DNA of 35,620 nucleotides, taken from assembly GCA_016928095.1 (NCBI GenBank), contig JAFGLL010000021.1:1-35620 (forward strand), read 5' to 3'. Position numbers and translations under genes: made by a program. The notes beneath the pieces are model-generated. The model ran no database searches, had not been told where the DNA came from, and saw only the letters and a program-made list of their open reading frames with translations. Source of the DNA: Thermoplasmatota archaeon (GTDB lineage Archaea > Thermoplasmatota > Penumbrarchaeia > Penumbrarchaeales > Penumbrarchaeaceae). Positions 1 to 35,620 of this stretch are shown here, piece by piece (the stretch's first letter is position 1; every line of letters starts with the position of its first letter).

Positions 1-113
1 CCTCTACGATCGTTGTCTAGATCCGATATCTCCTCGGGACCTCCTTCATGCCATCAATAACCTTTGTCGTAAATGAAATTTGCCTTCTTGGGGGGGGATT
101 TGGTATTGTATTT

Positions 114-815
114 TTAGTCCGCGCAGATCGAATCAATATAGATTGGAACTTCATTCATTCCGTTATTGAGAACCGTATCAATCGTTAAAGTATCCGCACC
201 TCCTCCGATTACATTGGAACTCCAAGAAGAGTGGTATTCTAATGATAGATTACAGGTTTGATTGTCCTCATTGAAATAATATATTTCAACTATGTAATTG
301 GAAACATCAGTTTTTGACTTCAATAATAAATTACTTGGAAATTTCCAAGTATGCTTTGCATCCCCGAAATATGTATTTCTTTCCTTGAAATCAATTTTTG
401 TTATTTCATTGGAACATGAAATGTTGATAATTGAATTATTATAGGATTTTAACAAGGTAGATTTCGGTTCGATAGAATATTCAAACAAGGGCAAGGAATG
501 ATTATTATTACTAGTTTGCACTAAATTTGGAATGAATATGTAATATTTTGATGTTGTATTTTGAGTGATTTCTATTGAATAATCATAGGTTTCTATTCCT
601 GAATTAATATAAATGTATTCATAACAACCAACGATAACAGAGAAGATTAAGATGATATAAATTGCTATTATTGGAATAATAACCCTCTTAATAACCTTGT
701 GTTTTCTATACCCGATTATTGCTTTTATTAAAAAAAAAGTGGATATTATTGAAATAAGTAAGAAGATTATTGGAGATAATAATATTAGGATACAAATACT
801 GTCTGCATCTATCAT
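114..815 (-). CDS. Unknown membrane protein, two N-terminal TM segments
   Basis: I do not recognise a family. The protein has two strongly hydrophobic segments near the N terminus (about residues 8-32 and 43-65), separated by a short basic loop (YRKHK), and then about 165 polar residues rich in Asn, Ser and Thr with several N-x-S/T sites. This suggests an extracytoplasmic beta-rich domain. I start it at the ATG at 815 because a GGTGA motif (821-825) lies five bases upstream; an ATG at 821 and a GTG at 824 are alternatives. The gene is far more AT-rich than everything after 2.5 kb, with many Ile, Asn and Lys codons, which suggests recent acquisition or a lineage-specific gene. Function unknown. 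Confidence 0.6.
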   Translation of the reverse strand: MIDADSICILILLSPIIFLLISIISTFFLIKAIIGYRKHKVIKRVIIPIIAIYIILIFSVIVGCYEYIYINSGIETYDYSIEITQNTTSKYYIFIPNLVQTSNNNHSLPLFEYSIEPKSTLLKSYNNSIINISCSNEITKIDFKERNTYFGDAKHTWKFPSNLLLKSKTDVSNYIVEIYYFNEDNQTCNLSLEYHSSWSSNVIGGGADTLTIDTVLNNGMNEVPIYIDSICAD

Positions 816-999
816 TATCATCACCTATTTTTTTTACAACCATTATACATCTTAATTCATCTCTTCACATGTGCATTATTTTAATATCCAATTATTCTAC
901 CTTCAAATTTTGCCGTATTCGGCGACTCTCGGCAACGATCTCATAACTCTTCTCCCTTTCCTTTCCCGTTCATTAACGGAATCTCTCCATATTTTTTCC

Positions 1000-1215
1000 C
1001 TAATACATATCATTCCTTTCATGATATAATTTTTGTCTCCGCCTAATTATAAAGAGGTTCAAGATACAACCTACGACAATAAAAGGTCCAGAAAGCAATC
1101 CAGGTGGAAAATCGATATGACTACTAATTAATAAACCACCCCCTATGCCCAATAACATTGAACTTAGAATAACTAGGATCCATTGCGACTTCATTTTGCT
1201 TGGATCTTGTTTCAT
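1000..1215 (-). CDS. Small two-TM membrane protein
   Basis: A protein of about 71 residues with two hydrophobic segments (roughly residues 12-32 and 38-56), separated by a short loop (SHIDFPPG) and ending in a basic, charged tail (RRRQK). I chose the ATG at 1215 over an upstream start at 1245 because AAAGGAGGAGG lies directly before it with good spacing. It precedes the next minus-strand gene's stop region by about 50 bp and sits in the same AT-rich patch. No family is recognised. It could be a small membrane-stress or partner protein, but nothing in the sequence shows that. Confidence 0.6.
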   Translation of the reverse strand: MKQDPSKMKSQWILVILSSMLLGIGGGLLISSHIDFPPGLLSGPFIVVGCILNLFIIRRRQKLYHERNDMY

Positions 1216-1262
1216 ATATCCTCCTCCTTTAACAATTACGTCCAAATGTGGAAATCACCTTT

Positions 1263-2252
1263 CTACCTCTGCCTCATGATCGGTATGTTGAATACATAAC
1301 TGATACCCACTCGATCTATCGAACTCGGCTCTTTTGAGAATTCTATTGGTAATTTATGATCATATTCCTCCTCCGATATGAAGAATAATATCTCCACCGT
1401 CTCCTTTCCATCCGGTTCTAATAAGGTCTTATCTACCTTCATCCCGTTTTCATCGACATCCCCATCAACCCAATAGTTCAACAGATCTTCCGCTTCTTCA
1501 TCCGTCAAATTCCTATCAATAAGGTCTTCTTTCAACTTCCCCCTTAGGTCAGAACCATTAATCCAATCATCCCAGGACTGAGTTTGATTGATGATCTCGC
1601 TGGGCTTCAATTCGGAAAAATGGAGCATTTTCTTTGGCCCGCCCAGGTTCAGGTCACATATGACATAGATATCCTCCATCTCGTAGTTTCCGATATTTTG
1701 GATGTTGATCCTCAAACCGTCTGGAAACATTATATTCCTATATAATTTCGTGACACTGACCATAATGTTCTGATAATAATCGCTCTTACCTTCATAGAAA
1801 AGGTATTCGAAGGCCTCACTAGAGCTGGTTATCACCTTCGCATCATCCCCCTGATCATAGATATCACCTGCGATATCTATATTCCACTTGATCTTCCCTC
1901 CCGTGTATGTACAAGCGGGCAAGGTAAGAACATCCTGCGCTGAAGTCGTTACATTGACCGATAATCTCATCTTTCCGTCGCCATGAAAATAGATCACGGG
2001 TTTGCACTCGACCTCCTCGACAACTTCGGGTATGGGTACTGTTCCTGGCATCGGACCTATCAGATATGTCCCGTTGTTCGAATTGTATTCTTGCTTGAAT
2101 ATTCCCCATTCGTTCACGTGATAATTTTCCATCAGTATTGTTTCTCCGGGACCACAGCCAGGATTTAGGAATAAATTATATATGATCACAGATCCTGGAA
2201 CAAGACAAATTGTCGCAACAACGATGATCAGGATCAAAGTGTTATTATTCAT
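1263..2252 (-). CDS. Membrane-anchored extracytoplasmic protein with CKPVIY motif
   Basis: The first ~25 residues form a signal anchor (MNNNTLILIIVVATICLVPG). The rest is soluble and acidic. Around residue 85 the motif ECKPVIYFHGDG followed by alternating beta-type sequence recalls a family of secreted prokaryotic proteins carrying a C-K-P-V-I-Y-L-Y-P motif, whose function is not established. I put the start at the ATG at 2252 because GGTGA (2258-2262) precedes it; a TTG at 2264 and GTG at 2261 also lie in frame. Base composition is intermediate between the AT-rich first gene and the rest of the window. The stop lies about 48 bp from the start of the 71-residue protein, so the two may be cotranscribed. 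Confidence 0.7.
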   Translation of the reverse strand: MNNNTLILIIVVATICLVPGSVIIYNLFLNPGCGPGETILMENYHVNEWGIFKQEYNSNNGTYLIGPMPGTVPIPEVVEEVECKPVIYFHGDGKMRLSVNVTTSAQDVLTLPACTYTGGKIKWNIDIAGDIYDQGDDAKVITSSSEAFEYLFYEGKSDYYQNIMVSVTKLYRNIMFPDGLRINIQNIGNYEMEDIYVICDLNLGGPKKMLHFSELKPSEIINQTQSWDDWINGSDLRGKLKEDLIDRNLTDEEAEDLLNYWVDGDVDENGMKVDKTLLEPDGKETVEILFFISEEEYDHKLPIEFSKEPSSIDRVGISYVFNIPIMRQR

Positions 2253-2528
2253 CTTCTTCACCAATGATTATTATTCTCTTTTTTACTCTCCCGTCCAATA
2301 GCGAAAACGTCTTTATCCTCCAGCCGCCATGTCCAATTTACTCTTTCACGAACCTCCTTTTCATATCGAAAAGGAATGGGAGATAGAAGAACCTTGCTCC
2401 TTGATGACAGGAAAAGACCGATGAAAGTTCATTGGATCCGCCCCTTCATATTCGTTCAGGGGGAAGTATCCGTAATATTGACCGTTTCATTTCGTACATG
2501 GAGCGTCCTTTAACGGCCCCCCTAAAGA

Positions 2529-3257
2529 TCAAGAAGTGAACGGGAAGACGAACTCGGCATCGAGGCCCCATGCCTCAACCGTGACGTTCCTCCCCCACAG
2601 TCCAAGAGCCAGCAGGGTCGTTGTGGGCATCTCCACCTTTCCATGACCCACACCGTCGCTCGTGAGTTCCAGGTGCCGAAGATCGATCTTCCCTTCGCTG
2701 ACACCGTTGGAGATCGTCGCCTCAGTGTTGCTGGCGAAGATGTTCACCTCTCGCTCCATCTCCGCCGTGAGATCGAAATCCACGACGGTTATCAGGGGAA
2801 ACCTCGTCGACAGTGTCACGTTCTCTATCTCTATCCCGCTCAGAACCTCCCCGAGGAACGACAGGTCGACCATTGTATCTATCTTCTTTTCATGACGTGT
2901 TCCGATCATCGACCTGTACGAGACGGTACCGTGGACCGATATCTCCTCCTCCCGGACTATCTCAGCGAACTGCTCCTCGTCGAGAATGGCGAAAACGGTC
3001 CCGTTCACTGTTCCGAGAGGGATGTCCCCCCCTTCCAATCTCACCCATAGCGGCCCCGCCTCCACTTCCAGGTCCGGATCGTAGCAGAATTCTGCCGATA
3101 CGTTGCATTCATCATCCTCTATGTATATGGTGACGGCCCCGACATCGACGGAAACACCACGCGGCATGAAGACCACAAGAACGATCGCAAGAGCTGTTAA
3201 GAGCATCAGCGCCGATGCGATGGCAATAATGATGACCGCCCCTCTCTTCCTATCCAG
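2529..3257 (-). CDS. Anchored extracytoplasmic beta-rich protein
   Basis: A basic stretch (DRKRG) is followed by one long TM segment (AVIIIAIASALMLLTALAIV) and about 210 residues of alternating hydrophobic and polar beta-strand character, exported by prediction. The strand pattern resembles LEA14/WHy-type domains, but I cannot confirm that. The start is uncertain. The frame runs open into the preceding dehydrogenase gene, and no ATG, GTG or TTG lies near the junction. A CTG at 3257 is preceded by GGGGGG with good spacing; an ATG at 3206 would cut into the TM segment, and an ATG at 3347 would overlap the dehydrogenase by 98 bp. The gene is probably translationally coupled to the dehydrogenase. 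Confidence 0.6.
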   Translation of the reverse strand: MDRKRGAVIIIAIASALMLLTALAIVLVVFMPRGVSVDVGAVTIYIEDDECNVSAEFCYDPDLEVEAGPLWVRLEGGDIPLGTVNGTVFAILDEEQFAEIVREEEISVHGTVSYRSMIGTRHEKKIDTMVDLSFLGEVLSGIEIENVTLSTRFPLITVVDFDLTAEMEREVNIFASNTEATISNGVSEGKIDLRHLELTSDGVGHGKVEMPTTTLLALGLWGRNVTVEAWGLDAEFVFPFTS

Positions 3258-4074
3258 CTCGATCCCCCCGCTCGTGGTCTTTCGATGACCCTTTGACCTT
3301 GCCGTCGAGAACCTTTCTGACGATTGGACCTGCGAACCTGTTGGCATGATAGGTGGCTCTCGATGATGCATCCGGGAAAACAAGGAACTCTCCCGAGATG
3401 ATGGCGCCGATCACCGCTCTTGCGACCTTTTCAGGCTGGATGGTTCTGATGGTATTCGAGATGGCTTTCAGCTCCTCGGGTTTGGAGAGTTCCTCGTCCC
3501 TCAGCTGAGGTGTTTCCGTATCGGGAGGGAACACGATGGAAACTCCGATCCCTTTCGTGTTCAGCTCCATCCTGAGGGCTTCCGAGAATCCCCTGACGCC
3601 GAACTTTGCTGCGCTGTATGCGGTGTATCCGTAGAGGCCGATGATACCCGCCATAGAGGATATGTTGACGATATGCCCAGGTGGCCTCATCATGGGAGAG
3701 AAGGTCTTGCAGACGTATATGGTCCCCTTCAGGTCGATATCAATTATGGTATCTATCTGTTCCATCGTCAGCTCGGAGAGGATTCCCGGATAAACAATTC
3801 CCGCGGAATTGACCAAGATGTTCGGAACACCGTGATCACCAAAGATCCTCTTCGAGACCCCGGAGACGGCTTCCTTATCGGAAACATCCGCAACGTATGT
3901 ACCTATAACACCATCGATACCCGAAGCGGCATTCAGGAGTTTCTCTTGGTCCCTTGCTAAAAGTATTACCCGGCATCCCCTGGAAGTGAGCATCCTGGCC
4001 GTGGCAAGCCCGATACCGCTGGACCCTCCGGTTATCAGGGCAAGACTCTCGCCGAGGTCCTTCAGGTATACCAT
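3250..4074 (-). CDS. Short-chain dehydrogenase/reductase, 3-ketodihydrosphingosine reductase-like
   Basis: An NAD(P)-binding Rossmann enzyme of the classical SDR family, 274 residues. The dinucleotide motif TGGSSGIG is at residues 15-22, NSAG at 89-92, the catalytic Ser at 139/140, and Tyr153/Lys157 in AYSAAKFG. The segment VFPPDTETP (181-189) matches the PPDTxTP signature of 3-ketodihydrosphingosine reductases (KDSR/Tsc10), so a keto-lipid or long-chain substrate is likelier than a sugar. The Asn of the usual catalytic tetrad appears to be Asp114 (IDIDLKG). A TATA box lies about 26 bp upstream of the ATG, although GAGG also occurs before it. It lies downstream of the heliorhodopsin gene on the same strand but has its own promoter. 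Confidence 0.85.
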   Translation of the reverse strand: MVYLKDLGESLALITGGSSGIGLATARMLTSRGCRVILLARDQEKLLNAASGIDGVIGTYVADVSDKEAVSGVSKRIFGDHGVPNILVNSAGIVYPGILSELTMEQIDTIIDIDLKGTIYVCKTFSPMMRPPGHIVNISSMAGIIGLYGYTAYSAAKFGVRGFSEALRMELNTKGIGVSIVFPPDTETPQLRDEELSKPEELKAISNTIRTIQPEKVARAVIGAIISGEFLVFPDASSRATYHANRFAGPIVRKVLDGKVKGSSKDHERGDRAG

Positions 4075-4096
4075 GTTTCCTCAACTCTGGATTCCA

Positions 4097-4104
4097 TATA
4101 AAAA
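4097..4104 (-). promoter_or_regulatory. TATA box of the SDR gene
   Basis: The minus-strand sequence TTTTTATA is centred about 26 bp upstream of the SDR ATG (4074). That spacing would place the transcription start at or next to the start codon, as in several other genes of this window. Confidence 0.5.
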
Positions 4105-4202
4105 TATGATTGGTAAAAGAGACCAAATTCAGATCCCCTGGATGCCATGGTGGACAGATGAAGGAACCTTCCTATATGGACCATTTCCGCTCGAGCGTCT
4201 CA

Positions 4203-4976
4203 TCATCCGGGTCTAAGGGTCCCTGCGAACACCTGCCAAGCGAGAAGTGATTTCGCGACCAGGCTCAGAACTATATACATCGTTTCACCGAAGAGATAAT
4301 TTTTCCATTTCCAGACCTTCTTGTACTGGAGGACCATGTTGATGGCGAAACAGTTGAAGAAGACTGCGATCGAAATGTAGATGTAATAGACGAACGTCGG
4401 AGGTCCTCCGTCGCCCCCTCCCGCCCCGAAAAGGTGGAAGGCGATGGCAATCCACGGTATCAGACCCGCTATGCATCCGTAGATGAACGGAGCCCAGTCA
4501 AGCTCTTTCCTTCCCTGGTTGTGGACCTCCATTCGGAGACCGAATAATATCATCATCATGTTCATGAAGAAGATGAGTATGAGCGTTCCGATGTCATATA
4601 TACCTGTCAACATGGCAATGGCGACGATCATGACGGATGCGCTGATCGAATATTCATACCATCGGAACCGGTTCAGTCCCTTCTTCAGATCGTTCACATA
4701 CCTGTTAAAGAGCCCGGTCCCTATCAACAAGTGGGCGATCGACGACATGAAAAGGAACGAGGCAATGAACGGACCTAAGCGAATATCCATCACATGTGCC
4801 GATGCAGGAAAGAGCTTTTCAAGGGCCGGGTCGTAGTCGAGGAACCCTCTTGTCACCCCGATTGTCAGGTCGCTGCTTATCAAGACCATGACGAGCCCCT
4901 GAAGGAAGTGCAGGACCGCCATGACGAGGTTGAATATCCTAAGCCTGCGAAATACACCCGTTTCTTCATTTTCCAT
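4203..4976 (-). CDS. Heliorhodopsin (retinal-binding photoreceptor)
   Basis: A 257-residue, seven-TM protein with heliorhodopsin signatures. RFRWYEYSISASVM (103-116) carries the Schiff-base counterion Glu108, and LVAKSLLAWQVFAGTL (239-254) carries the retinal-binding lysine Lys242. His23 and His82 match the two conserved heliorhodopsin histidines. The family's N terminus is cytoplasmic, opposite to type-1 rhodopsins; the first helix here is preceded by acidic and then basic residues (MENEETGVFRRLR). Heliorhodopsins have slow photocycles and are regarded as sensors or regulators, not pumps. A GGGGGT motif precedes the ATG. No carotenoid oxygenase or opsin partner gene is in the window, so the source of retinal is unknown. 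Neighbours are an M28 peptidase upstream and an SDR downstream. Confidence 0.95.
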   Translation of the reverse strand: MENEETGVFRRLRIFNLVMAVLHFLQGLVMVLISSDLTIGVTRGFLDYDPALEKLFPASAHVMDIRLGPFIASFLFMSSIAHLLIGTGLFNRYVNDLKKGLNRFRWYEYSISASVMIVAIAMLTGIYDIGTLILIFFMNMMMILFGLRMEVHNQGRKELDWAPFIYGCIAGLIPWIAIAFHLFGAGGGDGGPPTFVYYIYISIAVFFNCFAINMVLQYKKVWKWKNYLFGETMYIVLSLVAKSLLAWQVFAGTLRPG

Positions 4977-5039
4977 CGGAATACCCCCGTAGATAATGGG
5001 ACTCAGTGTAATAATAATTCACTTTGATCCCGGAACGCA

Positions 5040-6440
5040 TCAGCTTGCGGTCATCAGTGCATAGCTCCCCAGGATCCTTCCACCGATCTGCAAAGACTCA
5101 GGGTTCAGGTTGGTGAGATCGTCCTTGTAAGTATGATATTCAATACACCCGGACCCCCACCCCCCCATCGCATGATGTCCACCGTTAACGAAAGGCCAGT
5201 GGTCGGAAGCTGCCCATCTCATGTCGTCGTATACGACACTTATCTCATATCTGGACAGGGTCGGATCCTTCCTGAGCAGCTTATCTCTGATATCCTCAAG
5301 GACAGGTATTGTCGAGTTCCGGGTGGTCGTTACCGTGAAACTGTTCGTATCGGGGTCCACATGGGCCATGTCGAAGTTGATATAGAGGTCGACGGTATCC
5401 TGGAACTCCGCTCGGTGAGCTTTGTAATATTCGATGGACCCGTAAAGACCCTCCTCCTCCCCCCCGAAAGTAGCGAACCTGATGGTGCTTTTCGGGGTCC
5501 TCCCGTTCATTCCCCTAGCGATCTCTATCAACGTGGCAGGACCCACGGTATTATCGACCGCACCAATAGTATTGTAACAGGTATCATGATGCGCCCCGAA
5601 CACTATCATTCCGTCATCGCTCTTCCCCTTGAGGTCCCCCACCACTACCCTGCAGTCCATATTGCCTGTTCTGACCTCTATGTCCATCCTGAGTTTGAAG
5701 CTCCCGGATGTTCTCTGGAGGATCTCGTCCCCGCAGTCCTTCGAGACCATCATGAAGGGGATGTCCCTTGCTGCCTGTTCCGGTTCGTGGTATTGACTTG
5801 TCTTGAACATGGGAAGGTAGCCTATCTCCTCCCCTCTCATGAGGTTCTGAAGTATTATCGCACTGGCTCCTGCGGAAAAGGCGTTCTCGTAGACCACCAC
5901 GTTGCCGGGGGTGTCCACGGTCTGTTCTATGAAACATACCATACCCCTACTACGTGAATATGAACCCGGGTCCGTCCCGTTCCCTATATCGACGACCTCG
6001 AGGTCCCCCCTGAAATCGCTGGAAGCGAGGGATCCCGAGTAGCCCTGGATGACGAACTCCTCCATATGGGTGAATTGGACGGTCTGCCCGAACGGTCTCG
6101 GGACATTCTTCAGGGGGTAATATTCAACTAGGGAGAGTTCGGCCGTTACCACCTCGAACATGGGGACCTGAAAGGTCTCTATATGGACATCCTGAAGGCC
6201 CGCATCCTCGAACTGCCTTGATATGTAATCCGCACCGAGGCTTTCGGCCTCGGACCCTGTCATCCGCGGCCCCCACTGGACAAGGTTCCTCACATGTTCT
6301 CCCGCCATCTCGTGGTCGAAACCTATGAGGAGGATCCCCTCATCGTTCCCGATCAGGGAGTTGACGGAGATGACGACGGTGGTGACCAGCAGGATGGCTG
6401 TCACCACGGCCGGGATGCCGAACATCAGTCTCCTGTCCAT
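5040..6440 (-). CDS. Membrane-anchored M28 family metallopeptidase with PA domain
   Basis: A zinc aminopeptidase of peptidase family M28, 466 residues. Residues about 6-27 form an N-terminal signal anchor. A protease-associated (PA) insert spans roughly 130-240 (ending near PFMMVSKDCG). The catalytic domain runs from about 265 to the end. The expected di-zinc ligands and catalytic acid are visible: His284 (GAHHDT), Asp296 (AVDN), Glu328/Glu329 (GGEEEGLYGS), Asp357 (INFDMAH) and His436 (EYHTYKDD). It should act outside the membrane on N termini of peptides. A TATA box lies 25-26 bp upstream of the ATG and there is no ribosome binding site, so the mRNA is probably leaderless. It diverges from the superoxide reductase gene. 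Confidence 0.92.
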   Translation of the reverse strand: MDRRLMFGIPAVVTAILLVTTVVISVNSLIGNDEGILLIGFDHEMAGEHVRNLVQWGPRMTGSEAESLGADYISRQFEDAGLQDVHIETFQVPMFEVVTAELSLVEYYPLKNVPRPFGQTVQFTHMEEFVIQGYSGSLASSDFRGDLEVVDIGNGTDPGSYSRSRGMVCFIEQTVDTPGNVVVYENAFSAGASAIILQNLMRGEEIGYLPMFKTSQYHEPEQAARDIPFMMVSKDCGDEILQRTSGSFKLRMDIEVRTGNMDCRVVVGDLKGKSDDGMIVFGAHHDTCYNTIGAVDNTVGPATLIEIARGMNGRTPKSTIRFATFGGEEEGLYGSIEYYKAHRAEFQDTVDLYINFDMAHVDPDTNSFTVTTTRNSTIPVLEDIRDKLLRKDPTLSRYEISVVYDDMRWAASDHWPFVNGGHHAMGGWGSGCIEYHTYKDDLTNLNPESLQIGGRILGSYALMTAS

Positions 6441-6461
6441 GGGCCTTTATCATGTTCTATC

Positions 6462-6469
6462 TTAATAAA
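6462..6469 (-). promoter_or_regulatory. TATA box of the M28 peptidase gene
   Basis: TTTATTAA on the minus strand is centred 25-26 bp upstream of the peptidase ATG at 6440, consistent with leaderless transcription. Confidence 0.5.
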
Positions 6470-6582
6470 TGATACAGTGTCCCTTTGACAGCATCGGAAG
6501 GTTAACATATCAGGAGCTCGGGTTATCAATGACCTGTTCTTTTCCAGATCATGTCAATGGACCGGTCTCGAAGGTGAATAAC

Positions 6583-6930
6583 ATGAAGATCTGCGAAGTA
6601 TACAAGACAGCTGAGAGCGAAGGAAAGGAAAAGCACGTCCCCCAGATGGAGATAATGAGGGGTCAGGGAAAGGGTGGAAAGGATATTGTGAGGGTAGTGG
6701 TAGGTAAAGAGGTACCTCATCCCAACCTTGTGGAGCACCACATCGTTTGGGCGCAATTGGTGGGCGTCAAGCAGAACGGAATGGTCATAGAACTTGGCAA
6801 GGTGAACTTTACCCCGGTGTATACAGACCCCGTGGCCGATTTCCACGTGAACCTGTCGGACCTCAGATCACTGATCGCGACGGAATACTGCAATATCCAC
6901 GGTCTGTGGGAGAATTCCGTGGACCTCTAA
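6583..6930 (+). CDS. sor: Superoxide reductase (neelaredoxin type, single-domain)
   Basis: A 115-residue protein matching class II superoxide reductase, which reduces superoxide to peroxide at a square-pyramidal Fe(His)4Cys centre without releasing O2. Iron ligands are visible in order: His18 in EKHVP, His46 in PHPN, His52 or His53 in VEHHIVW, then Cys103 and His106 in CNIHGLW. Glu16 and Lys17 next to the first His correspond to the active-site lid residues. The N-terminal desulforedoxin domain of class I enzymes is absent. The ATG at 6583 is preceded by AAGGTGA with five-base spacing; the longer frame upstream (from 6469) is unlikely to be translated. This suggests an anaerobic or microaerophilic cell exposed to oxygen. 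The next gene on the other strand converges, with 33 bp between stops. Confidence 0.93.
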   Translation: MKICEVYKTAESEGKEKHVPQMEIMRGQGKGGKDIVRVVVGKEVPHPNLVEHHIVWAQLVGVKQNGMVIELGKVNFTPVYTDPVADFHVNLSDLRSLIATEYCNIHGLWENSVDL

Positions 6931-6963
6931 CCGGTCCACGTTCCGAATTGGATACCACTCCAT

Positions 6964-9900
6964 TCAGTTATCTCTGTACCTCTGGTCCCAGGTCATAACA
7001 GCTATCGATATTGTCAGCATAGAAACGATCAAAGTGCCGACGACGGCTGCGGCCACGTACCATCCGTTGTCATCCTCCTCTTTCTCGATCGATGCCGGTT
7101 CATTTTCCAAAGCTTCATCCTCGGCCCTGGCGATCTCCTTCAATTCGATATCGATCATCTCAGAGGTGCCGAACTCGTCCCAGATCATTATCTGGATGGG
7201 TTGAACTACCTTTGAAGGATGTTCTGCTAAGAGGTGCAGGGTTGCATTATCACATGCTGTGCCCTGCTTGATATATACCCCAGGGATGCTGTTCACTTGG
7301 ATGTAGTTGATATTGGAAAGCGATCTGTTGTCACGCTTGACCGTGATGAAAATGTCGGTTTGGGGTTTCAACCGGTCGCCGCCTCTTACAATAACATAAG
7401 AAGCCTCGAGACCGGTGGGTGTCTGAACCACCGTGGCAGGATCCTCAACGACGCTCAACCATGCATGGACGGAACCGACCGGGTTTGCCTCCATGTAAAC
7501 ACGGATGGAGAGGGTCACAGGTCCGGGAGCCAAGGGTGCAATATAATCAATTACCATGAGCGACCCCATCAATATCCTGAAGTTCGAGAAGGTACCTTTT
7601 TCATCATCATCGCACACCACCCTTAGGTCATCCGATCGGTCCGTACCCGAAAACGGGATGAAAAGCAGAGCCTGTTCTCCCGGACCGACGACAGCGGGGA
7701 ATACCTGGGGGTCCCCGAGGAGGATCTCCTCGTTCTCCTTTTCGATCATGGGGGCTATGATGTCAATGGACCACACCAGTCGTTTGATGAGCTCATCGTT
7801 GTATCTCACCTCGAGAAGCAGACTGGATATATCCACCTCACGTACAGGGATGAAGGATCCGATGTACCTGTTCTCATATGTTTTCATAGGCTGCGAAACG
7901 ATCCCGCACAGGCTGAGGTCGAACAGTTTCAGGGAGAGGAGCAAGGGGTCATGAGTGCCGGTGATGTCCACCTGCACTAGTACCGGATCGTTGAGCTCCA
8001 CGCTTCTCTTGCTGATGCTGGGGTATACATTAATGGACACGATCTCTTCAATGATGTTCGGTCCTCTAAGCACGGTGATGGTTTTCCTTGCTTCCGAAAA
8101 AGGCATATCGTCTATAATGACCCTTGCCGTGATCGTCGCCTCTCCGGTGTAGGTGCCAGGGGCCTTCCATTCGAACGAGTACAGACCTGGAAGGACCTCT
8201 TTAAGCTTCATGAACGTGCCTATAGCCGGGTCGCTTGAGAGCCTGATGTTGTCCAACCTTGCAGGAACGGAGTCGTCCCTGGCCTTGAGGAAGAACCTGA
8301 CGGTGCCGTCGGAGTAGACCTCGTCGCTGTCAGCTTCGAGCATCAACCTTGTTTCTATGCTCCTTGAATATAAACGGTACCCTTCTCGGTAAAGTATTCT
8401 CCCTTCGGCTCCGGAAACGATGGCCCCGCATTGGTACCCGATCCAGGTGTCAACAGGTATGAAATACTCGCATCTCTGGGTGTACCCGTTTATGAAGGCA
8501 TCGCCCTTGTATTCGTTGTATCCGTAATAGGAATAGGTCAGATTGTATGTCGATGTTATGATATCGATGCAACCATCATTGTTGATATCCTTCATGGACC
8601 GCAGGACCTCTCCGGATAGGGGGAACCTCTTCTCCGATCTTAGGAGGCATGTGTTGCTTCTAAGGTCGTAAAGGGTAATATGATATCTCTCATTGAGGCA
8701 GATCTTCGGTCCATCGGTCTGACCGGATCCCAGAATTCCCATGATCTTGCCCTCGGAAGTGAAGAGCAGGCTGCCGTTCATGCCGTCAAGAACGATGGTG
8801 GACAACTTGCTGGGCTCCCTGTTGCCCCGGTAGACCTGATCGTTGCCCGGTATCGAGGCCACGATCTCCTCGAACCCGTCCCCGTTGATATCTATGAAAG
8901 AGCATGTGTAATAGTCGGTCCCGGCTGGCAATCCTTTGCCTTCTCCGACCAGTGCGGTCCATATTATGGAATGGTCCGATATGGAGACCTTGCTGATGTT
9001 GAGGTTTGGGTACTGGTAAGAGATCAATAAGCCGTTGAAGCGGCCCGGGGCACCCGTGTCAAAATACTCCCCGAGCATCCTTTTTGTGGTCGCATATGCG
9101 TATCTTATCTCACCCGTGGAGGTGTTCCTGTACTCGTAGTAGCCGTTCTCCCTGAAACGAAGTAGCTCCTCTGACATGAACGTCACGGGAACTCCTTCGA
9201 CCGCATCCACTGACCAGAGAGTTTTTATCTCACCATGCCAGGGGTCGATGATAAAGGTCTTTCCCTCCTCGGTGTCCTGAAGGAGTATCATTTCGGCTTC
9301 CGATGTCCTTATCTTCGAAATCGAGCCGTACTTGAGGGAGCTGGAATAGGATGAGGTGTTCCAGCTGCTGCCTGTTTTGAGGGAAAGTATGTGGAATTCT
9401 GTCCTAGTATGGATCACGAAAAGTGTCTGGTAATATCCTGTCAGTGGGAAGAAACCCTCAACATAGGATTCTGTTGGGATGTTTCTGGACCATAGAATGT
9501 CCCCGTTCTCGTGTGAGAGACGGGAAATGTAAAGGTCGGAGTCTGTCCTGTTGTAGATCTGATCTACCAGAACGATCTCCGGAGATCCGTCCCCGTTCAT
9601 ATCATCGAACTCAATGTTGCGGTGGCAGTATAGGTCCTCATCCAATTTCAGGTGCTCCAGAGGCCTTGTGGTCCACAACACCTCACCGCGGGATTCATCA
9701 ACAAGACGCAGCTCATCGCTGCCGATCTGGAAATACCTTTCAAGATCGATCAATTTTCCGTCATCCCATCCCTCATCACCAACATATCGGATGATGGTGT
9801 TTGCAGAAGTGCACCAGGATACTCCCGGTAATGTAGGGATAAGAAAGTCCCCTTTCAGTTCCGAGAGCCTCGTGTAGATCTCGAAATACTGGCCTATGCA

Positions 9901-10740
9901 TCTGCCTTCGAACAGCTCGTCAAGGGAGGGATCGATCTCAAGGACATCCGAGCGGTCCAGGATACCTTCCCCCCTCTTCCATTGTTGGTCCGTCATCCCA
10001 GAAAGGTCGATGGGGTGGTCCTCCGGCGTGATCAATGCAAGCTTGATGCTGGTGTCGCCTTTGAGAATGGAGGAGACCTCGAGAGGGAATACGAGTTCGT
10101 CCGTCCTGAAATCATAGACCAGAGGTTCGACCGATCCGGGTTCATTGCCTATCTGGAACCTGTCTATCGCGAAATATGAGAAACCTTTGTTGCAGTACCC
10201 GACAAGAACATCCTCCAGACCTTGAGGCCAGTTCTCGATGCTCGAACCCACCTGCTCCATCAGCTCTCCGATCTGATCGTAGAAATCATCGGGAGAGATG
10301 ATCTGTATCACGGTTATGCTGTGGCTTCCGAGCTTTGCAGTGAACTTGATCTCGAAACTATCCACATCTCCGCCTCCTCCGCTTTGACCACCGCCATTTC
10401 CGTAGTTGGCATAGCTGTTGAAATCAAGTTCCCGGAGGAAGACCTCCTTCATCCTCTCGAATGTCTCGAAATCCCCGAGAGATACCTTCGGGAGCGATGG
10501 GAAGGGGACGAAATGTATCCCTTCCGTGGGCTCCTCCGCGTAGATGTTGATGGAGAGGTACATCCTCTCCTTTTCCCCGTTCCAGCAGACAATGGCATTC
10601 TGCCCCGGCTCGTAGACGTTGATGTCCATCACGGGGACGAAACCACCGTCTCCCTGCACGAATACTGCAAAGAGGACGGGAAAAATGATCATTGTTCCAA
10701 ACAAGATGACAAGGTGTTTCCTCTTTCCTGGGCAGTCCAT
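6964..10740 (-). CDS. Giant anchored surface protein with FG-GAP/VCBS-type repeats
   Basis: A 1258-residue exported protein. It has a signal peptide (KRKHLVILFGTMIIFPVLFA), a long ectodomain, a Lys/Glu-rich linker and one C-terminal TM helix (about 1227-1250) with a short basic tail. At least three calcium-loop repeats of the FG-GAP/VCBS beta-propeller type are visible: FDDMNGDGSPEIVLVD (about 380), FIDINGDGFEEIVASI (about 620) and MKDINNDGCIDIITST (about 720). Segments with PQQ-like character (ENGDILW, DESRGEVLWTT) support a propeller. From about 800 to the linker are Ig-like beta domains. It probably binds a ligand at the cell surface or is an S-layer-associated adhesin; the ligand cannot be read from sequence. 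An ATTTAATA box lies about 43 bp upstream of the ATG. Confidence 0.85.
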   Translation of the reverse strand: MDCPGKRKHLVILFGTMIIFPVLFAVFVQGDGGFVPVMDINVYEPGQNAIVCWNGEKERMYLSINIYAEEPTEGIHFVPFPSLPKVSLGDFETFERMKEVFLRELDFNSYANYGNGGGQSGGGGDVDSFEIKFTAKLGSHSITVIQIISPDDFYDQIGELMEQVGSSIENWPQGLEDVLVGYCNKGFSYFAIDRFQIGNEPGSVEPLVYDFRTDELVFPLEVSSILKGDTSIKLALITPEDHPIDLSGMTDQQWKRGEGILDRSDVLEIDPSLDELFEGRCIGQYFEIYTRLSELKGDFLIPTLPGVSWCTSANTIIRYVGDEGWDDGKLIDLERYFQIGSDELRLVDESRGEVLWTTRPLEHLKLDEDLYCHRNIEFDDMNGDGSPEIVLVDQIYNRTDSDLYISRLSHENGDILWSRNIPTESYVEGFFPLTGYYQTLFVIHTRTEFHILSLKTGSSWNTSSYSSSLKYGSISKIRTSEAEMILLQDTEEGKTFIIDPWHGEIKTLWSVDAVEGVPVTFMSEELLRFRENGYYEYRNTSTGEIRYAYATTKRMLGEYFDTGAPGRFNGLLISYQYPNLNISKVSISDHSIIWTALVGEGKGLPAGTDYYTCSFIDINGDGFEEIVASIPGNDQVYRGNREPSKLSTIVLDGMNGSLLFTSEGKIMGILGSGQTDGPKICLNERYHITLYDLRSNTCLLRSEKRFPLSGEVLRSMKDINNDGCIDIITSTYNLTYSYYGYNEYKGDAFINGYTQRCEYFIPVDTWIGYQCGAIVSGAEGRILYREGYRLYSRSIETRLMLEADSDEVYSDGTVRFFLKARDDSVPARLDNIRLSSDPAIGTFMKLKEVLPGLYSFEWKAPGTYTGEATITARVIIDDMPFSEARKTITVLRGPNIIEEIVSINVYPSISKRSVELNDPVLVQVDITGTHDPLLLSLKLFDLSLCGIVSQPMKTYENRYIGSFIPVREVDISSLLLEVRYNDELIKRLVWSIDIIAPMIEKENEEILLGDPQVFPAVVGPGEQALLFIPFSGTDRSDDLRVVCDDDEKGTFSNFRILMGSLMVIDYIAPLAPGPVTLSIRVYMEANPVGSVHAWLSVVEDPATVVQTPTGLEASYVIVRGGDRLKPQTDIFITVKRDNRSLSNINYIQVNSIPGVYIKQGTACDNATLHLLAEHPSKVVQPIQIMIWDEFGTSEMIDIELKEIARAEDEALENEPASIEKEEDDNGWYVAAAVVGTLIVSMLTISIAVMTWDQRYRDN

Positions 10741-10855
10741 GATAGAGTCCCCGATATGGGAAAAGATCCCTGAACATACTATTAAATCGTTGTCGAACGA
10801 ACACTGAACATCGATGGAACCCGGATACTGTCAGCAGCGGGCCTTTGAGGACCCA

Positions 10856-13800
10856 TCACTCATATCTGAGAGCTTCCGCAGGGATCACCCTTGCGGCCTT
10901 CAATGAAGGAGCGAATGAGGATGCAAGGGCGAATAACAGAGCTATTGCGACGATCATCAGGATCTTCAGGATCGGGACGCCGAACTCCGGGAAAACCTCT
11001 GAAAGTTCATCCCTCCACAATCCCCATCCTACCTCTATTCCAAGGGCCGCTCCGATGCCAAGACCGGACCCTGCGATGAAGGTCGATTCTCCCAGGAACG
11101 ATATCACAACGGACCTCCTCTTGAAACCGATCGCCCTCATCATCCCGATCTCGTGGCGCCTCTCATAGACAGATCTCAGGGTGACGATCCCGAGGCCCAC
11201 GATACCTATGATAAGGCCCAGCGACAGGAATGCATTGAACAGGTTGAAGAAATTGTTCATCACGTTCAGAGATTCCTCGATGATCTCCTCCACCACCAAT
11301 GCGTAGAAACCGAAAGGTACCAGTTCCCTCCTCAGATCGTTCGCGATCTCCCTTGCATCGGTCCCGGGCTTGATGCTGATAAGATGCAGGTTCTTCTCGA
11401 CTGCGTTGAACTCCGAGGCCGCATAAGGTTCGTACATGCAGACCATTCTGAAACCCATGAGCTTCGAGATCCCTATCACGGTCTTGTTGTAACGCGTGCC
11501 GTTAAGGGACGAAACGGTTATATTGTCCCCCGCTTCGACCGTGCCTCCAGATGGCATCCCGGTGAACCCGCCCCCTCCGAACGAGCTGTCGACGATCACC
11601 CAATCCGATGAGGACTTGAGGGCGTTCCAGACCTTCCTGTCCGTGTGGTCCGTGACCCCTTCCGGATCGATGATGTCCCATGCGATATCATTGAAACCGT
11701 AACCGTTGGATTCGATGAACTTGTCGGGGATACCACCGCAGTTGGTGTAGGACTCATAATATCCCATCCCGTAAGGGAGGGTCGTGTTCAGTATAATGAC
11801 ACTGTCGGTGAGGCTTACGGTCCTTTCCCAATCTATCCTGGAATGGACATCGGTCTTTCTTGGGGGTCTCACTTTCTCCGAGATCGCCGATCTGAGATCA
11901 TCTATCCCTCTCTCGGAGATCCCTATGATATCATAACCGCCGTTGACCTCGAGGTCCCCCGTGGAGATAGAAATGAAGCCCTGGTCCGAAAGGTCCTTGC
12001 TCATGATACTCGCAACATCGTCTTGGTTGCTGCCCCCCGTCAATCGGACGAGATGCACCATCCTTTCGACTGCATCGAACTGCTCCGCGGCAACGGTCTC
12101 ATCCAGGAAGACAGCTCCCGATCCTATGACCTTGGATATCCCGATGACCGTTTTGTTGTAATGCGTTCCATCCATTGAAGAGACGGTGATGTTGTCCCCT
12201 GCGGACACGGCTCCATCCGGGAAGGGGGTCGGGAAACCTGTCTGCTGATCGGGAGCATCGAGGATGATCAGGTCCGTCGAGTTCCTGAGCATCATCCAGG
12301 CGTTCCTGTCAGTGTGCTCCATGGTCCCTTCCGGGTCGATGATGTCCCATGCAACTTCATCGAGAGAGAACCCGTTCGTTTCCATGAAACGTCCGGGAAC
12401 GCCAATGCAGAACGATCGCACATCTCCCTGGTCGGTCATTCCTTCACCGGTGATGTTCAGCAGGGCAGGTCCGTATGTAAGGCTGACCGTCGTGTTCCAG
12501 TCGATCAGTCCCGATATATCCGTCGTATTCCCGACCAGCTCTCTCTCGAGGTCGCTGATGCCATTGATGGTGGAGATCCCGATGATGTCGTAACCTCCGC
12601 CGACGGATGTCTCGAACTCTTTTATGTTCACGTCGAAGATATGGACGATCATTGACATGGTCGTGATCGTGAAGATGATCAATGCGAACATGAATATGGT
12701 TACACCGGTTCGAAACCTCTTCTTGACCGGATATGATACGGCCATCTTGATGGAAGCCGGTGAGAGCCTTATCAAGCAGACCGCCTTCTCCACGAACCAT
12801 AGTATGATATCGGTGTTCCATACGAGCAGAAGAACGGCGGCGGATACCATGAAGACACCGCTTATGACGAACATCTCGAGGTTCGCGCCAAAACTCCTGA
12901 CCGGTTCGGGGGTGGGAACGATGTATATGATCAGTATGACGGTGGCAACGATATTATAGGTCAACCTCTCGCTGATGAAATAACGTATGATGAACCCGAA
13001 TCCCATCAGCACCAAGGAGACCCCGACAAAGACCGGCCATATCAATTCCGATATGAACCCGATCATGGTCAGTAATGCACCGATGACCAGCAGGAGGGAT
13101 CCCCCCAGAACCAGGCTGTCCAGAGCGAACAGGAGGAGACGAGCAAGAGGTGTTCCGTCATGGTCGTTCCTTATCGCGTCAAAGACCCCGAAGATCTTCC
13201 ATCCCAATGTCATGAGCTTGGAGCGGACCTTTGGTATCGGAGTGTTCCGTATAGCGGATACAATGTTCAATTTGGCGATGATCTGGGTGATGAGGAGGGT
13301 TGTACCGATGGTTATCGAGAACCCTCCGATGAAGGAAAGGACAAGAGAGAACGGGGTGACAGTGTAATACTGGAGTATCTCGAACTGCGAACCGGCAACG
13401 GATTCTATGATCTTCTCCACAGCATAGATGATGAGGTATCCGGTGACAGCACCAAGGATGACCCCCACGAAGGAGGATATGAAAGAGTAAGCGGTTCCCT
13501 CGAAGAGATATACCATCCTGAGATGGCGTTTCTTCATACCCACCGCTCTGGAAATACCCATCTCCTCCTTTCTCTCCTCCGCGAGCATCACGAATATGTT
13601 AATGATCAGGGTTATACCCGCGATTATCGAGAATGTACCGAGGGCCAGGAACATCATTGTGAACTGGCTCATTGCCTGGGTCATCATTTCCACATTGCTC
13701 TTCTTGTCACCGGTGATCTCAAGTGTCTTCTCTTTATCGATGGGATGTGTGATCTCCCCGAATTTCTCGTTGACCCTTTCCACGACCTTCGGACAAAGCT

Positions 13801-14731
13801 CCCCTCCGTCTATCTTGCCTCCGGTGTTCGAGATGAAGAGGATGTTGTAGAAGCCCCCTGACCAGTTATTATTGGCTCCCGGATCTTCCGCAGTGGCATT
13901 CTCGATCCCGAACAATTTCCAGAGAGAATGGATATCGAAGTAGATATCATTGGAACCCCAGGCCGCCCTGCCCTTGTTATCTATAACCTCGGCGACGCGG
14001 AATATCTTCCAGCCTGCCTTAGTCGTGATGTTGATACGGTGTCCCACCTCTCCCTCGACCAGGTCCGCCACCGACCCTGTCATGTAGATCTCGTCATCAT
14101 CCAACGAGAGATCGATCGGGGAACCATCCTTTAAAAGAGGTCCAAAGGCATCCTCGGTCTCCTGGCTATATGCCCGGAGGGTGATGACCGGTTCGAACAG
14201 TTCCGTGTCAAGGTCAACAATGGACCCTTGCAGCTCAAGCTCCCATGAGACACCATCTATCAATGTTTCGTTTTCGTTGATGGACCAGACGGCATCCGAT
14301 ATCTCGTTCGCAGCTTTACCGTCGAACATGTGGTTCGAACCATCGTCACCGATGACCACCATGTATTCGTCCCTGAGGTAATAAGAGTCGTAAATCAGCG
14401 TTTCTATCATGTTGCCCATGGTGTCACCTATGGCCAGAGAAGAGCAGATGATGGATGTCCCGATCATGAAACCCATTATTGCGATCACCGTGTCCCTCTT
14501 GTGCCTGAAAAGGTTCCTGATCCCCATCATGAGCTGGAGTCTGTTCATCAAAGCCAGTATCACAAGGACAACGAAGAAGACCACAAGGAAGAACAGTGCC
14601 GGAACAAGTACAGCCCCCTTGTAATCTGTCGGTAACAGGAAACCCAAGAACACCATGGGAACCATGATGACCAGTAAAATGACAAGTATCAGCTCCCCCA
14701 AATGTTCCGATATCCATCTGGAAACACCCAA
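10856..14731 (-). CDS. FtsX/MacB-like ABC transporter permease, duplicated ectodomain
   Basis: A 1291-residue permease of the FtsX/MacB/LolC type. Its N-terminal half has a TM pair, an extracytoplasmic MacB-PCD-like domain (about 100-350) and an FtsX core (about 365-510, with EERKEEMGISRAVGMKKR as the coupling region). Several extra helices follow (about 540-700). A second TM helix leads to a large ectodomain built from two copies of a ~219-residue unit, and the C-terminal FtsX core has its own coupling motif (YERRHEIGMMRAIGFKRR). Together with the adjacent ATPase it forms an exporter or mechanotransmitting complex, probably for lipids, peptides or surface proteins. The start is a TTG at 14731 preceded by GAGGGGGG; it lies 12 bp from the ATPase stop, so the two form an operon. 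Confidence 0.9.
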   Translation of the reverse strand: MGVSRWISEHLGELILVILLVIMVPMVFLGFLLPTDYKGAVLVPALFFLVVFFVVLVILALMNRLQLMMGIRNLFRHKRDTVIAIMGFMIGTSIICSSLAIGDTMGNMIETLIYDSYYLRDEYMVVIGDDGSNHMFDGKAANEISDAVWSINENETLIDGVSWELELQGSIVDLDTELFEPVITLRAYSQETEDAFGPLLKDGSPIDLSLDDDEIYMTGSVADLVEGEVGHRINITTKAGWKIFRVAEVIDNKGRAAWGSNDIYFDIHSLWKLFGIENATAEDPGANNNWSGGFYNILFISNTGGKIDGGELCPKVVERVNEKFGEITHPIDKEKTLEITGDKKSNVEMMTQAMSQFTMMFLALGTFSIIAGITLIINIFVMLAEERKEEMGISRAVGMKKRHLRMVYLFEGTAYSFISSFVGVILGAVTGYLIIYAVEKIIESVAGSQFEILQYYTVTPFSLVLSFIGGFSITIGTTLLITQIIAKLNIVSAIRNTPIPKVRSKLMTLGWKIFGVFDAIRNDHDGTPLARLLLFALDSLVLGGSLLLVIGALLTMIGFISELIWPVFVGVSLVLMGFGFIIRYFISERLTYNIVATVILIIYIVPTPEPVRSFGANLEMFVISGVFMVSAAVLLLVWNTDIILWFVEKAVCLIRLSPASIKMAVSYPVKKRFRTGVTIFMFALIIFTITTMSMIVHIFDVNIKEFETSVGGGYDIIGISTINGISDLERELVGNTTDISGLIDWNTTVSLTYGPALLNITGEGMTDQGDVRSFCIGVPGRFMETNGFSLDEVAWDIIDPEGTMEHTDRNAWMMLRNSTDLIILDAPDQQTGFPTPFPDGAVSAGDNITVSSMDGTHYNKTVIGISKVIGSGAVFLDETVAAEQFDAVERMVHLVRLTGGSNQDDVASIMSKDLSDQGFISISTGDLEVNGGYDIIGISERGIDDLRSAISEKVRPPRKTDVHSRIDWERTVSLTDSVIILNTTLPYGMGYYESYTNCGGIPDKFIESNGYGFNDIAWDIIDPEGVTDHTDRKVWNALKSSSDWVIVDSSFGGGGFTGMPSGGTVEAGDNITVSSLNGTRYNKTVIGISKLMGFRMVCMYEPYAASEFNAVEKNLHLISIKPGTDAREIANDLRRELVPFGFYALVVEEIIEESLNVMNNFFNLFNAFLSLGLIIGIVGLGIVTLRSVYERRHEIGMMRAIGFKRRSVVISFLGESTFIAGSGLGIGAALGIEVGWGLWRDELSEVFPEFGVPILKILMIVAIALLFALASSFAPSLKAARVIPAEALRYE
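11288..12604 (-). repeat. Tandem ~219-residue duplication in the permease ectodomain
   Basis: Two adjacent in-frame units of about 657 bp each (12604 to 11948 and 11947 to about 11288, minus strand) encode homologous domains. Both begin with GGYDIIGIS and share WDIIDPEG, HTDR, AGDNITVSS and YNKTVIGISK at matching positions. They are clearly diverged at the protein level, so the duplication is old. Confidence 0.85.
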
Positions 14732-14743
14732 TTCGGACCCCCC

Positions 14744-15553
14744 TCAGTTGTAAGAGGCTTTTTCACGGGCCGATATCCTTGCGGCACCGGTGTTCTTCTC
14801 CCCGCATGTGGTGTAATCCATGCCCTTGGGATGCACTAGTGCGTCCTTGGCGGTGATGGGGACATCCTTCACGATCTTCCCGTCCTCCATATGGATAACC
14901 CTTCTGCACTCGGCAGCCACATCGGGATCGTGTGTGACGATAACGAATGTCATCTGAAGCTTCTCATTGAGCTTCTTCATCATCTGCATCATCTCTCCGG
15001 AGTTCTTCTTGTCCAGATCTCCGGTGGGTTCGTCCGCCCATACGATCTTGGGATCGTTCACAAGGGCTCTTGCCAGTGTCACTCTCTGCCTTTGACCGCC
15101 GGATAGCTGTGAGGGTCTGTGCTTCTCGTAACCGTTCAGACCGACCACCTCCAGGGCCTTCGCGGAGCGCAACCTGGCCTCTTTTGGTCTGATGCCCGAT
15201 AGGAGCAGGACCATTTCGACGTTCTCCACGGCCGTGAGCACCGGCAGGAGATTGTAGAACTGGAACACGAATCCCATATGCCTGGCTCTGTATTCCGTCC
15301 TCTCGTCGTCCTTCATTTTCGCCAGGTCCGTCCCCTCAATGATGACATTGCCAGAGGTAGTCTCGTCGAGGCCTGAAAGGCAGTTAAGGAGGGTCGTTTT
15401 ACCGCATCCGGATGGCCCCATGACCGCTACCATCTCCCCCTTGTTGACGTTCAGGTCTATCCCTTTCAGAGCCTCGACCTTTACGGACCCTGTGTCATAG
15501 ATCTTAACTATTTTCCTTGCCTGTACTATTGGAGTGCTTTCATCAAGGGTCAT
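14744..15553 (-). CDS. ABC transporter ATPase, LolD/MacB type
   Basis: A 269-residue nucleotide-binding subunit. Walker A GPSGCGKT is at 46-53, the Q-loop Gln at 98, signature LSGGQRQR at 150-157, Walker B IVWADE at 170-175, D-loop GDLD at 178-181 and switch His208 (THD). This arrangement is typical of the LolD/MacB/FtsE group that pairs with FtsX-like permeases, and such a permease starts 12 bp downstream. The C terminus has about 35 extra residues with a Cys and several basic residues, of unknown role. The ATG at 15553 is preceded by AAGGGAT and a TATA box about 39 bp upstream. It drives ATP-dependent conformational work of the permease, not import. Confidence 0.95.
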
Positions 15554-15588
15554 GTCGATCCCTTCCCTTGCCCGTTGATGGTCTGTTC

Positions 15589-15596
15589 ATATATAA
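15589..15596 (-). promoter_or_regulatory. TATA box of the ABC exporter operon
   Basis: TTATATAT on the minus strand lies about 39 bp upstream of the ATPase ATG, predicting a leader of about 12 nt that includes the AAGGG motif. Confidence 0.4.
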
Positions 15597-15667
15597 TCAT
15601 TATGATAGAGAGTACCAACTCTTCGCACGGTTTGTGTCAGTATCCGATATGTGCGAAAAGGCAGACT

Positions 15668-17932
15668 TCAGTCCCTTCTCTTCCGGGGAGGCCCCCTTCT
15701 CTGGTCCGGGCCATCCCTTCTCTGTGGTCTCCTCGGAGGTCCGGAGCGTTTCTGGTCCCTTCTACCGGACGGTTCCATCCCCGGGGGTCGAGGTGTCAGG
15801 GCCTTCAATGAGACCTCTACCTTGCCCCGGTCTATCTCGATCACCTTGACACGGATCCTGTCGCCTACCTGGACGCGGTCGGTCACCTTTTCCACATGAC
15901 CCCATTCCAGTTCTGAGACGTGTAATAGTCCGTCCGTCTTCGGGGTCAATCTGACGAAAGCGCCGAAGGGCATGATCTTCACGACCTCCGCATCCTCGAA
16001 GATATCTCCGACCTCTATGTCACGGACGATGCTCTTGATGATGGCCTCGACCTGTTTGGCCTTGTCGGCATTGGTGGAGGTGACCATCACTGTCCCGTCA
16101 TCCTCCACATCTATCTGGACATCATAGTCCTCGCAGAGCGCCCGGATAACCTTTCCGCCGGGTCCAATGACCTCCCCGATCTTTTCCGGATTGATGCTGA
16201 GGGCTATTATCCTGGGTGCATACTCGGAGATCTCCTTTTTTGGTTCCGGGATAACAAACTTGATGAATGCTATTATCTCCGATATGGCCTTCCTCATCTG
16301 GGGGAAGGTGTCCTTGATGATATCCATTGTCAGACCGGATGTCTTGGTATCCATCTGGACAGCCGTTATTCCATCCTCGGTTGATGTGAACTTGAAGTCC
16401 ATCCCACCTTTACCGTCCTCAAGGTCTTGAAGGTCCGTCAGGACCTTGTAGCGTTTGCCATCGGATGCAAGACCCATTGCGATGCCTGCAACCGGTTTCT
16501 TGATCGGCACACCGGCATCCATCAGGGCAAGCGTTGATCCGACCGTGGAACCCATGGAAGAGGAGCCGTTCGACCCCATGACCTCGGATACGACCCTTAT
16601 GGTGTACGGGAACTCCTCGATCCTTGGGAGTACGGGCAGGAGAGCTTTCTCCGCCAGTGCACCGTGGCCGATCTCCCTTCTTCCTGCACCCCTCAATGGT
16701 TTGACCTCACCCACGGAAAATGGCATGAAATTGTAATGATGGAAGTACTTCTTCGAATCGTCCGTTTCCATGGATTCTATGATAAGATCATCACCGGGGG
16801 CACCCAATGTCACGAAGCTGAGTATCTGTGTCTCTCCTCTGGAGAAGAGGGCAGACCCGTGGGACCTGGGTACTATGCTTGTCTCTCCGGTCAGTTTCCT
16901 GATCTCGTCCATCCTTCTTCCGTCAACCCTCTTGCCCTCGTCGAGTATGGCAAGAGTGACCTGATCCTCGATGAAGTCGAAGAAGAAATCCGACATGAGC
17001 TTTCTGAGATAGCTCTCGGTCTCATCCTCGGACCTGTCCTTGGTCTTGAGCTTCTTCTTGAACTCCTCTATGATCTTCTCCTCGAGCTCGGCGATGACCG
17101 CTTTCCTCTCCCCCTTGGACCCCACCGGTTTGTTGAAGAGGTAGCTGTCCAGTTCGGGCAGGGCCTTCTTCTTGATCTTATCGATGACCTTCTGGTCCTC
17201 ATCGGTTCCCGATATCCTCCATTTGAGCTCTTCGGGACCCTTCTTGGGTTTTCCGATCTTTTCGCGGACCTCCTTCATGAAATTCGTGATGGGACCCATA
17301 GCCTTCATGGCCTCTTCGAACGTCTTCAGAGCATTCTCGTCGTCCAGCTCCCTGGCATCGCAGTCCACCATGGTTATCCTCTTTCCATCCCCCATCACCA
17401 CCATGTTGATCTCCGAGAACTCTATCTCATCGACAGTGGGGTTGATGACGAACTCGCCGCCCACCATTGCGACACGGCAACCGGTTATGGGCCCGTCGAA
17501 CGGAACGCCTGATATTTCGAGAGCCGTGGTGGCGGCTATCATTCCCACGATGTCCGGTTTGACCTCGCCATCGAGGCTGAGGGGCATTATTATAACCTGC
17601 ACCTCGTTCCTCAGTCCTTCCGGGAAAAGGGGCCGGATACCGCGGTCTATCATCCTTCCGATGAGGACCGCTTCAGTGGAAGGTCTTCCCTCTCTTTTAA
17701 GGAACCTCGGTCCCTTGATCTTGCCCACAGCGGAGTATCTCTCCTCGTAATCGACCATCAATGGAAAGAAATCCATCCCTTCCCTGGCATAATTGGAAAT
17801 GCATACGGTCGCAAGGACCATGGTATCCCCGATCCTGGCCGTTACCGATGCATCCGCCTGGTGGCCCATCCGGCCATATTCGATTATCAATCTTTTACCT
17901 GAGTAGTCCGTTTCGAACCTCTCTATCGTCAT
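15668..17932 (-). CDS. pnp: Polyribonucleotide nucleotidyltransferase (PNPase)
   Basis: A 754-residue 3'-5' phosphorolytic exoribonuclease with the complete bacterial architecture. It has RNase PH domain 1 (about 10-140, with REGRPSTEAVLIGRMIDRGI), an all-alpha linker (about 230-310), and catalytic RNase PH domain 2 (about 325-545, with GSALFSRGETQ, SNGSSSMGSTVGSTLALMDA and the GGMDFK aspartate and lysine near 511-513). A KH domain with GPGG is near 590, an S1 domain spans about 640-710, and the Arg/Pro-rich tail is about 40 residues. PNPase degrades RNA with phosphate or adds tails. Archaea usually do this with the Rrp41/Rrp42 exosome, so a full PNPase is unusual. AAGGTGA precedes the ATG and a TATA-like TTTTATTT (17990-17997) lies upstream, both archaeal-looking signals. 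Confidence 0.96.
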   Translation of the reverse strand: MTIERFETDYSGKRLIIEYGRMGHQADASVTARIGDTMVLATVCISNYAREGMDFFPLMVDYEERYSAVGKIKGPRFLKREGRPSTEAVLIGRMIDRGIRPLFPEGLRNEVQVIIMPLSLDGEVKPDIVGMIAATTALEISGVPFDGPITGCRVAMVGGEFVINPTVDEIEFSEINMVVMGDGKRITMVDCDARELDDENALKTFEEAMKAMGPITNFMKEVREKIGKPKKGPEELKWRISGTDEDQKVIDKIKKKALPELDSYLFNKPVGSKGERKAVIAELEEKIIEEFKKKLKTKDRSEDETESYLRKLMSDFFFDFIEDQVTLAILDEGKRVDGRRMDEIRKLTGETSIVPRSHGSALFSRGETQILSFVTLGAPGDDLIIESMETDDSKKYFHHYNFMPFSVGEVKPLRGAGRREIGHGALAEKALLPVLPRIEEFPYTIRVVSEVMGSNGSSSMGSTVGSTLALMDAGVPIKKPVAGIAMGLASDGKRYKVLTDLQDLEDGKGGMDFKFTSTEDGITAVQMDTKTSGLTMDIIKDTFPQMRKAISEIIAFIKFVIPEPKKEISEYAPRIIALSINPEKIGEVIGPGGKVIRALCEDYDVQIDVEDDGTVMVTSTNADKAKQVEAIIKSIVRDIEVGDIFEDAEVVKIMPFGAFVRLTPKTDGLLHVSELEWGHVEKVTDRVQVGDRIRVKVIEIDRGKVEVSLKALTPRPPGMEPSGRRDQKRSGPPRRPQRRDGPDQRRGPPRKRRD

Positions 17933-18278
17933 ATTGTATCACCTTATCCATTTGAAATAGCACAGGTCAGGGTATCAAGGTTCGATACAAAATAAAACAA
18001 GAACGATGATCGATACCGTTTTGATATTCGCGATCCCCTGTCCCGAGTCCTTTCCCGGACCCACCTATCTTGCCAAGGGGCCCCCGTGAAAAGCCGTCTC
18101 CAACGGCAGGCGGATGCATCCAGCATCCGTGTCCATTGTACTTCCTTTCGGGACCGGGAGAACAATGTTCCCTGTCCATTCTTATCTTTCCTTTTCTGCC
18201 TGTGCTTCAAAGCACTCATGATGGCATTGGTTATAAGGTTTTGCTTTGAATTGATGCAGGGCAGCGGGCTCGGACTTG

Positions 18279-18299
18279 GTCCTGGCCCGGTTCCAGGAC
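18279..18299. promoter_or_regulatory. Inverted repeat just upstream of the rbcL TATA box
   Basis: GTCCTGG (18279-18285) and CCAGGAC (18293-18299) form a perfect 7-bp dyad with a 7-nt spacer, ending 11 bp before the rbcL TATA box. The position fits an activator or regulator site; no binding protein can be named. Confidence 0.35.
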
Positions 18300-18310
18300 G
18301 GGTCCATTAG

Positions 18311-18318
18311 TTTTATTA
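18311..18318 (+). promoter_or_regulatory. TATA box of the RuBisCO gene
   Basis: TTTTATTA is centred 27-28 bp before the ATG at 18342, where no ribosome binding site exists, so the mRNA is probably leaderless. The same octamer at the same spacing precedes the dCMP deaminase gene. Confidence 0.55.
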
Positions 18319-18341
18319 CGACATGTCTCTTACTCTCCCTC

Positions 18342-19637
18342 ATGTCAAAGATAGACTGGTACGACCAGTTCGTTGACCTTGGCCATACACCTGACAGCTC
18401 CGAGCTGATCGCTTTGTTCTATTTCGAGCCGCCGGAGGGTATGTCCATCAAGGAATCGGCAGGAAGGATAGCTTCCGAAAGCTCCACGGGGACCTGGACG
18501 ACCCTAACAAGGATGCCTCCGAGGATGAAAAGGCTCCAGGCAACGGCGTTCGAGATCAACGGCAACTTCCTGAAGGTGGCATACCCTCTTGACCTGTGGG
18601 AGAGAGGGAATGCATGTCAGCTCCTTTCGGGGATCGCAGGGAATATCTTCGGAATGAAGGGTGTGGAGAATCTGAGGTTGATAGATGCGAAGCTTCCCGC
18701 CAGATATGTCGCATCATTCAAAGGTCCCAATTATTCCATGAAAGGCATCCGGAGGCTCATGAAGGTCCGGAAGCGGCCCCTTACCGGAGCTGTTCCAAAA
18801 CCCAAGATAGGTTTCTCCGCCCTGGAACATGCAAAGGTTGGTTACGAGACATGGATGGGAGGTTTTGATTTTGTCAAAGATGACGAGAACCTCTCATCAT
18901 TGCCCTTCAACAGTTTCGATCGGAGGGTGAAGATGCTGGCCAGATACCGTGATAGGGCCGAGGCGAGAACGGGCGACATCAAGGACGCCTACGTGAACAT
19001 CACCGCCGATGTCGAAGAGATGAGGAGAAGGGCGGACCTCCTTCATGAGAACGGGTTCATGTTCGCCATGGTCGATGTGGTCATTGTCGGGTATGCGGGG
19101 GTCCAGACCATTCGTGACCATCTGAGGGATCTGGGTATGGCCATACATGCCCACAGGGCCATGCATGCCGCTTTCGACAGGAACCCCCGTCACGGTATGA
19201 CGATGCAGTTCGTTGCAAAGATGATGAGGCTGATAGGTGTGAACCAGATACATTCGGGGACCGCAGTGGGAAAATTGGTCGGGGCCAGGGAAGAGGTGAT
19301 GGCGGTGGCCGATGTCCTTCGAGAGAGGAACACTCGGGCTCGGGACAATATCCTGTTGGACCAGGACTGGGGGTCCATCAGAACGGCATTCCCGGTCGCT
19401 TCCGGCGGGCTGCATCCCGGACTTGTACCTGATGTGATGGACATCTACGGGAACGAGATGGTCCTGCTGGTGAGCGGAGGTATCCACGGACACCCCAAGG
19501 GGACACGTGCGGGAGCCAAAGCGGCGATACAGGCCGTTGAGGCCCACATGGACGGGGTGACACTGGAGGAGAAGGCCAGATCTTCCATCGAGCTTGCTCA
19601 GGCACTTGAAAAATGGGGCCATCTCAGACCCAAATGA
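18342..19637 (+). CDS. rbcL: Ribulose-1,5-bisphosphate carboxylase, archaeal form III type
   Basis: A 431-residue RuBisCO large subunit with its active-site residues intact: Glu46 in ESSTGTWTT, Asn101 in GNIFG, Lys153/Lys155 in PKPKIG, carbamylated Lys179 with Asp181/Glu182 in GGFDFVKDDEN, His271 in HAHRAMH, His304 in IHSGTAVGK with loop-6 Lys311, and Ser354 in VASGG. Length, absence of a small-subunit gene and archaeal context point to form III. In archaea this form consumes RuBP made from AMP or nucleosides (with AMP phosphorylase and ribose-1,5-bisphosphate isomerase) and feeds 3-phosphoglycerate to central metabolism. Those partner genes are not in the window. I chose the ATG at 18342 because of the TATA spacing and family length. 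The stop lies 1 bp from the convergent pepF stop. Confidence 0.95.
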   Translation: MSKIDWYDQFVDLGHTPDSSELIALFYFEPPEGMSIKESAGRIASESSTGTWTTLTRMPPRMKRLQATAFEINGNFLKVAYPLDLWERGNACQLLSGIAGNIFGMKGVENLRLIDAKLPARYVASFKGPNYSMKGIRRLMKVRKRPLTGAVPKPKIGFSALEHAKVGYETWMGGFDFVKDDENLSSLPFNSFDRRVKMLARYRDRAEARTGDIKDAYVNITADVEEMRRRADLLHENGFMFAMVDVVIVGYAGVQTIRDHLRDLGMAIHAHRAMHAAFDRNPRHGMTMQFVAKMMRLIGVNQIHSGTAVGKLVGAREEVMAVADVLRERNTRARDNILLDQDWGSIRTAFPVASGGLHPGLVPDVMDIYGNEMVLLVSGGIHGHPKGTRAGAKAAIQAVEAHMDGVTLEEKARSSIELAQALEKWGHLRPK

Positions 19638-19638
19638 A

Positions 19639-21438
19639 TCATATGAGCCTCTCCAGACGTGTAACGAGATCCCCGAATACCTTCAGGGCTTCTGTAATAG
19701 GTGCCGTCGTTCGGAGATCGACACCTGCTTCGATCAGGAGGTCCACGGGGGGTTTCGAACCTCCCGATCTCAGGAGCGAGATATACCGCTCAAGTTGCAG
19801 GGTATCCCCCTTGAGTATCCTTGTCGCGATCGCATTTGCGGCACAGAAGCTGGTTGCGTACTTGTAAACGTAGAAGTTATAATAGAAATGAGGGATCCTT
19901 GCCCACTCCAGCTCGATCTCCGGGTCGATGATCATGGCAGGACCGAAGTAGTCCCTGTTGAGCATGCCGTAATGTTCACAGAGCAGGTCGGGGGTCAGGG
20001 GGGTGTCCTTCTCGACCATCGCCTGGACATCCCTCTCGAACTCCGAGAACATGGTCTGTCTGAAGACGGTCCCCTTGAAGCTCTCGAGGTAATGATCTAC
20101 CAGGTAGGTCTGCTCATCCGTCCCGGTCCAGGTATTCATGAGGTGGTGCAGCAGAAGTATCTCGTTGATAGTGGAGGCCACCTCGGCGACGAATATCCGA
20201 TAATCAGCGGTTAGATGAGGCTGGTCCTTGTTGGACAGGTAAGTGTGTACCGAATGCCCCATCTCGTGGGCCAGTGTGAACACTTCCCTTATGTTCTCAT
20301 CGTAGTTCATGAGGATATAGGGGGATGAATCGTAGCATCCCGAGGAATAGGCACCCGACCTCTTTCCGCGGCTCTCGAGTATATCTATCCATCGGGATGA
20401 GAGACCCTCCCTAACGATGTTTAATACCTCTTCTCCGAGAGGAGCAAGGGCGTCCAGGACCAAGGAGGACGCCTCGTCGAAGGGGATCTTCCTCTCGAAC
20501 TCCCGGACCAGGGGGACGTAGACGTCGTACATGTGGAGTTTATCCACGTCAAGCGCCCTCTTCCTGAGGTACACATACCTGTGAAAGTCCCCTATGGACC
20601 CATGTACGGCATCTATCAACGAGTTGTATAACCCCTCAGTGACCTCATCACCGTCCAGTGATGCTTCCAGGGCCGATCCATAATTGCGCACCTTTGCCCC
20701 GAAAGCTCTCTTTTTAAGCTCCCCCTCCAGGGTGGATGTGAACGTGTTCCTGAACGATCGGTATGATGAATAGTATGCTTCCATGGTCCTCTTCCTGACA
20801 TCTCTGTCAGCATCCATCATGAGGCCCACGAACCGCCCGTGGGATAACTCGACCTCTTTCAATTTGCCATCGGTGACGAAAGGGAACCTCAGGTCCGCAT
20901 CGTTCAGCAGGCTGTAGGTCCTGGAAGAGGCTTCCAGAACGTCATCTGCCATGGCAAGGAGCCTTTCCTCCTTCTCGGACAGGAAGTGGTCCCTTGTCCG
21001 GATGATAGAACGAAGCGGAACCCGGGCGAATTCCAGCTCCGGGTCTTCCATAAGCCCCGAAATGCGGTCCTCGGGCAGCGAGAGGACCTCCGGTACGAAG
21101 AATGCCGTTTCGGTATCTATCCTTACCATCAGGTTCACAACCCTCTCATGCAGGGACCTGTACCCGGGATCGTTCAGGTCCTCATCATGCTTCAGATGCG
21201 CCCATGTGTAAACCCTTTCCAGCTTCCTTGATAGTTCGTCCGAGGAACTGATGAACTCCGCGATCACCTTGTTCGACCCGGTCAATCTACCCTTGAAGGA
21301 CCCCAGATGAGGAATTGCCTCTTCGATCTGTCGATAATCCCGTTCCCAGGACCCCAGGTCCGCATACAGCGGTGACAGGTCCCATTTGAATTGCTCATCG
21401 ATGCTTTCCCTTGAGGGGATCTCCCCGGTTTCCGTCAT
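19639..21438 (-). CDS. pepF: Oligoendopeptidase F (M3B family)
   Basis: A 599-residue cytosolic zinc endopeptidase that cleaves short peptides. The HEMGH zinc motif is near residue 390 (TLAHEMGHSVHTYLS), followed by the glutamate ligand in FVAEVASTINE about 25 residues on. Other family landmarks are DLSPLYADLGSWE at the N terminus and the C-terminal YYNFYVYKYATSFCAA, in which Tyr residues stabilise the transition state. I use the ATG at 21438 because GGAG lies eight bases upstream and the homologous region begins there; the open frame extends to 21600 without family similarity. It overlaps the end of the GNAT gene by 44 bp, which suggests coupling. It would recycle peptides, including those made by the surface peptidases. 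Confidence 0.94.
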   Translation of the reverse strand: MTETGEIPSRESIDEQFKWDLSPLYADLGSWERDYRQIEEAIPHLGSFKGRLTGSNKVIAEFISSSDELSRKLERVYTWAHLKHDEDLNDPGYRSLHERVVNLMVRIDTETAFFVPEVLSLPEDRISGLMEDPELEFARVPLRSIIRTRDHFLSEKEERLLAMADDVLEASSRTYSLLNDADLRFPFVTDGKLKEVELSHGRFVGLMMDADRDVRKRTMEAYYSSYRSFRNTFTSTLEGELKKRAFGAKVRNYGSALEASLDGDEVTEGLYNSLIDAVHGSIGDFHRYVYLRKRALDVDKLHMYDVYVPLVREFERKIPFDEASSLVLDALAPLGEEVLNIVREGLSSRWIDILESRGKRSGAYSSGCYDSSPYILMNYDENIREVFTLAHEMGHSVHTYLSNKDQPHLTADYRIFVAEVASTINEILLLHHLMNTWTGTDEQTYLVDHYLESFKGTVFRQTMFSEFERDVQAMVEKDTPLTPDLLCEHYGMLNRDYFGPAMIIDPEIELEWARIPHFYYNFYVYKYATSFCAANAIATRILKGDTLQLERYISLLRSGGSKPPVDLLIEAGVDLRTTAPITEALKVFGDLVTRLERLI

Positions 21439-21889
21439 CCTGATATCTCCGCACAATGTAGACCATCTTGATGTGATCGATATCTGCCTCGCTGAACACT
21501 GCCCCGCAGCACACGAACCCGCATTTTTCGTAGAATCCCACGGAGACGGTCTGTGAATGAAGGTATACGTGTCCCAATCCCTGTGAGAGCACCTCATCAA
21601 GCATACGGTCCATGATAAATCTACCGTACCCCTTTCCCCTTTCCTCCTTCAAGACCGCTATCCTTTCCAGCTTGATGGAATCACCCACCATGCGATATCT
21701 CGCACATCCGATAGCATCCCCGTTCCGGGTCAGTATGTAGTGGACCGCACTCTCTTCATACTTGTCATATTCTATGGTGGGATCCACATTCTGCTCCTCG
21801 ATGAAGACCCTCCTTCTGATATCGAACACTGCCTGCAACAATTCAGGTGTCGTGACCTTCTCGAAGAGGAGGGAACCCGGGATATTCAT
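21395..21889 (-). CDS. GNAT family acetyltransferase, ElaA/YjcF-like
   Basis: A 164-residue GNAT-fold acetyl-CoA-dependent N-acyltransferase. The N-terminal RRRVFIEEQNVDPTIEYDKY followed by AVHYILTRNGDAIGCARYR is typical of the ElaA/YjcF subgroup. The acetyl-CoA-binding motif A is EERGKGYGRFIM (about 82-93), and VGFYEKCGFVCCG is the usual C-terminal region. The substrate of this subgroup is not known. The gene overlaps pepF downstream. No strong ribosome binding site precedes the ATG; an AT-rich TTCAATTAA lies about 43 bp upstream and may be the promoter. Confidence 0.85.
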   Translation of the reverse strand: MNIPGSLLFEKVTTPELLQAVFDIRRRVFIEEQNVDPTIEYDKYEESAVHYILTRNGDAIGCARYRMVGDSIKLERIAVLKEERGKGYGRFIMDRMLDEVLSQGLGHVYLHSQTVSVGFYEKCGFVCCGAVFSEADIDHIKMVYIVRRYQDDGNRGDPLKGKHR

Positions 21890-21988
21890 TGTCGATCGAC
21901 CACGCTGTAGAACGGCGGTCCCGGTTAATTGAATATCGGTTGTTCCAGGGAATATCGTGCTCTTCCAGGCTCCTGGACAGAGAGGTGT

Positions 21989-22023
21989 GGACCCCGCTGA
22001 CCCGTAGCGGGGTCCTTTTTTTT
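21989..22023 (+). terminator. Intrinsic terminator-like hairpin on the gene-free strand
   Basis: A perfect 10-bp stem, GGACCCCGCT (21989-21998) and AGCGGGGTCC (22006-22015), with loop GACCCGT is followed at once by eight T residues on the plus strand. All flanking protein genes are on the minus strand, so it terminates none of them. An AT-rich TTAATTGAATAT (about 21926-21937) upstream could start a short plus-strand RNA of about 60-70 nt. On the minus strand the hairpin has no T-run. Confidence 0.5.
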
Positions 22024-22111
22024 ATTCTCCTCATCAGGTCCTTCGAAGAGGATCGAACGATCCAGCCTCCCCGGCCCCCTATCCAATATCACGCATTCTT
22101 ATTGAGGAGCG

Positions 22112-22477
22112 TCATTCTCTCATCACCTCGAAGGTAAGCCTGGATATCCAGTTGGTCTTCCTTATGTTGTGGGCCACTACCATGGTCCATTGGAAGGATC
22201 CTCTCTTCTTGAGCGATCTGAGGAGATCCTCCACGGAGGAGCTTTCCAGGTAGCTCCTGCATTCATTGCAGACGGGTATCTTCCTTGGACCCTGCAGCTT
22301 CATCGAGTTCACCTCGACAGACCCAATATTCTCCGAAGACCCACAGACCGCACATTCATGTGTGGGAAAGCTATGGCGGTCAGCCTGCTCCATGCAGATC
22401 TTTTCGATCTCACGGAGGTATTCTCCGGCATTTACTTCGATGGTCGTTCTCAAATCATCATTCTCCTGTAAGATCAT
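22112..22477 (-). CDS. Small protein with a CxxC...CxxC zinc-binding pair
   Basis: A 121-residue protein not assigned to a family. HECAVCGS (about 41-48) and VCNECRS (about 69-75) place two CxxC knuckles about 25 residues apart, as in a treble-clef or zinc-ribbon fold. The N-terminal ~35 residues are acidic and helical (DLRTTIEVNAGEYLREIEK), and the C-terminal part is basic. The start is the ATG at 22477, which overlaps the stop of the upstream secreted protein as ATGA, implying translational coupling; a GTG at 22486 is possible. The coupling to an exported protein is odd because this product has no signal sequence. Confidence 0.7.
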   Translation of the reverse strand: MILQENDDLRTTIEVNAGEYLREIEKICMEQADRHSFPTHECAVCGSSENIGSVEVNSMKLQGPRKIPVCNECRSYLESSSVEDLLRSLKKRGSFQWTMVVAHNIRKTNWISRLTFEVMRE

Positions 22478-23169
22478 ACCAACCACATCTGTGGGTCCTG
22501 TCCGGAACCCAGCAGGAGCAACTTCTCGTTGTAGAATGCCTCCACGAAGGAGACCACCCCATCCTGGTTGGTATCTGCCTGCATATCCTCCAGGCTCCGT
22601 GTGATGTTGAAATGGTCCATGGGGGATTCCTCCATTTCCCGCATGGAGCTCATGATGACCCTGTCAGAGCCCATGAGCTGAGGTCCGAAGAGGCCTGAGT
22701 GGTTCCCAAGGGTGATGTAGTTGAGGGAATCGTATCTTATCTGGTCGATCCAGTCGATGATCTGGGAGCATGCTACCTGCCCATCGGTGAACTGGTAGAA
22801 GCTCTCTGTTTGGATCATGTGGGAATTATCGGTTATATAGATGTTCACCCGTGTCTTCTGTTTGGATCCATCTATGAGCCACTCGAACGCTTCCAAGATA
22901 TTCTCGATCGTCACGACATCATCTCGACATGATACGTTCTCCGAGGAGAGGAATATTATTTCATCACTGTCGTATCCGATGCTTTCCAGGTATTCGTAAA
23001 AGGCCACCGCCTTGCAGAGCTCGTACTCGTCGGTACCGTTGAAGTCCGATACTATGATCAAGGCCCCGCGGTTACTTCCCTCCCCGTTCGCAGGCAGGGA
23101 AAGGAGGATGCCGATGAACAGTAAGCTAGCGCACAAAAGGCCGACTATAAAGGGTGTTAAACGGGTCAT
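22474..23169 (-). CDS. Secreted caspase/legumain-fold-like protein lacking catalytic residues
   Basis: A 231-residue protein with a signal peptide (FIVGLLCASLLFIGILLSLP, residues 7-26). After it, GALIIVSDFN..., an alternating helix/strand pattern, YITDNS (111-116), YITLGNHSGLF (151-161), RVIMSSM and a calcium-loop-like DTNQDGVVSFVEAF (199-212) follow the order seen in archaeal caspase-fold/C13 (legumain-like) proteins. In active members the first motif ends in His-Gly and the second has Cys-x-Ser-Gly. Here these are Asn115-Ser116 and Asn156-His-Ser-Gly, so it is probably not a protease. The resemblance is inferred from motif order. A TATA box 27-28 bp upstream of the ATG predicts a leaderless mRNA. 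The downstream Cys4 protein overlaps its stop. Confidence 0.7.
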   Translation of the reverse strand: MTRLTPFIVGLLCASLLFIGILLSLPANGEGSNRGALIIVSDFNGTDEYELCKAVAFYEYLESIGYDSDEIIFLSSENVSCRDDVVTIENILEAFEWLIDGSKQKTRVNIYITDNSHMIQTESFYQFTDGQVACSQIIDWIDQIRYDSLNYITLGNHSGLFGPQLMGSDRVIMSSMREMEESPMDHFNITRSLEDMQADTNQDGVVSFVEAFYNEKLLLLGSGQDPQMWLV

Positions 23170-23186
23170 GGATGTTGATTTTCACG

Positions 23187-24557
23187 TCATCCTATATAAA
23201 CGAGATCGTATTTTGGACCTCTGCGAAGGGGGGTGTATTTATGTCTTTCGGCCTCCCTTTTGAAAACCTGAAACCTTTCCTCCCTGTGGAATTCGGATAG
23301 CAGCGGGAATGTGGTGAAGCATGACCTGTTGAAGAGGGATATGGCCTTATCCATTTTCCCTTCCGACAGGTAGATCAGTGAGATGTTGTACTCCACCACC
23401 GAAAGGCTCTCCGGGGTGTTCAGGATATTGTAGATCATCTTGACATTCTCAAGATATTTCCTGGCCCTGACCAGGTCCCCCTTGATCCTCATTATGCTTG
23501 CCAGGTTGGTCGCGACATTGGCCCACATGTATCTGCTGTTGCTCTGAAAAGCATATCGTTTAGCTTTCAACCACATTCTTTCGGCTTCGGAGTACATCTC
23601 CTTGTTGAACATCAGGATCCCGTAATTGTTGTAGGCTATGGTCAGGAAAACGGGATACTTGTAGTACCTGAAGGTACCGATAGCTTTCTCGAAGAGGACC
23701 TTTGCTCTCTCGTGTTCACCCGTTATTCCGAGCAGATCGGCCTCCATCTGGTTCAGGAAACCGTGAACGATCCTGTTGTCGGTGACCTTCCTGGTCTCAT
23801 CAAAGGCCTTCTCCCATTCTTCCTTCAGGCCCATTCTTCCGTAGGTCTTTATCCTTCCGATACTGGCGATGAACCACAGGTCCTGGGGCAGGCCAGGTTT
23901 CTGGATTATTGAATTGTACAATGAGAGGGCTTCCTTGAACATCCCTCTCAAAAGCTTCATATCTGCTTCCAGGAGGAGGGCTCCTATGTTCGTCATCATC
24001 GGCCCCTCTCTGGCCATTCTTTCATTCTCATCCATTCCAAACATCGTGGCATCCATGAAGCTGTGGACGAAGTTGGGCATGCCCGGTGAATCGTGGAATA
24101 TTTCGATCTTCTCGAACAGGTTATAGATGGAGGTTTCCTTCTCAAGCATCTCGAAGGTCTTGAGGGTGTTCATGAGGTCGAAACTGTCCCTTTCGAAGTA
24201 CAGTTTCATGAGGAAGACCCTGAAGAGGGGGCCATGGATAAGGTATAGGACGTCAAGCAGTTTTATGGAAACAGGGACACCGTGTTCCTCGATGGTGAAG
24301 AAATGTTTTCCAAGCTCGGTGTGAAGGGTTTCCGCCTTCTTCATCCCTTCCTCGGTGATCATGAAATAGGTGATGTCACCTTCTTTCGTCTTCATGATGT
24401 CCCCGCTCTTCTTCAGGTCCGTCATAGCTCTTCTGACCGTGAGGAAGGAGAGACCTAGAGACCTGGCAAGCTCCTCCCTTTTATCATATTCGATTCGGGA
24501 GTCGGGGAACAGACGTATTCCCAAAATAACATATTCATGGGTCGTGAACCCGCCCAT
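23187..24557 (-). CDS. Winged-helix regulator with TPR-like repeats
   Basis: A 456-residue protein. Residues about 5-77 form a winged-helix DNA-binding domain (THEYVILGIRLFPD, a recognition helix around FLTVRRAMTDLKKSG, and a wing KTKEGDITYFMITEEG). The rest is helical. From about 200 on it shows paired-helix repeats with TPR spacing (MFKEALSLYNSIIQKPG, EHERAKVLFEKAIGTFRYY, MYSEAERMWLKAKRYAF, DLVRARKYLENVKMIYN, KMDKAISLFNRSCF). Such proteins are probably transcription factors whose TPR part binds a peptide or protein partner. No membrane segment or enzymatic domain is seen. TTTAATAA lies 25-26 bp upstream of the ATG, so it is probably leaderless. Its targets may include neighbouring genes. 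Confidence 0.85.
   Translation of the reverse strand: MGGFTTHEYVILGIRLFPDSRIEYDKREELARSLGLSFLTVRRAMTDLKKSGDIMKTKEGDITYFMITEEGMKKAETLHTELGKHFFTIEEHGVPVSIKLLDVLYLIHGPLFRVFLMKLYFERDSFDLMNTLKTFEMLEKETSIYNLFEKIEIFHDSPGMPNFVHSFMDATMFGMDENERMAREGPMMTNIGALLLEADMKLLRGMFKEALSLYNSIIQKPGLPQDLWFIASIGRIKTYGRMGLKEEWEKAFDETRKVTDNRIVHGFLNQMEADLLGITGEHERAKVLFEKAIGTFRYYKYPVFLTIAYNNYGILMFNKEMYSEAERMWLKAKRYAFQSNSRYMWANVATNLASIMRIKGDLVRARKYLENVKMIYNILNTPESLSVVEYNISLIYLSEGKMDKAISLFNRSCFTTFPLLSEFHREERFQVFKREAERHKYTPLRRGPKYDLVYIG
23193..23200 (-). promoter_or_regulatory. TATA box inside the end of the regulator gene
   Basis: TTTATATA on the minus strand is centred 27-28 bp upstream of the ATG at 23169. It lies in the last codons of the upstream gene (stop at 23187), so the caspase-like gene has its own promoter within its neighbour. 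Confidence 0.55.
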
Positions 24558-24578
24558 GCCTGCAAAGACTACTGTTCG

Positions 24579-24586
24579 TTATTAAA
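24579..24586 (-). promoter_or_regulatory. TATA box of the wHTH/TPR regulator
   Basis: TTTAATAA on the minus strand is centred 25-26 bp upstream of the ATG at 24557, consistent with a leaderless transcript. Confidence 0.5.
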
Positions 24587-24673
24587 TGTTTTTGAGAGAT
24601 GAGACCAGACGTCGTTCAAATCCATTCCCGACCCATCATTCCGCTTCGCTACCTCATGGGTCATAAAAAAAGG

Positions 24674-24693
24674 ATGGTAGCGGGGAATAGATT
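24674..24693 (-). repeat. Displaced copy of the tRNA-iMet 3' end (att-like)
   Basis: The 20-bp sequence atggtagcggggaatagatt is identical to 24850-24869, which is the 3' end of the initiator tRNA-Met gene (CCA, acceptor strand and most of the T-stem 3' strand) plus one base. The copy lies 176 bp away in the same orientation, on the 3' side of the tRNA. A tRNA 3'-end duplication is the usual footprint of site-specific integration. No integrase gene is present in between. Confidence 0.6.
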
Positions 24694-24699
24694 CGCGCT

Positions 24700-24795
24700 A
24701 AGATCACTTCGTGATCTTGCTGGTCTGGATGTTAAGGTCGAATATGGACTAGTGGTGTCCAGGTAGTTGATCTCTTAAACATCCAGATGAACCAG
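24700..24795. ncRNA. Candidate structured RNA or element remnant between the tRNA-end repeats
   Basis: Between the two 20-bp repeats lie a perfect 8-bp hairpin (AAGATCAC, loop TTC, GTGATCTT; 24700-24718) and a long interrupted stem. In the latter, CTGGT plus CTGGATGTT (24720-24733) pairs with AACATCCAG (24778-24786) and ACCAG (24791-24795), with a 4-nt bulge. Its loop contains a further 5-bp hairpin (TGGAC, loop TAGTGGT, GTCCA; 24745-24761). No known RNA family is recognised, and strand and expression are unknown. Confidence 0.3.
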
Positions 24796-24850
24796 GCTGT
24801 TGCCAGAATGATTACTGGTTCAAACTATTCCCTTAATATTAATGAGAAAA

Positions 24851-24928
24851 TGGTAGCGGGGAATAGATTTGAACTATTGGTCTTCGGGTTATGAGCCCGA
24901 CGGGATATCCTGGCTACCCCACCCCGCT
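24851..24928 (-). tRNA. Initiator tRNA-Met (CAU), CCA encoded
   Basis: Reading the minus strand, the acceptor 5' strand AGCGGGG pairs with CCCCGCT, followed by A and an encoded CCA. The anticodon stem TCGGG/CCCGA encloses the loop CTCATAA with anticodon CAT. The T-arm is AATAG, loop TTCAAAT, CTATT. The A1:U72 pair and three consecutive G:C pairs at 29-31/39-41 are the hallmarks of an archaeal initiator tRNA. There is no intron. A TTTATTAA box (24997-25004, minus) lies about 70 bp upstream, which would leave a 5' leader to be removed by RNase P. Confidence 0.93.
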
Positions 24929-25025
24929 AGGTTCTTTGCGAGATTCCCTGAAGTGATCGAGATCGCTCCTGGCCCGGTCCTGATATGAAGCGGGTGTTAA
25001 TAAATCTTTGGGGAAGCACTGACCG

Positions 25026-25112
25026 ATGGCCAAGATCCTAATCGATGCATCTTTCCATGAAGAAAAGGTCTCAAGGTCACCGACGGTCACGGTTCCTGGT
25101 TCATTTATGTGA
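25026..25112 (+). CDS. Possible 28-residue leaderless ORF or gene remnant
   Basis: A short frame beginning MAKILIDASFHEEKV has a TTAATAAA box (24997-25004) centred 25-26 bp before its ATG, the same spacing as the leaderless genes here. The N terminus is protein-like but the frame closes after 28 codons, so this may be the remnant of a longer gene, a leader peptide or chance. The box is near-palindromic and could equally serve the tRNA on the other strand. Confidence 0.25.
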   Translation: MAKILIDASFHEEKVSRSPTVTVPGSFM

Positions 25113-25161
25113 ATCCCAGAAATAATATATTCCCTATGGTTTCATGGGGTCGGGCCCTGAA

Positions 25162-27285
25162 ATGAACATTCGGTCGATGACGGGATACCTTCTGGTCTTG
25201 ATATTCCTGGCAACTGTATCATTCATTTCCCCATCGACCGAAACGGTCTCTGCAAGGGATGCTCCGCCGACAAGGATGAGCGGGTACCTTGCTTTCAATA
25301 CCACGGAGGACGAGCCGTTCAAGATAGATCTGGAAAACATCAGCATCTCCGGGGACAACCTCAGTTACAGCCTTGTCGAAGGACCATCATGGCTTGAGAT
25401 GGGCAACGGGTCCATGTTCGGGACCCCGGGGAACGATGATGTCGGTTGGTCGAACTTCACATTGAACATCACATCAACGACGGAGCAACTCCTCATCAAC
25501 ATCTCGATCTGCGTGTTGAACATTCCACCCACGATCGTCGATGGGTCCATAGACCCCATGGCATGGGAGGACCGAAGTTATCTGTCAAGGTTCGAACTTC
25601 GTGAAGATGGGGACAGATGGACGATCTCCCTTGCCATGACCGGTCCAGGCAATTTCACCTGGCTCCATGTGTACAGGAACGGTAGGGTGTCCGGGACCCC
25701 ACGGAACGTTCATGTTGGTAACTGGACCGTGAACCTGACCCTTGACGACATGAACGGTGGGATCGCATACCGGGAATGGAGCATTACTGTGGTGAACGAG
25801 CCCCCGAACATCACCGTTAAGGATTACGGCACGGTTTTCGAATGGGTCGAGAAAACGATCGATTTCGACTGCTCCTCGGAGGGAGACGATGCAACGTTCT
25901 ACGAGATCGTGAGCACGAACCTGTTGAATTATACACTGGACCGGGTCACGGGTATGTTCACCTTCAACCCGGGTCATAGATCGAGCAAGCAATGTTACTT
26001 GATCGTGAAGGTATACGATATCTTTGGCGGGATAGATGAGATCGTCGAGGAGTTCGAGATCTTCAATTCACCGGCCGAACTGATAACGGTTCTTCCAACG
26101 GTTTTCATAGCGGGAGAGATAAAAAGGGTCGATCTGGACACGAACGAGGACAGTGTCTACGGGCTCGAATTCGGTTTCGAACGGGGATGGCCTGCTTTCA
26201 CGGACCTTCTTTACACGAAAGGGTCCCCCTTCCTTCATTACGGGATCATAAGGTTCCTTCCATGGAATGTGGATGCCGGGTTTCATTCGTACATCCTCAG
26301 TATCAAGGACACCGATTCGGCGGTCTCCCGATATTTCTGGAACTTCACCGTCATGAGGAATGGATCGTTCATCGATCCGGTAGTGGATATGGAGGTCCTT
26401 GAGATCACTTCCCAGGTGATCAGGTTGAGAGTGGAAGTGAACGGTTCCGGTCAGAGGTTCGCCTCGTACCCCCTCTCACCCCGCAGTTCCGTTGACCTTT
26501 TTCTCGAAAATGAGAACTTAGGATCCCGATCACCTTTATCTTCGGTGAACATAGGTCCTGATGAAGCCGGGATGGTCGAACTCCCCCGTTCGAACATATC
26601 CGGCAGGATGGAGATCCAGCTCTCCGTATACTTCGAGCATTTGAACGGAACCTACCGGATGATGATAAAGACCCTAAGTTTGGATCTCACGGAGGGATCG
26701 CGTGGTGACAGCCGGAATGGGGGAGAGATGTGGATACTCTCCATCTTTGCGGCCATTCTCCTGCTAATTATCATGAGCATCGTTCTTCTGGTGATAGAGA
26801 ACACGTCATATGCCCTGCAGATGTTGGTATTTAAAGGAGGCGACATTGATGAGGGTGTCCTTTCCCTGGTCCATGACAGACCCGGGATACACTTTCGGGA
26901 GCTCAGGAGGGCCGCGAGAATGAAAAGGAGGGACCTGGTATCCACGCTTGTACATCTTGAGAGGACCGGTAACGTGAAGCCAATACCCGACGGCACCCTT
27001 GTAAGGTTCTATCCGACAGTGGGTTCCTTCGTCGACGGACCTCTTGTCCTCACCAGACAGCAGCAGAGGATAGCCGAATCCGTTGCCGGATCGCGAAAGC
27101 TCTCCATACAGAACCTATCGGATGTTACCGGGGGCTCCAAGAAAAAACTTGAACGGGAGACCACCCTGATGGAGTTGAAGGGCATCCTCCATCGGAAGAA
27201 GGGCAGGGATGGAAATGAATATTACATGTCATCAAAGCAGAAGAAGATCTTCAAGGAGTGGAAGATGAGAGGAGATCGCAGATAG
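25162..27285 (+). CDS. Transmembrane sensor: cadherin/Ig-like ectodomain with two cytoplasmic winged helices
   Basis: About 707 residues. A signal peptide (MTGYLLVLIFLATVSFIS) is followed by some 490 residues of beta domains of the He_PIG/cadherin-like type found in archaeal surface proteins (repeated GPSWLEMGNGSMFGTPGNDD, GNFTWLHVYRNGRVSGTPRN). A single TM helix follows (about 522-547), then a cytoplasmic part with two winged-helix domains (about 560-620, GIHFRELRRAARMKRRDLVS; and about 630-695, KLSIQNLSDVTGGSKKKLE). This is a one-polypeptide membrane-bound transcription regulator linking an outside signal to DNA; the ligand is unknown. The start is uncertain: 25162 fits the AATAATATAT box (25121-25130) with a short leader, and 25144 is an alternative. 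It ends 3 bp from a convergent small gene. Confidence 0.85.
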   Translation: MNIRSMTGYLLVLIFLATVSFISPSTETVSARDAPPTRMSGYLAFNTTEDEPFKIDLENISISGDNLSYSLVEGPSWLEMGNGSMFGTPGNDDVGWSNFTLNITSTTEQLLINISICVLNIPPTIVDGSIDPMAWEDRSYLSRFELREDGDRWTISLAMTGPGNFTWLHVYRNGRVSGTPRNVHVGNWTVNLTLDDMNGGIAYREWSITVVNEPPNITVKDYGTVFEWVEKTIDFDCSSEGDDATFYEIVSTNLLNYTLDRVTGMFTFNPGHRSSKQCYLIVKVYDIFGGIDEIVEEFEIFNSPAELITVLPTVFIAGEIKRVDLDTNEDSVYGLEFGFERGWPAFTDLLYTKGSPFLHYGIIRFLPWNVDAGFHSYILSIKDTDSAVSRYFWNFTVMRNGSFIDPVVDMEVLEITSQVIRLRVEVNGSGQRFASYPLSPRSSVDLFLENENLGSRSPLSSVNIGPDEAGMVELPRSNISGRMEIQLSVYFEHLNGTYRMMIKTLSLDLTEGSRGDSRNGGEMWILSIFAAILLLIIMSIVLLVIENTSYALQMLVFKGGDIDEGVLSLVHDRPGIHFRELRRAARMKRRDLVSTLVHLERTGNVKPIPDGTLVRFYPTVGSFVDGPLVLTRQQQRIAESVAGSRKLSIQNLSDVTGGSKKKLERETTLMELKGILHRKKGRDGNEYYMSSKQKKIFKEWKMRGDRR

Positions 27286-27288
27286 TTT

Positions 27289-27456
27289 TCACTCGTGGTC
27301 CTCAAGGATATCCTTGGCGATGTTCTCCAGGAGCTCCTCGAGAGTATTGGTCTTGTACTCCCGAATGGGCTTTTCCTTGGAACTGTGTGCGATTATCTTT
27401 GCGATGAAATAGCTTGTGCCCTGGAATATCTCTATATCGTAGATGGTATCACCCAT
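27289..27456 (-). CDS. Unknown 55-residue protein
   Basis: A small acidic protein beginning MGDTIYDIEIFQGTSYFIAK and ending in an amphipathic helix (TLEELLENIAKDILEDH). The ATG at 27456 has GGTGA six bases upstream, a strong archaeal ribosome binding site, and codon use matches neighbouring genes. The pattern of two or three strands followed by a C-terminal helix suggests a small alpha/beta fold. It begins about 32 bp beyond the 3' end of tRNA-Phe on the same strand, so it may be cotranscribed with the tRNA. Function unknown. Confidence 0.7.
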   Translation of the reverse strand: MGDTIYDIEIFQGTSYFIAKIIAHSSKEKPIREYKTNTLEELLENIAKDILEDHE

Positions 27457-27487
27457 CCTTCCTCACCTCTGTTCGGGGATGTTCGAA

Positions 27488-27563
27488 TGGTGCGGTGGGA
27501 GTGACTTGAACACCCGACCTTCTGATCTTCAGTCAGACGCTCTCCCAGCTGAGCTACCACCGC
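27488..27563 (-). tRNA. tRNA-Phe (GAA), CCA encoded
   Basis: On the minus strand, acceptor GCGGTGG pairs with CCACCGC, followed by A and encoded CCA. The D-arm is GCTCAGCTGGGAGAGC; anticodon stem TCTGA/TCAGA with loop CTGAAGA gives anticodon GAA; the T-arm is GGGTG, loop TTCAAGT, CACTC. It is 76 nt with CCA and has no intron. A TATA box lies about 35 bp upstream. Confidence 0.96.
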
Positions 27564-27594
27564 TGTCGCATTAGCGAAGGGGCATTTCACTTCA

Positions 27595-27602
27595 GATATA
27601 AA
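27595..27602 (-). promoter_or_regulatory. TATA box of tRNA-Phe
   Basis: TTTATATC on the minus strand is centred about 35 bp upstream of the tRNA-Phe 5' end, predicting a leader of roughly 10 nt. Confidence 0.45.
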
Positions 27603-27708
27603 AGCTATACCTTATCGATCTTTTTATCCATTCATTCTATTTATCTCCAGTATTTCATGTTAAAGGACAGGACGGCCCCTTCAAAATCATTATGAACGAG
27701 GTGAGCAA

Positions 27709-28113
27709 TTGTCCGCTCGGATGTACGACGATCCCAATCCCGAGGATGACCAGAGATACTGCATCGAGCTTCTGGCGAAGCTGGAGAGACCTCTATCATT
27801 CATAGGAGAGAAGCGCAACAGGTTCATCCTCTTCAAGGGCCAGTGGATGGATGTGGACCGTCTTCTCGAGGATGCTTCTAAGGACCCGAGAAAACGTGAC
27901 GGTCTGAGGCAGGAGCTGATGGGGCGTCTCGGGGAGATCAAGGAGCAATTGACCTCGACATGCATGACAAGAGAGGAGGCCATCGACCTGTTCGAGGAAG
28001 GGGTGGCCGTCAAACGCGCCATCCATCTTCTGGGCTCGGTGGCCCAAAGCAGGGAGGAGGACCCTCACAGCGATATCCGTCGATGGCTCGCCTATGGACG
28101 GAGGATCAGCTAG
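27709..28113 (+). CDS. Unknown 134-residue helical protein
   Basis: No family is recognised. The protein is highly charged and mostly helical: MYDDPNPEDDQRYCIELLAK at the start, a short strand-like section (RFILFKGQWMDVD), then long helices (KDPRKRDGLRQELMGRLGEI and REEAIDLFEEGVAVKRAIHL). There is no signal or TM segment, so it is cytosolic. I favour a TTG start at 27709 because GAGGTGA (27698-27704) lies four bases upstream; the ATG at 27721 is the alternative. Its stop codon overlaps the stop of the convergent Cys-rich gene within the palindrome CTAG. Confidence 0.7.
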   Translation: MSARMYDDPNPEDDQRYCIELLAKLERPLSFIGEKRNRFILFKGQWMDVDRLLEDASKDPRKRDGLRQELMGRLGEIKEQLTSTCMTREEAIDLFEEGVAVKRAIHLLGSVAQSREEDPHSDIRRWLAYGRRIS

Positions 28114-28745
28114 AACCAGCTGGCATAACCGTGGAACTCCCTGGATACGGATGAGAGATCGAGCTCGTGTCCGACACCAGCACCACCGCAGTTAGCGCAG
28201 CGCCCTGTCCCCCTGCACTTGGAGCAGCTCCCGTAACCGTCACAGTAGTTGCATTCCGAGGAGCCCTTGCATCGTATGCATTGACCTGTACCCCTGCAGT
28301 GGCTGCAGTCCGTGGAATTCTTCCCGAGGCAGGTGGGGCAGATACCATCTCCGCTGCAGTAGGAACATTTCTTCATCCCCCTGCACATGATGCATATACC
28401 GGTCCCGCCGCACTCGCCGCATTTGCCGGACCCCTTGCAGTGTGCACACTTACCGGTCTCGGACGCGGATCCCACCTGCACAAGATCCTCCCAGGCCTCC
28501 GATCCGCGTCCCATCTTCACCTTCGTGGCAGCCAGAAGGAACCAGGCATCCTTGTCCCCCGGGTTCTGCCTGATAACGTTCATGAAACGCTCGACGGCTT
28601 TGCGAAGGTCCTTCCTCTCCAGTGCCTCAACACCGGACCGGAGGGTGGACCTCAAAGCACTCATGGAGGGAAGCCTTACCTGGCAACCTGCACAGTAAAG
28701 CTCGTTATCCCTGTTCTCTTCCCCGCATCTGGGGCATTTGAGCAT
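28110..28745 (-). CDS. Zinc-ribbon/TPR protein with ten CxxC motifs (DnaJ-like cysteine repeats)
   Basis: A 211-residue protein. The N-terminal zinc ribbon (CPRC at 4-7, CAGC at 18-21) leads to a TPR-like helical pair (about 33-90, DLRKAVERFMNVIRQNPGDKDAW). Residues 100-186 then hold ten CxxC motifs, many as CxxCxGxG, the zinc-binding repeat of DnaJ. DnaJ has four such motifs and two zincs; ten could bind five. There is no J domain. The last ~25 residues carry no cysteines. It starts 14 bp after the ftsZ stop on the same strand, so it is very likely in the ftsZ operon. A protein-binding or chaperone-like zinc module is plausible, but its role is unknown. Confidence 0.85.
   Translation of the reverse strand: MLKCPRCGEENRDNELYCAGCQVRLPSMSALRSTLRSGVEALERKDLRKAVERFMNVIRQNPGDKDAWFLLAATKVKMGRGSEAWEDLVQVGSASETGKCAHCKGSGKCGECGGTGICIMCRGMKKCSYCSGDGICPTCLGKNSTDCSHCRGTGQCIRCKGSSECNYCDGYGSCSKCRGTGRCANCGGAGVGHELDLSSVSREFHGYASWF
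28188..28448 (-). repeat. Ten-fold CxxC repeat, period 9 residues
   Basis: CxxC motifs begin at residues 100, 109, 118, 127, 136 and then 147, 156, 165, 174 and 183 of the protein. This gives two blocks of five with an exact 9-residue (27-bp) period, separated by one 11-residue step. The pattern implies growth by unit or block duplication. Confidence 0.85.
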
Positions 28746-28759
28746 GGTAACACTTCCGT

Positions 28760-29941
28760 TCAGCGAACGAACTGGACTCCGAAACGCTCTTCCCTTCGGG
28801 TATAGCCCTTATCCTTGTCCCCGAATTTGCCAACGGATTTCCCGGAGATCTGATCGGAGGTCACACCGACAAGGACCAGCATGACCCTTACGGACCCCTT
28901 GAGTTCGGGATCGATATAGGCCCCCCAGATGATGGAGGCGTTGCGGTTGATCCTCTGGTTGATATATTCCGCCACGGTCTCGGCATCGGTGACCGTCATG
29001 TCCTCCCCTCCGGTAACGCAGATGAGCGCACCGTTGGCGGAAGAGATATCGTATTCAAGGAGCGGGGAGTTTATCGCTTCCTCAACGGCCTTTATGGCCT
29101 TCTCGTTGCCGTCGTCGGACTCCCCAATGCCTATGACTGCCACACCCCCTCCCTTCATGATGGTCTTGAGGTCTGCGAAATCAAGGTTCACCAGACCGAC
29201 CTTGGTGACCATCTCGGTGATGCCCTTTATGGCCTTCATCAGGATCTCGTCGGCGACCTTGAAGGCCGCGTTCAACGGTAACCTTGGGACCAGTTCCAGG
29301 AGCTTGTCGTTGGGAATGACTATGACCGTGTCGGAATTATCCTCAAGTTCTGCGAGCCCCCATTCGGCGTTCTCCATCCTGGATTCTCCCTCCCCGGCAA
29401 AAGGTTTGGTGACCACGGCAATGGTGAGCGCTCCCAGCTGTTTGGCGATCTCTGCCACGACCGGGGCGGACCCGGTCCCGGTCCCTCCACCGAGACCACA
29501 GGTCACGAAGACCATGTCCGACCCCATGAGCGCGGTGCGAAGCTCTTCCTCGGTCTCCAGAGCGGATTCCTTTCCTATCTTGGGGTTCGCTCCCGCACCA
29601 AGACCTCTGGTCGTCCTCTTTCCTATAAGCATCTTGTGAGGTGCATGGATCGTCAGCAGGTGCTGTGCATCGGAGTTGAGTGCATAGAGGTCTGCACCGA
29701 TTATTCCCTCTTCAACTATCCTGTTGATGGTGTTCGAACCTCCCCCACCGCATCCGACGATCTTGATGTTCGTTCTGAGGCCTGCCAGTACCCTTCTGAG
29801 TTCCTCATCCTCAGGGTTTGTATCCGCGACCTGGCGGGCTTCCTGGACCTCTACCTCCCTCTCTACCCTTGTCTGGGGCTCTGCCTTCTTGTCGTATTTG
29901 TTCATATACTCGTTGATTATGGATTTGAAACCCACGGCCAT
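28760..29941 (-). CDS. ftsZ: Cell division GTPase FtsZ
   Basis: A 393-residue tubulin-family GTPase that forms the division ring. An N-terminal extension of about 55 residues is acidic and probably unstructured. The nucleotide-binding motifs are GCGGGGSN (63-70) and the tubulin signature GGGTGTGS (151-158). The T7 loop [11 protein letters not shown] (252-262) supplies the catalytic aspartate to the neighbouring subunit. The C-terminal tail is short and ends RFGVQFVR, which could be the anchor-binding peptide. It is a true FtsZ, not a CetZ. The ATG at 29941 has GGAGGG too close; a GTG at 29935 has better spacing from the same motif. A TTTAAATT box lies about 75 bp upstream. A Cys-rich zinc protein follows after 14 bp. 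Confidence 0.96.
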
Positions 29942-30047
29942 CCCTCCGTTAGGATTATCTCTCGCTTGGAGCTCGGGGGCCCATTCTTCCCCCGCCCCAT
30001 CATGGCGATATCCGAATTTAAAGTTTTGTGAACATCATCGGAGATAT

Positions 30048-33000
30048 CTAGTAATTTTTTGGAGCTCTGCGCCGGAATACACGCACTAGACCGTATATTA
30101 CAAAGGCTAGAAGGAAGAGGCCTGCAATCGAAAGGACAACTATCAAAATGAGGTTCGGTCCCCCTGTTTCTTCCTCGGCATCTATCGTGAACCCAACCGA
30201 CATCTCTGCCTTGTTGCCCCATGTGTCAACAACCAAGACCGAGCCTGAATATGTGCCTGGAACGAGGTTTCCCGAGATGCTCAGGGACCCGGTGGTCACT
30301 CCATCATCCGCCCCAAGTTCGTTGTGATAGAGTTGGACGTTCCTGAAGACCTCTCCGTCGGGAGAGATCACCTCCGCACTGATGGTGAATATCGGTGTAA
30401 GGTCGATCGCCCGGACATCGATGGTTACCAGATCGTTGACATCATCGACATCCACCGTAGATGTGAGGATGGTCGGGGCTTCATCATCATACATGGCCAA
30501 TTGGTGTTCCACGAATGCCTGTCTCCCCGCACCATCCTCAACACGGATGATCAGTGGATAGTTCTCAAGAACGGTCTTCATGGGGCCCGGGTCCAGGGTC
30601 GATCTGGAAATGATCTCCATGGTATCGATCTCCACATTGAAACCCCAGTCCCGATCGAGGGTCGAGGTCAGGTCCTCGTATCTTTCACCGCGGTCTATGG
30701 AAAGTTCGAATGTGATATCCGGACCGTCGTCGTAAATATGTCCCGACAGCTGGAATGTCGTGCCGATCCTGACCGATGAACCGGCGGTCGGTTCATCGAC
30801 CATTATTGATGGTTTCTCCCTGTCCTTGAACTCCTCAACGACCTCGTATATCTCCACATGGATGCTATCCGTGGCAGTGTTCAGACCCGGGTCGGACCCT
30901 GTCAGGGTTATCCTCTTGGACCCGGTGGACCAGCCGGAGGTGTCAAGGGAGAACGTGAAGGTCCTGCCCTCGACGTTCTGGAGGAGATCATAGCTCCTTC
31001 CATTGGCGCTGAGCTCCAGTTTCGAGAGACCTGACAGGTCGTAAGCGGTCCCCCTGAAAGTTATCACCTCTCCCTTTTCGAACCTGCTTCCGTCGTCCGG
31101 GGACCCTATCAGGACCGTTGGGTCCACCTCGTCGGGCAGTGACCTGAGTGTCAGGTTGACCACCTTCACGGTCCATAGTCCGACATTGTCCGTGGCATTT
31201 ACCTCTACCGGATAGATACCCGGTTCACCCTTGAACCTGATGACCGCTTCATAGAGACCATCTTCCGATATGGTGTCCGTGATGTCCCAGGCTTCCTCTC
31301 TGATCCGGACCTTCAACGAGACCAGTTCGACATCGTCGCTCACATCACCGGCTACCGTGACCTCGTTGGAATAGAGATCCTCCCCCTCATGAGGCGAGGT
31401 GACGTTGAGCACGGGGGGTATCGGCAGGAACCTCAGGGAGTACGTCAATGGCTGCAGAAACCCGCACGGGTCGATGGCGGTCATGGCGATCCTGTGGTTC
31501 CCACCCCCATATTCTGCCGTATCCATAAGCTGCGAGATCATATGAGAGCGCCTTTCTGTCTCGACGGACGGAACGTCCCAGACCTCTTGACCGTCGATCC
31601 ATCCGATACCCCGGAATCCGCCGTAAGGATCCCTGTAATATACCTCGAGATAAGCTTTTGACCCCCAGCTGAGGTCCCCATTGTTCATCAGGTCCATCCA
31701 TTCTGGTCCTTTCGCATTCTTGAGGTGGATCTCCCACGTGAACACGGTGATAGGGTCGTTTCCTCCTCCCTCCGTGTTGTTGTAAACATTGACAATGAAT
31801 CCGTTGACCATGTGGGGTATCCCGACTACATATTGAACCCCGATCCTCAGGGACCATTCCCTGTCGAAGTTCAGCGGGTGGTCGCGAACGATGGTGAAGG
31901 GGAACTCCCAAAGAGGTCCTTGTCCCGTTATAGATTCTATTCCGTCCAGGTATCCTTTGTCCGCGGAAACGATCCATCCGGTAATAGGGTATTCAGCCTC
32001 GTTGTCGATCCCTTCATCCCTCAATCCGTTCCCGTTGGCTAGTACCATATCGGGAGCGTCACTGCCCTCGACCTCCTTCACCTCCCATATCTTTACCCGG
32101 ACCCTTGTGTTCTCCTTGAAGCTGCTGAGGTCGGAGAGTGAGATCAGGATGCGGTCGTTGCCATCACGCATCTCCTGGGTATAAGCTCCTCCTTCGATGA
32201 GGTCCCCATCGAGCAAGAGGGAATCGAGATCGTAAGAGCCCATGTACATCCTGAGGGCGACCGCTCCGTTGTTCATCTCGTTGCGGTAAAGCACCCCGCT
32301 GTAGAAGTCCTTCTGGAGCTGATAGGAGCCCTCCACCTCGAAACTGAACAGGTAACGCGTTCCATTGTCCGGGACCCGGGGTTCGGGGTAGTACCTCTGC
32401 ATGTAGGGTTTGGAACCCTGGAGCTGTACGAACATGGTATACATGCCACCCGTCTCGGGGACCGAGAACTTCCCCGAAACATAGGTGCCCAGGTCCGATG
32501 AGACCATGATATTGATGTTCTGCCTCCACACTGCCAGATCGCAGAACCCGTAATGGTCGGTGTACCCCCATATGGCAGGCAGGGGGACCGTGGGTAAGGG
32601 TCCCTGATAAGGTCCGGTGTCTATCTGTTCGGTCACCCAGTGGGACATGACAAGCACCCTGGCGCCGTCAACGGGGTTCATGTTCGCGTCGACCACCGCC
32701 ACCCTCAGGCTTCCGGTGATATCGGGGGACCTGTATCTTTCACCGACATCGAAGGTCTGCCCGGCCCCGTTGGATGCCCATATGCCGGAACCTCCTCTGC
32801 CCCCCCACCCCCACCAGTAGTTGAGGTCGTCTCCGACCACGCCTCCTCCATCGGACCAGTAGTTGTCCCACTGGTGCCATCCCCCGAGATAGAACTCCGA
32901 CCATACATGGTCCTCTCCCGGGAGGTGGGTTCCCCTAGCGGGTATCAGTGCGCATCTTGCCGCTGCTATTGTGAGGTCCTGGAGCTCCCCGCAGTTGCCG

Positions 33001-35030
33001 TTATGGGAGGCAGCTATCCTGACGGGCTGCCCGGGTCTCTCGTTGTCGAGGGATTCCTGCTGGTTCAGGGGGAGGGTCCTTTCGACCCACTGCGAGACCT
33101 TCTCGATGGCGTGGTCCCTGTAGCCATCAGGGTACCTGAACTGCTCTCCGGTATCGTCGAAACCGGCAGGATAGCTGTAAGGCTGGAGGTCCCAGAGGTG
33201 GTCCACCCCCTCGAGCTCCTCTTTCAGGAGCGGAGGGGTGAAGTTCCGTGGGTAATAGACGTACCTCCCGGTGTGATCTTCGGGATATTCGGGTCCGGGG
33301 GGATATTCATCGTCGGCATTCTCCCAGATGTATTCCCTCCAGAAACGTCCTCCATTCTCCGGGTCCGCAGAAGCACCGCTGTCTGGAGCAATGTAGGAAA
33401 CGGTTTCCTCGGTCACCCTGGGATGCACTATACCCCAGTAATAGGCATCCCTTGTGATCTCCATCCATCCATAGTCGTGACCTGCTTTCACTCTATAGGT
33501 TGCCGTCGTGTAAGCGTCCTCTCCGGGATATTCCACGAGCCTGACATAATCCAGGTCGGGGGCCCTTTGATAGATGTACCTCGCATTCTCGACGAGGAGG
33601 TCTGCGAGCCTGTCGTCCGCAAGCTGGGATGGGGGTGTGAATGCACAGCAGAAGCCGATCTCGTCGCGGTATCTGTCATCTTCCGGATCGATGATGGTAT
33701 CCAGATAACTCTCGATCGATGTCTGATCGAGATATCTCAGAACCTCGTCAAAGGATGATTCGTAGTTCTCTATCTCGAAAGCAGGGACGGTCGGGTCCGG
33801 AGCCCAGTAAGGGGACTGGTCCGTGCCGTATTGAACATAAACGTCGGCTCCCCCGTTCCCGTCGGTAAGGACAAGGTCGGGAAATCCGTCGCCGTTGAGA
33901 TTGGCGGGAACAGGCGTGGTGGGTCCAGCCGCAGCAACGTTCCTGAAGAATCCCGGGTTCGGTGTCAGAATGAAATTCCCGTTTAGGTCCCGATCGAGGT
34001 TGTATGAATAGAGGATGCCCTCTCCCGAACCTACCGATATAAGCCTGCGTCCCTGGTCCCCGTTCTGTCCTTGTTGGGGCAGGTTCCAGAACCTTGGCGC
34101 GGAAGAGGAGGCGGGCCCTATGGGAACCCTTACGTTGAATGGGCCAAAGATCGTATTGATGTGATATCCCCCGTAGAATTCGTCCCCGAACTCGAAGTAA
34201 AGGTTGTAATAATTCAGAGAACCGTCCTGTGCACCGTAGAACAGGGTCATGTGGTCGCCATTCATGCTGAAGACCGATGGGGACCTATGTGTGGGGGGAT
34301 CGATCTCAAAGATGTTCACCAAACTGTATATTTCTCTCTCTTCTGTGGATCCATTACCGATCCCCGGATTGTTCATGAAGTTGATATAATAGGTACTGTC
34401 GCCCCAGATGAGGTCGCCATATCCGTCATGAGTAAAATCGAATATCGTCGGGCTCACGAAACCACCCTCGCCGGGCCCGGTGATATTCATGACCTCCACC
34501 CAGTCGTCCCAACCCCCGGGAATGTAGATCGGATATCCGGCGCTGCCGATGTTCCTGTAGAAGAAAATGGCCCCTTCTTGCCCCACCACCATGTCGTCAT
34601 CCCCGTCCGCATCCAGGTCGCCGAAGGCCGGGATGATCCGGGAAGACGGGAACAATGCGCGGGAACCTGTCTCGACCATGTTGTTGATGAAGTCCTCCCT
34701 GAGCCAATCGGGCAGGAGTTCCGCGGCCTGTCCCAACTTCGTATCGGGGTCCAATATCGGTCCAATATACCCTTCCGTACCAATTCCCTCAAGGGGATCG
34801 ATGACGATCCTTGTCTCCCCTCCGGGAGGGACCTCCAGGACCCGGTCGTAGACCAGGGTCGGAACGAGGTCGATCCCTGTCTCTCTTACTGGCATCGGAG
34901 TTCCCGCCGATAGATGGAGGGGAAATGCTGTCAGGACCAAAAGCAGGATATTTAGAACAACGATGGACCTCATGATCTGAACGACCCCACGTGATACTGG
35001 AATGGTTTCTATGGTTATATTCTTTGACAT
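30048..35030 (-). CDS. Giant anchored surface protein with transglutaminase-like core and propeller/Ig domains
   Basis: A 1660-residue exported protein. A signal sequence (VVLNILLLVLTAFPLHLSAG) precedes an N-terminal FG-GAP/VCBS region: FGDLDADGDDDMVVGQEG (about 135), FDFTHDGYGDLIWGD (about 200) and ANLNGDGFPDLVLTDG (about 380). A transglutaminase-like domain follows, with catalytic Cys in HNGNCGELQDLTIAAAR (about 680), His in DHVWSEFYLGGWHQW (about 710) and the Asp just after (QWDNYW). Next are a carboxypeptidase-regulatory-like beta domain (about 775) and several Ig-like repeats (SPHEGEDLYSNEVTVAG, SPDDGSRFEKGEVITFRG, EPTAGSSVRIGTTFQLSG). A C-terminal TM helix (about 1632-1653) with a basic tail ends it. 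It may cleave or crosslink peptides at the surface. An ATG at 34973 is an alternative start. Confidence 0.88.
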   Translation of the reverse strand: MSKNITIETIPVSRGVVQIMRSIVVLNILLLVLTAFPLHLSAGTPMPVRETGIDLVPTLVYDRVLEVPPGGETRIVIDPLEGIGTEGYIGPILDPDTKLGQAAELLPDWLREDFINNMVETGSRALFPSSRIIPAFGDLDADGDDDMVVGQEGAIFFYRNIGSAGYPIYIPGGWDDWVEVMNITGPGEGGFVSPTIFDFTHDGYGDLIWGDSTYYINFMNNPGIGNGSTEEREIYSLVNIFEIDPPTHRSPSVFSMNGDHMTLFYGAQDGSLNYYNLYFEFGDEFYGGYHINTIFGPFNVRVPIGPASSSAPRFWNLPQQGQNGDQGRRLISVGSGEGILYSYNLDRDLNGNFILTPNPGFFRNVAAAGPTTPVPANLNGDGFPDLVLTDGNGGADVYVQYGTDQSPYWAPDPTVPAFEIENYESSFDEVLRYLDQTSIESYLDTIIDPEDDRYRDEIGFCCAFTPPSQLADDRLADLLVENARYIYQRAPDLDYVRLVEYPGEDAYTTATYRVKAGHDYGWMEITRDAYYWGIVHPRVTEETVSYIAPDSGASADPENGGRFWREYIWENADDEYPPGPEYPEDHTGRYVYYPRNFTPPLLKEELEGVDHLWDLQPYSYPAGFDDTGEQFRYPDGYRDHAIEKVSQWVERTLPLNQQESLDNERPGQPVRIAASHNGNCGELQDLTIAAARCALIPARGTHLPGEDHVWSEFYLGGWHQWDNYWSDGGGVVGDDLNYWWGWGGRGGSGIWASNGAGQTFDVGERYRSPDITGSLRVAVVDANMNPVDGARVLVMSHWVTEQIDTGPYQGPLPTVPLPAIWGYTDHYGFCDLAVWRQNINIMVSSDLGTYVSGKFSVPETGGMYTMFVQLQGSKPYMQRYYPEPRVPDNGTRYLFSFEVEGSYQLQKDFYSGVLYRNEMNNGAVALRMYMGSYDLDSLLLDGDLIEGGAYTQEMRDGNDRILISLSDLSSFKENTRVRVKIWEVKEVEGSDAPDMVLANGNGLRDEGIDNEAEYPITGWIVSADKGYLDGIESITGQGPLWEFPFTIVRDHPLNFDREWSLRIGVQYVVGIPHMVNGFIVNVYNNTEGGGNDPITVFTWEIHLKNAKGPEWMDLMNNGDLSWGSKAYLEVYYRDPYGGFRGIGWIDGQEVWDVPSVETERRSHMISQLMDTAEYGGGNHRIAMTAIDPCGFLQPLTYSLRFLPIPPVLNVTSPHEGEDLYSNEVTVAGDVSDDVELVSLKVRIREEAWDITDTISEDGLYEAVIRFKGEPGIYPVEVNATDNVGLWTVKVVNLTLRSLPDEVDPTVLIGSPDDGSRFEKGEVITFRGTAYDLSGLSKLELSANGRSYDLLQNVEGRTFTFSLDTSGWSTGSKRITLTGSDPGLNTATDSIHVEIYEVVEEFKDREKPSIMVDEPTAGSSVRIGTTFQLSGHIYDDGPDITFELSIDRGERYEDLTSTLDRDWGFNVEIDTMEIISRSTLDPGPMKTVLENYPLIIRVEDGAGRQAFVEHQLAMYDDEAPTILTSTVDVDDVNDLVTIDVRAIDLTPIFTISAEVISPDGEVFRNVQLYHNELGADDGVTTGSLSISGNLVPGTYSGSVLVVDTWGNKAEMSVGFTIDAEEETGGPNLILIVVLSIAGLFLLAFVIYGLVRVFRRRAPKNY

Positions 35031-35078
35031 CTTGGCATCGAAAATGGGATGGCCCGGTGGCAGGAAAGGTCAAAAAGG

Positions 35079-35086
35079 TTATATAC
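35079..35086 (-). promoter_or_regulatory. Likely TATA box of the 1660-residue surface protein
   Basis: GTATATAA on the minus strand lies about 52 bp upstream of the ATG at 35030, predicting a leader of about 26 nt with no clear ribosome binding site. Confidence 0.35.
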
Positions 35087-35317
35087 AGCATCTTTCCGGT
35101 TATGGATTTTTTCCTCACTTTAATATGCATTGAACCCTTTTTTCTCTTTGGTGGGGTTAAGGAAACGGATTGAATGCGCGATTGACCGATAGGTCGTATC
35201 GTCTCACCCCGTCGTTCCCCTATGGGGTAACTGAAACCAAAGGGGGGTCATGGACCCCCCATACCTTCTTCCTGACGCGATGGACCGAGTTATGTCCAGG
35301 GAAAGAATTCGGTAGGG

Positions 35318-35325
35318 TTTTATTA
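35318..35325 (+). promoter_or_regulatory. TATA box of the dCMP deaminase gene
   Basis: TTTTATTA is centred 27-28 bp before the ATG at 35349, identical in sequence and spacing to the rbcL promoter. No ribosome binding site precedes the ATG, so the transcript is probably leaderless. Confidence 0.55.
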
Positions 35326-35348
35326 AAGCGGTGTGTTATGGGGGTCAC

Positions 35349-35620
35349 ATGGGCAGTGAAGAGACAGAACGACCATGCGGGGACCAGCAATACGAGATCG
35401 TATTCGATGAAGGCCCCCCGCCCGGAAGGCAGTCCTGGGATGTATATTTCATGAACATCGCAAGGCAGGTCGCTAGCCGGGGGACCTGCCACAGAAAGCA
35501 TGTGGGATGCGTGATGGTCCGGGACAGGATAATCCTGGCAACAGGGTACAACGGGTCCATAAGGGGGATGCCCCACTGCGACGAGGTGGGCCACATGATG
35601 GAGAACGGCCACTGCACCAG
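35349..35620 (+). CDS. dCMP deaminase, N-terminal part (cut by window end)
   Basis: The frame is open to the end of the window (90 full codons). After a ~28-residue N-terminal extension (including CGDQQYEIVFDEGPPPG), the sequence QSWDVYFMNIARQVASRGTC and HVGCVMVRDRIILATGYNGS matches the ComEB/dCMP deaminase family, which converts dCMP to dUMP for dTTP synthesis. HCDEVGHMMENGHC (76-89) is the first zinc-site region of that family; the downstream HAE and PCxxC motifs lie outside the window. Free dCMP deamination fits with the nucleotide salvage suggested by RuBisCO, but the two genes are 16 kb apart. The extension is longer than in typical members. Confidence 0.9.
   Translation, partial: MGSEETERPCGDQQYEIVFDEGPPPGRQSWDVYFMNIARQVASRGTCHRKHVGCVMVRDRIILATGYNGSIRGMPHCDEVGHMMENGHCT

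Follow-up and report, generated by a model that had tools for sequence, protein, structure and literature searches.

A heliorhodopsin from a little-sampled class of Thermoplasmatota: family membership, gene neighbourhood and carotenoid gene content

The presence of heliorhodopsins (HeRs) in Thermoplasmatota is already known, and one HeR of solved structure, TaHeR (Thermoplasmatales archaeon SG8-52-1; PDB 6is6, 7u55, 7clj), comes from the same phylum as the protein described here. In TaHeR the hydrophobic residues Tyr109, Ala113, Met116, Phe203 and Phe206 block the passage of ions (PMC9529153), and a signalling path formed by His23, Gln26 and Trp243 has been proposed (PMC9385722). The Znf-HeRs of Thermoplasmatales, which lie beside carotenoid genes (Bulzu et al. 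2021, PMC8612252), belong to the same phylum and protein family. Lycopene cyclase, CrtI and CrtB occur in their genomes as well as in the genome considered below. Among bacterial proteins, the actinobacterial 48C12 heliorhodopsin (PDB 6su3, 6uh3) has the same fold and diagnostic residues.

The gene studied here lies in a 35,620-nucleotide stretch of DNA, analysed whole and called the window, which is part of a 2.8 Mb assembly of 124 contigs (G000; 95.9% complete). The heliorhodopsin gene, whose reading frame runs exactly from an ATG at 4976 to a stop at 4203, and the surrounding block comprise the following features.

2529..3383, minus strand: p284, a signal-anchored protein of unknown family (no Pfam match)
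3250..4074, minus strand: classical SDR (PF00106, 2.6e-45), downstream of HeR
4075..4202, minus strand: HeR-SDR spacer, 128 bp
4203..4976, minus strand: heliorhodopsin, 257 aa, seven transmembrane helices (PF18761, NF038020, match to 6is6, AlphaFold model)
4977..5039, minus strand: M28-HeR spacer, 63 bp
5040..6440, minus strand: M28 peptidase held in the membrane by an N-terminal hydrophobic anchor (PF04389, 5.7e-31), upstream of HeR
6574..6930, plus strand: one-iron superoxide reductase, SOR (PF01880, 5.5e-22; SOR 4bff, 1.9e-21), with the start taken at 6574 within a longer open reading frame beginning at 6469

The reading that we prefer, to which we give a probability of roughly 85%, is that an ordinary HeR lies in a pre-existing gene block, that its closeness to SOR reflects positional history, and that its retinal comes from outside or through an enzyme that is neither Blh nor RPE65.

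Membership of the family is established. The protein scores 330.9 bits (E=5e-99; cut-off 26.7) in a Pfam profile search with PF18761 and 340.3 bits (cut-off 100) against the NCBIfam equivalog NF038020 'HeR', and among solved structures its closest match in sequence is TaHeR 6is6 (E=3e-82, residues 2-256). An AlphaFold model built from 25 HeR sequences (mean pLDDT 89.6) superposes on 6is6 with a TM score of 0.94 and 1.5 Å, compared with 0.88 for 48C12 and about 0.6 for the best type 1 rhodopsins. The gene is thus confirmed as a genuine full-length heliorhodopsin, as the first-pass annotation had proposed without giving its strand, and the comparison with known heliorhodopsin structures that it had recommended returns the HeR fold. 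Helix 1 starts near residue 2, and no N-terminal zinc ribbon, MORN repeats or extra domain was found in the protein, which therefore belongs to neither the Znf-HeR nor the MORN-HeR subtype. It is a fresh member of an established family, ordinary and well formed, from a little-sampled archaeal class.

The diagnostic residues are likewise in place. Glu108, Lys242, His23 and His82, all of which the annotation had named, are found at these numbers, together with Gln26, Ser78, Ser238 and Trp247. Ser238 and Lys242 form the SxxxK motif of helix 7, Glu108 supplies the helix-3 glutamate counterion, and His23 and His82 correspond to the His23/His80-82 pair of the family. In an alignment of 70 HeRs, His82 and Glu108 occur in every sequence, and His23, Ser238 and Lys242 in 68, the other two having gaps; the helix-7 lysine, on which the annotation had made its assignment depend, is present as Lys242, so that the identity as a HeR stands. 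The Schiff-base, counterion, histidine and Gln/Trp residues are all shared with TaHeR, the signalling path being kept as His23/Gln26/Trp247 and the ion-blocking residues as Tyr109, Ala113, Met116, Phe207 and Phe210. However, identity to TaHeR over the structural alignment is 52%, so about half of the residues differ, and the window protein has a glycine-rich loop preceding helix 6 (GAGGGDGGPP) that is four residues longer. To 48C12 it is 43% identical over the structural alignment.

Lysine plus arginine counts of 5, 2 and 4 in the inner loops, against 3, 0, 0 and 1 outside, predict that the N terminus is inside. From these features and from the described relatives we infer the topology in the cell, the photochemistry and the signalling of the protein. 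It would be a retinal-binding, seven-helix protein with a cytoplasmic N terminus, in which light would isomerise the retinal held on Lys242, with Glu108 as counterion. A slow photocycle would follow, without ion pumping, and the conformational change would be relayed via His23, Gln26 and Trp247 to a putative partner protein. Five residues are unusual by comparison with most HeRs, namely Ser79 (usually Ala), Met140 (Ala), Ile143 (Asn), Trp222 (Gly) and Phe229 (Tyr). All five are shared with the nearest relative, L003, and Ser79, Met140 and Ile143 also with a HeR from Dojkabacteria; these positions may tune colour or kinetics.

HeR occurs in two of the 12 genomes of the class to which the window species belongs, G000 and G006, and matches were found in 48 of 390 Thermoplasmatota genomes, 43 of them strong (E about 1e-50 or better). 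L003, the HeR of G006 (Candidatus Thermoplasmatota archaeon M17C-73-04), is 70% identical to the window protein; in the tree the two are sisters (100/96) within a clade of Thermoplasmatota HeRs. Elsewhere in the phylum, family f31 contains tandem pairs of HeR genes (G191:C29:126792-128448 and G065:C4:95004-96741). A partial match to the HeR profile (62 bits, positions 78-207) lies inside a 449-codon open frame at G314:C59:45932-46360, in a genome of family f18, whose other members carry Blh.

To follow the block through the class, window positions 2500-7500 were used in a DNA search, and protein searches were run on the retrieved loci. M28 orthologues (56-74%) are present in five relatives, G003-G007, without an adjacent HeR. 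SDR orthologues adjoin M28 in G003, G004 and G007, and p284 homologues (23-26%) follow SDR in the same three genomes and in G006. In G003 and G004 the order is M28-SDR-p284 with a gap of 60 bp between M28 and SDR; in G007, which is 95% complete and has no HeR, it is ABC transporter-M28-SDR-p284 with a gap of 116 bp. In the window the corresponding spacer measures 965 bp and contains HeR. An SOR orthologue lies beside M28 in G006 and beside an ABC permease in G002. A single contig of G006 (C47) carries polynucleotide phosphorylase, ABC, SOR, M28, SDR and p284 in this order, and its HeR lies on a separate contig (C25). Since SOR-M28-SDR occurs without HeR in relatives, the comparison indicates that HeR sits inside a pre-existing block in the window.

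Some further genes around these loci may be described here. Archaea usually use the exosome instead of polynucleotide phosphorylase. The window encodes a full-length, bacterial-type polynucleotide phosphorylase (15668-17932, minus strand; TIGR03591, 821 bits, cut-off 525) with two RNase PH domains, KH and S1, and G006 has a homologue (64%) at this block. In the window, SOR is separated from the ABC permease by a gene for a 1258-aa surface protein (6964-10740, minus strand), which has FG-GAP repeats and a weak DUF2330 domain; neither the G006 nor the G007 block was found to contain it. In G006 the space between M28 and SDR is occupied by another gene, a minus-strand open reading frame of 489 aa; this opposite-strand gene (L132:8024-9493) resembles a radical-SAM activating enzyme by a CxxxCxxC-like motif. 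The M28-SDR spacer may therefore have received genes on more than one occasion. On C25, at a locus different from that of the window, HeR is flanked by genes for a P-type cation ATPase and for DNA alkylation repair (PF08713). The start of the repair gene overlaps the HeR stop codon, preceding its end by 3 bp (L003:8001-9478), and the two genes are probably translationally coupled.

The arrangement is most simply explained, judging from gene order, by insertion of HeR between M28 and SDR in the lineage of the window. Alternatively, as regards the history of the locus only, HeR could have been ancestral at this site, with losses in G003, G004 and G007 and a move in G006. The sister relationship of the window and G006 proteins within a Thermoplasmatota clade means that HeR could date back to the family's ancestor, but this history would require at least two clean losses without remnants plus one relocation, the 60-116 bp between M28 and SDR in G003, G004 and G007 are too short to hold a HeR remnant, and an insertion in a single lineage is simpler; we consider the ancestral placement unlikely. 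A foreign origin of HeR was looked for by composition and set aside: its GC3 of 0.67 does not stand out from that of the neighbouring genes (0.64-0.69), and its composition hence bears no mark of recent arrival.

With insertion into a standing block as the favoured history, the question arises whether HeR has acquired a functional partner there. HeR, M28 and SDR lie on the same strand with short spacers, so that their co-transcription is possible in the window species, and HeR could act on the product of the adjacent SDR gene (and on M28) as a co-transcribed partner. HeR and SDR are 128 bp apart, and SDRs are among the ten neighbour classes frequent in HeR operons according to a 2024 survey (PMC11109279). 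However, SDRs are a very common family, SDR adjoins M28 in relatives that have no HeR, and a TATA-like TTTTTATA 30 bp upstream of the SDR ATG suggests, from its sequence and position, that SDR has its own promoter and is transcribed separately. No TATA-like motif was found in the 63 bp M28-HeR spacer. We also compared 20 archaeal HeR loci over about 9 kb on either side, less at contig ends. SDRs occur near HeR in three of them, only as distant proteins (23-33% identical) at no fixed position. A specific tie between HeR and SDR is accordingly not favoured, and we regard the partnership as improbable. More generally, no partner gene conserved across the HeR loci was found; neighbours differ by lineage, and those that recur are lineage-specific, as in the Alkalibacterium-type and f31 loci. 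A role of the window SDR as retinol dehydrogenase was considered separately and dropped for want of support: the solved structures nearest to it are those of acyl-carrier-protein reductases, alcohol dehydrogenases and a hydroxyacyl-CoA dehydrogenase, and it is not close to the SDRs that lie near other archaeal HeRs.

The first-pass annotation had correctly listed an anchored peptidase, a downstream SDR and an SOR at 1.6 kb, all of which were recovered, and from the last of these it had drawn a tentative link to oxidative stress, in line with a general proposal of Bulzu et al. 2021. That HeR switches oxidative-stress defence by light together with the nearby SOR, perhaps also M28, is very unlikely: about 1.6 kb separate the starts of SOR and HeR, and in other phyla glutaredoxin, peroxidase and catalase are over-represented around HeR (PMC8612252), but SOR is divergent from M28 and cannot share a transcript with HeR because it lies on the opposite strand, the same family contains SOR-M28-SDR without HeR and HeR without the block, no SOR or M28 homologue was found within about 9 kb of HeR in any of the 20 archaeal loci, and no paper in the literature collection searched names heliorhodopsin and superoxide reductase together. 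Synteny of HeR, SDR, M28 and sor, to which the annotation had pointed as a check, is thus not conserved across relatives, and the genes do not form a HeR-antioxidant operon. The proposed link is not supported, and gene order points instead to positional history, with no dedicated oxidative-stress circuit. The window locus by itself says little about HeR function.

The carotenoid gene content of G000 bears on the source of the chromophore. Differently from the Znf-HeRs, the window HeR lacks an N-terminal zinc ribbon, and the carotenoid genes of its genome lie on another contig, C49, in the following arrangement.

4500-5858: class II photolyase (phr2 model, 494 bits, a little under the cut-off of 550)
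5860-6570: fused lycopene cyclase
6698-8179: phytoene desaturase CrtID (CrtI; 695 bits, cut-off 640)
8172-8999: squalene/phytoene synthase (CrtB), for which 'phytoene' rests on the neighbouring genes because the protein falls under every NCBIfam equivalog cut-off
9047-9667: CruF-like stretch

Genome-wide family searches of this 95.9% complete assembly found neither Blh nor an RPE65-type oxygenase, and G000 is therefore not classed as an autonomous retinal producer; given the 124 contigs and the degree of completeness, such a gene could fall into one of the gaps of the assembly. The annotation had seen no retinal-forming oxygenase, which holds for the entire genome as regards Blh and RPE65, and the search for carotenoid and retinal genes that it had suggested thus uncovered a carotenoid cluster and neither oxygenase. 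Its suggestion that the chromophore is scavenged is possible but is only one option: since the cluster includes a lycopene cyclase, an endogenous route to retinal is also worth testing. Uptake of retinal is documented for rhodopsin bearers without blh, and HeR has been reported to bind added retinal fast (PMC9296517). The retinal would come from outside the cell, or from an endogenous carotenoid via an enzyme that belongs to neither the Blh nor the RPE65 family.

For some HeRs, Blh has been described among the neighbouring genes (PMC9385722). Among the 390 Thermoplasmatota genomes it was found in none of the 43 with a strong HeR, an overlap that is not statistically unusual (p=0.38), given the rarity of Blh and its restriction to a single family; the search does work in the phylum, where 14 genomes, all from family f18, score above the cut-off. 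Within the class, lycopene cyclase is present in both HeR genomes and in none of the ten others (p=0.015, kinship ignored). Across the phylum, HeR is carried by 8 of the 13 genomes that have both cyclase domains vs 35 of the 377 that do not (p=1e-5, kinship again ignored). Most genomes with both domains belong to family f17, in several members of which HeR lies beside carotenoid genes. Three f17 HeRs, L110, L088 and L087 (in G219, G050 and G171), carry a CxxC-type N-terminal extension; genes for CrtB, CrtI and lycopene cyclase are found a few kb away from the first two, and a broken CrtB a few kb away from L087, an association already reported for Znf-HeRs. Neither Blh nor RPE65 was found in these three genomes. 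That HeR-bearing Thermoplasmatota which make cyclic carotenoids without Blh or RPE65 homologues might cleave carotenoid to retinal by an unrecognised enzyme is a tentative idea that we hold to be unlikely.

For the family, the occurrence of the same block with and without HeR inside one archaeal family removes a tempting functional clue, that of a tie between HeR and SOR. The mismatch between 43 strong HeR genomes without Blh and the cyclic carotenoid synthesis that some of them encode is a useful result in its own right. It sharpens the question into a directly testable one, namely whether archaeal HeRs obtain their retinal from outside or via an unknown enzyme.
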